Shown: one piece after another, positions 1-45,200 of the stretch
Layout: the number at the start of each line of letters is the position of its first letter
Numbering within the stretch: position 1 is the first letter of the stretch
Assembly (NCBI GenBank): GCA_947456305.1
Contig: CANGPN010000010.1
Span: 32,001 to 77,200 of the forward strand
Source of the DNA: Comamonadaceae bacterium
GTDB taxonomy: Bacteria > Pseudomonadota > Gammaproteobacteria > Burkholderiales > Burkholderiaceae_C
DNA: 45,200 bases
Reading direction: 5' to 3'
Translations under genes and position numbers: made by a program
Notes under the pieces: model-generated
Told to the model about the DNA's origin: nothing
Seen by the model: the letters and a program-made list of their open reading frames with translations, nothing else
Databases searched by the model: none

Positions 1-1703
1 ATTTGGCCGTCCATGGCTTCGCGGTAACTCAGCACCGAACCTATGTCTTCAGGCTCATACTGCTGGCCGACACTGGAATAAATGCCAACTTGTTTGAACA
101 AGTTCGCCATGCCGAAGGTGCGCGCCTCATCGGCGACGATGGGCACCACACGCGGTCCGAGTTGCGGGTCTTTCAGCAACTGTCCCAAAATGCGCACAAA
201 GGCCATGGTGGTCGACATTTCTTTGTGGTCGGCTTGCAAAGCAAAGCTTGCGTAGCTGGAGAGCGCGGGTACCGGCACAACCTCACAAGCCGTGTCGCGC
301 TTGGGCAAGTAGCCGCCCAGCGCCGTCCGTTTGGCATGCAGGTATTGCATTTCAGGCGAATCCGCCGCCGGTTTGAAGAAGTCCAGGTTGGTGGCCTGCG
401 CATCCGATAAAGGCAAATTGAAACGGTTACGAAATGCGAGCAAGGCAGATTCGTCAAGTTTTTTCTGGCTGTGCGTTGTCATCTTGCCTTGACCGGCTTG
501 GCCCATGCCATAGCCTTTTTTGGTGTGCGCCAGAATGACAGTGGGTTGTCCGGTGTGAGCGGCTGCGGCTGCGTAGGCTGCGTGGATTTTCACCAGATCG
601 TGGCCGCCGCGTTTGAGTCTGTCGATTTGCTCATCCGTCAAGCCTTGCGCGAGTTGCGCGAGCTCGGGGTTTTGGCCGAAGAAGGATTCGCGGTTAAAGC
701 GACCGTCCTTGGCGGCAAATGTTTGCATCTGGCCATCGACTGTGTTGGCAAACGCCTTGACCAATGCGCCGTGCGTGTCGCGTGCGAATAAGCCGTCCCA
801 GTCGCTGCCCCAAATCAATTTGATGACGTTCCACCCGGCCCCGCGAAACAGTTTTTCCAATTCATCGATGATGCGGCCATTGCCGCGCACCGGCCCGTCC
901 AAGCGTTGCAAATTGCAGTTCACTACCCAGACCAGGTTGTCTAAGCGTTCGCGTGAGGCCAGCGTGAGGGCGCTCATGCTCTCCGGTTCGTCCATCTCGC
1001 CGTCGCCGAACACGCCCCAGACCTTTCGGTTCTGGCAATTGAGTAAGCCCCTGTGCGTCAAGTAGCGCATGAAGCGTGCGTGGTAGATGGAGCTGATCGG
1101 GCCTATGCCCATGGAGCCGGTGGGGAACTGCCAGAAGTCCGGCATCAACCACGGATGCGGGTAACTGGAGAGGCCGCGTGCGCCTTCGCGCGGGGCTTTG
1201 AGTTCCTGGCGGTAATGCGATAAGTCGGCTTCGCTCAATCGGCCTTCGAGGTAGGCGCGGGCGTAAACACCGGGTGCGCTGTGCGGCTGGAAAAACACCA
1301 GATCGCCTTGGTGCTTGTCGTCGCGGGCATGGAAAAAATGGTTGTAGCCGACCTCGAACAAATCGGCAGCGCTGGCGTAGCTCGCGATGTGGCCGCCGAG
1401 TTCGCCATAAGCACCGTTGGCTTTAGCCACCATGGCCAACGCATTCCAACGCATGAGTGATGCGAGCTTTTCCTCGATGGCCAGGTCGCCGGGGTAGGGC
1501 AGCTGAGCTTGCACCGGAATGGTGTTGACATAAGGCGTGACCAGTTCGGGCGACCATTCAATCTGGCTTTGGTGCGCCAATGCCACCATTTGGTCCAACA
1601 AGTAGCGAGCACGCTCCGGACCGTAAGCGCCGACCACGCCTTGAAAAGCCTGGCGCCATTCGGCGGTTTCAATCGGGTCGATGTCAGTGGTTTTTTGCAG
1701 CAT
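1..1703 (-). CDS. Pyruvate dehydrogenase-type E1 component, MdeB-like, 3' end cut by window edge
   Basis: This is the N-terminal 567 residues of a homodimeric thiamine-diphosphate 2-oxoacid dehydrogenase E1; the frame is open to the window edge, and about 320 residues are missing compared with AceE (about 890). It starts at the ATG at 1703 (MLQKTTDIDP). Family features include RWNALAMVAKANG near residue 90, the TPP/Mg motif GDGEMDEPES from about residue 233 and the matching NCNLQRLDGPVRGNG. It is a paralogue of the aceE at 27019, which sits with E2 and E3 genes, whereas this copy sits divergently beside an Lrp-type regulator. That resembles Pseudomonas putida mdeB, an alpha-ketobutyrate-handling E1 next to the Lrp-type mdeR, although no mdeA lies between the two genes here. 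E1 identity is near certain; substrate (pyruvate or 2-oxobutyrate) is inference. Confidence 0.9.
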   Translation of the reverse strand, partial: MLQKTTDIDPIETAEWRQAFQGVVGAYGPERARYLLDQMVALAHQSQIEWSPELVTPYVNTIPVQAQLPYPGDLAIEEKLASLMRWNALAMVAKANGAYGELGGHIASYASAADLFEVGYNHFFHARDDKHQGDLVFFQPHSAPGVYARAYLEGRLSEADLSHYRQELKAPREGARGLSSYPHPWLMPDFWQFPTGSMGIGPISSIYHARFMRYLTHRGLLNCQNRKVWGVFGDGEMDEPESMSALTLASRERLDNLVWVVNCNLQRLDGPVRGNGRIIDELEKLFRGAGWNVIKLIWGSDWDGLFARDTHGALVKAFANTVDGQMQTFAAKDGRFNRESFFGQNPELAQLAQGLTDEQIDRLKRGGHDLVKIHAAYAAAAAHTGQPTVILAHTKKGYGMGQAGQGKMTTHSQKKLDESALLAFRNRFNLPLSDAQATNLDFFKPAADSPEMQYLHAKRTALGGYLPKRDTACEVVPVPALSSYASFALQADHKEMSTTMAFVRILGQLLKDPQLGPRVVPIVADEARTFGMANLFKQVGIYSSVGQQYEPEDIGSVLSYREAMDGQ

Positions 1704-1836
1704 GTGTCGTCTCAAAAGCGTGAATCAGATGCTGATGAATATAAAGAGTTGAGCGCGGAATGTGCTGTGGATAAAGCATGGAATTACCTATTCAAATAGC
1801 ATAAAATACCATGAAAATATGTTTTTAAGGTTATTT

Positions 1837-2313
1837 ATGCTTTTAGATGCCGTGGACTACAAAATATTGGCGCAATTGCAAGAAGACTCGTCTTTGACCA
1901 ACGTAGAGCTAGCGAGACGGGTGCATTTGTCGCCGTCGCCGTGTTTGCAAAGGGTCAAGGCCTTGGAAGCCGCAGGCGTGATTCAGCGATATGTGGCGCT
2001 GACCCAGCCGCAGGCGCTGGGTTTGGGTTTGAATGTATTTATCTCCATCAGTTTGAAGGAACAGTCCAAGGCGGCGCTGGCCGAGTTTGAGCAGCGCATT
2101 GCCGAGCACGACGAAGTAATGGAGTGTTATTTGATGACCGGCGATTCCGACTATTTAATTCGCGTGGCGATTGCCGACATGGCGGCGCTGGAGAAATTCA
2201 TCTTGGAGCAACTCACACCCATCCCCGGGGTAGAAAAAATCCGCAGCAGTTTTGCATTAAAGCAGGTGCGTTACAAAACAGCTTTGCCTTTGAAAACCTC
2301 AGCCACGGATTGA
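1837..2313 (+). CDS. Lrp/AsnC-family transcriptional regulator
   Basis: A 158-residue feast/famine regulator. The N-terminal helix-turn-helix is seen in [20 protein letters not shown] followed by [10 protein letters not shown], typical of Lrp. The C-terminal half is the RAM ligand-binding/oligomerisation domain ([14 protein letters not shown], then [20 protein letters not shown]). The ATG at 1837 is chosen because AAGG lies 6 bases upstream and the protein then begins directly at the family start ([10 protein letters not shown]); in-frame starts at 1819 and 1762 would add non-conserved residues. It is divergent from the E1 gene at 1703 across 133 bases of partly AT-rich DNA, so it most likely controls that gene and itself, probably in response to an amino acid or 2-oxoacid. 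It may be an MdeR equivalent, but the family is large. Confidence 0.92.
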
Positions 2314-2365
2314 TCAATTCAAAGTAGCTGCGACTGGGTTTTTCCGCGCATGCTGTTCTGCTGTA

Positions 2366-2803
2366 TCACTTGGCTTTGTCTATGGCCTTTTTCAAGTCCA
2401 CGTATTCCTCACACTTGACGCCGCAGATTTTTTCCAGCGATGCCAGCAATTCTTTGGCTTTGGCGATTTCCTTGGTTTGCACATAAGCCACGCCCAGGTA
2501 TTCATGCGCGCCCCGGTGCTGCGGGTCTATGCGCAAGGCTTCTTTGTAATTGAAGATGGCTTCCGGGTAGCGCTTGGCGTTGCGCAGGCTGTAACCCAGC
2601 AAGTTGTAACCGTCGGCGTCGTTGGGGTTGGCTTTGACAAATTTTTCTAAGGTTGAGATAGCCCCGGACCAGTCTTTTTTCTCGATCTGGGCTTTGGCAT
2701 TACCCAAGTCAGTACCAGCCGCAGCCGGGCCCGAGGTATCGGCGGCTTGGGCCAGTTGCAGATTCAAACCTAGCAGGGCAACTATCAACAGGTGTTTGGT
2801 CAT
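2366..2803 (-). CDS. Exported tetratricopeptide-repeat protein
   Basis: A 145-residue protein with a signal peptide (MTKHLLIVALLGLNLQLAQA, cleavage likely after the AQA) and about three TPR units: KKDWSGAISTLEKFVKANPN, then DGYNLLGYSLRNAKRYPEAI, then HEYLGVAYVQTKEIAKAKEL. The C-terminal tail contains CGVKCEEYVDLKKA, whose two cysteines could form a disulfide in the periplasm. TPR proteins act as protein-binding scaffolds; no partner is evident here. The gene stands alone on the minus strand between the Lrp gene and the oxygenase gene, so it is probably its own transcription unit. Export and fold are well supported; role is unknown. Confidence 0.85.
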   Translation of the reverse strand: MTKHLLIVALLGLNLQLAQAADTSGPAAAGTDLGNAKAQIEKKDWSGAISTLEKFVKANPNDADGYNLLGYSLRNAKRYPEAIFNYKEALRIDPQHRGAHEYLGVAYVQTKEIAKAKELLASLEKICGVKCEEYVDLKKAIDKAK

Positions 2804-2930
2804 GATTTACTTTCAAAAAGTAGGCTGAAAAGCGGGAATAACCGCATTATGCAGAGATGGCACCAAGTTGACACTCGGTGCAGTCACTTGGTTGGATAAT
2901 GCCGGTATCTGATTTGAAACTGGAGCCCCC

Positions 2931-3812
2931 ATGAGACTCACACCTGAACAACTCGCTGAATTTGACCGCGAAGGCTATTTGTTTTTCCCTGGCTTATTTA
3001 CCCCAGAGGAAACCAAAAATCTGGTGGACGAGGTGCCGAATCTCTACAGCCGTCGCGAGGCTTACAACGTACGCGAAAAAGGCAAAGACGCGGTGCGCAC
3101 CAATTTCGCCGCACATATGTATTCAGAGCCGTTTGCCAAACTGGCCCGTCACCCGCGCATGATCAATCCGGTCGAAGATTTGTTCGGTGAAAAGCTCTAC
3201 ATGCACCAGTTCAAGATCAACGGCAAGATGGCTTTTGAAGGCGATGTGTGGCAATGGCACCAGGACTATGGCACTTGGCTCAACGACGACATGATGCCCA
3301 CAGAGCGTGCCATGAACGTGGCCATTTTTCTGGACGATGTCAACGAATTCAACGGCCCTTTGATGTTCATTCCCGGTAGCCATAAAAAAGGTGTGATTGA
3401 TGCCAAGCATGACTTGACCACCACCAGCTATCCGCTGTGGACTGTTGATAACGATTTGATCGCCCAGTTGGTGGAGCGCGCAGGCGGCAAAAAAGGCGGC
3501 ATCGTCAGCCCAACCGGTCCGGCAGGTTCCATGATTTTGTTTCACAGCTGTCTGGTTCACGCCTCGGCCAGTAATTTGTCCCCTTGGAACCGTGTCAGTG
3601 TCTATCTCAGCCTGTGCGCTGTGTCCAACCACATCCGTCGCCATAAGCGCCCTGAATACATTGCACACCGGGATTTCACGCCCATCGAATGTCTGCCCGA
3701 TGATTGCCTGACCAAGTCTTACCCGGTAGATTTGCCTTGGGCCAAAGGCCTGCCCGCCAGTGCGCTGGTCACCACCGATGTGCCGATTGACCAGACCAAA
3801 ACCGCCGCATGA
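2931..3812 (+). CDS. PhyH-family Fe(II)/2-oxoglutarate dioxygenase, EctD-like
   Basis: A 293-residue cytoplasmic non-heme iron oxygenase of the phytanoyl-CoA dioxygenase family. The iron triad is visible as H110-Q-D112 (WQWHQDYGTW) and a distal His at 210 (LVHASASN), with R221 (NRVSVYLS) placed to bind 2-oxoglutarate. The core AMNVAIFLDDVNEFNGPL and FIPGSH is close to ectoine hydroxylase-type proteins, but the ectoine synthesis genes are absent and the HQDYGTW motif is not the usual EctD one. The start is supported by GGAG 5 bases upstream. Its stop overlaps the start of the next gene by 4 bases (ATGA), so the two are very likely co-translated and act on the same compound. Hydroxylation of a small metabolite is inferred; the substrate is unknown. 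Confidence 0.88.
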   Translation: MRLTPEQLAEFDREGYLFFPGLFTPEETKNLVDEVPNLYSRREAYNVREKGKDAVRTNFAAHMYSEPFAKLARHPRMINPVEDLFGEKLYMHQFKINGKMAFEGDVWQWHQDYGTWLNDDMMPTERAMNVAIFLDDVNEFNGPLMFIPGSHKKGVIDAKHDLTTTSYPLWTVDNDLIAQLVERAGGKKGGIVSPTGPAGSMILFHSCLVHASASNLSPWNRVSVYLSLCAVSNHIRRHKRPEYIAHRDFTPIECLPDDCLTKSYPVDLPWAKGLPASALVTTDVPIDQTKTAA

Positions 3813-5149
3813 GTCTTTACCAACAACTTCAACAACGGGCTGCTGACAACAACCCGGTCCGAGTGGTGCTCATTGGAGCCGGTAAGTTCGGGGCTATGTA
3901 TTTGGCGCAAGTGCCGCGCACCCCCGGAGTGCATTTGGTTGGCATTGCCGACTTATCGATTGACAACGCGCGCGCCAATTTGCAGCGCGTTGGTTGGCCG
4001 GCACACCAAGCCTCAGCAAAGACCCTTGACGATGCGTTCAAACAAGGCCTGACATTTTTGACGCAAGACTGGCAGTCCTTGGTATCGCACCCGCTGGTTG
4101 ATGTGGTGGTGGAATGCACCGGAAACCCTATCGCTGCGGTAGAGCATTGCCTGGCTGCTTTCGCCCATGGCAAACACGTGGTGAATGTCACGGTCGAGGC
4201 GGATGCGTTTTGCGGACCATTGCTGGCTCGCAAGGCCGCAGACGCTGGCCTGGTGTATTCGCTGGCCTTTGGCGATCAGCCCGCACTCATTTGCGACTTG
4301 GTCGACTGGGCCCGCACCTGTGGATTCCCGGTGACTGCTGCCGGTCGCGGCCACAAATGGCTGCCGCATTTCAGCGAATCTACGCCTGAAACGGTTTGGG
4401 GCAATTACGGTTTGACCCCCGAACAAGCCGCGCGTGGCGGATTGAACCCCAAAATGTTCAACAGTTTTTTGGACGGCTCCAAGCCTTCGATTGAATGCAC
4501 AGCGGTTTCAAATGCAACAGGTCTGCACGTGCCGTCCAACGGCTTGCTGTATCCGCCTGCCAGCGTAGAAGACATACCATTTGTCACCCGTCCTATCAGC
4601 GAAGGCGGTGTGCTCGAGCGCAAAGGCATGGTCGAGGTGATTTCTTCACTGGAGGCCGATGGTCGTGTCATTCCTTACGACATTCGCATGGGCGTGTGGG
4701 TCACGGTGGAGGCTGAAACCGACTACATCAAACATTGTTTCGAGGAATACAACGCACACACCGATCCGAGCGGACGCTATTTCACGCTTTACAAACGCTG
4801 GCATTTGATTGGACTTGAAGTCGGCATGTCTGTTGCCAGCGTCGCTTTGCGGGGCGAGGCCACCGGTGTGGCTCAGGCTTGGCATGCCGATGTGGTGGCC
4901 ACAGCCAAGCGCGACTTGAAAGCCGGTGAAATGCTGGACGGCGAGGGTGGCTATACGGTCTGGGGTAAATTGCTGCCCGCCAAAGTGTCTGCAGCCAAGG
5001 GTGGTTTGCCCTTGGGTCTGGCACACCAAGTCAAACTGGTCCGAGATGTCAAAAAAGGTCAGTCTTTGTGCTGGGACGATGTGGCCATGGACACGGCTTT
5101 ACCAGCCTACAAAATCCGCAAAGAAATGGAAAGTTTGTTTCAGTTTTAA
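3809..5149 (+). CDS. Homoserine-dehydrogenase-like NAD(P) oxidoreductase with C-terminal SAF domain
   Basis: A 446-residue protein of the COG4091 type. A Rossmann fold begins at residue 17 (VRVVLIGAGKFGAMYLAQ, GxGxxG at 23-28), followed by VDVVVECTGNP, typical of homoserine dehydrogenase-like proteins. The middle region (AFGDQPALICDLVDWAR, AAGRGHKWLPHF) is the dimer/substrate domain. The last hundred residues are a SAF-like domain (KRDLKAGEMLDGEGGYTVWG, later VKLVRDVKKGQSL). It is not a biosynthetic Hom protein, which has a different C-terminus. Family members are often found with sugar-acid or polyol genes, but the substrate is not known to me. The 4-base overlap with the upstream oxygenase suggests successive reactions on one substrate. 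Confidence 0.85.
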   Translation: MSLYQQLQQRAADNNPVRVVLIGAGKFGAMYLAQVPRTPGVHLVGIADLSIDNARANLQRVGWPAHQASAKTLDDAFKQGLTFLTQDWQSLVSHPLVDVVVECTGNPIAAVEHCLAAFAHGKHVVNVTVEADAFCGPLLARKAADAGLVYSLAFGDQPALICDLVDWARTCGFPVTAAGRGHKWLPHFSESTPETVWGNYGLTPEQAARGGLNPKMFNSFLDGSKPSIECTAVSNATGLHVPSNGLLYPPASVEDIPFVTRPISEGGVLERKGMVEVISSLEADGRVIPYDIRMGVWVTVEAETDYIKHCFEEYNAHTDPSGRYFTLYKRWHLIGLEVGMSVASVALRGEATGVAQAWHADVVATAKRDLKAGEMLDGEGGYTVWGKLLPAKVSAAKGGLPLGLAHQVKLVRDVKKGQSLCWDDVAMDTALPAYKIRKEMESLFQF

Positions 5150-5161
5150 TTCACCGGCGAC

Positions 5162-5812
5162 TCAGCGCTTGCTGAGTTCGCTGCGGATCACTTTCATGAG
5201 CAACATCCACTCACCGCCGTTTTGCACGGTGAAAGTGAAGCGGTCTTTCATGCCGTTATTCATTTCTATTTCATGCCAGTTAGCAAAAATCGACAAGCCG
5301 CCTTTGCGTACCGCTGTGTCAGTGAACGAGATTTCTATGTGAATAAACGAAATCTCTTCGTTGCTGTCAAACGATTTGAAATACAAGCCATCTGACAATA
5401 AATAAAGCACCCCGGTAGGCATAGAAAACCGGCTGGTAGTATTGGCCGGGCCATAGGCGATGATGGTTTTATTGATCAACTCCACAGGTATGGTTTGTTG
5501 GATGATTTGTTGGGTATCGTGCGACTTATAAAGCGCAAAAGCCAGACCCACACCCAGAATGCAGAGTGCGTAGGTGTTGTTGAGAGTGGCCACAAAAACC
5601 AGCATGGCAAGCCATATGAACGGCATCCACAAATCCATGCGCATTTGCCATGGACTGCGGGAAATCAGCAATGAGCTGTTGTCCAGCGTATTGGCCAGTA
5701 TCAGCGGTGAGATGCTGGGCTTCTGTTTTTCGACATGCGGTAAGTGAGAGCCGCAATTCTGGCAAAAAACGTTTTCGCTGGGGTTGATGAAATAGCAGCT
5801 GGTGCAAATCAT
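5162..5812 (-). CDS. Zinc-ribbon membrane protein of unknown function
   Basis: A 216-residue protein beginning MICTSCYFINPSENVFCQNC: Cys3, Cys6, Cys17 and Cys20 form a zinc ribbon. After a linker, two close hydrophobic segments (MPFIWLAMLVFVATL and TYALCILGVGLAFALY) form a membrane hairpin at about residues 70-105. The remaining C-terminal 110 residues look like a soluble beta-rich domain (GVLYLLSDGLYFKSFDSNEE, then a region ending MLLMKVIRSELSKR) and would lie in the cytoplasm with the ribbon. The ATG at 5812 is chosen because the ribbon starts there; upstream codons in this frame read through the neighbouring gene. It is the last gene of a three-gene minus-strand cluster, 25 bases after the 463-residue protein. 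No function is recognised. Confidence 0.8.
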   Translation of the reverse strand: MICTSCYFINPSENVFCQNCGSHLPHVEKQKPSISPLILANTLDNSSLLISRSPWQMRMDLWMPFIWLAMLVFVATLNNTYALCILGVGLAFALYKSHDTQQIIQQTIPVELINKTIIAYGPANTTSRFSMPTGVLYLLSDGLYFKSFDSNEEISFIHIEISFTDTAVRKGGLSIFANWHEIEMNNGMKDRFTFTVQNGGEWMLLMKVIRSELSKR

Positions 5813-5837
5813 GGCTGGCTTTCGATGTGCATCGCTG

Positions 5838-7229
5838 TCAATGGCTCTTAGGCTTGCTGCTGCCTGAGGCGGGTTTGTCGTGTGAGGAGGAAGCGCCGTG
5901 ACCGCTGTCCTCTTTGCTCTGTGCATCTTTGGCCGGTTCCCCGTGGGCAGATTCCCCATGGGCCGGTTCACCATGCGAGGGTGCGTCGTGGGCAGGTGCA
6001 TCATGCCCGCTTTCGCCGTGTGCAGGTTTGTCATGACCGGCATCTGATTCGCCAGTCGCAGCATCGTGCGAGGTATGGGCCGCTGGTGATGTTTCGCGGC
6101 TGAGGAAGTTATAAATGGCCAAAGAACTCAACACCACGGTCAAGCCGCAGAGCAAACCGATGACAAAAATAATGAATCCGCCGCTGCCCTCTGTGTCGTC
6201 TTGGCTTGACTTGGTGGCTTTGGCTGATTTGGCTGCTGTTTCGTCAACTTTTTTACTGATGGCTTGCAGCTTGGTTTTGAGCTCATTGACGGCTGCGCTC
6301 ATGGGTGCAAGATTGCTTTCCAGGGTTTTGGCTGATTGTGTGTTCTCTGCCATCAAACTCTCAATCCGGGCCAGAATTTCCTGATTGGAAGACTCTACGT
6401 TGGCTGCATTCAGGGTGATGTTCTGGCTGAAATATTTCTGCAATTCGATTTTTTGCTTATCCAGCGAGAGCTTGAACTCTTCAGGCAATTTGATGACACC
6501 TGCGCTTGGCGCTTGGCTGAGTTGGACTTTGATCTCAGCCAGTTGATCAGTGAGCTGATTCTGGCGATCTATCACTTGCTTAAGCAAAGCTTCAGCCGGA
6601 TTGGGTAAAGACTGCAAATGGCTGATCTGCTGAGAATTCAAAGACAAAAAATCCAGCATTTGTGTATGCTTATCCAGCAATTTTTTGATCCCGGATTCGG
6701 CTTGTTCTCTGTCTGCCAGCCATTCAGAATCGACCGCAAGCAAAGTCTTGGGATGGCTGGCGTCGCCAGACAGGGATTTATCCACTTCGACTTCGGCAAC
6801 AACAGCATCAGGTTTGATAGATTCGGACTTTTGCTCAGCAGAAACTTTGGCTGTTTCAGGTTTGACTGTGTCCTCGGATTTGGTAGCCAAAGGAGGCTGT
6901 GCAGCGACTTTATGATCGGTTGTCTCATCCTGGGGATGCGCCATCAAGTCCAGATCGATTTTCAACAACGAAGCGTGCTCAACGCTTGATGGTGCGACGT
7001 CCAGGGTCAGAACCAAATCTTCAACTTCATGCAAAGTATTTGCGCTAGCCTCGGCCGGCGGGGGGATGTCCGTCAGAGTTGCTTGCAACAATGACGATGC
7101 TTGAGTATCTTGCTCAGCAGCTGCAGCAGGCCGTTTAACGGGCGCGCCGCATTTACCGCAAAATTTCGCAGTCAGAGAGATGGGTTTTCCGCAAGCGCCG
7201 CAATCCATGGTGTTTCCTGTGTCTTTCAT
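5838..7229 (-). CDS. Zinc-ribbon / coiled-coil / single-pass membrane protein with His-rich tail
   Basis: A 463-residue protein of unknown function. In order: a zinc ribbon (Cys10, Cys13, Cys24, Cys27); an acidic low-complexity linker rich in Ala, Glu and Val (about 35-165); a helical, coiled-coil-like region with many Gln, Leu and Lys (about 165-335); one membrane helix (GFIIFVIGLLCGLTVVLSSL, 351-370, extending to about 376); and an 85-residue tail of Ala, Gly, Ser, Asp, Glu and His. Seven histidines in the tail fall at 399, 404, 409, 414, 419, 424 and 429. The predicted topology puts ribbon and coiled coil in the cytoplasm and the His tail in the periplasm. Its start overlaps the stop of the upstream gene by 4 bases, so the two are translationally coupled. 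No named family is recognised. Confidence 0.82.
   Translation of the reverse strand: MKDTGNTMDCGACGKPISLTAKFCGKCGAPVKRPAAAAEQDTQASSLLQATLTDIPPPAEASANTLHEVEDLVLTLDVAPSSVEHASLLKIDLDLMAHPQDETTDHKVAAQPPLATKSEDTVKPETAKVSAEQKSESIKPDAVVAEVEVDKSLSGDASHPKTLLAVDSEWLADREQAESGIKKLLDKHTQMLDFLSLNSQQISHLQSLPNPAEALLKQVIDRQNQLTDQLAEIKVQLSQAPSAGVIKLPEEFKLSLDKQKIELQKYFSQNITLNAANVESSNQEILARIESLMAENTQSAKTLESNLAPMSAAVNELKTKLQAISKKVDETAAKSAKATKSSQDDTEGSGGFIIFVIGLLCGLTVVLSSLAIYNFLSRETSPAAHTSHDAATGESDAGHDKPAHGESGHDAPAHDAPSHGEPAHGESAHGEPAKDAQSKEDSGHGASSSHDKPASGSSKPKSH
5931..6035 (-). repeat. Degenerate 15-bp tandem repeat encoding His-containing pentapeptides
   Basis: Seven consecutive 15-base units encode pentapeptides starting with His: HDKPA, HGESG, HDAPA, HDAPS, HGEPA, HGESA, HGEPA. 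The next unit begins with Lys (KDAQS). The units differ at synonymous and non-synonymous positions, so this is an old or selected repeat rather than a fresh expansion. It lies in the C-terminal tail of the 463-residue protein. A strict His every five residues suggests metal binding or a repeated contact surface (inference). Confidence 0.85.
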
Positions 7230-7741
7230 TCAGATGAATAAATTCGGCACGGGGAGTATTTACCTGAGCCTGCATGGTGTTCTTCGCAATCTCTGATCAC
7301 GATTTCTTCTGCTGCTTCCTGACTTTTGTCCGTGTAGGCGTCTGCACAGTAAGCTGCCTCGCCATCAAAACTGTAGACAAAGGCTTTGAACGGTTTGTCA
7401 GGAAAGTTTTTCCGGTTATAGCGTTCGAATAGTTTTTTGCATTTACCCAGTAGCGGCGGCTTATACAAATCCCCAAGGGTTTGAAAGCGTCCTGGTCTCT
7501 CTTGCGCCGCCATATCTTCTTGCAATGTCGAAGTTTCCAGCGGTGGCGAATGATCGGCACCATGTGCAGGTGCATGGCGTGTGTCTGCGTGTGCATCCTG
7601 AGGCGCGTGAGCCGCCGCATCTTCAACGCCGGCAGCCTGCGGCTGCGAAGCCTTTAAAAGCGCTTTCGAATAAAAGTACATGGGCACATTGATGGCAGTC
7701 ATCAATAAGGCCATGATCAAGTATTTATTCAGGCTGGACAT
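7226..7741 (-). CDS. Membrane-anchored protein with His-rich linker and four-cysteine periplasmic domain
   Basis: A 171-residue protein when started at the ATG at 7741; an in-frame TTG at 7783 would add 14 residues that look like leader DNA. An N-terminal membrane helix (YLIMALLMTAINVPMYFYSK, residues 7-26) anchors it. It is followed by a His-rich linker with His at 45, 51, 56, 60 and 64, then a folded domain with Cys101, Cys132, Cys152 and Cys165, which could make two disulfides in the periplasm. The end of the domain (DCEEHHAGSGKYSPCRIY) resembles the end of the exported protein at 16614. It is first in the three-gene cluster and overlaps the 463-residue gene by 4 bases; both place His-rich segments on the same predicted side of the membrane. 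Function unknown. Confidence 0.78.
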   Translation of the reverse strand: MSSLNKYLIMALLMTAINVPMYFYSKALLKASQPQAAGVEDAAAHAPQDAHADTRHAPAHGADHSPPLETSTLQEDMAAQERPGRFQTLGDLYKPPLLGKCKKLFERYNRKNFPDKPFKAFVYSFDGEAAYCADAYTDKSQEAAEEIVIRDCEEHHAGSGKYSPCRIYSSE

Positions 7742-7978
7742 AAGAGAGGTTGGAAAATAGTCAATATTGACTGCAGTTTGCAAGCCATTCTTGCACTACT
7801 GGGATCGGCTGATCATGCCTGTACTTGAGCCTTATGGACCGTGTAAATAAAGAATCCAGACTTTATAAAAGTAATAAAAGTCAATGATTGTGAATAGTTT
7901 TGTTTATTGATAAATATAAAAAAATGTAAATTCTGAATTAGAATAGGAACCTAAGATTAACAATCATTGAGGTTTTTC

Positions 7979-8350
7979 ATGGCAGATCAAGTCTCTTCTC
8001 CTAGCAGCCTGATTATTGGTGAGGGGGTTATGTTTACCGGTTCTATCCACGCGCCGGGTACAGCCAGTATCAATGGCACTGTCAACGGCGAAGTGATTGT
8101 TGCGGATTTGCAAATTGGTCCCAAAGGCAATGTCGCCGGCAAAATAGAAGCCAAGGTGATAGATGTGCACGGTGTTTTATCGGACAAGATTGTCTGCCAT
8201 GAGCACATCATGATTCATCGCAGCGGCAGTGTGTCTGGCCAACTTGATTATGCTGATATTGAAATCGAACGCGGCGGCCAGTTCAAAGGCACCATGATTC
8301 AGCACAATCAATCAATTAAAAACGGCGATACAGTCATACCCAAAAAATAA
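7979..8350 (+). CDS. Bactofilin (polymer-forming cytoskeletal protein), copy 1
   Basis: A 123-residue bactofilin. The right-handed beta-helix core is seen in the repeating turns SLIIGEGVMFTGSIHAPGTA, then GTVNGEVIVADLQIGPKGNV, then GKIEAKVIDVHGVLSDKI, ending in ADIEIERGGQFKGTM, the usual last rung. The start at 7979 has GAGG 6 bases upstream. Bactofilins polymerise without nucleotide and localise cell-wall or envelope machinery. It lies divergently from the zinc-ribbon/His-rich cluster across about 240 bases of AT-rich DNA, so shared regulation is plausible. A second bactofilin is at 14157. Family call is firm; the partner is unknown. Confidence 0.93.
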   Translation: MADQVSSPSSLIIGEGVMFTGSIHAPGTASINGTVNGEVIVADLQIGPKGNVAGKIEAKVIDVHGVLSDKIVCHEHIMIHRSGSVSGQLDYADIEIERGGQFKGTMIQHNQSIKNGDTVIPKK

Positions 8351-8504
8351 AAACCGTTTTTTTTAGTCACACTGGGCCAAATAATTAACCAAAAACAACT
8401 CAATTTATTTGCCTTGTACATTTTTCCCTACTTTTTTTAGAATTTTGTCATCCGGTTGGCGGGGTGCTTCGTTATCTATCTCAAGATTGTTAACGGACCC
8501 ATTT

Positions 8505-8699
8505 ATGTATAAGTCTCTTCAACTGCAAACGGATGGCAATAGCGCCGAAATTGACCGCCGCTATCAGTATGTTCCCTCAGAGCACACGCCCATCCGCAAT
8601 ACTTTTGAGCGCATCAGAACTCAGTTGGCCCAAGAGGCCGAGCAAAAAAGCCGACCGGTGTCCCGCTTGTACTCCAGTTTGCGCGCGGTTAAGGCTTAA
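8505..8699 (+). CDS. Small protein of unknown function (64 aa)
   Basis: A 64-residue hydrophilic, helical-looking protein (MYKSLQLQTDGNSAEI at the start, SRLYSSLRAVKA at the end) rich in Arg, Gln, Ser and Glu, without signal peptide or cysteine. The ATG at 8505 is chosen because upstream codons in the frame look non-coding; no clear ribosome-binding site is visible, only a weak ACGGA. It sits 155 bases after the bactofilin and 38 bases before yaeQ on the same strand. No family is recognised, and it may not be a real gene, although its composition is gene-like. Confidence 0.5.
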   Translation: MYKSLQLQTDGNSAEIDRRYQYVPSEHTPIRNTFERIRTQLAQEAEQKSRPVSRLYSSLRAVKA

Positions 8700-8737
8700 G
8701 TAATATATATCTTGATCTGTGACGACTATGATTCGTC

Positions 8738-9298
8738 ATGGCACTCAAATCTACCGTATACAAAGCTCAATTACAAATTGCAGACATAGACAACAGCTAT
8801 TACGCAGACCACGCGCTCACTTTGGCCCGTCACCCCAGCGAAACCGACGAGCGTATGATGATCAGACTGGCCGCTTTGTCACTTAACGCCTACCAATTGA
8901 ACGCCGTCTGCCAAGGTGATGGTGTGCTTGCATTTGGTGCGGGTTTATCTGATCCTGACGACCCTGATGTATCCCTCACCGATTTCACCGGCCGCAAACG
9001 ACTATGGATAGAGGTTGGTCAGCCAGACGACAAGGTTTTACAGCGAGCAGGAAGCAAATCCGACAGTGTGCTGGTCTATGCATTTTCTTCATCAGCCGAC
9101 ATCTGGTGGCGCGGTATTGAAAATAAATTGCACCGCCAATCCAAGCTAGGAGTGGTGAGAATTCCGCATGAAGCCTCGTTGGCCATGGCGGCCATGGCAG
9201 AACGCAGCATGCAATTACAAGTCACCATACAAGAGTCCGGTATGACGCTCAGTTCGGGCCGCGGCAGTGTGCATTTCGAGCCCCGTATCTGGCGCTAG
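8738..9298 (+). CDS. yaeQ: YaeQ family protein
   Basis: A 186-residue YaeQ protein. Family features are the start MALKSTVYKAQLQIADID, the stretch LTLARHPSETDERMMIRLAA, the central WIEVGQPDDK and the ending LQVTIQESGMTLSSG followed by EPRIW. Length matches the family (about 180). YaeQ has a compact fold distantly like restriction-endonuclease folds, and its cellular role is not settled; early claims of an RfaH-like role were not generally upheld. It precedes the quinone oxidoreductase gene by 47 bases, possibly in one transcript. Confidence 0.93.
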   Translation: MALKSTVYKAQLQIADIDNSYYADHALTLARHPSETDERMMIRLAALSLNAYQLNAVCQGDGVLAFGAGLSDPDDPDVSLTDFTGRKRLWIEVGQPDDKVLQRAGSKSDSVLVYAFSSSADIWWRGIENKLHRQSKLGVVRIPHEASLAMAAMAERSMQLQVTIQESGMTLSSGRGSVHFEPRIWR

Positions 9299-9345
9299 CA
9301 AGGTGCTATCCTCATTCTTCAATATTCAATTAAACAAGGCCTGTC

Positions 9346-10344
9346 ATGACTATTTCTATGCGCTACATCGAACACGGTAAGGGCGGAGAGCCGGATGTGA
9401 TGCATTTGTCGCAGATGGCAGCCCCTCAGGCGGGTCCGGGCGAGGTGTTGATCAAGGTAGCTTATGCCGGTGTAAACCGGCCTGATTGTTTGCAACGTAG
9501 CGGCCGTTACCCGCCGCCGCCCGGCGCTTCTCCTGTGCTGGGTTTAGAGGCCTCAGGCCATGTTGTTGCCTTAGGCGAAGGTGTGACTCAGTGGAAAGTT
9601 GGCGATGCGGTGTGCGGTTTGGCCAATGGCGGTGCCTATGCCGAGTACGTGTCGATTCCGCACGGACAGGTGTTGCCGGTGCCCAAGGGCTTGTCCTTGC
9701 TGCAAGCGGCGGCATTGCCCGAAAACTATTTCACCGTTTGGACCAATGTGTTCCAACGCGGGCGATTGCAGTCTGGTGAAACATTTCTGGTTCACGGCGG
9801 TTCATCGGGCATAGGTTTGACAGCAATTCAGTTGGCCAAGGCTTTTGGAGCCCGCGTAATGTGTACAGTCGGCAATTCAGACAAGGTAGAGGCATGTCTG
9901 CAAGCCGGTGCAGATATCGCAATCAATTACCGTACCCAGGATTTTGTCGATGAAGCTTTGGCTGCAACCGCACAACAAGGTGTGAACATCATTTTGGACA
10001 TGGTCGGCGGTGACTACATGCAGCGCAATTTAAAAACGCTGGCTGTCGACGGTCGTCTGGTTCAGATCGCTTTTTTGCAACCGTCCAAAACCGAAGTTGA
10101 TTGGATAAGCTTGATGGTAAAGCGCTTGACTTTCACGGGCTCTACTTTGCGTCCGCGCAGCGTAGCCGACAAAGCGCACATGTCTGCTGAACTCAAGCAA
10201 AACGTCTGGCCCTTGATTGAGCGCGGACTATGCCTGCCGGTGATTCACCAGGTGTTTGAGTTGGATCAGGTGGTGCAAGCCCATGCGTTGATGGAGTCTT
10301 CTGCTCACATAGGAAAAATCATGTTGAAAGTTGCTGGAGAGTAA
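9346..10344 (+). CDS. NAD(P)H-quinone oxidoreductase, zinc-independent MDR family (PIG3-like)
   Basis: A 332-residue medium-chain reductase without the zinc-binding cysteines of alcohol dehydrogenases. Visible features: the N-terminal GroES-like domain (GEVLIKVAYAGVNRPDCLQR, then PVLGLEASGHV), the cofactor loop HGGSSGIGLTAIQLAKAFGA near residue 150, and the end HIGKIMLKV. The motif NRPDCLQRSGRYPPPPGAS is typical of the PIG3/TP53I3-type quinone reductases. It transfers electrons from NADPH to quinones or similar small carbonyls in the cytoplasm. AAGG lies upstream of the ATG. Exact substrate is not readable from sequence. Confidence 0.9.
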   Translation: MTISMRYIEHGKGGEPDVMHLSQMAAPQAGPGEVLIKVAYAGVNRPDCLQRSGRYPPPPGASPVLGLEASGHVVALGEGVTQWKVGDAVCGLANGGAYAEYVSIPHGQVLPVPKGLSLLQAAALPENYFTVWTNVFQRGRLQSGETFLVHGGSSGIGLTAIQLAKAFGARVMCTVGNSDKVEACLQAGADIAINYRTQDFVDEALAATAQQGVNIILDMVGGDYMQRNLKTLAVDGRLVQIAFLQPSKTEVDWISLMVKRLTFTGSTLRPRSVADKAHMSAELKQNVWPLIERGLCLPVIHQVFELDQVVQAHALMESSAHIGKIMLKVAGE

Positions 10345-10435
10345 AAACACTTCTCTGTTTTTGCCGTGTAAGCTTAAGTGAGCATTGCTTGTTTATTTGA
10401 ACACTGACTCGAGCTCTTTTTTGAAATACATTCCC

Positions 10436-10954
10436 ATGAATGCACCAAAATCATCGTTGATGTTGCTGATTTTGCTCAGTCTTTTGGCTGTGCACAGTCA
10501 AGCTGAAGAAAAACACGCGGCCCATTCGCATGGCCTAGGCACGCTGGAAATCGCCGTCGACGGCAAAATGGTCAAAGGCAATTTTGAAATACCTATGGAA
10601 AGCTTGCTGGGCCACGAGTACCTGCCGCGCAGTGCAGCAGAAAAAAAAGCCTTGGCCGATCTGCAAGCAGCGGCCTCCAAGGCTTCTTATTTCGTCAGCT
10701 TTCCTGCGGCGGCCGAATGCAAAGAAAAATCCCTTACCGCCGAATCCGCCATGTTTGCGGGTAAAAAGTCTGAGCATTCAGATTTAGATGTCGATTTTGA
10801 ATTTGAATGCGCCAAGCCCCAGGCTTTGAACCAGATCGAATTCCCGCTGTTTGCCAAACACCCGCGACTCGGCAGCCTGAAAGTTGACCTGGCCGGACCC
10901 AAAGGCCAAAAGTCTTTGACGGTCAAAGCCAAAGATCCGGTGTTGCGCTGGTGA
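10436..10954 (+). CDS. DUF2796 / ZrgA-like periplasmic protein, putative zinc-binding
   Basis: A 172-residue exported protein. The signal peptide is residues 1-23 (ending AVHSQA), followed by KHAAHSHGLGTLEIAVDGKM, the conserved DUF2796 start with His27, His30 and His32. Two cysteines (ECKEK and FECAKP) flank KSEHSDLDVDFEFE. In many relatives the segment before the second Cys is a long His/Asp/Glu-rich loop; here only one His remains. The family is linked to zinc starvation in Vibrio and Pseudomonas (the PA4063-PA4066 operon has the same gene content as I recall it). No Zur-box-like sequence is evident in the upstream bases. Its stop overlaps the next gene's GTG start by 4 bases. Start ATG 10436 is chosen for the signal peptide. 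Confidence 0.85.
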   Translation: MNAPKSSLMLLILLSLLAVHSQAEEKHAAHSHGLGTLEIAVDGKMVKGNFEIPMESLLGHEYLPRSAAEKKALADLQAAASKASYFVSFPAAAECKEKSLTAESAMFAGKKSEHSDLDVDFEFECAKPQALNQIEFPLFAKHPRLGSLKVDLAGPKGQKSLTVKAKDPVLRW

Positions 10955-11640
10955 ACACTGCAGCCATTCATCTTTCTCAGCTAAGCCACGCTTGGCCTCA
11001 GCAACCGCCGTTGTTTCATATTGATGAACTGACCCTGCCTCAAGGCAAACATTTGTTCATTCAAGGCCCTAGCGGCTGCGGTAAAAGCACATTGCTTTCT
11101 TTGCTCGCAGGTGTGCAAGCTGTGCAATCAGGTGTGTGCGAAGTGCTGGGCCGGGACATGGGCCGTTTGTCTGATGTGGAGCTCGACCGTCTGCGTGGCG
11201 ACCACATGGGCGTGATATTTCAGCAATTCAATTTGCTTTCTTACTTGGACGTGCAGGCCAATGTATTGATGCCCACACGACTTTTTCCCAGCCGGGCTGC
11301 GGCATCCGCGCGCGTCTGGGGGAGTCCGGTTGAACAAGCCAAGGCATTGGCACAGGCGCTAGGTTTGGGTGAAAAAATGTGGCGTCAGCCGATCAACCAG
11401 TTGTCGGTTGGTCAGCAACAGCGCGTGGCAGCAGTGCGGGCATTGATGGGCGCGCCTGATCTGGTGATTGCCGATGAACCTACATCGGCACTCGACGACG
11501 CCAGACAACTCGAATTTTTAGACCTGTTGTTGCAAACCGCAGACCAGCAAAACACCAGCGTCATCATGGTCAGCCATAACGAACGCTTGGCTCAACGCTT
11601 TGACCAGGTATTTGAAATGTTCGCTGGAGGCACACCATGA
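10951..11640 (+). CDS. ABC transporter ATP-binding protein, LolD/MacB type
   Basis: A 229-residue ABC ATPase starting at a GTG that overlaps the previous stop (GTGA). Walker A is GPSGCGKST, the Q-loop lies in VIFQQFNLL, the signature is LSVGQQQR, Walker B is LVIADEPTSALDD and the switch His is in IMVSHNE. It pairs with the FtsX/MacB-type permease encoded immediately downstream (4-base overlap). Such mechanotransmission transporters work on periplasmic or lipoprotein cargo rather than importing through the membrane. With DUF2796 and DUF3299 neighbours it is probably part of a metal-related envelope system. Confidence 0.93.
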   Translation: MNTAAIHLSQLSHAWPQQPPLFHIDELTLPQGKHLFIQGPSGCGKSTLLSLLAGVQAVQSGVCEVLGRDMGRLSDVELDRLRGDHMGVIFQQFNLLSYLDVQANVLMPTRLFPSRAAASARVWGSPVEQAKALAQALGLGEKMWRQPINQLSVGQQQRVAAVRALMGAPDLVIADEPTSALDDARQLEFLDLLLQTADQQNTSVIMVSHNERLAQRFDQVFEMFAGGTP

Positions 11641-12935
11641 GTCTGTGGATGTCGCTCGCCTGGCACAGCGCCTGGTCACGTCGCTTCGCGCTGGCACTGG
11701 TGACTGTGTCAGTCAGCGTCTCTGTGTTGATTCTGCTAGGCGTGCAGCAATTGCGCGAAGACGCCAGACGCAGTTTTTCCAACGCCTTGAGCGGTGTAGA
11801 TTTGATTGTCGGCCCGCGCGGCAGCGCCACCGAGTTGATGCTCTACAGCGTGTTTCAAATCGGCAGGCCCTCGCGCAACATGGGTATCAGTGGTTATGAA
11901 GAGATACTGCGCATGCCTCAAGTTCGTTGGGCGGTGCCGATTCAGCTTGGCGATTCTTACAAAGGCCATCCGGTGTTGGGCACCACACCGACGCTGTTCA
12001 CTGAATTCAAAAGCCAGGGCAAAGGTTTGCAATGGGCTCAGGGCCATGCATTTGCCAATCCTTTAGACAAGCCGGACGCCATGTCAGAGGTTGTTTTGGG
12101 CGCTGAAGTGGCCAAACGTTTTGGTCACAATGTCGGTGACAAACTGGTGCTCACCCACGGTGCCGGGGGCGGTCCCGGCGACACCGATCACGATGACCAT
12201 CCGTTGACGATTGTCGGCATTCTGGCGGCCACTGGTGCACCTATTGACCGTACCGTGTTACTCAACCTGGAAGGCTTCGAAGCCATGCACCAGGGTTGGG
12301 GCATGGGTATATCGCCTCAGGCACTGAAATCCGCCGCAGCGGCATTGCCCGAAACGCTCAATCCCAAAGACTTGCAACCCGTCAGTTTGTCGGCTGTGTG
12401 GGTTGGCTTGCACAACCGCTCTGAAGTATTTTCTGTGCGTCGCAAGATTGAGAGTTTTAACCGCGATCCGTTGATGGCTGTTTTACCTGGCGTCGCGTTG
12501 GACGAGTTATGGCAGGTGGTCAAAGTGCTGGAAAACAGCCTGGTGCTGATTGGTGCATTGGTCGCCGTCAGTGCCATGCTAAGTGTGGCCGCCGTTTTAT
12601 TGGTGGCCATGAGCGGCCGTCGCAAAGAGTTGGCTATTTTGCGGGCTATGGGTGCTGCACCTCGCGCGTTGCTGGGTTTTGTATTGCTTGAGTCCGTGTT
12701 GGTGTGTCTACTCGGTATAGTCTGCGGATACGCTGTCAGTCAGTTGCTGATGTGGGGCGCCCAAGACGCACTGCGTACCGGTTTCGGCATCATGGTCCAA
12801 CCCGGTTTGCCTTCCGTTGAAAGTCTGGCGAGTCTGGCGGCTTTGTTCAGTGTGGCAGTTCTGGCCAGTTTAATGCCCGCCTGGCGGGCATACCGATTGT
12901 CGCTGATGGATGGTTTGCATCCACCGGCGCTTTGA
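11637..12935 (+). CDS. ABC transporter permease, FtsX/MacB family
   Basis: A 432-residue membrane protein with the type VII ABC layout: an N-terminal membrane helix (LALVTVSVSVSVLILLGVQQ, about residues 18-37), a large periplasmic domain (about 40-290) with the MacB-like GPRGSATELMLYSVFQIG and VGIL segments, and three C-terminal helices (ENSLVLIGALVAVSAML, then LLGFVLLESVLVCLLGIVCG, then LAALFSVAVLASLMP) ending ARRAYRLSLMDGL-like as AWRAYRLSLMDGL. A His/Asp cluster (DTDHDDH) lies in the periplasmic part and could contact metal. It overlaps the ATPase gene by 4 bases and the DUF3299 gene by 1 base (TGATG). Confidence 0.92.
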   Translation: MSLWMSLAWHSAWSRRFALALVTVSVSVSVLILLGVQQLREDARRSFSNALSGVDLIVGPRGSATELMLYSVFQIGRPSRNMGISGYEEILRMPQVRWAVPIQLGDSYKGHPVLGTTPTLFTEFKSQGKGLQWAQGHAFANPLDKPDAMSEVVLGAEVAKRFGHNVGDKLVLTHGAGGGPGDTDHDDHPLTIVGILAATGAPIDRTVLLNLEGFEAMHQGWGMGISPQALKSAAAALPETLNPKDLQPVSLSAVWVGLHNRSEVFSVRRKIESFNRDPLMAVLPGVALDELWQVVKVLENSLVLIGALVAVSAMLSVAAVLLVAMSGRRKELAILRAMGAAPRALLGFVLLESVLVCLLGIVCGYAVSQLLMWGAQDALRTGFGIMVQPGLPSVESLASLAALFSVAVLASLMPAWRAYRLSLMDGLHPPAL

Positions 12936-13528
12936 TGCAGGAGTTACCCGTGTTCAGTTTTCAAACCCCATTGGCACGTCGACACGCCATGTTCATGTTG
13001 GCGGCACTGGCCTCAGCTGGTTTAAGCCGCGCCGAATCCGAGGTCTATAAAACCATCGATTGGAACGATCTCATGCCTGACCCATGGGTCAAGGAAATGA
13101 CTAAGGATATGGCGGCCATGAGCAAGTTGTCTTATCTGCAGGATTCCAGTGATGAAGCAACCAAGGCCATGAGCGCTATTCGAAAAAAACTGGATGAAGC
13201 CCCGATTGTGAAAACGCAGCTGAATAAGAAAGTACGCATACCAGGTTATGCCGTGCCCTTGGATGCCGAGCGCTCTGACAAACGTGAGTTTTTGCTGGTG
13301 CCGTATTTCGGGGCCTGCATACACACGCCACCGCCGCCCGCCAACCAGATCGTGTTGGTACGCCCGACCGCCCAAAGCAAAATCAAAAAAATGCCCGAGT
13401 CTATGGACGTGTTGTGGGTGGAAGGTGAATTAAAAGAAGGCCGCGTCAGTACTGGTCAGGGCGTCAGCGGTTATTTGTTGGAAGCTGTCAGCATCGCCCC
13501 TTATGAAAACAAGCCGGTCAAGCGCTGA
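12935..13528 (+). CDS. DUF3299 exported protein
   Basis: A 197-residue protein with an N-terminal signal region (ARRHAMFMLAALASAGLSRA); the double Arg is not followed by the full Tat consensus, so Sec export is equally likely. The conserved DUF3299 features are IDWNDLMPDPW, KVRIPGYAVPLD, FLLVPYFGACIHTPPPPANQ and the C-terminal SGYLLEAVSI. The CIHTPPPPANQ motif, with Cys and His, looks like an active or metal site. DUF3299 proteins commonly follow this kind of ABC transporter pair. The ATG at 12935 overlaps the permease stop by one base; TTG 12932 is the only nearby alternative. Biochemical role unknown. Confidence 0.88.
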   Translation: MQELPVFSFQTPLARRHAMFMLAALASAGLSRAESEVYKTIDWNDLMPDPWVKEMTKDMAAMSKLSYLQDSSDEATKAMSAIRKKLDEAPIVKTQLNKKVRIPGYAVPLDAERSDKREFLLVPYFGACIHTPPPPANQIVLVRPTAQSKIKKMPESMDVLWVEGELKEGRVSTGQGVSGYLLEAVSIAPYENKPVKR

Positions 13529-13560
13529 CCTACAATAGCTCATTATTTGAATTTTGAAGT

Positions 13561-14133
13561 ATGGAATCCACGGACCCTAAAGAACTTGCTGAAGCGGCTA
13601 ACAACCCGTTCAAAACATACTGCGCTTTGCAGGTATCGGTTATTGCCATGGTTTTGGCGGTGTGCAGTATGGGCGGCAGCAATACAGGCAAAGACGCCAC
13701 CATGAACAATATTCTGGCGTCGAATACTTACTCGTTCTACCAGGCCAAAAGTGTTCGCCAGACCCAGTACAAACTTGCCGCTGACCAGCTTGAAATTCAG
13801 TTGAACTCAGACAAATTGACCCCGGCAGCCAAGACATTGCTGCAAGACAAGCTGACGGCCTACAAAAAAACCATTGATCGCTACGAGTCCGAGCCTGAAA
13901 ACGGTGAAGGCAAAAAAGAACTCATGGTTAAAGCCAAAGAATTCGAACATGAACGCGACACAGCGCTAAAAAAAGACCCATGGTTTGATTACGCTGAAGG
14001 TTTGCTGCAACTGGCAATTGTGCTGACTTCGGTGGCTATCATCACCGGGCGGCCCGCCATGGCCTATGTATCATTACTGCTGGGTATAGTCGGTTTGTTT
14101 TGTACGCTCAACGGATATTTCCTTTTTTTCTAA
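13561..14133 (+). CDS. DUF4337 membrane protein
   Basis: A 190-residue protein with one N-terminal hydrophobic segment (TYCALQVSVIAMVLAVCSMG) and two at the C-terminus (LLQLAIVLTSVAIITG and AYVSLLLGIVGLFCTLNGYF). Between them is a charged helical region. The motifs NTYSFYQAKSVRQTQYKLAA and PWFDYAEGLLQLAIVL match the DUF4337 family, whose function is unknown. It is followed 23 bases later by the second bactofilin gene on the same strand, so the two are probably co-transcribed, and a role in anchoring bactofilin at the membrane is a reasonable but untested inference. Confidence 0.85.
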   Translation: MESTDPKELAEAANNPFKTYCALQVSVIAMVLAVCSMGGSNTGKDATMNNILASNTYSFYQAKSVRQTQYKLAADQLEIQLNSDKLTPAAKTLLQDKLTAYKKTIDRYESEPENGEGKKELMVKAKEFEHERDTALKKDPWFDYAEGLLQLAIVLTSVAIITGRPAMAYVSLLLGIVGLFCTLNGYFLFF

Positions 14134-14156
14134 CACTCCCCCACTGAAAGACGTTT

Positions 14157-14570
14157 ATGGCAACCAATATGGATCAATCCAATAACCTCGTGATTGGTAA
14201 TGGCGTGACATTCAAAGGAACCTTGAATGTGCCCAAAAAAGCCACCATCTACGGCACGGTGGATGGCGAATTGACCGCTGAGGAAATTTTTATCGGTCAG
14301 TCAGGAAAAATCACCGGCAAAGTTACTGCACGCAGCATTGAAGTCGAGGGTGAATTACACCAGGTAATTCATTGTCGTGACCATTTGCACATTCGCGCAT
14401 CCGGAAAGGTGTCGGGCAAACTGGAATATTCACAAATTCAGATCGAGCGCGGCGGCGAGTTTCGCGGGGAAATGCAGCAAGTCGGCGCTGCGCCTGTTTA
14501 CCCGTCTGCCACACCTGTCATGGCAGCGCCCAAGCCGGCTGCACCTGTGCCAGGCAAAGAGGCTAGTTAA
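14157..14570 (+). CDS. Bactofilin, copy 2
   Basis: A 137-residue bactofilin paralogous to the gene at 7979. Matching rungs are NLVIGNGVTFKGTLNVPKKA, GTVDGELTAEEIFIGQSGKI, GKVTARSIEVEGELHQVI and SQIQIERGGEFRGEM. It differs by a 27-residue Ala/Pro-rich C-terminal tail (PVYPSATPVMAAPKPAAPVP), probably disordered and a site for partner binding. Its last 8 bases overlap the convergent gene at 14563. Having two bactofilins of different tails suggests separate sites of action or co-polymers. Confidence 0.93.
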   Translation: MATNMDQSNNLVIGNGVTFKGTLNVPKKATIYGTVDGELTAEEIFIGQSGKITGKVTARSIEVEGELHQVIHCRDHLHIRASGKVSGKLEYSQIQIERGGEFRGEMQQVGAAPVYPSATPVMAAPKPAAPVPGKEAS

Positions 14571-14991
14571 TCTTTTTTTCACAAGGACCTTGTGCTGAAG
14601 CTCTCATGCACAGGCAGCTGAAGTTGTATGACTTCACATCCTTTTTTTCTATCCCACGGATGCTGGTGCGTCGCACAGCATCCGCCGGAACATAGAGCTT
14701 TGGGTCAAAGCCCTGGACACGTTTTTTCCCGTCCTTGAATTCGAAATTAGCCCCTATGCAAAATACCGGGGCGTTCAATTTATTGTTGATCTCAAACAGC
14801 ATCAATCCCGGGTCATCGTTTGACCAACCAGATTGCATGCTGAGTTGTTTGAGTTCAGCGGTTGTCAGTTCCGACTGTTTGAGCGTCGGGGCGCTGGATA
14901 TCAAGCCCATCGCTTGAACCTGTGCCCCGCAGCACAGCCCTATAAAAATCCCGGTCAATGCGGGTAAAAAACACCAACTACTTTTTCGCAT
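14563..14991 (-). CDS. Exported protein of unknown function (142 aa)
   Basis: A 142-residue protein with a signal peptide (WCFLPALTGIFIGLCCGAQV then QA, cleavage near residue 27). The mature part has no family that I recognise. Visible pieces are the conserved-looking PVFCIGANFEFKDGKKR, a region with VPADAVRRTSIRGIEKKDVK and a cysteine-rich end (YNFSCLCMRASAQGPCEKK), suggesting disulfides in the periplasm. The phrase GANFEF followed by VPADAVR suggests a small beta-sandwich, but this is a guess. It is convergent with bactofilin 2, overlapping it by 8 bases, and it has an isolated promoter region upstream in the short gap to 15018. Confidence 0.75.
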   Translation of the reverse strand: MRKSSWCFLPALTGIFIGLCCGAQVQAMGLISSAPTLKQSELTTAELKQLSMQSGWSNDDPGLMLFEINNKLNAPVFCIGANFEFKDGKKRVQGFDPKLYVPADAVRRTSIRGIEKKDVKSYNFSCLCMRASAQGPCEKKIN

Positions 14992-15017
14992 AGCTGATGA
15001 TTTTAAATAACAAGCGG

Positions 15018-15704
15018 CTAAAGCAGAGGCAATATGTCCTTGAGGTTATTTCCGCTGTGGCTGGGGCGCGGGCCCAGGGTCTCAAATGGCAGACCCTGGC
15101 GGTTGACCCAGAAACTTTTAAAACCAAACCAGGTCGCCCCTAAAGCGTCCCAGCTGTTACTGGAGACAAACAGAACTTCCCGCACATCCACAGGGTAATG
15201 CGAAGCTACCAGGCCGTAGCTTTGCGGCGTGGTTTTGAATTGCCGCACCTCATCAACCGATAACACCTTGTCTATCAAGCCGGTCATACCGGCGCTATTG
15301 ACGGCGGAATGCAGCATCTCAGGGCTGCCGTTAGACAAGATCGCGCAACGCATACCGTTGCTTTGCAGGGTTTGCAAAACCTCTAGATTCTCAGGAAAAG
15401 CATCAAGGTGAGAGTACTGGTCCATCAACTGTTTCTGCCTTGTCGGGGTGAGTTCAAGCTGCAGCCGCTGACAAGCGTATTGCAAGGCCAGTCGGGTCAA
15501 ATCCCAGAATGACTGGTAGTGTCTGCTGCCTAAGGGGTTGAGCGGGTCGCTTAAAGAAACCAGTCGGCTGTATTCAATTTGCTTGTCACGCCATAAGACC
15601 GACAAGGCCGCTCCCTGGCCGGGAAACAGTGATTCCGCCAGCGTACCCACGGAGTACACATCAAACAGCGTTCCATAGGCGTCAAACACCACCAATCGAA
15701 TCAT
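15018..15704 (-). CDS. Haloacid dehalogenase, type II (L-2-haloacid dehalogenase family)
   Basis: A 228-residue HAD hydrolase. The nucleophile is Asp8 in VVFDAYGTLFD; LWRDKQIEYSRL, ILSNGSPEML, LSVDEVRQFKTTPQSYGL and FVSSNSWDALGA line up with the L-2-haloacid dehalogenase (L-DEX) sequence throughout, including the SSNxWD site. The motif III lysine (QFKTTP) is kept, although the usual KPxP is KTTP. It would hydrolyse short 2-haloalkanoic acids to hydroxy acids in the cytoplasm, but physiological substrates of such chromosomal copies are often unknown. It stands alone on the minus strand, divergent from aroQ. Confidence 0.92.
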   Translation of the reverse strand: MIRLVVFDAYGTLFDVYSVGTLAESLFPGQGAALSVLWRDKQIEYSRLVSLSDPLNPLGSRHYQSFWDLTRLALQYACQRLQLELTPTRQKQLMDQYSHLDAFPENLEVLQTLQSNGMRCAILSNGSPEMLHSAVNSAGMTGLIDKVLSVDEVRQFKTTPQSYGLVASHYPVDVREVLFVSSNSWDALGATWFGFKSFWVNRQGLPFETLGPRPSHSGNNLKDILPLL

Positions 15705-15762
15705 TCTTTGCTCCTTTTGCTGCTGTACCGGCTTGCGTATCCGTATTTGTAGAGCCTCATCG

Positions 15763-15768
15763 TATACT
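15763..15768 (+). promoter_or_regulatory. Possible -10 box placed for a leaderless aroQ transcript
   Basis: TATACT lies 6 bases before the aroQ ATG at 15775, so transcription starting the usual 6-8 bases downstream would begin at or beside the ATG. No ribosome-binding site is visible upstream of the ATG. A good -35 at 16-18 bases is not visible, so confidence is low. Confidence 0.3.
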
Positions 15769-15774
15769 TAATTG

Positions 15775-16221
15775 ATGAAGATACTTGTCTTGAATGGCCC
15801 TAATTTAAACCTGCTTGGCAGTCGCGAGCCCGAGCAGTACGGGCATGCCACGCTTTCTGATGTTCAGCACTTATGCGAGCTGACGTCCAAGTCGCTTGGC
15901 CACGAAGTTGAGTGTTTTCAAAGCAACCATGAAGGCGAATTGATAGACAAGATACACGCTTATGGTTTGCTGTATCGCGATGGCAAAGCCTTGGGCGCCG
16001 TATTCAATCCGGGGGCATTTACACATACCTCGGTGGCTTTGCATGATGCCATCAAAGGCACCGGTTTGCCGGTGGTCGAAATCCACATTTCTAACGTACA
16101 TGCCCGCGAGTCCTTTCGTCACCATTCTTTTATCTCCCCGGTGGCCAAAGGTGTTGTTGTTGGCCTGGGCATTCAAGGTTATGCCTTGGCTATACAAGGC
16201 CTGGTAGGCATTGCCTTGTGA
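15775..16221 (+). CDS. aroQ: 3-dehydroquinate dehydratase, type II
   Basis: A 148-residue type II dehydroquinase, catalysing the third step of the shikimate pathway (3-dehydroquinate to 3-dehydroshikimate) as a dodecamer. Family motifs are complete: ILVLNGPNLNLLGSREPEQY with catalytic Tyr22, FNPGAFTHTSVALHDAI, VEIHISNVHARESFRHHSF and GLGIQGYALAI. The ATG at 15775 is the family start; a TTG one codon earlier is less likely. In many proteobacteria accB and accC follow aroQ; here a MAPEG gene overlaps its stop by 4 bases instead. Confidence 0.96.
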   Translation: MKILVLNGPNLNLLGSREPEQYGHATLSDVQHLCELTSKSLGHEVECFQSNHEGELIDKIHAYGLLYRDGKALGAVFNPGAFTHTSVALHDAIKGTGLPVVEIHISNVHARESFRHHSFISPVAKGVVVGLGIQGYALAIQGLVGIAL

Positions 16222-16598
16222 ATATTCCGGTGGCTTCACTGTTGGTGGCCGGTGTACTGCCGATTTGCAGTACGGCCATAGCCAAATGGGGATTTTCTCA
16301 ATTTGATAACAACAACCCGCGCGAGTGGTTGGACAAGCAAACCGGATTTCGCGCCCGCGCCAACGCTGCTCAGCACAATGCCTTCGAGGCGTTTCCGTTT
16401 TTTGCGGTGGCAGTGGTCTTAGGGTTGGTGCTAGAACTTGATGCCGCCGTGCTGGACCGCTATTGCCTGGTATTTGTGGCGGCTCGAGTGCTTTATCTCG
16501 TGGCTTATGTCGCCGATATCGCAGGCTTCAGAACGCTGTGTTGGCTATTGGGCTATGCCAGTTGTGTTGCTATTTATGTGCAATTACTGATCCGCTAA
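16218..16598 (+). CDS. MAPEG family membrane protein
   Basis: A 126-residue integral membrane protein with four hydrophobic segments. The sequence NNNPREWLDKQTGFRARANA and AQHNAFEAFPFFAVAVVLGL is the MAPEG signature region, with the conserved Arg and Asn, and the third and fourth helices follow (CLVFVAARVLYLVAYVADIA, then LCWLLGYASCVAIYVQLL). Bacterial members are probably glutathione-linked membrane enzymes, but most are uncharacterised. It begins at a GTG that overlaps the aroQ stop by 4 bases, so it is translationally coupled to aroQ. Confidence 0.9.
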   Translation: MNIPVASLLVAGVLPICSTAIAKWGFSQFDNNNPREWLDKQTGFRARANAAQHNAFEAFPFFAVAVVLGLVLELDAAVLDRYCLVFVAARVLYLVAYVADIAGFRTLCWLLGYASCVAIYVQLLIR

Positions 16599-16613
16599 AA
16601 CCGCTGTCTGTGC

Positions 16614-16943
16614 TTATTCCTTGATCACACGGCAAGGGCCTTTGACACCACGTTTTTCTTTCATTTGTTCGCAACGTTCCATGGCTTTACGTTCGGCCAC
16701 GGCAGACATCTTGACGTAAATCGAACAAGTGAAAATCATTTTTTCCTGGTCTATGCTGCTGTCATAACTGACCACGCAGCGACCAATGTCACCTAAGTTG
16801 GGTTTTTCGTGCCTGTAGGCCTCTTGCAAAGCGCCGGGCAGATCATGCAAAGACACGCCAGGGTAAACATAAGGTTCAGCCAGCGCCAACAAGGCTGCGC
16901 TCAAAAATATTCCTGAAATGATTGTTTTGACTGCTTTATTCAT
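16614..16943 (-). CDS. Small exported cysteine-containing protein
   Basis: A 109-residue protein with a signal peptide (MNKAVKTIISGIFLSAALLA then LA, cleavage before EPYVYPG). Mature cysteines lie in IGRCVVSYDSS, FTCSIYVKMS, MERCEQMKEK and GPCRVIKE: four in total, consistent with two disulfides. The end (C, twelve residues, C, inside CEx11PCRV) has the same spacing as the last two cysteines of the membrane-anchored protein at 7226. The start at 16943 is chosen for the signal peptide; an upstream start at 17021 would add 26 unlikely residues. No function is known. It is convergent with the MAPEG gene and divergent from the gene at 17047. Confidence 0.75.
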   Translation of the reverse strand: MNKAVKTIISGIFLSAALLALAEPYVYPGVSLHDLPGALQEAYRHEKPNLGDIGRCVVSYDSSIDQEKMIFTCSIYVKMSAVAERKAMERCEQMKEKRGVKGPCRVIKE

Positions 16944-17046
16944 GGCTTGAATCTTATGCCATTTGTCTGTCATCCAGCGACTGGTCTCAAGCGTTGACAT
17001 ACCAGTCCTTGCGTTTGACAAGGTTGACCTGACAAGGGGAATACAT

Positions 17047-17424
17047 TTGAAAAATCGCTGCCTTCCTGTGATCTTATTGGTTTTGCTTAGCCTGTCAGGC
17101 GCGGCCCGCGCTGACGACGATCGCTGGCATTCGCGTGGCGGCTCGCAAATGCGCTTGTCTGCCCACGAAGGCTGGGGCCGCCATGGGGGTTACCACCATT
17201 ACCGCAGCGATTGGGGGTGGTCTCCCTTAGCAGCCGCAGCAGTTATAGGTTCCACGGTTTACTTTGCCAATACCTTGGCAGATACGCAGGTAAACACAGT
17301 GATCGTCACACCGCCGGTGGTTCAGTACAGCCCGCCAAGGGTTGCTTATTTTTGCCCGATCAGCCAGCAGTACTACCCTGTGGTTCCCACCTGTTCCATC
17401 CCTTGGCAGCCTGTGAATTACTGA
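17047..17424 (+). CDS. Exported His/Gly-rich small protein, TTG start
   Basis: A 125-residue protein. The start is the TTG at 17047, preceded by a strong ribosome-binding site (AAGGGG at 17034-17039) and followed at once by a textbook signal peptide (KNRCLPVILLVLLSLSGAAR then ADD). Upstream codons in frame back to 16963 have no such features. The mature protein is rich in His, Trp, Gly and Arg (WGRHGGYHHYRSDWGW), then has a hydrophobic stretch (AAAAVIGSTVYFANTLA) that may be a second membrane segment, and a Pro/Tyr/Cys-rich end (FCPISQQYYPVVPTCSIPW) that resembles small outer-envelope proteins. Function unknown. Confidence 0.72.
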   Translation: MKNRCLPVILLVLLSLSGAARADDDRWHSRGGSQMRLSAHEGWGRHGGYHHYRSDWGWSPLAAAAVIGSTVYFANTLADTQVNTVIVTPPVVQYSPPRVAYFCPISQQYYPVVPTCSIPWQPVNY

Positions 17425-17426
17425 TA

Positions 17427-18359
17427 TCAAATTTCGCGAGTCAACATTTCGCCTTGGCGGCTTGAGTGGCGGATGGTGCCGCCCATGGTTTCTATTTGTA
17501 CTACATTGGTTTTTTTGACCGTGTATACCTTGCGTTTTAACCAATCAATTTCATCTTCCAGTGCCTTGTCGCCGAATAGGTTTCGATGCCAACTGCGTTT
17601 TTCCGCGTCCCAACGGTAACCCCGAGCTTTCAACATGTCTTTGCTGTCAAATGGTGAGCCCACGGCGTACAAACGCACCTGCGGCTGATTCAAGCTCTCA
17701 AGCAATTGCAGCAGCACAGGTTGCTGGCTTTGCGGCAACACCATGGACAACAGTTCCAGCAGTGCCCAACAATCGGTTTCCGCCCGATGCGCCTGGTAAA
17801 AAATACCTTGTGTTTGCAGCAAATATTCCAACTTGGCTGAGCCCATGCCCTCGGCTTTCCAGTCAATGTCTTTGATACTGCAAGCCCATTGCTTGGATTC
17901 AAACACTGGCCAGCGATGCTCGACAAAAGGCCTGTCAAACCCTGCGTTATGGGCAATCACCACGGACACGTCTTTCAGCAATTGGTTGACCATTGCATCG
18001 TCAATTCTTTTCCCTAGAACCATGTCATCGGTGATGTGGTGCACCGCCACGGTTTCAGGTGGAATCGGACGTCCCGGGTCCTCAAGCTCATCAAACACCG
18101 ACAGCACGCTGTGCACCGAGCCCAGTTCCGCGTCAAATTCAAAAACAAGCATACCCAGCTCGATTACCTTGTCTGTGTCAGGACTCAAGCCTGTGGTTTC
18201 GGTGTCAAGTACCACGCCTTTGAGCAACGAGCGGCCGGGCGCAGCGGGTGCAAATTCCTGTCTGGGGACCAAATGACGGAGGACGCGGTATGAAGGATGC
18301 ATTTCCAGTCGACGGGCCAGTTCAGCGGCTTCGCTGTCTGTCGGTAAGGTGTGATTCAT
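17427..18359 (-). CDS. DEDDh 3'-5' exonuclease (DnaQ epsilon-like)
   Basis: A 310-residue nuclease. The exonuclease domain occupies about residues 45-215: motif I VVLDTETTGLSPDTDKVIEL, motif II around VIAHNAGFDRPFVE and motif III HRAETDCWALLELL, i.e. the DEDDh set. The C-terminal 90 residues (RLYAVGSPFDSKDMLKARGY, then RWDAEKRSWHRNL) form an additional domain seen in epsilon-like exonucleases outside the polymerase III holoenzyme. It degrades DNA or RNA 3' ends; whether it proofreads or acts in repair cannot be read here. It ends 3 bases from the convergent gene at 17047 and is divergent from the PLD nuclease. Confidence 0.9.
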   Translation of the reverse strand: MNHTLPTDSEAAELARRLEMHPSYRVLRHLVPRQEFAPAAPGRSLLKGVVLDTETTGLSPDTDKVIELGMLVFEFDAELGSVHSVLSVFDELEDPGRPIPPETVAVHHITDDMVLGKRIDDAMVNQLLKDVSVVIAHNAGFDRPFVEHRWPVFESKQWACSIKDIDWKAEGMGSAKLEYLLQTQGIFYQAHRAETDCWALLELLSMVLPQSQQPVLLQLLESLNQPQVRLYAVGSPFDSKDMLKARGYRWDAEKRSWHRNLFGDKALEDEIDWLKRKVYTVKKTNVVQIETMGGTIRHSSRQGEMLTREI

Positions 18360-18434
18360 AGAATGGGCTGTATGGGTAACTCAAAACATCAAAACATCAG
18401 TGTAAGCCTTGGCCTGAGACTGCAAGTCAAGGCC

Positions 18435-19025
18435 ATGAGCAAACAACTGCAAGCCGGCCTGCAAGTGGTGCGGTTATGCGTCTTTTTGACTGCGGTGGCG
18501 GCTAAGGCGCAAGTACAGGCGCCAGTACAGGCGCCAGTACAGGCGCCAGTTGCAATCAGCCCCGGCGCCAGTCAGGCGCTGTCGCAAGCCGAGGTGGTGG
18601 GGATTTATTTCACGCCGCCCTCCGATGTGGCATCGGCCGTGATTGAAGTGATAGACCAAAGCAAAAAAGAGGTACTGGTACAGGCTTATGGATTCACGCA
18701 TAACGGTATTGCTCAAGCCTTGGTCAGGGCTCACGCCAGAGGCGTGGCCGTCAAAGTGCTGCTGGACGCCAAGACTGACGCAACCAACCGCTATGTGACC
18801 GATTTATTGCAAGCCCAGCAAATTCCATTGCGGCTGGATGCCAGCCATGCAATCGCTCACAACAAAGTGATTGTGGTCGACGGCGAACTGGTGATCACCG
18901 GCAGTTTCAATTTCACCAATTCAGCGCAAACCCGCAACGCAGAAAACCTGCTGGTATTGAAGTCTGCCGGTCTGGCCGACAGTTACAAGGCCAATTGGCA
19001 AACGCACTGGAACCATAGCCGCTGA
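18435..19025 (+). CDS. Exported phospholipase D-family endonuclease (Nuc-like)
   Basis: A single-HKD PLD-family protein, 196 residues from the ATG at 18435 (AAGG upstream); an earlier GTG at 18351 or ATGs at 18363 and 18372 would overlap or abut the divergent gene. A signal peptide (LQVVRLCVFLTAVAAKA) is followed by three tandem VQAP units, then the catalytic domain with EVLVQAYGFTHNGIAQALV and the HKD motif AHNKVIVVDGELVITGSFNF. One HKD motif implies a homodimer, like the Salmonella Nuc nuclease, which is periplasmic and unspecific on DNA. It may scavenge nucleotides. It ends two bases from the convergent pyrD. Confidence 0.88.
   Translation: MSKQLQAGLQVVRLCVFLTAVAAKAQVQAPVQAPVQAPVAISPGASQALSQAEVVGIYFTPPSDVASAVIEVIDQSKKEVLVQAYGFTHNGIAQALVRAHARGVAVKVLLDAKTDATNRYVTDLLQAQQIPLRLDASHAIAHNKVIVVDGELVITGSFNFTNSAQTRNAENLLVLKSAGLADSYKANWQTHWNHSR
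18513..18548 (+). repeat. Three perfect 12-bp tandem repeats (GTACAGGCGCCA)
   Basis: The unit GTACAGGCGCCA occurs three times without mismatch and encodes VQAP in the linker between the signal peptide and the PLD domain. Because the unit is a multiple of three, copy-number change would alter linker length without a frameshift. Confidence 0.93.
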
Positions 19026-19026
19026 T

Positions 19027-20106
19027 TCATCCCGTGTGTTGCTTGATGGCCAAAGCGCTTTGGTTGATGAGTGACGGACCGGCGTATATCAAACCCGTGT
19101 AGATTTGCACCAGATCAGCCCCGGCCTGGATTTTTTCTACCGCATCTGCGGGTGTCATCACGCCACCTACGCCGATGATGGGAAATGCGGCGCCTAGTTC
19201 ACGGCGTAAATGACGTATCACATGGTTGCTGGCTTGGCGCACCGGCGCGCCCGACAGGCCACCGGCTTCGGCGCAGTGCTGCAGTCCTTGCACCGCCTCT
19301 CTTGACAAAGTGGTGTTGGTAGCGATCACGCCCCAAGCCTGGTCTCTCACTTCATCGCCTTTCATACAGACAGCCCGCAAAGTGGCGCACAGAGCGGCCA
19401 ATTGGCTGTCGTCCAGGTCCGGTGCGATTTTGACGAACACGGGTACATGTTTCTGGTGCAAGTCGGTCAATTGACGACGCCGTTCTTGCAAGACTTGCAG
19501 CAGGCTGGTGAATGCCTCATCGGTTTGCAATTGCCGCAGATTTTTCGTGTTGGGGCTGGAGATATTGACAGTGACATAGTCTGCGTACGGGTAGACTGCG
19601 TCCAAGCACGTCAGGTAATCATCGTTGGCGTTTTCTATGGGTGTGGCTGCGTTTTTTCCTATATTCAAACCTACCAACATGGGCAATTCGCTAAGTTGTC
19701 TGAATCGAGCCCGTTTGACATTGCTTAAAAAACTTGGCAAGCCCTGGTTGTTAAACCCCAGTCTGTTGATCAGCGCTTGTGCTTGAGGTAAACGAAACAT
19801 GCGCGGTTGGGGATTCCCGGGCTGCCCCACAGGCGTGACCGTCCCGACCTCAACAAAGCCGAAGCCCATGGCTTGCCAGGCGTCTATACAGCGCGCGTTT
19901 TTGTCCAGACCGGCGGCCAAGCCTATGCGATTGGGAAAGTGCAGTCCGCACAGGCTGAGCGGGTCGTTGACGCGGGCTTGGCTGTACAACTGTCGCCATA
20001 CCGTGTGCTGGGTCGCTGCCAGCAAGTCCATGGTGCGGTCATGCACGGTTTCGGCATCCACGGCAAACAGCAGAGGGCGGATCAAAGAATAGGGCAGGGC
20101 TGACAT
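19027..20106 (-). CDS. pyrD: Dihydroorotate dehydrogenase (quinone), class 2
   Basis: A 359-residue class 2 enzyme, oxidising dihydroorotate to orotate with FMN and passing electrons to quinone at the inner membrane (pyrimidine synthesis). The N-terminal helices ([20 protein letters not shown]) are the membrane/quinone tunnel typical of class 2. FMN and substrate motifs are visible: [53 protein letters not shown] with the catalytic Ser of class 2 instead of Cys, KIAPDL, GGLSGAP and [14 protein letters not shown]. The start at 20106 gives the usual length. It is divergent from rpiA across only 36 bases, so their promoters overlap the neighbouring coding ends. Confidence 0.97.
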
Positions 20107-20142
20107 GGATAATCCGAGTTTACAAACCAGGAATTGTTACCG

Positions 20143-20829
20143 ATGAGCCAGACTGCCCCCACCCAGGACGAATTGAAAACACTTGTTGCCCAGGCTGCGC
20201 TGGCTTACGTGGTGCCAGGCGAATACTTGGGGGTCGGCACCGGCTCCACTGTGAACAAATTCATAGACGCACTGGCGCACAGCGGCATTGCCATCAAGGG
20301 CGCAGTATCCAGTTCGCTAGCGTCTACCGAGCGTATGCAGTCTTTAGGTATTCCCGTGGTGGATTTGGCGATGGTCGAGCGCATGTCGGTCTATATCGAC
20401 GGGGCCGACGAAATTGATCCTAAGGGTCACATGGTCAAAGGCGGTGGGGCTGCCTTGACGCGCGAAAAAATTGTCGCTGCACAAGCTGATCGTTTTATTT
20501 GCATTGCAGATGCGTCTAAAAATGTCGCCGTCTTGGGGGCTTTTCCCTTACCTGTAGAAGTCATACCCATGGCTGTGCCTGAAATCGCACGTCGATTCAA
20601 AGCCATGGGCGCTCAAGCTGTTTTGCGCGCAGTGAACGGCCAAACGCTGGTCACAGACAACGGCCAGCATTTGCTGGATGTCAAAGGCCTGCGTATCTCA
20701 GACGCTTTGTCTTTTGAAAATGCGGTCAGTCAATGGCCAGGTGTGGTCACTGTCGGGGTGTTCGCGCATCAACGCGCACAAGTGTGCTTGCTGGGCACAC
20801 CGCAAGGCGTGCAAACCTTGGTTTATTGA
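20143..20829 (+). CDS. rpiA: Ribose-5-phosphate isomerase A
   Basis: A 228-residue RpiA, interconverting ribose 5-phosphate and ribulose 5-phosphate in the pentose phosphate pathway. Motifs: [15 protein letters not shown], the [15 protein letters not shown] segment, [20 protein letters not shown] with the catalytic acidic residues, and [20 protein letters not shown]. The start at 20143 is an ATG with AGGA upstream; a TTG at 20134 is less likely. The last 7 bases overlap the convergent oligopeptidase gene. Confidence 0.97.
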
Positions 20830-22859
20830 ACTGCGCTTGACATGCCTTGGTGGCGCAGCAAGGCATCCAGCGACGGTTCGCGGCCACGAAAGGCTTTGAA
20901 AGATGCCATGGCAGGGCGACTGCCACCGGCCTCCAGAATCGATTGGCGGTAACGGCGTCCGGTCTCTATGCTGTGTTCACCGTCGGCGGATGCGGTTTCT
21001 TCAAACGCCGCATAAGCGTCAGCGCTCAGCACTTCGGCCCATTTGTAACTGTAATAACCGGCTGCATAACCGCCGGCAAAAATATGGCTGAACGAATGCG
21101 GCATGCGGTTGAATGCGGGCGGGTGCATGACAGAGACTTCATCACGCACTTGCTGCAACACGGCCATCACGTCTACACGTTCTGAAGTGTCAGCGTGCAA
21201 ACACATGTCGAGCAATGAAAATTCGATTTGACGCAAGGTTTGCAAACCGCTTTGGAAATTTTTAGCGGCCAGCATTTTGTCGAACAACTCGCGCGGCAAG
21301 GGTTTTCCGGTTTCTACATGTGCGGTCATGTGTTTCAGCACTGACCATTCCCAGCAAAAGTTTTCCATGAACTGGCTGGGCAATTCGACCGCGTCCCATT
21401 CCACGCCGCTGATACCGGACACGTCGCGTTCATTGACCTGCGTCAGCATGTGGTGCAGGCCGTGGCCGCATTCATGGAACAGCGTAATGACATCGTCATG
21501 CGTGAGCAGCGGCGGTTGGCCGTTCACGCCCTCTGCGAAATTGCAGACCAAATGAGCCACCGGGGTTTGCAGTTGTCCGTTGTCCGGGCGCAGCCAGCGC
21601 GCGCGCACATCGTCCATCCAGGCACCGCCGCGCTTGCCTTGGCGGGCGCCGGGGTCCAGGTAAAACTGTCCCACCAATTCACCTTGACGCTCTATCCGGT
21701 AAAACAACACGCCCGAATGCCACACCGGAGCCTGGTCTTTGCTGATGCTGACCTCGAACAGGGTTTCCACAATTTTGAACAAGCCGTCGAGTACTTTGGG
21801 CGCGGTGAAATACGGTTTGACCTCTTGGTCGCTGAACGCGTAACGGGCTTCTTTGAGTTTTTCACCAATGAATGTCCAGTCCCATGCTTGGGGTTGGTTC
21901 ATTTGCAGTTGTTCAGCGGCAAACGCACGCATCTCGGCCAGGTCTTTGTCTGCATAAGGGCGCGCGCGCGCGGCCAGATCGCGCAAAAAGCCCACGACGA
22001 GCGCGGGCGACTCGGCCATTTTGCTGGCCAGTGACACTTCGGCGTGGTTGGTATAGCCCAGCAAACGGGCTTCTTCCAGTCGCAATTGAAGTATTTCTTG
22101 TAGCAAAGCGCTGTTGTCAAACTGCAAGTGTTCGGACTGGTCGGAGGCGCGGGTGGCGTAGGCTCGGTACAACTTTTCGCGCAAACTGCTGCTGTGTGCA
22201 TATTGCATGACCGGCAAATAACAAGGCATTTTCAAAGTCAGCTTGTAACCGTCTTTGCCGTCGGCCTGCGCAGCAGTACGAGCAGTATGCAAAACGTCGT
22301 CTGGAATACCAGCAGTTTCCTCAACGCCGACGATCAGTGACCAGGCGTCGGTGGCATCGAGCACGTGCTCGCTGAACAGTTGACTGACTTCGGCTTGACG
22401 CTCTTGAATGGCGGCAAAACGCTCTTTGGCCGCGCCTGTGAGCTCCGCACCGGACAACACAAAATTACGCAAAGCGAGTTCACGCGCGTGTTGTTGTTCG
22501 TGGTTCAAGCTGGTCGGGTTGATGGCTTTGTACTTAGCGTACAGCGCTTCGTTGGCGCCTAAGCGGGTCCAGAATTCTGTCACTCGCGGCAATTCAGCGT
22601 TGTATGTAGCGCGCAGTTCAGGTGTGTCGACCACGGCTTGCAGATGACTGACTGCACCCCATGCGCGGCCGAGTTGTTCAGTGGCTGTGTCCAGCACTTG
22701 AGAAATGCGCGTCCAATCTGCGGGAAATTCAGCACGCGTGACCTCGGCCAGCGCCGCATCTGCATTTTTCAACAATTCGCTGATAGCGGGGGTGACATCA
22801 GCAGGGGTGATACGGTCAAACAAAGGCAGACCGGAAAAGTCGAGCAAAGGATTATTCAT
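20823..22859 (-). CDS. prlC: Oligopeptidase A, M3 family zinc metallopeptidase
   Basis: A 678-residue M3 peptidase of the usual oligopeptidase A length. The zinc motif HExxH is H462-E-C-G-H466 ([13 protein letters not shown]), with the third ligand Glu expected in the following [20 protein letters not shown]. The sequence begins [20 protein letters not shown], typical of the family. It degrades signal peptides and small cytoplasmic peptides. It is the last gene of an apparent HK-RR-folD-prlC unit, with 5 bases to folD, and overlaps rpiA by 7 bases at its end. Confidence 0.96.
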
Positions 22860-22864
22860 GCAGA

Positions 22865-23716
22865 TTAGATGGCGTGTCGTTCGGCAGATTCAAGGGTATT
22901 GACCAGTAACATGGTGATAGTCATAGGACCGACGCCACCCGGCACCGGCGTGATGTAAGAGGCGATCTGGCTGACTCCCGCAAAATCCACGTCGCCACAC
23001 AGCTTCCCGTCATCGTCGCGGTTCATACCGACATCAATGACTACCGCACCGGGTTTAACCATGTCAGCTGTTAATACATGGCGCTTGCCTACCGCGGCGA
23101 CGATGACATCGGCTTGCAAGGTATGGGCTTTCAAATCAGGCGTGGCGCTGTGACAAATGGTGACCGTGGCGTTTTGTTGCAGCAGCATCAAGGCCATGGG
23201 TTTGCCGACGATATTGCTGCGTCCAATGACTACCGCGTGCTTGCCGCGCAAAGAATAACCTATGTGTTCCAACATTTTCATGCAACCGTGTGGCGTACAT
23301 GGCCAGAAACCGGGCAGGCCGGTCATCAAAGCGCCTGCGCTAGCGACGTGAAAGCCATCGACGTCCTTCTCCGGTGCAATGGCTTCAATGACTTTTTGCG
23401 CATCGATGTGTGCAGGCAAGGGCAACTGCACCAATATGCCGTGGATGCTGTCATCTTTGTTCAAGGCATGCACGCGAGCGAGTAAATCCGCTTCACTTAG
23501 CGTAGCGTCGTGCTTTTCCAATACCGAGTAAATACCGGTTTGTTCGCAGGCTTTGACCTTGTTGCGTACATAGACTTGACTGGCAGGGTTGTCGCCGACA
23601 AGTAAAACAGCCAAACCGGCCGTGATACCGCGAGACTGCAAAGCTCTGACCCGATCGCCGACTTGTTGGCGTAACAAAGCTGACAGCGCATTACCGTCAA
23701 TAAGATTGGCTGTCAT
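22865..23716 (-). CDS. folD: Methylenetetrahydrofolate dehydrogenase / methenyltetrahydrofolate cyclohydrolase
   Basis: A 283-residue bifunctional FolD, interconverting 5,10-methylene- and 10-formyl-tetrahydrofolate with NADP. Motifs: [20 protein letters not shown] with the catalytic Tyr and Lys, [20 protein letters not shown], and the NADP loop [18 protein letters not shown] followed by [12 protein letters not shown]; the end contains [16 protein letters not shown]. Length and start are standard. It is spaced 4 bases from the response regulator gene and 5 from prlC, so it is within the same transcript. Confidence 0.97.
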
Positions 23717-23720
23717 AAGC

Positions 23721-24347
23721 TCAGGACTTGTTGGAATTGGGGCCTAATGCGATTTTGAGTAGATCAGCCACGGTGTTGGCATTGAGCTTTTCCATGATGT
23801 TGGCGCGGTGGGCTTCCACAGTTTTGATGCTGATGCCTAAATCATCGGCGATTTGTTTGTTCAAGCGACCCGCGACGATACGCTCTAACACCTGCGATTC
23901 GCGGGCGGTGAGTTTGCCCATTAATGCGTCACGGTTAGCTGCATGCTGGTAATCGGCAAAGGCTTCGCGTGCTTGCTCCAGCATGCGTTCAACCACGCTG
24001 AGCAATTCTTCTTCTTTGAAAGGCTTGGGAATGAAATCCATGGCGCCTTTTTTCATGGTGTTGACTGCCATTGGCACGTCGCCGTGACCGGTGATAAACA
24101 CAATAGGTAAAGGCGATTTTCGTTCGAGCAAACGGTCTTGCAGTTCAAGGCCGGAGATGCCCGGCATACGTATATCAACCAGCAGACAAGCTACTTCACG
24201 CGGGTCGTAGCGGCTGAGAAATGTTTCCGCAGAATCAAAACAGCGTACGCGGTAGTCTTTGCCTTCGAGTAACCATTGCAATGAATCACGGACGGCCTCG
24301 TCGTCGTCCACTACATATACATTGCCTTTTTTAGGGATCAAACTCAT
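23721..24347 (-). CDS. Response regulator, FixJ/NarL type
   Basis: A 208-residue two-component regulator. The receiver domain has the acidic pocket D14-D16 ([14 protein letters not shown]), phosphoacceptor Asp58 ([15 protein letters not shown]), the Thr in [13 protein letters not shown] and Lys in [13 protein letters not shown]. The C-terminal LuxR-type helix-turn-helix is [20 protein letters not shown] followed by [20 protein letters not shown]. It is the FixJ/TtrR/StyR type. It is encoded 32 bases after the histidine kinase and so is its likely partner. Targets are unknown; the divergent aceE operon is a candidate. Confidence 0.94.
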
Positions 24348-24379
24348 CAGTCACTCCAGATTGCTAACGATAAGAAATG

Positions 24380-26881
24380 TTAAACATTGACCATCACAGG
24401 GTTGGCGGGTAACCAGAAAGAAAATCTACAACCAACAACCAATTTTCCATTGTAGATGTTCTCTGCTTGCATGCGACCCTGGTGAGATTCGATGATGGAA
24501 CGGCATAAATTGAGTCCTATGCCCATGCCTTCTTTTTTGGTGGTGTAAAAAGCCTCGAATACGCGTTCCATCACTTCTTCAGACATGCCGTTGCCATTGT
24601 CTGTGACTGAAAAAGACACGACTTGCTGGTCCTCTATCACCTTGGGAACAATCTGCAATTCGACATGCCGGTCTTCCAAGGGGCGCTTGGCGTGTTCAAT
24701 CGCTTCGGCTGCATTTTTGAGTAAGTTGATCAACACTTGTTCGATCAAAATCGGATCGACCAGAATTTTGGATATGCGATCAGACACGTAAAGGCTGAGA
24801 CGAACCTGTCGACGCCGCATTTCAAGGTCTGCCAATTCCACCGCCTCACTGACCATGGGCGCAATCAAGGTCAGCACGCGGTTGGATTCGCTGCGGCGTA
24901 TGAAACTGCGGATACGTTGAATAATTTGACCGGCGCGTTGAGCCTGGTGCGAGGTTTTTTCCAGGGCTTTGAGCAATTCTTCTTCGGTGATTTGCTTGCC
25001 TTGTATGCGGGTCAGCATGCCGTTGCAATAGTTGGAAATGGCTGTCAAAGGCTGGTTAAGTTCATGCGCTACGCTGGAAGCCATCTCGCCCATGGTGATC
25101 AATCGGCTGGCAGATTGAGCGCGCTCTGCTTGCAATGCCGCTTGCTCTTCTGCCTGGCGACGCGCCGTGATGTCGGTGGAAATCACCATTTGCGCCAGTC
25201 GGCCGTCGACCCAATTCAAATAGCGCGAACGTACCTCTAGCCATTTATTCAAATTGGGCAAATAGATTTCAGAGTTTTCTGATTTAGCTTGCGTCAGAGT
25301 GATACCGGGCATGCCGGAGAAATCGTCAACGGTCTCGTCATTGCTAGACGCATCCAGCGACAACATACCGGCTTGCGCCACCAAATTCATGTGGCCGTCG
25401 CTTTGGTTGCCAAACCATTGCCGGTACAGTTTATTGGCAAACAGCAGCTCAGTGCTGCCTAAAGGTGTGACTGAGACAGAGGCGTCAAGCGCTTCCAGCA
25501 CCGTGGTGAAACGTTCATAAGACGCTGACAGTTGTTCACGGATGCGATTGGGCTCGGTGATGTCAGTCATGGAAGACATCCAGCCAGTTTGCTGACCGTG
25601 TGCATCTATCAGCGGAGAGACATACAAGCGGGCGTCAAACAAGGTGCCGTTTTTGCGTTTCACCCTGATCTGAAAACCGCTCAAGGTGGTCCGGCCGTTG
25701 AGTTGATCGTCTAATTTGGCGTTCAGCAACTGCCGGTCTTCCTCGGGCCAATAAGGAAACGGTGAGCGCAAGCCCACCAGTTCTTTTTCTGTCCAGCCGG
25801 TCATTTGGCAAAAAGCTGCATTCACATAGGTGATGCGCCCGTTCATGTCCATGGCACGCATGCCTGTGAGAATAGAATTTTCCATGGCGCGGCGGAAATT
25901 GGTTTCAGCCACCAAAGCTTGTTGGGCCTGCAAACGTCTGCGAGTGTGCCGCCAGGTGCCTATCAACATCCAGGTAGTCATGCCGCTGAGCAGCAACACC
26001 AGCCAGAATAATCCGCTGCCTATCAATACCTGTGAAGTCCGGTACGCTTGTGCACGCAATTGCAAGCTGTTGCCAACAGTGGAGACAGGAACACTGTATT
26101 CATAGGCTTTGGCTTCCCAAGGCGCGTAATCGAACAATCCGCTGCGGGGTTTGATACTTTGCCCTGCCAGTAAGTTGTTATTCGCATCAACCAAAGAAAC
26201 CGCGTGTCTGGCGCTGACCTCAGCCGGTACAGCGTAACGCAACAAATTGTCCAGCGAATACTCCACCAGCACCACGCCTTTGAAGTTCTCATTGTTGAAC
26301 ATGGGAATGTGCAACTGAATATGCGATTCCTGCAAACCGCTGGCGTCGTCTGACTTGATCAATATAGGCGTTGAATAAATTGAACGCCTGATTTCACGCG
26401 AAAGTAAAAAAGAATCTTCCGTTTGGGGATAAAGCAGCCAGTTACCTTGGCGTGTAAAAGCCTTTAGATCCGCTGCACTCGACGCGTAGTGTGACCGGAT
26501 GTGGCGTAGCGGATCAACCCAGCTGATGCTGGCCACTTCAGGGTATTGGTTGGCCAAGTCCATAGCCGCATTGGCAAATTCAATGACGGTGTATTTGTCG
26601 TTGCTGACATCGCGTGCCAATCGCAGCATTTGTTCTTGTTGTTCCAGCAAATGGAGCCGTAACTTTTGCTGCGCGTATTCAAGGTCCCGCTGAACGCTTT
26701 CTTGCTCGCGTTCCATTTCCTCTATGCGTAAGTAACCCACACTGCTGACGATGGTCAGCAAAAAAATGCCAACGGCTGCAATGGGGGCTATCAAGGCAAA
26801 ACGGTCTTGCCTGCTAGGGCTTTGTCGTTTCCACCAACTGACCCAGTGGGTATTAAGTGCTCTTAGCAGTTTGCTTTTCAT
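24380..26881 (-). CDS. Sensor histidine kinase with periplasmic sensor and two PAS domains
   Basis: An 833-residue membrane kinase if started at the ATG at 26881 (MKSKLLRALN); ATG 26914 or TTG 26935 would add 11 or 18 residues. TM1 lies at 28-51, a periplasmic sensor of about 230 residues follows, then TM2 at 285-308. Two PAS domains cover about 330-575 (GRITYVNAAFCQMTGWTEKE marks the first; the second is more divergent). The HisKA phosphoacceptor is His606 in VAHELNQPLTAISNY. The ATPase domain has NLLKNAAEAIEH, VTDNGNGMSEEV and GMGIGLNLCRSII. It is the FixL/DctB-like class and partner of the regulator at 23721. No heme-binding His or Cys motif is obvious in the PAS domains; the ligand is unknown. 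Confidence 0.92.
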   Translation of the reverse strand: MKSKLLRALNTHWVSWWKRQSPSRQDRFALIAPIAAVGIFLLTIVSSVGYLRIEEMEREQESVQRDLEYAQQKLRLHLLEQQEQMLRLARDVSNDKYTVIEFANAAMDLANQYPEVASISWVDPLRHIRSHYASSAADLKAFTRQGNWLLYPQTEDSFLLSREIRRSIYSTPILIKSDDASGLQESHIQLHIPMFNNENFKGVVLVEYSLDNLLRYAVPAEVSARHAVSLVDANNNLLAGQSIKPRSGLFDYAPWEAKAYEYSVPVSTVGNSLQLRAQAYRTSQVLIGSGLFWLVLLLSGMTTWMLIGTWRHTRRRLQAQQALVAETNFRRAMENSILTGMRAMDMNGRITYVNAAFCQMTGWTEKELVGLRSPFPYWPEEDRQLLNAKLDDQLNGRTTLSGFQIRVKRKNGTLFDARLYVSPLIDAHGQQTGWMSSMTDITEPNRIREQLSASYERFTTVLEALDASVSVTPLGSTELLFANKLYRQWFGNQSDGHMNLVAQAGMLSLDASSNDETVDDFSGMPGITLTQAKSENSEIYLPNLNKWLEVRSRYLNWVDGRLAQMVISTDITARRQAEEQAALQAERAQSASRLITMGEMASSVAHELNQPLTAISNYCNGMLTRIQGKQITEEELLKALEKTSHQAQRAGQIIQRIRSFIRRSESNRVLTLIAPMVSEAVELADLEMRRRQVRLSLYVSDRISKILVDPILIEQVLINLLKNAAEAIEHAKRPLEDRHVELQIVPKVIEDQQVVSFSVTDNGNGMSEEVMERVFEAFYTTKKEGMGIGLNLCRSIIESHQGRMQAENIYNGKLVVGCRFSFWLPANPVMVNV

Positions 26882-26950
26882 GTGTGCCGAGTTTAGGCCA
26901 CAGAGCTCAGTCATTTTGTTAATTTCATAATACAAAATGCCATAGCGCTA

Positions 26951-26967
26951 TTTGAAATTGTGTCAAA
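26951..26967. promoter_or_regulatory. Imperfect dyad in the kinase/aceE divergent promoter region
   Basis: TTTGA, seven bases, TCAAA, in the 137-base gap between the kinase and aceE starts. It resembles but does not match an FNR-type site (spacer one base longer than needed). It is a weak candidate operator shared by both promoters. Confidence 0.3.
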
Positions 26968-27018
26968 ATGCGACCATATCAACAGCAGTTAAATCTCTGC
27001 GAATATCAGGAGACCAAC

Positions 27019-29730
27019 ATGTCCGCATTGCCCGACAACTTACATACGTTTGCATCTAATGACAGCGACTCTCAAGAAACCCGTGAATGGATGGACGCGT
27101 TGTCTGCCGTCATTGCATCAGAAGGTCCTGAAAGAGCGCATTTTTTATTAGAGCAATTGCTTGAACACGCCAGAGAAAACAGCATCGACATGCCGTTCTC
27201 TGCCAACACCGGTTATGTCAATACCTTGGAGCCGGACCAAGAAGAGCGATGCCCCGGCAATATTGAAATAGAAGAACGTTTGCGCGCTTACATGCGCTGG
27301 AACGCCATGGCCATGGTGGTCAAGGCCAATCGACACAATCCCGCCGATGGCGGTGACTTGGGCGGACACATCGGTTCATTTGCCTCGCTTGCCCACATGT
27401 TCGGTGCCGGCTTCAACCATTTCTGGCATGCCGAAAACGAAAACCACGGCGGTGACTTGCTCTACATACAAGGCCATGTGTCACCCGGTGTGTATGCACG
27501 CGCTTATTTGGAAGGCAGATTGACCGAAGAGCAATTGCTCAATTTCCGTCAAGAAGTGGATGGCAAAGGTTTGTCAAGTTATCCGCACCCCAAGCTCATG
27601 CCCGAGTTTTGGCAGTTCCCTACCGTGTCCATGGGCTTGGGCCCGTTGATGGCGATTTACCAAGCCCGTTTTTTAAAGTATTTGCATGCTCGCGGTATCG
27701 CCAACACTGAAAACCGCAAGGTCTGGGTGTTCTGCGGCGACGGCGAAATGGATGAAGTTGAATCACTGGGCGCCATCGGTTTGGCGGCTCGCGAAAAACT
27801 CGACAATCTGATTTTTGTCATCAACTGCAATTTGCAGCGGTTGGACGGCCCGGTTCGCGGCAACGGCAAAATCATTCAAGAGCTGGAAAGTGAATTCAGA
27901 GGCGCTGGCTGGAATGTGCTCAAACTGATTTGGGGCAGCAACTGGGACCCGCTGATTGCCCGCGACAAAGACGGTGCGCTGCGTCGAATCATGATGGAAA
28001 CCGTCGACGGCGACTACCAAGCCTTCAAAGCCAACGACGGCGCTTATGTGCGCAAACATTTCTTTGGCCGTGACCCGCGCACTTTAGAGATGGTCGCCAA
28101 GATGAGCGACGACGACATCTGGAATTTGCGTCGCGGCGGTCACGATCCGCAAAAGGTCTACGCGGCTTATGCGGCAGCGGTCAAGCACAAAGGCCAGCCC
28201 ACCGTGCTATTGATCAAAACCGTCAAAGGTTTTGGCATGGGCACTTCCGGTGAAGGAAAGAACACGGTTCACCAGACCAAAAAGCTGACCGACGAAGACA
28301 TCAAAGCCTTCCGCGACCGCTTCAATATTCCTATTCCTGACAGCGAATTGTCCAAATTGCCGTTTTACAAACCGGCAGACGACACACCTGAAATGCGTTA
28401 TTTGCACGAGCGTCGTGCAGCCCTGGGTGGTTACCTGCCACACCGCCGCACCAAAGCCGATGAGCATTTCACCGTGCCGAGTTTGGAAGTGTTCAAACCC
28501 ATCACCGAGGCCACAGCCGAAGGTCGCGAGATATCTACAACGCAGGCCTATGTGCGTTTTCTCACACAATTGCTGCGCGACCAAGCGCTGGGTAAACGCG
28601 TGGTTCCTATTTTGGTCGACGAGGCCCGCACTTTCGGCATGGAAGGCTTGTTTCGCCAAATCGGTATTTACAACCCCGACGGTCAACAGTACACACCTGT
28701 CGACAAAGACCAGGTGATGTTTTACAAAGAAGACAAGGCCGGTCAGATATTGCAAGAAGGCATCAACGAAGCCGGTGGCATGAGCAGTTGGATTGCGGCG
28801 GCAACCTCGTATTCGACGAACAACCGCATCATGATTCCGTTCTACGTTTACTACTCCATGTTCGGCTTCCAGCGCATCGGCGATCTGGCATGGGCGGCAG
28901 GCGACATGCAAGCCCGCGGCTTTTTGCTTGGCGGCACATCCGGTCGCACTACGTTGAACGGCGAAGGTTTGCAACACGAAGACGGCCACAGCCACATTCT
29001 GGCGGGCACCATTCCGAATTGCATCAGCTACGACCCGACTTTTGCGCATGAAGTGGCGGTCATCATGCAGCACGGTTTGAAACGCATGGTGGAAAAGCAA
29101 GAGAACGTGTTTTATTACCTCACCTTGCTGAACGAAAACTACGCCATGCCGGGGCTGACACTGGGTACTGAAGAGCAGATCATCAAAGGCATGTATTTGT
29201 TGCAAGCAGCTGATGGCGCGAAAAAAATGCCGCGCGTCAATTTGCTGGGTTCGGGCAGCATATTGCGTGAGTCTATGGCGGCGCGTGATCTGCTGGCAGC
29301 TGACTGGGGCATTGCGGCCAACGTTTGGAGTTGCCCCAGTTTCAATGAACTGGCACGTGACGGCGCAGAAGCAGAGCGTTGGAATCTGCTGCACCCGACA
29401 GACACGCCACGCGTATCTTTTGTGGCGCAGCAACTCGGTGCGCACGAAGGACCGGTGGTTGCATCTACCGACTACATGAAGTCGTATGCAGACCAGATTC
29501 GCGCATACATACCCAAAGGCCGCAGCTACAAAGTGCTGGGCACAGACGGCTTCGGCCGCTCCGATTTCCGCAGCAAACTGCGTGAGCATTTTGAAATCAA
29601 CCGGCATTACATTGTGGTGGCCGCATTGAAAGCGTTGAGTGAGGAGGGCAGCATTCCTGCAGCTACCGTGGCCAAGGCGATTCAACAATACCAACTGTCA
29701 GCGGACAAAATCAATCCGCTGAACGCATAA
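27019..29730 (+). CDS. aceE: Pyruvate dehydrogenase E1 component, homodimeric
   Basis: A 903-residue E1, decarboxylating pyruvate with thiamine diphosphate and passing the acetyl group to lipoyl-AceF. The ATG at 27019 is chosen because AGGAG lies just upstream (27008-27012); ATG 26968 would add 17 unconserved residues. Conserved sites include RWNAMAMVVKANRHNPADGG, the TPP motif GDGEMDEVESLGAIGLAARE and NCNLQRLDGPVRGN, the KTVKGFGMGTSGEGKNTVHQ segment, DEARTFGMEGLFRQIGIYNP and QYTPVD in the C-terminal half. Length matches AceE (about 890). It is the first gene of aceE-aceF-lpdA, 16 bases before aceF, and a paralogue of the E1 at 1-1703. Confidence 0.97.
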   Translation: MSALPDNLHTFASNDSDSQETREWMDALSAVIASEGPERAHFLLEQLLEHARENSIDMPFSANTGYVNTLEPDQEERCPGNIEIEERLRAYMRWNAMAMVVKANRHNPADGGDLGGHIGSFASLAHMFGAGFNHFWHAENENHGGDLLYIQGHVSPGVYARAYLEGRLTEEQLLNFRQEVDGKGLSSYPHPKLMPEFWQFPTVSMGLGPLMAIYQARFLKYLHARGIANTENRKVWVFCGDGEMDEVESLGAIGLAAREKLDNLIFVINCNLQRLDGPVRGNGKIIQELESEFRGAGWNVLKLIWGSNWDPLIARDKDGALRRIMMETVDGDYQAFKANDGAYVRKHFFGRDPRTLEMVAKMSDDDIWNLRRGGHDPQKVYAAYAAAVKHKGQPTVLLIKTVKGFGMGTSGEGKNTVHQTKKLTDEDIKAFRDRFNIPIPDSELSKLPFYKPADDTPEMRYLHERRAALGGYLPHRRTKADEHFTVPSLEVFKPITEATAEGREISTTQAYVRFLTQLLRDQALGKRVVPILVDEARTFGMEGLFRQIGIYNPDGQQYTPVDKDQVMFYKEDKAGQILQEGINEAGGMSSWIAAATSYSTNNRIMIPFYVYYSMFGFQRIGDLAWAAGDMQARGFLLGGTSGRTTLNGEGLQHEDGHSHILAGTIPNCISYDPTFAHEVAVIMQHGLKRMVEKQENVFYYLTLLNENYAMPGLTLGTEEQIIKGMYLLQAADGAKKMPRVNLLGSGSILRESMAARDLLAADWGIAANVWSCPSFNELARDGAEAERWNLLHPTDTPRVSFVAQQLGAHEGPVVASTDYMKSYADQIRAYIPKGRSYKVLGTDGFGRSDFRSKLREHFEINRHYIVVAALKALSEEGSIPAATVAKAIQQYQLSADKINPLNA

Positions 29731-29746
29731 AGCAAGAGGACACCAC

Positions 29747-31093
29747 ATGGCCATCATTGATATCACTATCCCTGATATTGGCGACTTCGACGAAGTTGCT
29801 GTCATCGAACTGCTGGTTAAGGCCGGCGACAAGGTACGCGCCGAGCAATCGTTGATCACTGTCGAGTCCGACAAAGCTTCCATGGAAATTCCCTCGTCGC
29901 ACGCAGGCTTGGTCAAAGACATGCAAGTCAAACTGGGCGACAAAGTCAAGCAAGGCTCGGTGGTGCTGACACTGGAAACGTCTGACAGCGCTGCTGTTTC
30001 AACGCCTCAATCAGTTGCCCCTGTTGCCGCGCCTGCAGTGACCGCTGCGAGCGCGCCTATCGCTGCTGCACCGCCGCTTGCCGTTGCCATTGTTGCGCCT
30101 GTGACCGCGACTGCTGTGGTCGCTGCTGCTGCGCCAGCGCATCAGCCCACAGCACCGCTGTCCGGTGATTTGCCGCATGCGTCTCCATCGGTGCGCAAAT
30201 TCGCACGCGAACTCGGTGTGCCTTTGAATGAAGTCAAGGGCAGCGGGCCTAAAGGCCGTATCTCTCAAGAAGATGTGCAGGCTTTCAGCCGCGCAGTCAT
30301 GACCGGTGAAACACGCACACAATCGCAAGTTGCCAAAGCACCGGCGGGTGATGGCGCTGGTTTGGGTTTGATACCTTGGCCCAAAGTGGACTTCGCGAAA
30401 TTCGGCCCCATCGAGCGAAAAGAACTCGGACGCATACAAAAAATCAGTGGCGCCAATTTGTTGCGCAACGCGGTGATGATTCCGGCTGTCACCAACCATG
30501 ACGATGCAGACATCACCGAGCTTGAAGCGTTTCGTGTGCAGACCAACCAAGAGAATGAGAAGAGCGGTGTCAAAGTGACCATGCTGGCTTTCCTCATCAA
30601 GGCCTGCGTCAGTGCTTTGCAAAAATTCCCGCAATTCAACAGTTCGCTGGATGGCGATGCGTTGGTGTACAAACAATATTGGCACATAGGTTTTGCCGCA
30701 GACACGCCCAACGGCTTGATGGTGCCTGTGCTCAAAGATGCAGACAAAAAAGGCATTTTGCAAATCAGCGCGGAGATGGGCGAGCTGGCTAAGAAAGCCC
30801 GCGAAGGCAAACTCAGTCCGGCTGAAATGAGTGGTGCAACATTCACTATTTCAAGTCTCGGCGGTATTGGCGGGCGTTATTTCACGCCCATCATCAATGC
30901 GCCGGAAGTCGCCATCCTCGGTGTGTGTAAAAGCCAGATGGAGCCCAAGTGGAACGGCAAAGAATTTGTGCCGCGTTTGATGTTGCCTTTGTCTTTGACC
31001 TGGGACCACCGCGTGATCGACGGTGCTGCTGCAGCGCGGTTCAACGCCCACCTCGGACAGATTCTGGCTGACTTCCGCCGGGTACTTCTTTAA
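29747..31093 (+). CDS. aceF: Dihydrolipoyl acetyltransferase (E2) of pyruvate dehydrogenase, one lipoyl domain
   Basis: A 448-residue E2. The single lipoyl domain occupies residues 1-80 with the lipoylated Lys43 in [10 protein letters not shown]. coli AceF has three such domains. An Ala/Pro-rich linker (about 85-140) leads to the E1/E3-binding domain (HASPSVRKFARELGVPLNEV then KGSGPKGRISQEDVQAF) and the catalytic core ending with the active-site motif DHRVIDGAAAARFNAHL. The acetyl group goes to CoA. The lipoyl domain is closely similar in protein sequence to the one at the N-terminus of the downstream LpdA. Confidence 0.97.
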   Translation: MAIIDITIPDIGDFDEVAVIELLVKAGDKVRAEQSLITVESDKASMEIPSSHAGLVKDMQVKLGDKVKQGSVVLTLETSDSAAVSTPQSVAPVAAPAVTAASAPIAAAPPLAVAIVAPVTATAVVAAAAPAHQPTAPLSGDLPHASPSVRKFARELGVPLNEVKGSGPKGRISQEDVQAFSRAVMTGETRTQSQVAKAPAGDGAGLGLIPWPKVDFAKFGPIERKELGRIQKISGANLLRNAVMIPAVTNHDDADITELEAFRVQTNQENEKSGVKVTMLAFLIKACVSALQKFPQFNSSLDGDALVYKQYWHIGFAADTPNGLMVPVLKDADKKGILQISAEMGELAKKAREGKLSPAEMSGATFTISSLGGIGGRYFTPIINAPEVAILGVCKSQMEPKWNGKEFVPRLMLPLSLTWDHRVIDGAAAARFNAHLGQILADFRRVLL

Positions 31094-31138
31094 ATACACA
31101 GACCTCACAGCACTTACGCTGTTCATCAGGAACAAGAC

Positions 31139-32977
31139 ATGGCACAGATAGACATACAAGTACCGGACATTGGCGACTTTGATGAAGTCGCGGTCATTGA
31201 GCTGTTGGTGAAAGTTGGCGACACCGTCAGCGTCGATCAAAGCCTGATCACCGTCGAGAGCGACAAAGCGTCGATGGAGATTCCTTCGTCCCATGCCGGT
31301 GTGGTCACTGCCTTGAAAGTGAAGTTAGGCGACAAGGTCAAACAAGGCTCAGTCGTGCTGACCGTGGAAGCTACTGGTGCGACAGCAGCACCGGCAGCGG
31401 CTGTTACGCCGTCAGTTGCATCTGTTGCGCCACCTGCACCTGTCGCGGCAACTGCCCCGGTTGCTGTCAAACCCTCCGCATCCAGTGCCAGCAGTTACTC
31501 TGGCGCTGTGGATGTGCAGTGCGACTTGTTGGTCTTAGGCGGTGGCCCCGGTGGTTATTCGGCGGCGTTTCGCGCCGCAGACCTCGGCTTGAACGTGGTC
31601 TTGGTTGAGCGCTATGCACAACTCGGCGGCGTGTGTTTGAACGTCGGTTGCATTCCTTCTAAAGCGCTGTTGCATGTGGCGGCGGTCATGGACGAAGTCA
31701 GCCATTTGTCTGCGCTGGGCGTGGACTACGGCAAACCCAAACTCAATATCGATGCACTGCGCGCTCACAAAGAAAAAGTCATTGGCAAACTCACTGGCGG
31801 TTTGGCAGCCATGGCCAAGATGCGCAAAGTCACTGTGTTGCGCGGCTATGGCGCATTCGTTGGCAGCCACCATGTGGTGGTTGAAGAAACCACGGGCACA
31901 GCGCAGGACAAAACCGGCGTGAACAAAGTGGTGGGTTTTAAAAACTGCATCATTGCAGCAGGCAGCCAGGCCGTGCATTTGCCGTTCATGCCGGATGATC
32001 CGCGTGTGGTCGACAGCACCGGCGCATTGCAACTCGCCAAAGTGCCTAAGCGCATGTTGATATTGGGCGGCGGCATCATCGGTTTGGAAATGGGCACGGT
32101 GTACAGCACGCTGGGCGCACGTTTGGATGTGGTGGAAATGATGGACGGACTGATGCAAGGCGCGGACCGCGACCTGGTGAAAGTCTGGCAAAAAATGAAC
32201 GCGCCGCGCTTTGACAACATCATGCTGAAAACCAAAACCGTGTCAGCCCGCGCCATGGCCAAAGGCATTGAAGTGACATTTGAAGGCGAGGGCGCACCTG
32301 CACCACAGTTGTACGACTTGGTGTTGCAAGCCGTGGGCCGCACACCCAACGGCAAGAAGATTGCCGCTGACAAAGCCGGTGTGGATGTGACCGATCGCGG
32401 TTTCATCAACGTAGACATTCAAATGCGCACCAACGTGCCGCACATCTTCGCCATTGGCGACATCGTCGGTCAACCCATGCTGGCACACAAAGCGGTGCAC
32501 GAAGCGCATGTCGCCGCCGAAGTCATCGCGGGTGAATTGCAAGGAAACCACGAATTGGCGAGCGCTGCTTTCAATGCGCGCGTCATTCCTAGCGTGGCCT
32601 ACACCGACCCCGAAGTGGCTTGGGTAGGCCTGACTGAAGACCAAGCCAAAGCGCAAGGCATCAAGGTGAAAAAAGGCCTGTTCCCTTGGGCGGCATCCGG
32701 ACGTGCGATTGCCAACGGACGCGACGAAGGTTTCACCAAACTGCTGTTTGACGACAGCCCCGAAGCCCATGGCCACGGCAAGATACTCGGCGGCGGCATC
32801 GTCGGCACGCATGCGGGTGACATGATCGGAGAAATTGCATTGGCGATAGAGATGGGCGCTGACGCGGTGGACATTGGCAAGACGATTCACCCGCATCCCA
32901 CTTTGGGCGAGAGCATTGGCATGGCGGCGGAAGTGGCGCATGGCAGTTGTACGGATTTGCCTCCCGCGCGGAAGTAA
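31139..32977 (+). CDS. lpdA: Dihydrolipoyl dehydrogenase (E3) with N-terminal lipoyl domain
   Basis: A 612-residue E3. Residues 1-80 are a lipoyl domain with Lys43, then an Ala/Pro linker (about 80-120), then the flavoprotein: FAD site [14 protein letters not shown] (134-139), redox disulfide C166-LNVG-C171 ([17 protein letters not shown]), the NAD site [36 protein letters not shown] and the His-Glu pair near the end ([15 protein letters not shown]). It reoxidises dihydrolipoyl groups of E2 with NAD. The lipoyl-E3 fusion is known in beta-proteobacteria and Neisseria and probably lets E3 dock or carry lipoyl itself. It is the last gene of the operon, ending before a terminator. Confidence 0.97.
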
Positions 32978-33003
32978 ATCCAGAGCAACCAGACTGCTCG
33001 TAA

Positions 33004-33029
33004 AGCCCGAACCGGCAACGGTTCGGGCT
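33004..33029 (+). terminator. Strong hairpin after lpdA
   Basis: A perfect 11-base-pair GC-rich stem (AGCCCGAACCG with CGGTTCGGGCT) around a GCAA tetraloop, 27 bases after the lpdA stop. The run of T after it is short (CATTTGAATG), so termination may be partial or assisted. Confidence 0.8.
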
Positions 33030-33138
33030 CATTTGAATGAGTCTAGGTATCTAAGCGCGACGTTAGGATAGTCGCTTCTGTCATTTCTTCTGCTTTCCCC
33101 CATGATTGACGACAAGCTGAACGGCACACAGGCCTGAT

Positions 33139-34131
33139 ATGCCAGTCATTTTCAACGCACTCTTCCCCGTGATCTTCATGATCGCCTGCGGTTACCTGGC
33201 TGGTAAATTGCGCTGGGTATCCGACCAAGGCCTGAAAGACATTTCCAAGTTGGCTTTCAATCTGCTGGGTCCGGCTTTGCTCTTTCGCACATTGGGCAAG
33301 GTGCAATTGGATGAACTCGATTTGAGCCCGGTCATGATGTACCACGTGCTGACTTTGTTGTGGTTCACTGCTTGGGTGATGGTGTATGGCTTGACGCAAC
33401 ATGGTTGTATGCGCGCTTTGGGTGGCACTTACAGCAACGCGGTGATGATCGGCATTCCCATGGTGTCGCTGGCATACGGCACGCAAGGCTTGGTGTACAT
33501 AGTTACGCTGGTTTCTGTGCACGCGCTGATTATTCTGACCTATGCCACTTTGTTATTTGAGATTGCCAGTGCCCGCGAAGCCGGGCGTGTGCCCGGTGCA
33601 CAAATGCAGAGTCTGCGCACGACGGTGTTGAAAGCTGCCAAGGCCGCCGTGCTGCATCCCGTGTCGTTGCCCGCATTTTTGGGGCTGATGTTTTCTCTCA
33701 CGGGGCTTCAATTACCCGAGTTGATAGACAAACCGCTGGACTGGCTGGGGCGTTCTTTTTCTCCCCTGGCTCTGATCATGGTGGGCATTCAATTGCAACA
33801 GGTATTAGGCCGTGGCAAGTTAGGGCAGGCGCAAGCAGATGGTTCAGAACCCGCGGTCGTCTGGCGAGAGGTCATACAAATCGTCGCCTTGAAAAATGTG
33901 TTTCACCCGTTGTTGATACTGACCGGTGGTTATTTGCTGGGCTTGCCGCCTCTGCCTATGACGGTGATGATGCTCACTGCTTGTATGCCTGTCGGCGCGA
34001 ACTCTTATTTGTTCGCAAGCAGGTACAAAGTCAAAGAGGCCGAGGTATCGGTAAGTCTGTCACTCTCTGTGGTGTTTGCTTTGGTGAGTGTGCCTTGCCT
34101 GTTGGCCTTGCAGCACGCGGTGACTGGATAG
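33139..34131 (+). CDS. AEC (auxin efflux carrier) family transporter
   Basis: A 330-residue inner-membrane carrier with about ten hydrophobic segments in two blocks of five, the AEC/BASS-related layout. Features seen are the start PVIFNALFPVIFMIACGYLA, the central RALGGTYSNAVMIGIPMVSL with the Asn-Ala-Val motif of the first crossover, the Lys/Arg-rich cytoplasmic link near residues 150-170, and the C-terminal TACMPVGANSYLFASRYKVK of the second crossover. Relatives carry malonate, malate or other organic anions. Substrate cannot be read. It begins 109 bases after the lpdA terminator and is probably a separate unit. Confidence 0.88.
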   Translation: MPVIFNALFPVIFMIACGYLAGKLRWVSDQGLKDISKLAFNLLGPALLFRTLGKVQLDELDLSPVMMYHVLTLLWFTAWVMVYGLTQHGCMRALGGTYSNAVMIGIPMVSLAYGTQGLVYIVTLVSVHALIILTYATLLFEIASAREAGRVPGAQMQSLRTTVLKAAKAAVLHPVSLPAFLGLMFSLTGLQLPELIDKPLDWLGRSFSPLALIMVGIQLQQVLGRGKLGQAQADGSEPAVVWREVIQIVALKNVFHPLLILTGGYLLGLPPLPMTVMMLTACMPVGANSYLFASRYKVKEAEVSVSLSLSVVFALVSVPCLLALQHAVTG

Positions 34132-34204
34132 ATCTCCAAAATAATTTGGCTCATTGTGGGTGGTCGATGTAGACTTGTTGTTCAAATATAAAAATATTGC
34201 ATTT

Positions 34205-34795
34205 GTGAAAAATAAAGCAGACCACTTGATAGAGCGCAGACTGAGCCATGTTGAATTATTCAAAGGCCATTTTTTACATGCGTTTCGCGACACGGTACAA
34301 AACCCGGATGGAAGCACAGGCACACGCGAATTTGTGATTCACCCGGGTGCAGTGATGATTATTCCTATGTTGGACAGCGGCCGTTTGGTGATGGAGCGCC
34401 AATACCGTTACCCGGTGCAGCAAGTGATGATTGAGTTTCCGGCTGGCAAATTGAACGACGGTGAAGACCATTGGGAATGTGCGCGACGCGAGTTGCGAGA
34501 AGAAACCGGTTATGAAGCATCTCAATGGGCATATGCCGGTGTTATGCACCCGGTCATCAGTTATTCCACCGAGTTCATTGAGATCTGGTTTGCCAAGGGG
34601 TTGAGCTTAGGAGCGCGGGAATTGGACGAGGGCGAATTTTTAGATGTGTTTGATGCCAGCCCGCAAGAATTGTTGGCATGGTCACGCAGCGGTGAATTGA
34701 CGGATGCAAAAACACTGACCGGTTTGCTCTGGCTGCAAAACCATCTCAGCGGGGCATGGCCGTTGGACTGGCAGACAACGCCTGCCACACCCTGA
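34205..34795 (+). CDS. Nudix hydrolase, ADP-ribose pyrophosphatase-like
   Basis: A Nudix protein of about 196 residues; start uncertain. The Nudix box is complete: GKLNDGEDHWECARRELREE then TGY (G x5 E x7 REL x EE x G). Preceding REFVIHPGAVMIIPML and MERQYRYPVQQVMIEFPAGK are typical of ADP-ribose pyrophosphatases (NudF type), which hydrolyse ADP-ribose to AMP and ribose 5-phosphate. The family start (DHLIERRLSHVELFKGHFLH) favours a short N-terminus, so the GTG at 34205 is given; TTG 34154 would add 17 residues, and neither has a clear ribosome-binding site. Its last 50 bases overlap the convergent exonuclease gene. Confidence 0.88.
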   Translation: MKNKADHLIERRLSHVELFKGHFLHAFRDTVQNPDGSTGTREFVIHPGAVMIIPMLDSGRLVMERQYRYPVQQVMIEFPAGKLNDGEDHWECARRELREETGYEASQWAYAGVMHPVISYSTEFIEIWFAKGLSLGARELDEGEFLDVFDASPQELLAWSRSGELTDAKTLTGLLWLQNHLSGAWPLDWQTTPATP

Positions 34796-35375
34796 ATGCA
34801 GCGAACGCATCGTTGGCTGCATAAATCAGTTGTGCCTCTGTGAGTTGTTCGTTGGCCCAGTTGCTTGTGGCTGCTTTTTTGGATTTGATGAAACGTTGGT
34901 TGAACAAGACGGCAACTGCGCCCTTGACACCCATGTCTTTGCGGTAACCGCGTTCACGAAACACGGTGTTGAGCTCCAGCATGTCTGCCGGGTCCACGCC
35001 CAGTTTGTGGATGATGCGCTTGCGATCGTCCCCCAAACCAAACCCGGCTTTCACAATGCCAGATTGCGCCAGCAAACCGGCTGCGATGGCGCGGCATTCA
35101 AGGTCGTGCAATTGAATGACCCACGCATGACTGGCGGTGGCCAGTTGCAATATATGCGGCCCGTCTGAAACTTCGCCCACCTTGAATGTGGGTTTGGATT
35201 CAGTGTCAAAGCCCCAGGCCGGGGCTTGCAACAATTGATCACGCGCGTGCAAGGCCTGTGAAGCAGTGTTCACCAAATGGATGCGGTCCAGTCCCAATCG
35301 TTCAAATGGCGGGAGCAGTGCTATGGCTTCTTTATCAGGGGTGGAGAGACTGGTGTGCATATCGGCAATTGTCAT
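34746..35375 (-). CDS. 3'-5' exonuclease, RNase D-like (DEDD superfamily)
   Basis: A 209-residue nuclease domain protein. Motif I is WGFDTESKPTF (DxE), the region HILQLATASHAWVIQL follows, motif II is around GIVKAGFGLGDDRKRIIHKL and motif III is AQLIYAANDAFAAFRVWQAL (Y-A-A-N-D, DEDDy type). It lacks the HRDC domains of true RNase D, so it is a stand-alone exonuclease of the kind often near Nudix genes. Its C-terminal coding end overlaps the Nudix gene by 50 bases. Likely start at 35375; an ATG at 35360 is possible. Substrate (RNA or DNA) is unknown. Confidence 0.88.
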   Translation of the reverse strand: MTIADMHTSLSTPDKEAIALLPPFERLGLDRIHLVNTASQALHARDQLLQAPAWGFDTESKPTFKVGEVSDGPHILQLATASHAWVIQLHDLECRAIAAGLLAQSGIVKAGFGLGDDRKRIIHKLGVDPADMLELNTVFRERGYRKDMGVKGAVAVLFNQRFIKSKKAATSNWANEQLTEAQLIYAANDAFAAFRVWQALSASPTAMPR

Positions 35376-35447
35376 TCGTATTCTGAATGAAAAGTAAAAG
35401 CTACTGATAGCATGTAACTTTAGACATCAAACCAAGGAGACATAGCC

Positions 35448-35774
35448 ATGACTGCTATCTACGAAAAACGTACTTATGCCATCAGAGTCGGCGAGATGCC
35501 CGAAGTCAAACGCCTGTACACCACTGAAGGCTGGCCGGCACTAAGTGCGGCAGGCTATGACAAACATTTGATAGGGTACTTCACCAGCGATACCGGCGAT
35601 CTGCACCAATTGATTCATTTGTGGAAATTTGACAGCGACGACAATCGCAGGTCCTTTTGGGCAAAGTTGTTTACTGATGAAAAATTCATGGCTTTCGCCA
35701 AGCAACTTCGGCCTTTGCTCAATTCGCAAAATGTGCAATTGATGGTTGCTGCGCCTTGGGGGCCACATCCTTAA
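35448..35774 (+). CDS. NIPSNAP family protein
   Basis: A 108-residue NIPSNAP-domain protein, a small dimeric alpha-beta fold. Visible features: YEKRTYAIRVGEMPEVKRLY, then GYFTSDTGDLHQLIHLWKFD, then RRSFWAKLFTDEKFMAFAKQ and NVQLMVAAPW. The start is well supported by AAGGAG 9 bases upstream. In bacteria these proteins are often beside catabolic or oxygenase genes, with unclear biochemical role. It is followed by the cyclase-family gene after a 145-base gap containing a hairpin, so co-transcription is not assured. Confidence 0.9.
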   Translation: MTAIYEKRTYAIRVGEMPEVKRLYTTEGWPALSAAGYDKHLIGYFTSDTGDLHQLIHLWKFDSDDNRRSFWAKLFTDEKFMAFAKQLRPLLNSQNVQLMVAAPWGPHP

Positions 35775-35792
35775 TTAATGTGTTTTACAAGG

Positions 35793-35822
35793 CTAGGGTA
35801 AGTACGAAAACGTTTACCCTAG
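35793..35822. promoter_or_regulatory. 30-base inverted repeat between NIPSNAP and cyclase genes
   Basis: CTAGGGTAA pairs perfectly with TTACCCTAG; inside it, ACG pairs with CGT around an AAAA loop, with a 2-base bulge (GT) on the left arm. The structure is followed by TAACTGAAAT and not by a T run, so it is more like an operator or RNA element than a standard terminator. It lies 97 bases upstream of the cyclase ATG. Confidence 0.7.
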
Positions 35823-35850
35823 TAACTGAAATGAGGGATTCATAGTTAAC

Positions 35851-35910
35851 ATGAATATTGAAAATGATCAGAGTGGTAGACCGGTCGTTTTTATTCCATG
35901 CACAACCTAA
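35851..35910 (+). other. Possible 19-codon leader peptide upstream of the cyclase gene
   Basis: An ATG at 35851 opens a 19-codon frame (MNIENDQSGRPVVFIPCTT) whose TAA ends at 35910, overlapping the AAGGAG ribosome-binding site of the cyclase gene. Translation through it could affect access to that site. Its own ribosome-binding site is poor (GAGGG 14 bases upstream), so it may be chance. Confidence 0.25.
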
Positions 35911-35919
35911 GGAGATTCC

Positions 35920-37026
35920 ATGAAACTTTCCACCATCATGTCAGTGGCACTTTCGTTGCTGATGGGTTCTGCGCTTGCCCAGGAAGGCACGCAACACCAT
36001 GCATTGAAAGGCCCGATTGACGATAACGCACTGACTTGGGCTCCTTCCCAGTGGGGCAAAGATGACCGTATCGGCAGCGCCAATCACACCCGTAGCCCCG
36101 GCAATATTGCACGGGCTTTGTCAACGGTCAAGCAAAATAAATCCATCACCATAGGCAAGCACTACCATTCCGAAGCTCCCGGCTTTGGTCCTCGTAAGTG
36201 GAACATGTTCATTCCCGGAACACCTACAGGCGGCCCATTCGGTAAAAACGCCTTGGTCTACCACGATGAATTGGTGTTGACCCAAATTGGACAGATCCAA
36301 ACCCAATTCGACGGCCCAGGTCACATTTATGTGAACACCTCCAAAGGCCCGATGGGCTACAACGGTATCGTCAGCTGGGACGCTTATGAGCGCGGCGCCG
36401 GTAATCAGGTAGTGGGCATGGGCCCGCATGGCGTGGATAACATCGCTGAAGTCGGTTTTGTTTGCCGTTTGGTGGTACTGGATGCAGTGGCATACCGTAA
36501 GTCACAAGGCAAACTCTCCTCCACAGCTGAAATGCTGCCTATTCCTCGCAAGCCCGGCGACATCGGCATCATCACAGCAGATGACGTCCAAGCCATTGTT
36601 AAGTTTCAAGGCATGAAGGAAATCGGCGCAGGAGACTGCGTAGCCTTGCATACCGGTCAGGGCAATACCTGGGGTGCATCCCGTTATAAATCCTTGACTT
36701 CGGAGCAACGCGCTGCAGCGCGTGCCATATTCGCAGATGGCGAACCGGGTTTTGGAATCAGCGCATGTCAATACATGGCCAGCAGAAACATTGCTTTGAC
36801 CATGGGTGATACATCTGCCAATGACGCCCAGCCCGGTAATGAGGTCGAGGGTTATGCTGTCCCTTGCCATACTGAAATGCAGACACGTCGCGGCATATGG
36901 AATCTGGAAAACGTAGACACAGAAAGCCTTGTCAATGCAGGCGTGAAAGAGGGCGCATTCATATGGGCGCCTTTAAAGATCATCGGCGCTACCGGATCCC
37001 CCGGCAACCCTATGGTTTTATATTGA
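35920..37026 (+). CDS. Exported cyclase-family (kynurenine formamidase-like) protein
   Basis: A 368-residue protein with a clear signal peptide (residues 1-20, ending GSALA) and a strong AAGGAG site. The mature part is the PF04199 cyclase fold. The usual metal motif HxGTHxDxxxH is altered to Q125-I-Q-T-Q129-F-D131-G-P-G-H135, losing both first histidines but keeping Asp131 and His135; subfamilies with TQ[FW]DG are known to me. Other family pieces are RLVVLDAVAYR, GIITADDVQAIVK, IGAGDCVALHTGQG and the end PLKIIGATGSPGNPMVLY. It would act in the periplasm as a hydrolase or cyclase on an unknown, possibly aromatic, substrate. A clear terminator follows. Confidence 0.87.
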   Translation: MKLSTIMSVALSLLMGSALAQEGTQHHALKGPIDDNALTWAPSQWGKDDRIGSANHTRSPGNIARALSTVKQNKSITIGKHYHSEAPGFGPRKWNMFIPGTPTGGPFGKNALVYHDELVLTQIGQIQTQFDGPGHIYVNTSKGPMGYNGIVSWDAYERGAGNQVVGMGPHGVDNIAEVGFVCRLVVLDAVAYRKSQGKLSSTAEMLPIPRKPGDIGIITADDVQAIVKFQGMKEIGAGDCVALHTGQGNTWGASRYKSLTSEQRAAARAIFADGEPGFGISACQYMASRNIALTMGDTSANDAQPGNEVEGYAVPCHTEMQTRRGIWNLENVDTESLVNAGVKEGAFIWAPLKIIGATGSPGNPMVLY

Positions 37027-37063
37027 TATCTTAATGCCTGATTTATTTAGGCGTTGATATATG

Positions 37064-37099
37064 AAAAGCACTTCCTTAACGGGAAGTGCTTTTTTTTTA
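37064..37099 (+). terminator. Intrinsic terminator after the cyclase gene
   Basis: Twelve paired bases (AAAAGCACTTCC with GGAAGTGCTTTT) around TTAACG, followed by more T. The A run on the left side means it can also act on the minus strand for the convergent gene ending at 37097. Confidence 0.93.
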
Positions 37100-37636
37100 A
37101 CGTTTTTCAATCAGAAAGAAATATTCAGGAGCGCAGTCCGGCGAGCAAACCACTGCCCAACCTGTATCGTCACTGTTAAAGCCGAAATAGATTTGAGTCT
37201 CGTCTTTGATGTCATTCACCGTATCCATGCGTATCATTCTTTTAGGCGGGTGTTTATCAGGAAAATTTCTGAGATTTTTGAAAATCTTTTCATAGGCTTC
37301 CAGGCGCTCTGCTTGGTCTGCTTCATAAGCGGAAATACGTCTGAAAAAGCGAATGCCGGTCTCGGCTTTACGGGTTCTGGGTGAGAAAGCCGATATGAAA
37401 GGGCGATCAAAATAACTGTTAGGGTAGCGCCAAACCCAGTCGTCGTTATTACTGATGAATTGATTGCAATCAATCGAAGTCATAAAATCTAAAATCTTGG
37501 GAAAAGTGAAATTGAATAAAGTGCGGCAATCCACTTGTTGTTCTTTTTCGTCGGGCAATTGACCGTTATGAGCCAAGCACACTTCGGCGCTAAACACCGA
37601 GGCAATTATTAAGGCCAATTTGAATGTCTTAACCAT
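37097..37636 (-). CDS. Exported protein of unknown function (179 aa)
   Basis: A 179-residue protein with a signal peptide (MVKTFKLALIIASVFSAEVC then LA, cleavage before HNGQLPDE). The mature part has four cysteines besides the one in the signal: QQVDCRTLFNF, TSIDCNQFISNNDDW, and a pair in VVCSPDCAPEYFFLI near the end, compatible with disulfides. Other visible pieces are WVWRYPNSYFDRPF and IYFGFNSDDTGWAV. No family is recognised. Base use is a little more AT-rich than in its neighbours. It ends at the bidirectional terminator it shares with the cyclase gene. Confidence 0.75.
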   Translation of the reverse strand: MVKTFKLALIIASVFSAEVCLAHNGQLPDEKEQQVDCRTLFNFTFPKILDFMTSIDCNQFISNNDDWVWRYPNSYFDRPFISAFSPRTRKAETGIRFFRRISAYEADQAERLEAYEKIFKNLRNFPDKHPPKRMIRMDTVNDIKDETQIYFGFNSDDTGWAVVCSPDCAPEYFFLIEKR

Positions 37637-37735
37637 AGTTCAATCCTGTTCTTAATTCTGAATTTTTAAACATTGCCAGTCACACTTGATTTGATGTTTA
37701 CAGCCTGTCTGGTCAATCAGTTCGCTGCTGATTCT

Positions 37736-38545
37736 TCACAGTACCGGGCGGTGACCCGTGCTGAAATCATTCAAGCCGCAGGCGTCTTTGCCTTTGAGAA
37801 GCCACAAGGGGCGAGTGGCGAAATTCAAATTCAAACCGCTTTCACCTTTAGCAGGGTGCAGGTTGCGGTCAAAGTGTGAGGTGGTCGGCATATAGCGTAT
37901 GGCCACGCCGGTTCGGCGAATGTCAGAGGTATTGGCATTTGCGCCATGGATCATGAACACATCATGCAGCGACATTTGCCCGGGTTGCAGTTCTAGGTCT
38001 TGGGCTTGTGAGGGGTCAAAGCAATCTGTGTTGACCGATTGGTTCAATGTCAATTCAGCCCGGTCTTCGTGTAAATGCGGGTGTAACACTTTATCTTTGT
38101 GGGATCCAGGAATGACGCGCAGGCATCCGTTTGTCTTGAGGCTGGGTTCAAGTGCAATCCACACCGTGCAGGTAGCCAGTGGGCGTATTGGCCAGTACTG
38201 GCCATCCTGGTGCCAGGGCGTGGCATAGCCGTCTTCAGGCGGTTTACAAAATACCTGGCAACCCCACAAAGCAATGTCCTCGCCTATGACCTGAGACACT
38301 AGTTCAATCAGAGGGGGGTACATGGCCAGTTCCAAAAAACGCTTGCTGCCGTTTACCCCGTCATCATTTTTTCCTTCGATATGTGCGCTGACCAGTTTTT
38401 CCGGACGTACGCCTGGGTTAGCGTCTATAAGTCGCTGCAATGTGATTTGTAAATCACTCACCATCTCTGGTGGCAGTTGATAGGACGGCACCACATAGCC
38501 GTTGCGATGGTAATCGGCGATTTCCTGCGCATTCAATATAGGCAT
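37736..38545 (-). CDS. PhyH-family Fe(II)/2-oxoglutarate dioxygenase, copy 2
   Basis: A 269-residue oxygenase of the phytanoyl-CoA dioxygenase family. The iron motif is H112-Q-D114 (ATPWHQDGQYWPIRPL), followed by TCTVWIALEPSLKTNGCLRV and IPGSHK; the distal His is H200 (FMIHGANANTSDIRRTG), with Arg211 positioned for 2-oxoglutarate. GGAGG lies 11 bases before the ATG at 38545; an in-frame upstream start at 38650 would add 35 residues without family support. It is not close to the oxygenase at 2931, which lacks this GSHKDK and HGANAN arrangement. It stands 150 bases from the SMP-30 gene upstream, beyond a terminator, so is probably transcribed alone. Substrate unknown. Confidence 0.9.
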   Translation of the reverse strand: MPILNAQEIADYHRNGYVVPSYQLPPEMVSDLQITLQRLIDANPGVRPEKLVSAHIEGKNDDGVNGSKRFLELAMYPPLIELVSQVIGEDIALWGCQVFCKPPEDGYATPWHQDGQYWPIRPLATCTVWIALEPSLKTNGCLRVIPGSHKDKVLHPHLHEDRAELTLNQSVNTDCFDPSQAQDLELQPGQMSLHDVFMIHGANANTSDIRRTGVAIRYMPTTSHFDRNLHPAKGESGLNLNFATRPLWLLKGKDACGLNDFSTGHRPVL

Positions 38546-38635
38546 ATCCAAGTTAACCTCCAGCCAAACGGGTTTAGCAATAAGTTTATAGATTACTGGC
38601 TCAGGGTTTCTACCTTGGTGATGGCAAGGGACAAC

Positions 38636-38672
38636 AAAAAAGCCCTGCAACGCTTAAACGCTGCAGGGCTTT
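38636..38672 (-). terminator. Intrinsic terminator after the SMP-30 gene (minus strand)
   Basis: On the minus strand AAAGCCCTGCA pairs with TGCAGGGCTTT across a 12-base loop and is followed by a run of six T. It ends the transcript of the gene at 38695. Confidence 0.9.
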
Positions 38673-38694
38673 AGGCCATTAAGACTTATATAGA

Positions 38695-39813
38695 TCAGCT
38701 CAGTGCGTGACCTTGTGCATTCACGTACAGGGCGTAAATGGACGTAGAACCAGTCATGAACAAACGGTTGCGCTTGGTGCCGCCGAAGGTCAGGTTGGCA
38801 ATGACTTCAGGTGTGTGCAGGAAAGCCAACAAAGTGCCATCGGGGTGATGGACGCGCACGCCATTGGTCTCCATGCCGCCCCAGCCCCAGCCACACCACA
38901 CGTTGCCGTCGGTGTCGCAACGGATACCGTCGGTGAAACCAGGTGCGAAATCGGCGAACACTTTAGGGTTGCTGAGTTTCTGGTCTTTCACATCAAACAC
39001 GATGATGTTGGCTGGGTTGCCCGGGCCGTCTGTAGCACCGGTGTCGACCACATAGCATTTCTTGAAGTCAGGTGAGAAGCAAATACCGTTAGGACGGCGC
39101 ATAGGGCCTTCAGCCGCCACGGTGACCTTACCGTCCGGTGCAATGCGGTAAACGCGTGTGGGCAATTCAAACTCAGCCTTGTGGCCTTCGTAAGGACCCA
39201 TGATGCCGTAGCCGGGGTCTGTGAAGTAGATGGAGCCGTCAGGTGTGGTGGCTGCATCGTTAGGGGCATTGAGTTTTTTGCCATCGAAGCTATCGCACAA
39301 CACTGTCCAGGTGCCGTCATAGTTGCGACGACGAACACGGCGTGTGTCGTGTTCCATGGCAATCAAACGGCCATGTATGTCACGGCTGTGGCCGTTGGAG
39401 TAGCCGGAATCAGACTGGAAAGTGCTGACAGCGCCGTTTTCTTCGTTCCAACGCAAAACGCGGTTGTTAGGAATATCGCTCCACAGCAAACAGCCCCAGT
39501 CACCCATCCACACCGGACCTTCACACCACAGAGCTGCGTCATGGCCTTGACCGTGCCAAATGCGTTGCAGAGTGGCATTGCCTTGGCGGCCGCTGAAGCG
39601 TTTGTCCATTACTTCAAATGCTGGCTCAGGGTATGTGACGGGGTGGTTGCCGGTCCAGTCACGGCCTTGCTGGAATTTGTCATCGGCGCTTGCTGCGGTG
39701 GCGGTGGCAGCAGCCACACCTGCAGCAGCGCTAGCCAAAAAGCCGCGACGAGCCAGTGATTGAGGCTTTTCAGTCACGGTATCTGTTGATGGGGTTGTTG
39801 TTGTAGGTTTCAT
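38695..39813 (-). CDS. Tat-exported SMP-30/gluconolactonase-like protein
   Basis: A 372-residue protein with a Tat signal (SLARRGFLASAAAGVAAATA; twin Arg followed by GFLAS) and a six-bladed propeller of the SMP-30/gluconolactonase/LRE family. The metal ligands expected for the family are visible: Glu in WCEGPVWMGDWG, Asn in LNAPNDAATTPDGSIYFTDP and Asp in FTDGIRCDTDGNVWCGWGWG. These enzymes hydrolyse lactones, for example sugar lactones, with Ca or Zn. Tat export implies folding and probably metal loading before export. The start has AGGAG upstream (minus strand, 39825 area). It has its own terminator at 38636. Confidence 0.92.
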   Translation of the reverse strand: MKPTTTTPSTDTVTEKPQSLARRGFLASAAAGVAAATATAASADDKFQQGRDWTGNHPVTYPEPAFEVMDKRFSGRQGNATLQRIWHGQGHDAALWCEGPVWMGDWGCLLWSDIPNNRVLRWNEENGAVSTFQSDSGYSNGHSRDIHGRLIAMEHDTRRVRRRNYDGTWTVLCDSFDGKKLNAPNDAATTPDGSIYFTDPGYGIMGPYEGHKAEFELPTRVYRIAPDGKVTVAAEGPMRRPNGICFSPDFKKCYVVDTGATDGPGNPANIIVFDVKDQKLSNPKVFADFAPGFTDGIRCDTDGNVWCGWGWGGMETNGVRVHHPDGTLLAFLHTPEVIANLTFGGTKRNRLFMTGSTSIYALYVNAQGHALS

Positions 39814-39955
39814 TGTGTCTCCTTGATTGAATGGCGTTACGCATACGATAACTATCCTATGTTCAACTTTTTTCAGACTGTCACAATTAGCATATACCCT
39901 TTGTGAATCCTGATTTTATTTAACAATATTATTAAGACGCTTAAATATTATTTTT

Positions 39956-41425
39956 TTATGACTTGAATACAGGAAGTGCAGCTTTGCTTGAAAAGTTGTA
40001 TTGATTCGGCAGCACAGATTTGATATCGGTTTCTGAAACGCCCATCCATCGTGCCAGGCTTGCTGCCAATTCATCGACAGATGTGCTGGGTAGCAAGCGG
40101 CCTTGGCCTACGGTGTCAGGGCCATTCAAAGCTTTGTCGGTAGTAGATAAATCGGGAGCTGTTCCCCAAAACTTGCCGCCATCGACTGCGCCGCCCATGA
40201 CCATGTGGTGGCTGCCCCAGCCATGGTCCGAGCCGTCGCCGTTAGACGACAAGGTGCGACCAAAGTCGGATGCGGTGAAAGTGGTGACTTGATTCGCAAC
40301 ACCTAATTGCTCAGTAGCTTTGTAAAAACTGTACATCGCATCGTTGAGTTTTTTAAGCAAGCCACCTTTACCATCGGCGCCTGCATGCGCTGCTTTGAGG
40401 CCATCGTGGTGGTCAAAGCCGCCTAGGGACACAAAAAAAACTTGTCTTGTGACGTCTAAATTACTTCGCCCGTGAATCATGCGCGCCACCAGTTGCAATT
40501 GGGCGGACAAGTTATCCGTCCCGAATGGTGTGGTGAAGTAATTGGCCGCAGATGTCAGATTCAAGCCTGTGGTAACGCTTTGGCGGTTGTCAATCGAGCT
40601 CTTGACCATGCGGGCCCATTCTTTTTCCATCCAATGGCTGGGCGATTTGCTAAGTAGTGTGTTGAGTGCTGCTAGGCATGCCGCATTGCGGTAGACCCCT
40701 GAACTGTATGTAATGCTACTGATGGCTACGGGGCCATTGCTGGTCACTTGGTAAGGTAGAACGTTTTGTCCCGACATGAATACCGCGTTGCCCGCCACAT
40801 TGATACAAGTGAAGTGGGCTTTTTTATCGCTGCCCAAAAACAAATCGCCGAGTCGGCCACCCCAACCGCTGGTTGCACCCTCGGCACCTTCAATCAAGCC
40901 GCTTTGCCATAAGCTGAATTGGTCATTGTGTGAAAAAAGTTTGGGGGGCAAGTCTCCGGATTTTGCGTTGCTATAGCCTGATTTGCTTATTGGCTTGACC
41001 AGCGGCCCGACATTCAGCAAGACACCAATGTTTTTAGCCTCGTAAAGCGTTGCCAGTGAAGACATGGCTTTTTGTACGGCGTATTGCCGCCCGGAAGGCA
41101 GGCCGTTGGTGGACAGGCCGGTTAACTCGCTTTGGGGAATATAAATTTTCGTTGAAGCATCGCCGATATCACGCAGTGTTTTGTAAACCGCGTGGCTGGT
41201 GGTGTCAAAAGGCACAAAGGTGTTGTCATGGTCGTTGCCTCCATAAAGAAATACACAGACCAGCGCTTTGTAGTCCGGGGCGGATTGTGCGGCAGCCTCG
41301 CCTATGCCCGCAAGTGACAAAGCCAATGAACTGGCAGACCCCGCCATCCCCAAAGCAGCGGTGCGGCGCAGAAATTCTCTGCGTTTCAAGGATTCAAGTT
41401 GGCTGATGTACACGGCCGGCCTCAC
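39956..41425 (-). CDS. DUF1501 protein, Tat-exported
   Basis: A 489-residue DUF1501 protein. The N-terminus has a Tat signal: LKRREFLRRTAALGMAGSAS, then the hydrophobic part LALSLAGIGEAAAQ. Conserved pieces are LVCVFLYGGNDHDNTFVPFD, PPKLFSHNDQFSLWQSG, VFFVSLGGFDHHDGLKAAHA and TFTASDFGRTLSSNGDGSDH followed by GWGSHHMVMGG. These His/Asp motifs resemble alkaline-phosphatase-like/sulfatase folds. DUF1501 almost always accompanies DUF1800, whose stop it overlaps by 4 bases here with a GTG start, but neither has an established function that I can state. Confidence 0.92.
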   Translation of the reverse strand: MRPAVYISQLESLKRREFLRRTAALGMAGSASSLALSLAGIGEAAAQSAPDYKALVCVFLYGGNDHDNTFVPFDTTSHAVYKTLRDIGDASTKIYIPQSELTGLSTNGLPSGRQYAVQKAMSSLATLYEAKNIGVLLNVGPLVKPISKSGYSNAKSGDLPPKLFSHNDQFSLWQSGLIEGAEGATSGWGGRLGDLFLGSDKKAHFTCINVAGNAVFMSGQNVLPYQVTSNGPVAISSITYSSGVYRNAACLAALNTLLSKSPSHWMEKEWARMVKSSIDNRQSVTTGLNLTSAANYFTTPFGTDNLSAQLQLVARMIHGRSNLDVTRQVFFVSLGGFDHHDGLKAAHAGADGKGGLLKKLNDAMYSFYKATEQLGVANQVTTFTASDFGRTLSSNGDGSDHGWGSHHMVMGGAVDGGKFWGTAPDLSTTDKALNGPDTVGQGRLLPSTSVDELAASLARWMGVSETDIKSVLPNQYNFSSKAALPVFKS

Positions 41426-43188
41426 TTTTGAATGATGTATTCGGTTGTAGCCATGATCAAAAAAATAGTTGCCTTGATACGAATCAAGCAGCCGGCATCA
41501 TCGTTGGCAGCTTGGGTAGCCACCGCGTCTGCAATTGTTTTTTGGGTACTGGTTGAAAGTCCATCGGCTGCTAGTAGCAGGGCATAGCGATTTACCAGTG
41601 CTGTTGCATCTTTCGCCAGTTCATAGTCGCCGGTGTAGTCCGCTTTCACGTCGTAGCGACCGTCACCAATAGCGCCATTGATGAAATTCAAGTATCTGGC
41701 GACCGATACCTCATTACAAAGCTGAAACTCTGGAGCGGTGATGCCGTTTGCACTCATTTCGCCTTGCGGTGGTACATAGCCTGGTCTGTAAAAATTGAAC
41801 ACACTGGGGCTGCGTAAGGGACTTTGTCCAATACCTGTCACGTCATCCGATAAATCTCCGATATTCCAAGGCCCCAACCAACTGTTGGCAGCGGATGGCT
41901 TGACCGTCAGGTCCGAGGGTTTTGCATTGAACGTACGCGCCCATTGCACCAGGCGCAGTACGGGTTCGCGTAATTTCCCGTATTGGGCCAGCGCACTTGG
42001 ATTTGTCGGTAGCGTGCGCGCCTCAGGGTCCAAGAGTACGGCTTTGATGACGGATTTCATATCGCCACGCTTGCCGTTGACTGATTTTGTAAATGCTGCG
42101 CTGACCCTGCTGATATACGCCGCACTGGGGTTAGAGCAAACCAATCTCTGAATCAGCTGACGGCCAATGAACGGACCCACGTTGTCATGGTTCGCCAAAT
42201 AATCCATGACCATATTCAGTGCGTCAGGGCCAGAGACATTGCTGGCAATGACACCGCCTAAATAAGGTTTGTCATTTGGTGTAAAAAAATTTGCGTTGTG
42301 TGACATATTTTCGCGTAGGTAATTTAAGTTGCTGGCGTCATCGGCGCTTCCAAAATACCATCCGGTAAATATGGCGGCAAGATTGGAAACATCTTGTTGC
42401 TGGTACGTTTCAATGGGCTTGCCGTTTTGCAATTTGCGACTGCCGTCGGCGTTCAGTTGGTACAGGCCGATGGTGAAGAGTTGCATCACTTCGCGAGCAT
42501 AATTTTCATCTGGCGCGCTGTTTCCGGTGGCTTTAACGCTACCCTTCATATTGAGGTAGGCTCCCATGGCAGGCGAGAGGCTGACAGCTTTAAGCAGGTC
42601 GGCGAAATTACCAAATGCGTTTTTTTCCAATACATCCATGTAGGCCGCAGCTGCCACGTTGCGCCAAGTGATGTCGCCTAAGCCTTCAATAGATATCACA
42701 AATATTTGCGATAAAGCATAGGCCACGCGCTGTCTTAAAACATCCGTAGCGCTCATGAGTTTGCGCCATAAGGTGTTGTCAGTGCCTATTTTTGAAGACC
42801 TTCCGGCATCCAAAAAACCGCTTTTTGTGATCCAGTTGTAATGGGAATCCGCCTCGTTCCACGGCTTTGCCAGCTCTGTATCCAACCAGACTTCGAAACC
42901 TTTATTCATCACGTCCTGAACCTGGGCATACGTCCCGCCAAATGAAGCTTGCGCTAAAAATCGTGCGGCTTGGGTTTCGGTTGTGGGGATGCTGGGGTTA
43001 TTCGATTTCACCCGAGCGATTTCATCGCCACTGCAAGCGCTGAGTGCGATTGCGGCAAACACGGCTAACTCTGGCGTGGATTCTGGGTTGTTGTTTGAGC
43101 CTGATAGTTCACCAGACGGTCGCTTGAGTGGTCTAACCCAAGCTTCGCTTGAAGCATTGACTCTGTGAGGGTCTGGCGTATGAGGCAT
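41422..43188 (-). CDS. DUF1800 protein, possible lipoprotein
   Basis: A 588-residue DUF1800 protein. Conserved features: AARFLAQASFGGTYAQVQDV, WLDTELAKPW, LRQRVAYALSQIFVIS, REVMQLFTIGLYQLN, and GRQLIQRLVCSNPSAAYISR, later SVFNFYRPGYVPP. A hydrophobic segment ending in LSAC (ELAVFAAIALSACSGDE) looks like a lipobox, but it starts about 40 residues from the first ATG and lacks the usual basic residues directly before it, so the N-terminus is odd. It is the first gene of the DUF1800-DUF1501 pair, transcribed toward lower coordinates. Function unknown. Confidence 0.9.
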   Translation of the reverse strand: MPHTPDPHRVNASSEAWVRPLKRPSGELSGSNNNPESTPELAVFAAIALSACSGDEIARVKSNNPSIPTTETQAARFLAQASFGGTYAQVQDVMNKGFEVWLDTELAKPWNEADSHYNWITKSGFLDAGRSSKIGTDNTLWRKLMSATDVLRQRVAYALSQIFVISIEGLGDITWRNVAAAAYMDVLEKNAFGNFADLLKAVSLSPAMGAYLNMKGSVKATGNSAPDENYAREVMQLFTIGLYQLNADGSRKLQNGKPIETYQQQDVSNLAAIFTGWYFGSADDASNLNYLRENMSHNANFFTPNDKPYLGGVIASNVSGPDALNMVMDYLANHDNVGPFIGRQLIQRLVCSNPSAAYISRVSAAFTKSVNGKRGDMKSVIKAVLLDPEARTLPTNPSALAQYGKLREPVLRLVQWARTFNAKPSDLTVKPSAANSWLGPWNIGDLSDDVTGIGQSPLRSPSVFNFYRPGYVPPQGEMSANGITAPEFQLCNEVSVARYLNFINGAIGDGRYDVKADYTGDYELAKDATALVNRYALLLAADGLSTSTQKTIADAVATQAANDDAGCLIRIKATIFLIMATTEYIIQK

Positions 43189-43256
43189 TCATAAATTTTA
43201 TGACTATAAAGAATTTAACTCAATGCAAAATGTCGCTAAAAATAATACTTCATGCG

Positions 43257-43287
43257 AAAAAAACCGCCTACCTGAAGGTGGGCGGTT
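43257..43287 (-). terminator. Intrinsic terminator of the cytochrome b561-YceI operon (minus strand)
   Basis: AAACCGCC plus ACC pair with GGT plus GGCGGTTT, with one G-T pair, around a TGAA loop. On the minus strand the stem is followed by a run of T. It lies 36 bases after the YceI stop at 43323. Confidence 0.9.
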
Positions 43288-43322
43288 TGAAGTCCAGATT
43301 TTTTTCTGAAAATCTGTCTGGA

Positions 43323-43898
43323 TTACTGTTTAACGGCTTCTACTTGAATCAGCAATTTCACTTTGTCAGGGATACCGAAGTCGATGCCCCAGTTCATGCC
43401 CCATTGGCTACGCAAAATGGTGGTTTCAAAGTCGCCGCCGCAGACTTCGCGCTTGAGCATGGGGTGGTCATAACAATTGAAGTTGGTGGCTTTCAACACC
43501 ACGGGTACGGTTTTGCCCAGCATGGTCAAGCTACCGGCCACTTCAGAGACTTTGTCGCCGTTGAAGTTGAATTTGTCAGCCGTGAAGTGCATGGTGGGGT
43601 GCTTGGCTGCGTCGAAAAAGTCAGGCTTTTTCAGGTGGGCATTGAAGGCTTCTGTGCCGGTGTTGATGGAGTCGGCTTGTATGGTCAAGTCCACTTTGCC
43701 GGTTTTACCTGCGCGGTCAAATTGAACCGTGCCTTCTTTTTTGTCAAAACGGCCGCGGTTGGTGGATGTGCCGAAGTGGGTGACTTCGAAAGTCACAAAG
43801 GTGTGTGTGGATTCGATGTTGTAAGTGGCAGCCTGGGCAGATATGCCGCTGGCCAAAGCGGTGGCGGTCAAGGCTGAGGCAAGGAAAAATTGACGCAT
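43323..43898 (-). CDS. YceI family periplasmic protein, copy 1
   Basis: A 191-residue YceI protein with a signal peptide (residues 1-23, FFLASALTATALASGISAQA). The lipocalin-like fold is recognised by YNIESTHTFVTFEVTHFGTS, the RGRFDKKEGTVQFD strand, the KKPDFFDAAKHPTMHFTA block and MLGKTVPVVLKATNF. YceI members bind isoprenoid chains such as polyprenyl quinone precursors. A Cys pair (NFNCYDHPMLKREVCGGDFE) is a local feature absent from copy 2. It is the third gene of a unit with copy 2 and the cytochrome b561, 27 bases after copy 2, and is followed by a terminator. Confidence 0.93.
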   Translation of the reverse strand: MRQFFLASALTATALASGISAQAATYNIESTHTFVTFEVTHFGTSTNRGRFDKKEGTVQFDRAGKTGKVDLTIQADSINTGTEAFNAHLKKPDFFDAAKHPTMHFTADKFNFNGDKVSEVAGSLTMLGKTVPVVLKATNFNCYDHPMLKREVCGGDFETTILRSQWGMNWGIDFGIPDKVKLLIQVEAVKQ

Positions 43899-43925
43899 GG
43901 AAAACTCCTGTGGTTCTGGTTGAAA

Positions 43926-44498
43926 TTAAAGCTTGGCAACGCCTGTCAGTACAAATTTGAATTTCACTTGTACTTCGTCTGCCACCATAGAGGTGTCAGA
44001 CCATTCGTTGTCACCGATCTTGAAGGGCAAGCGCTTGAGAGCGAATGCACCCACGGCAGTGGTGAGGCCGCCGGTTTGGGTCAGGTTAACCGGGACGGTG
44101 ATGTCTTGGCTGTATCCTTTGATGTTGAGTTTGCCGCTGACTTCATATTTGCCTGCACCAGTTGTTTTGACTGCGCTGGATTGAAAGACGGCTTTGGCAT
44201 ATTTTGCAGTGTGGAACCAGTCGGGTTTGACTAATTCCGCATCGGTTTCTTTAGAGCCCAGCGTGGCGCTGGTCATGTCGACACTGAAATTGATTTTTGC
44301 TGCGGCAGGTTTTGCCGGGTCAAAACTGATTTGCGCGTCAAAGGCTTTGAACCTGCCCTCGACAGGCACGCCCATTTGTTTGCTGACAAACACAATGTCA
44401 CTCTGGGCGGGCAGTAGCTTTTGCTCTGCTTGGGCGGTCAGCGATGTCAGGCCGGACAAAACAATGGCGATTGTCACTAGGTATTTGAATGAGGACAT
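43926..44498 (-). CDS. YceI family periplasmic protein, copy 2
   Basis: A 190-residue YceI paralogue starting at the ATG at 44498; upstream in-frame codons back to 44567 overlap the cytochrome gene and lack family support. The signal peptide is SFKYLVTIAIVLSGLTSLTA then QA. Family strands: SDIVFVSKQMGVPVEGRFKA, then KPDWFHTAKYAKAVFQSSAV and LNIKGYSQDITVPVNLTQTG. It has no cysteine in the mature protein. It is 13 bases after the b561 gene. Likely isoprenoid-binding and possibly linked to electron transfer by the cytochrome. Confidence 0.93.
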   Translation of the reverse strand: MSSFKYLVTIAIVLSGLTSLTAQAEQKLLPAQSDIVFVSKQMGVPVEGRFKAFDAQISFDPAKPAAAKINFSVDMTSATLGSKETDAELVKPDWFHTAKYAKAVFQSSAVKTTGAGKYEVSGKLNIKGYSQDITVPVNLTQTGGLTTAVGAFALKRLPFKIGDNEWSDTSMVADEVQVKFKFVLTGVAKL

Positions 44499-44511
44499 GG
44501 AATGCCTTTGT

Positions 44512-45084
44512 TTACTGAGAATGACGTGATGGCAAGATGCGTTGTAACAATGCATGTTTGTCGACAAACTGGTGTTTCAGCGCAGCCGCTATATGCAGTC
44601 CTACCAATCCCGCTAAAGCAAATGCGCTGATTTCGTGCCAGGGTTTGATCAGTTCTGCCAAAGCCTTGTCAGGCATGACGAAATCGGGCAACGGCAACAC
44701 ACCGAACACGACGATCGGAAATCCTGCAGCCGAACTGTAAGCCCAACCGACCAGCGGTACGATGAAAAACAAAGCATACATGGCGTACTGAGTGGCATGG
44801 TGCGCCAGTTGCTGCCAGGCAGGCATATCAGCTTGCATCTCAGAGGGCAAAGGGGGAGGCGGCTGGTACAAGCGCCAAGACAAGCGCAACAGGCTGAGGG
44901 TTAATATGCAAATACCGGCCCATTTGTGCCAATTGAACAGCTTGAGCCGCCAAGGTGAAACTGGCAAATCCGCCATCAACAGACCAACTGCAAAGATACC
45001 TACCAATGCAATTGCGAGTATCCAATGCATTATGACTGCGGGAATGCGGTAAGTACTTGGAATTGAATGGTTTTCTTCAGACAT
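44512..45084 (-). CDS. Cytochrome b561 family protein
   Basis: A 190-residue integral membrane di-heme protein with four helices (IMHWILAIALVGIFAVGLLM, then KWAGICILTLSLLRLSW, then YAMYALFFIVPLVGWAY, then ISAFALAGLVGLHIAAALKH). Heme-ligand histidines are H20, H53, H150 and H164, with the last two 14 residues apart as in E. coli CybB. It moves electrons in the inner membrane, probably from quinol to a periplasmic acceptor. It is first in the b561-YceI-YceI unit, the same pairing as E. coli yceJ-yceI. A 16-base palindrome lies upstream. Confidence 0.93.
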   Translation of the reverse strand: MSEENHSIPSTYRIPAVIMHWILAIALVGIFAVGLLMADLPVSPWRLKLFNWHKWAGICILTLSLLRLSWRLYQPPPPLPSEMQADMPAWQQLAHHATQYAMYALFFIVPLVGWAYSSAAGFPIVVFGVLPLPDFVMPDKALAELIKPWHEISAFALAGLVGLHIAAALKHQFVDKHALLQRILPSRHSQ

Positions 45085-45131
45085 GCACGTCAGTTTACAA
45101 GTAGATTCAACAAGCCAGTGAAATTCATTTG

Positions 45132-45147
45132 ATTTGATTGATCAAAT
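45132..45147. promoter_or_regulatory. 16-base palindrome upstream of the cytochrome b561 operon
   Basis: ATTTGAT, TG, ATCAAAT: seven-base perfect arms, 48 bases before the cytochrome start. The size suits a dimeric regulator of the MarR type. It is not an FNR site, which needs a four-base centre. Confidence 0.55.
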
Positions 45148-45172
45148 TAATTGAATTTATGTCAAGCTTTTC

Positions 45173-45200
45173 AAAAAAAATCGCCGTGTCAAACGGCGAT
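45173..45200 (-). terminator. Intrinsic terminator of a minus-strand gene beyond the right edge
   Basis: ATCGCCGT pairs with ACGGCGAT around GTCAA; on the minus strand the stem is followed by a run of seven or more T. The transcribed gene lies outside the window. No coding sequence is seen in 45085-45172. Confidence 0.85.

Follow-up and report, generated by a model that had tools for sequence, protein, structure and literature searches.

An undescribed membrane-protein operon of Limnohabitans with a sigma-28-type promoter and, in one group, a bactofilin neighbour

Locus, relatives and predicted proteins

The locus lies in a window of 45.2 kb, by which we mean the whole stretch of DNA that was analysed, and comprises the minus-strand genes P3, P2 and P1 and a divergent bactofilin gene, bact1, located 237 bases from P3 (Table 1). 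P3 and P2 overlap by 4 bases and a 25-base gap separates P2 from P1; the open reading frame listed for P1 is longer (300 aa) and starts inside P2, and it is the ATG at 5812 that yields this gap. An earlier sequence-only reading of this DNA had described three minus-strand genes with this overlap and gap next to a divergent bactofilin, and the coordinates confirm that layout. Downstream of bact1 follow a 96-aa open reading frame and YaeQ.

Table 1. Coordinates and predicted features of the locus
Feature	Position	Strand	Size or basis
P1	5162-5812	-	216 aa
P1 zinc ribbon	N-terminal, C3, C6, C17, C20		sub-cut-off Pfam score and Cys conservation
P1 membrane hairpin	two model helices, 54-76 and 79-104		structure model
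P1 PH/GRAM-like domain	C-terminal, 117-215		fold
P2	5838-7229	-	463 aa
P2 zinc ribbon	N-terminal		Pfam Zn_Ribbon_1, 25.7 bits (cut-off 25)
P2 long disordered/coiled-coil stretch	after the ribbon		judged by eye
P2 membrane helix, single	~352-370		hydropathy
P2 His-rich tail	93 residues, 12 His		composition
P3	7226-7741	-	171 aa
P3 membrane helix	N-terminal, residues 3-31 in AlphaFold2 model		model
P3 linker	64 residues, low-complexity, 5 His		composition
P3 C-terminal domain	alpha-beta-beta-alpha-beta		AlphaFold2, domain blocks pLDDT 79-94
Sigma-28 (FliA)-type promoter, CTCAAGT-N14-CCGAT	7804-7829	-	88 nt upstream of P3 start
Bactofilin bact1	7979-8350	+	123 aa; Pfam Bactofilin match

The operon was seen in a single genus, labelled Limnohabitans, where P3 occurs in 41 of 84 genomes, and no full-length P1 was found in the other genera sampled. 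P1 follows P3 at 38 of the 41 loci, the other three being cut by a contig end. We distinguish a close group of 19 loci, with P3 47-100% identical to the window P3, from a distant group of 22. The order and strand of P3 and P1 are kept in relatives whose P3 is about 25% identical; the locus is therefore more than a chance arrangement, and P1-P3 are real genes in a stable operon. A bactofilin adjoins the operon at 18 of the 19 close loci (the 19th lies at a contig end), with a P3-bactofilin spacer of 151-252 bp, but at none of the 22 distant loci within the flanks examined, so that the proposed four-gene neighbourhood does not hold as a general set. As evidence against its proposal, the sequence-only reading had named the occurrence of the bactofilin without these genes in most relatives; this applies in part, as bactofilins 52-58% identical to bact1 are present in members of the genus that yielded no operon (G003, G004, G009, G010, G011).

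Pfam and NCBIfam profile searches assigned neither P1 nor P3 as a whole to a curated family, and no adhesin, enzyme or secretion domain was detected in P1-P3 by curated family searches. A literature search found nothing either, and the view that these parts belong to no named system stands. The four cysteines of the P3 C-terminal domain (C101, C132, C152, C165) are invariant in 16 of 16 aligned members; four of these gave a hit to DUF4189 (best E 0.046), the window P3 not being among them. The helix of the window P3 falls under the hydropathy threshold used, as holds for 5 of 18 close members in total. In its source record, one P3 relative at 55% identity (P0039) is labelled "protein required for attachment to host cells"; the other source labels shown for relatives read "hypothetical protein". 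As to the claimed zinc ribbons, the one in P2 passes the Pfam cut-off, whereas that of P1 scores 17.7 bits against a cut-off of 25, yet all 12 aligned relatives keep its four cysteines. As modelled, the C-terminal part of P1 is a barrel of seven strands with a helix closing it at the C-terminal end, a PH/GRAM-like fold.

bact1 matches PF04519 (Bactofilin) with 75.8 bits (cut-off 27.9) over residues 12-106 of 123. Its N terminus, MADQVSSPSS, lacks the canonical MFSK-type membrane-targeting motif, for which the published motif served as reference (excerpt of PMC12448750). With starts picked by script, 38 of 39 compared bactofilins lack the motif, some of them from operon-less genomes, and only L046_6655 begins with MFNKSK. 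The operon-linked bactofilins form no well-supported clade among those compared. The genome encodes four bactofilins, the second one in the window at 14157-14570. An M23 peptidase gene of the same genome (L046 7082-8128) sits between two other bactofilins; none lies next to bact1, which thus is not part of a bactofilin-M23 morphogenesis module.

The sigma-28-type element and flagellar genes

The genus control promoters of fliS (5/5 loci) and flgM (both inspected) all have the form CTCAAGTT, N15 separating TCAAG from [CTA]CGA[TA]. CTCAAG-N15-YCGAT is present upstream of P3 in all 19 close loci. Scored with a weight matrix derived from the seven fliS and flgM sites only (maximum 21.4), these 19 upstream regions reach 12.7-17.5, each with p <= 0.010 against 300 shuffles, and the P3 site is the only one in the window to score at least 14. 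Across 16 aligned P3-bactofilin spacers, CTCAAG and CGAT are the sole invariant runs of at least four columns; their spacing is fixed, and little else in the spacer can be aligned. In the whole genome, TCAAG-N15-CCGAT occurs 16 times vs once for the reversed control. At the 22 distant loci the P3 site is weak or missing (scores 1.5-12.7, p 0.010-0.82), and we do not claim regulon membership for them. No element was found upstream of bact1 (matrix score 1.5) or upstream of motA in 5/5 loci (-0.1 to 3.0), the latter being expected only if motA is transcribed from the fliS promoter. Of the other strong sites in the window's genome, one (L129 10081, score 17.5) precedes the gene of an Adhesin_E-family protein and another (L131 6655, score 21.4) that of a coiled-coil membrane protein encoded downstream of flhB. 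The promoter ahead of the operon had been overlooked in the sequence-only reading.

The window's genome encodes FliA (234 bits, curated cut-off 189.6) and FlgM (55 bits, above its curated cut-off; both L128), and FliS likewise exceeds its cut-off. Across the genus, where many assemblies are incomplete, P3 was detected in 34 of 65 FliA-positive and 7 of 19 FliA-negative genomes (p 0.30); restriction to the 44 genomes at least 90% complete gave p 0.36. Since P3 is missing from 31 of the 65 FliA-positive genomes, it is not needed for flagella. G527 (96% complete) possesses the operon with an intact P3 site (16.6) and no FliA over the cut-off, and in G439 (99% complete) P1 is present and FliA absent.

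Possible functions of the operon

We give about an even chance to P3-P2-P1 encoding an accessory envelope complex under sigma-28 (late flagellar) control, with the bactofilin as a neighbour in one group. The operon of the window's group would be transcribed within the late flagellar sigma-28/FliA regulon, and its products would assemble into an inner-membrane complex. The predicted anatomy agrees with a cytoplasmic location of the zinc ribbons, the PH-like domain and the bactofilin: P1 would sit in the membrane by its hairpin, with ribbon and PH-like domain on the cytoplasmic face, and P2 would combine a cytoplasmic coiled coil and a single membrane helix with a tail in the periplasm, into which the flexible linker of P3 would also place its four-Cys domain. 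Such a complex would most likely be an accessory of the flagellum, e.g., in motor support, placement or polar organisation, and bact1, having no targeting sequence, may take P1 or P2 as its membrane client. The flagellar reading is strengthened by the identity of the operon promoter with the fliS/flgM element and by the confirmed FliA, FlgM and FliS; we also count in its favour that the bactofilins BacE and BacF of B. subtilis are required in hook and filament assembly (excerpt of PMC4627819). It is weakened by the lack of a significant FliA association, by the weak or absent distant sites and by the upstream region of bact1, which has no element. Unlikely, but worth stating, is a more specific version, in which P1-P3 build an as yet unseen accessory structure of a Comamonadaceae flagellar motor or flagellated pole under sigma-28 control, its PH-like/zinc-ribbon base scaffolding the bactofilin or being scaffolded by it and the four-Cys domain of P3 contacting the periplasmic motor or wall.

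The bactofilin might instead be the centre of a client or anchor module apart from flagella, P1 and/or P2 tethering bact1 and linking it to the periplasm for work on cell shape or the cell wall. Adjacency in the close group points this way, including genome G014, where the bactofilin (C1:26531) still lies beside P3 and YaeQ is about 11 kb off (C1:15287), as does the missing MFSK-type motif, given that in Caulobacter the overproduced client PbpC can substitute for it (excerpt of PMC12448750). However, the distant loci have no such neighbour, the motif is equally missing from bactofilins of operon-less genomes, the sigma-28 site is on the operon side only and the linked bactofilins do not group together, which makes this explanation rather unlikely. 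We likewise do not expect, but take seriously, an envelope or surface-attachment complex outside the flagellum that FliA co-expresses with motility. The strong sites before genes not known as flagellar (L129 10081, L131 6655) and the label of P0039 are consistent with it; against it, P1-P3 show no adhesin, enzyme or secretion domain and the label finds no support here. That the bactofilin adjacency merely marks a coincidental insertion site, and the promoter match chance plus recent common descent, would agree with the close relatedness of all 19 strong-site loci and the lack of strong sites in distant ones; it is nevertheless quite improbable, as two invariant blocks at fixed spacing, the same as in the fliS/flgM element, stand amid a spacer that hardly aligns.

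The proposal of the sequence-only reading, a metal-responsive or metal-bridged link by which His-rich segments join the bactofilin polymer to the periplasm, is not supported and appears highly improbable. Its starting point held for the P2 tail, which is strongly His-rich, and only modestly for the P3 linker (Table 1); short P2 tails keep a few His in several distant members (e.g., L053, 4/30), and a ZrgA-type zinc-uptake operon is located at 10433-13528. However, the counts are variable, with 4-12 His in the P2 tails of close members and 1-4 in the 10 distant members, of 12, whose tails were measurable, and with 1-6 (close) and 0-7 (distant) in the P3 linker. The P2 tails of L062 and L064 contain 3 His in 123-128 residues, the His-rich stretch being on the cytoplasmic side instead. 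With a Zur-box-like motif, no site was found near the operon at up to 2 mismatches; the window gave one match, with 2 mismatches, at 27212 (2.73 expected).

Comparison with known systems

The host genus consists of freshwater bacteria, and its operon adds a set of undescribed membrane proteins with a sigma-28-type promoter, located in one group beside a bactofilin. B. subtilis BacE/BacF likewise tie a membrane bactofilin to flagella; relatives of P1-P3 are not described there in the available part of the source (PMC4627819), and the sigma-28 element is found here on the membrane-protein operon and not on the bactofilin. In the Caulobacter BacA-PbpC pair a client can provide membrane attachment (excerpt of PMC12448750); here, a bactofilin without a membrane-targeting peptide adjoins a membrane-protein gene and hence candidate membrane clients. 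Hyphomonas pairs a bactofilin with an M23 enzyme (excerpt of PMC10945521), whereas P1-P3 match no cell-wall enzyme family. The P1 domain shares 15-16% sequence identity with the PH-like domain of Lam6 (5yqr) and with MTMR2 (1zvr) but differs from these PH/GRAM domains in its fusion to a zinc ribbon and a membrane hairpin.

Membrane or periplasmic flagellar accessory proteins also make up the Vibrio T ring, Campylobacter PflA/PflB and the ring of Hylemonella gracilis. In family searches against Pfam and NCBIfam, P1-P3 have no match to such stator-support ring proteins, and they were seen in one genus only and are missing from about half of its FliA-positive genomes. Hylemonella is a genus of the Comamonadaceae. 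Its motor ring is made of unknown proteins (excerpt of PMC5758724), as holds for accessory rings of some betaproteobacterial motors, and in this setting the operon offers named genes that can be tested.

Composition and distribution of the operon

The predicted inner-membrane protein genes P3, P2 and P1 and the divergent bactofilin gene are all present as described in the sequence-only reading, with a 4-base overlap between P3 and P2, a 25-base gap between P2 and P1, and 237 bases between P3 and the bactofilin gene. The zinc ribbons, membrane helices and histidine tail of P2 likewise agree with that reading (the coiled coil of P2 was read by eye), and in Pfam and NCBIfam scans none of P1-P3 matched a named family of flagellar proteins or bactofilin partners, in line with its failure to recognise a named system.

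Features of the window, with the operon, its bactofilin neighbour and further genes
Feature	Position	Strand	Description
P1	5162-5812	-	zinc ribbon, membrane helices
P2	5838-7229	-	zinc ribbon, membrane helix, His tail
P3	7226-7741	-	membrane helix, linker
Bactofilin (bact1)	7979-8350	+	divergent from P3
Zinc-uptake row	10433-13528	+	consecutive genes: ZrgA-type zinc-uptake protein (PF10986, E 2e-35), ABC ATPase, FtsX-type permease, DUF3299 protein
DUF4337 gene	13561-14133	+	predicted membrane protein
Second bactofilin	14157-14570	+	23 bases past the DUF4337 gene
Small Cys protein	16614-16967	-	probably exported; no Pfam match; C-terminal Cys spacing similar to the P3 domain, by eye

Of 61 genomes searched, 23 carried P3; all 23 are among the 37 belonging to the window's genus, and the 24 representing other families of the order gave no match. 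A profile search of 84 genomes of the genus recovered P3 from 41. Full-length P1 was confined to the genus among 399 family genomes, only a few of them from the genus itself. P1 lay downstream of P3 in 38 of the 41 loci compared, and in the other three (G025, G013, G027) the contig stops shortly past P3, with P1 on a separate contig in G025 and G027; P2 was present in 29 of the 30 loci searched for it. Loci L037 and L041 share their gene order with genus contigs (G518 C83, G519 C44), and their labels, Rickettsia typhi and Bordetella parapertussis, look wrong. The P3 relative P0039 is labelled “protein required for attachment to host cells”, for which we saw no basis; the labels shown for other relatives read “hypothetical protein”.

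In 19 close loci, P3 shares 47-100% identity with that of the window; the bactofilin adjoins it in 18 of them, and the contig of the 19th starts 144 bases ahead of P3. For the 22 distant loci, searches with six bactofilin queries gave no match in flanks reaching 0.5-8.7 kb upstream of P3, so the proposed four-gene module is not a generally conserved neighbourhood. The sequence-only reading had named bactofilins without these genes in most relatives as evidence against it; bactofilins 52-58% identical to bact1 and in different gene neighbourhoods occur in five genus genomes where no operon was found (G003, G004, G009, G010, G011), which in part counts against the module. In a tree of 39 bactofilins, the operon-linked members were not separated with strong support. 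The operon is therefore the unit that persists, with the bactofilin as a neighbour specific to one group.

Two nearly complete genus genomes, G017 and G023, had no FliA (sigma-28) over the cut-off, bactofilin match or operon, hinting that bactofilins may disappear together with flagella in the genus.

Sigma-28-type sites and flagellar genes

Across 16 aligned P3-bactofilin spacers, two stretches on the P3 side, CTCAAG and CGAT, were the only invariant runs of at least four columns. TCAAG-N15-CCGAT has the spacing of the sigma-28 promoter consensus, and CTCAAGTT with the same spacing precedes fliS (5 of 5 loci) and flgM (both loci inspected) of the genus. The element was found upstream of motA in none of 5 loci, as would be expected only if the fliS promoter drives motA. 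FliA, FlgM and FliS were confirmed with curated models; FlhA, FlhF, MotA, MotB and FliP/Q/R/FlhB are names we assigned by reading the sequences.

With a weight matrix built from the seven fliS/flgM sites (maximum 21.4), the window's P3 site scores 17.5 and is the only one within the window to reach at least 14. P3 sites score 12.7-17.5 in all 19 close loci, lying 81-88 nt ahead of P3 in the 18 measured, and are weak or absent in the 22 distant loci. The bactofilin upstream region holds no sigma-28-type site (score 1.5). In the genome, TCAAG-N15-CCGAT occurs 16 times, several apparently intragenic, vs once for the reversed control.

Elsewhere in the window's genome, past fliP/Q/R/flhB-like genes (L131 4557-7990, contig C19), lie genes for a protein with a SPOR domain, a His-rich protein of 180 aa and, last, a coiled-coil membrane protein of 394 aa. 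A sigma-28-like site upstream of this last gene reaches the matrix maximum of 21.4, and all three are possible additional flagellar accessory genes. TCAAG-N15-CCGAT also lies upstream of two genes for predicted exported proteins with His-rich stretches, one with DHGAP repeats (L130 5969-6766, minus, contig C7; L129 10095-11393, minus, contig C4), both matrix scores being below 14.

The operon showed no significant association with FliA (34 of 65 FliA-positive vs 7 of 19 FliA-negative genomes, p 0.30; 19 of 39 vs 1 of 5 at completeness of at least 90%, p 0.36). The operon is missing from 31 of the 65 FliA-positive genomes, and in G439, which has no FliA match over the cut-off, P1 lies close to the start of a contig.

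Readings of function

Our main reading, to which we give an even chance, is that P1-P3 form a late-flagellar accessory envelope complex; the estimates for it and its rivals overlap and need not add up to a whole. Within the close group the case for flagellar regulation is strong; a flagellar role in function we only infer. A surface complex co-expressed with motility, one of two main rivals, is an unlikely though serious alternative, and coincidence is more doubtful still.

Least probable is the metal-bridged link suggested by the sequence-only reading, since histidine content varies among relatives, which argues against a conserved bridge. P2 tails hold 4-12 histidines per 51-93 residues in close members (one truncated member excepted) and 1-4 in the 10 distant members measured. 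Short distant tails can keep a similar density (4 of 30 residues in L053); in L062 and L064 it falls to 3 per 123-128 residues, and the His-rich stretch of P2 lies on the opposite side of the helix. P3 linkers carry 0 to 7 histidines, the window's 5 of 64, so that of the two His-rich segments proposed there the P2 tail stands and the P3 linker is only modestly enriched. The zinc-uptake row of the window is probably an operon near P1-P3 but separate from them.

The other main rival, a bactofilin client role for P1-P3, we hold to be just as unlikely as the surface complex. The bactofilin beside P3 is without the published membrane-targeting peptide, as are 38 of the 39 bactofilins compared, and a membrane client is able to take the place of this peptide (PMC12448750). 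The window's second bactofilin, also without an MFSK-type peptide, likewise adjoins a membrane-protein gene. As for flagellar assembly, bactofilins of B. subtilis are required for hook and filament formation (PMC4627819). The proposed late-flagellar accessory complex may be compared with a betaproteobacterial motor that carries a stator ring built of unknown proteins (PMC5758724).
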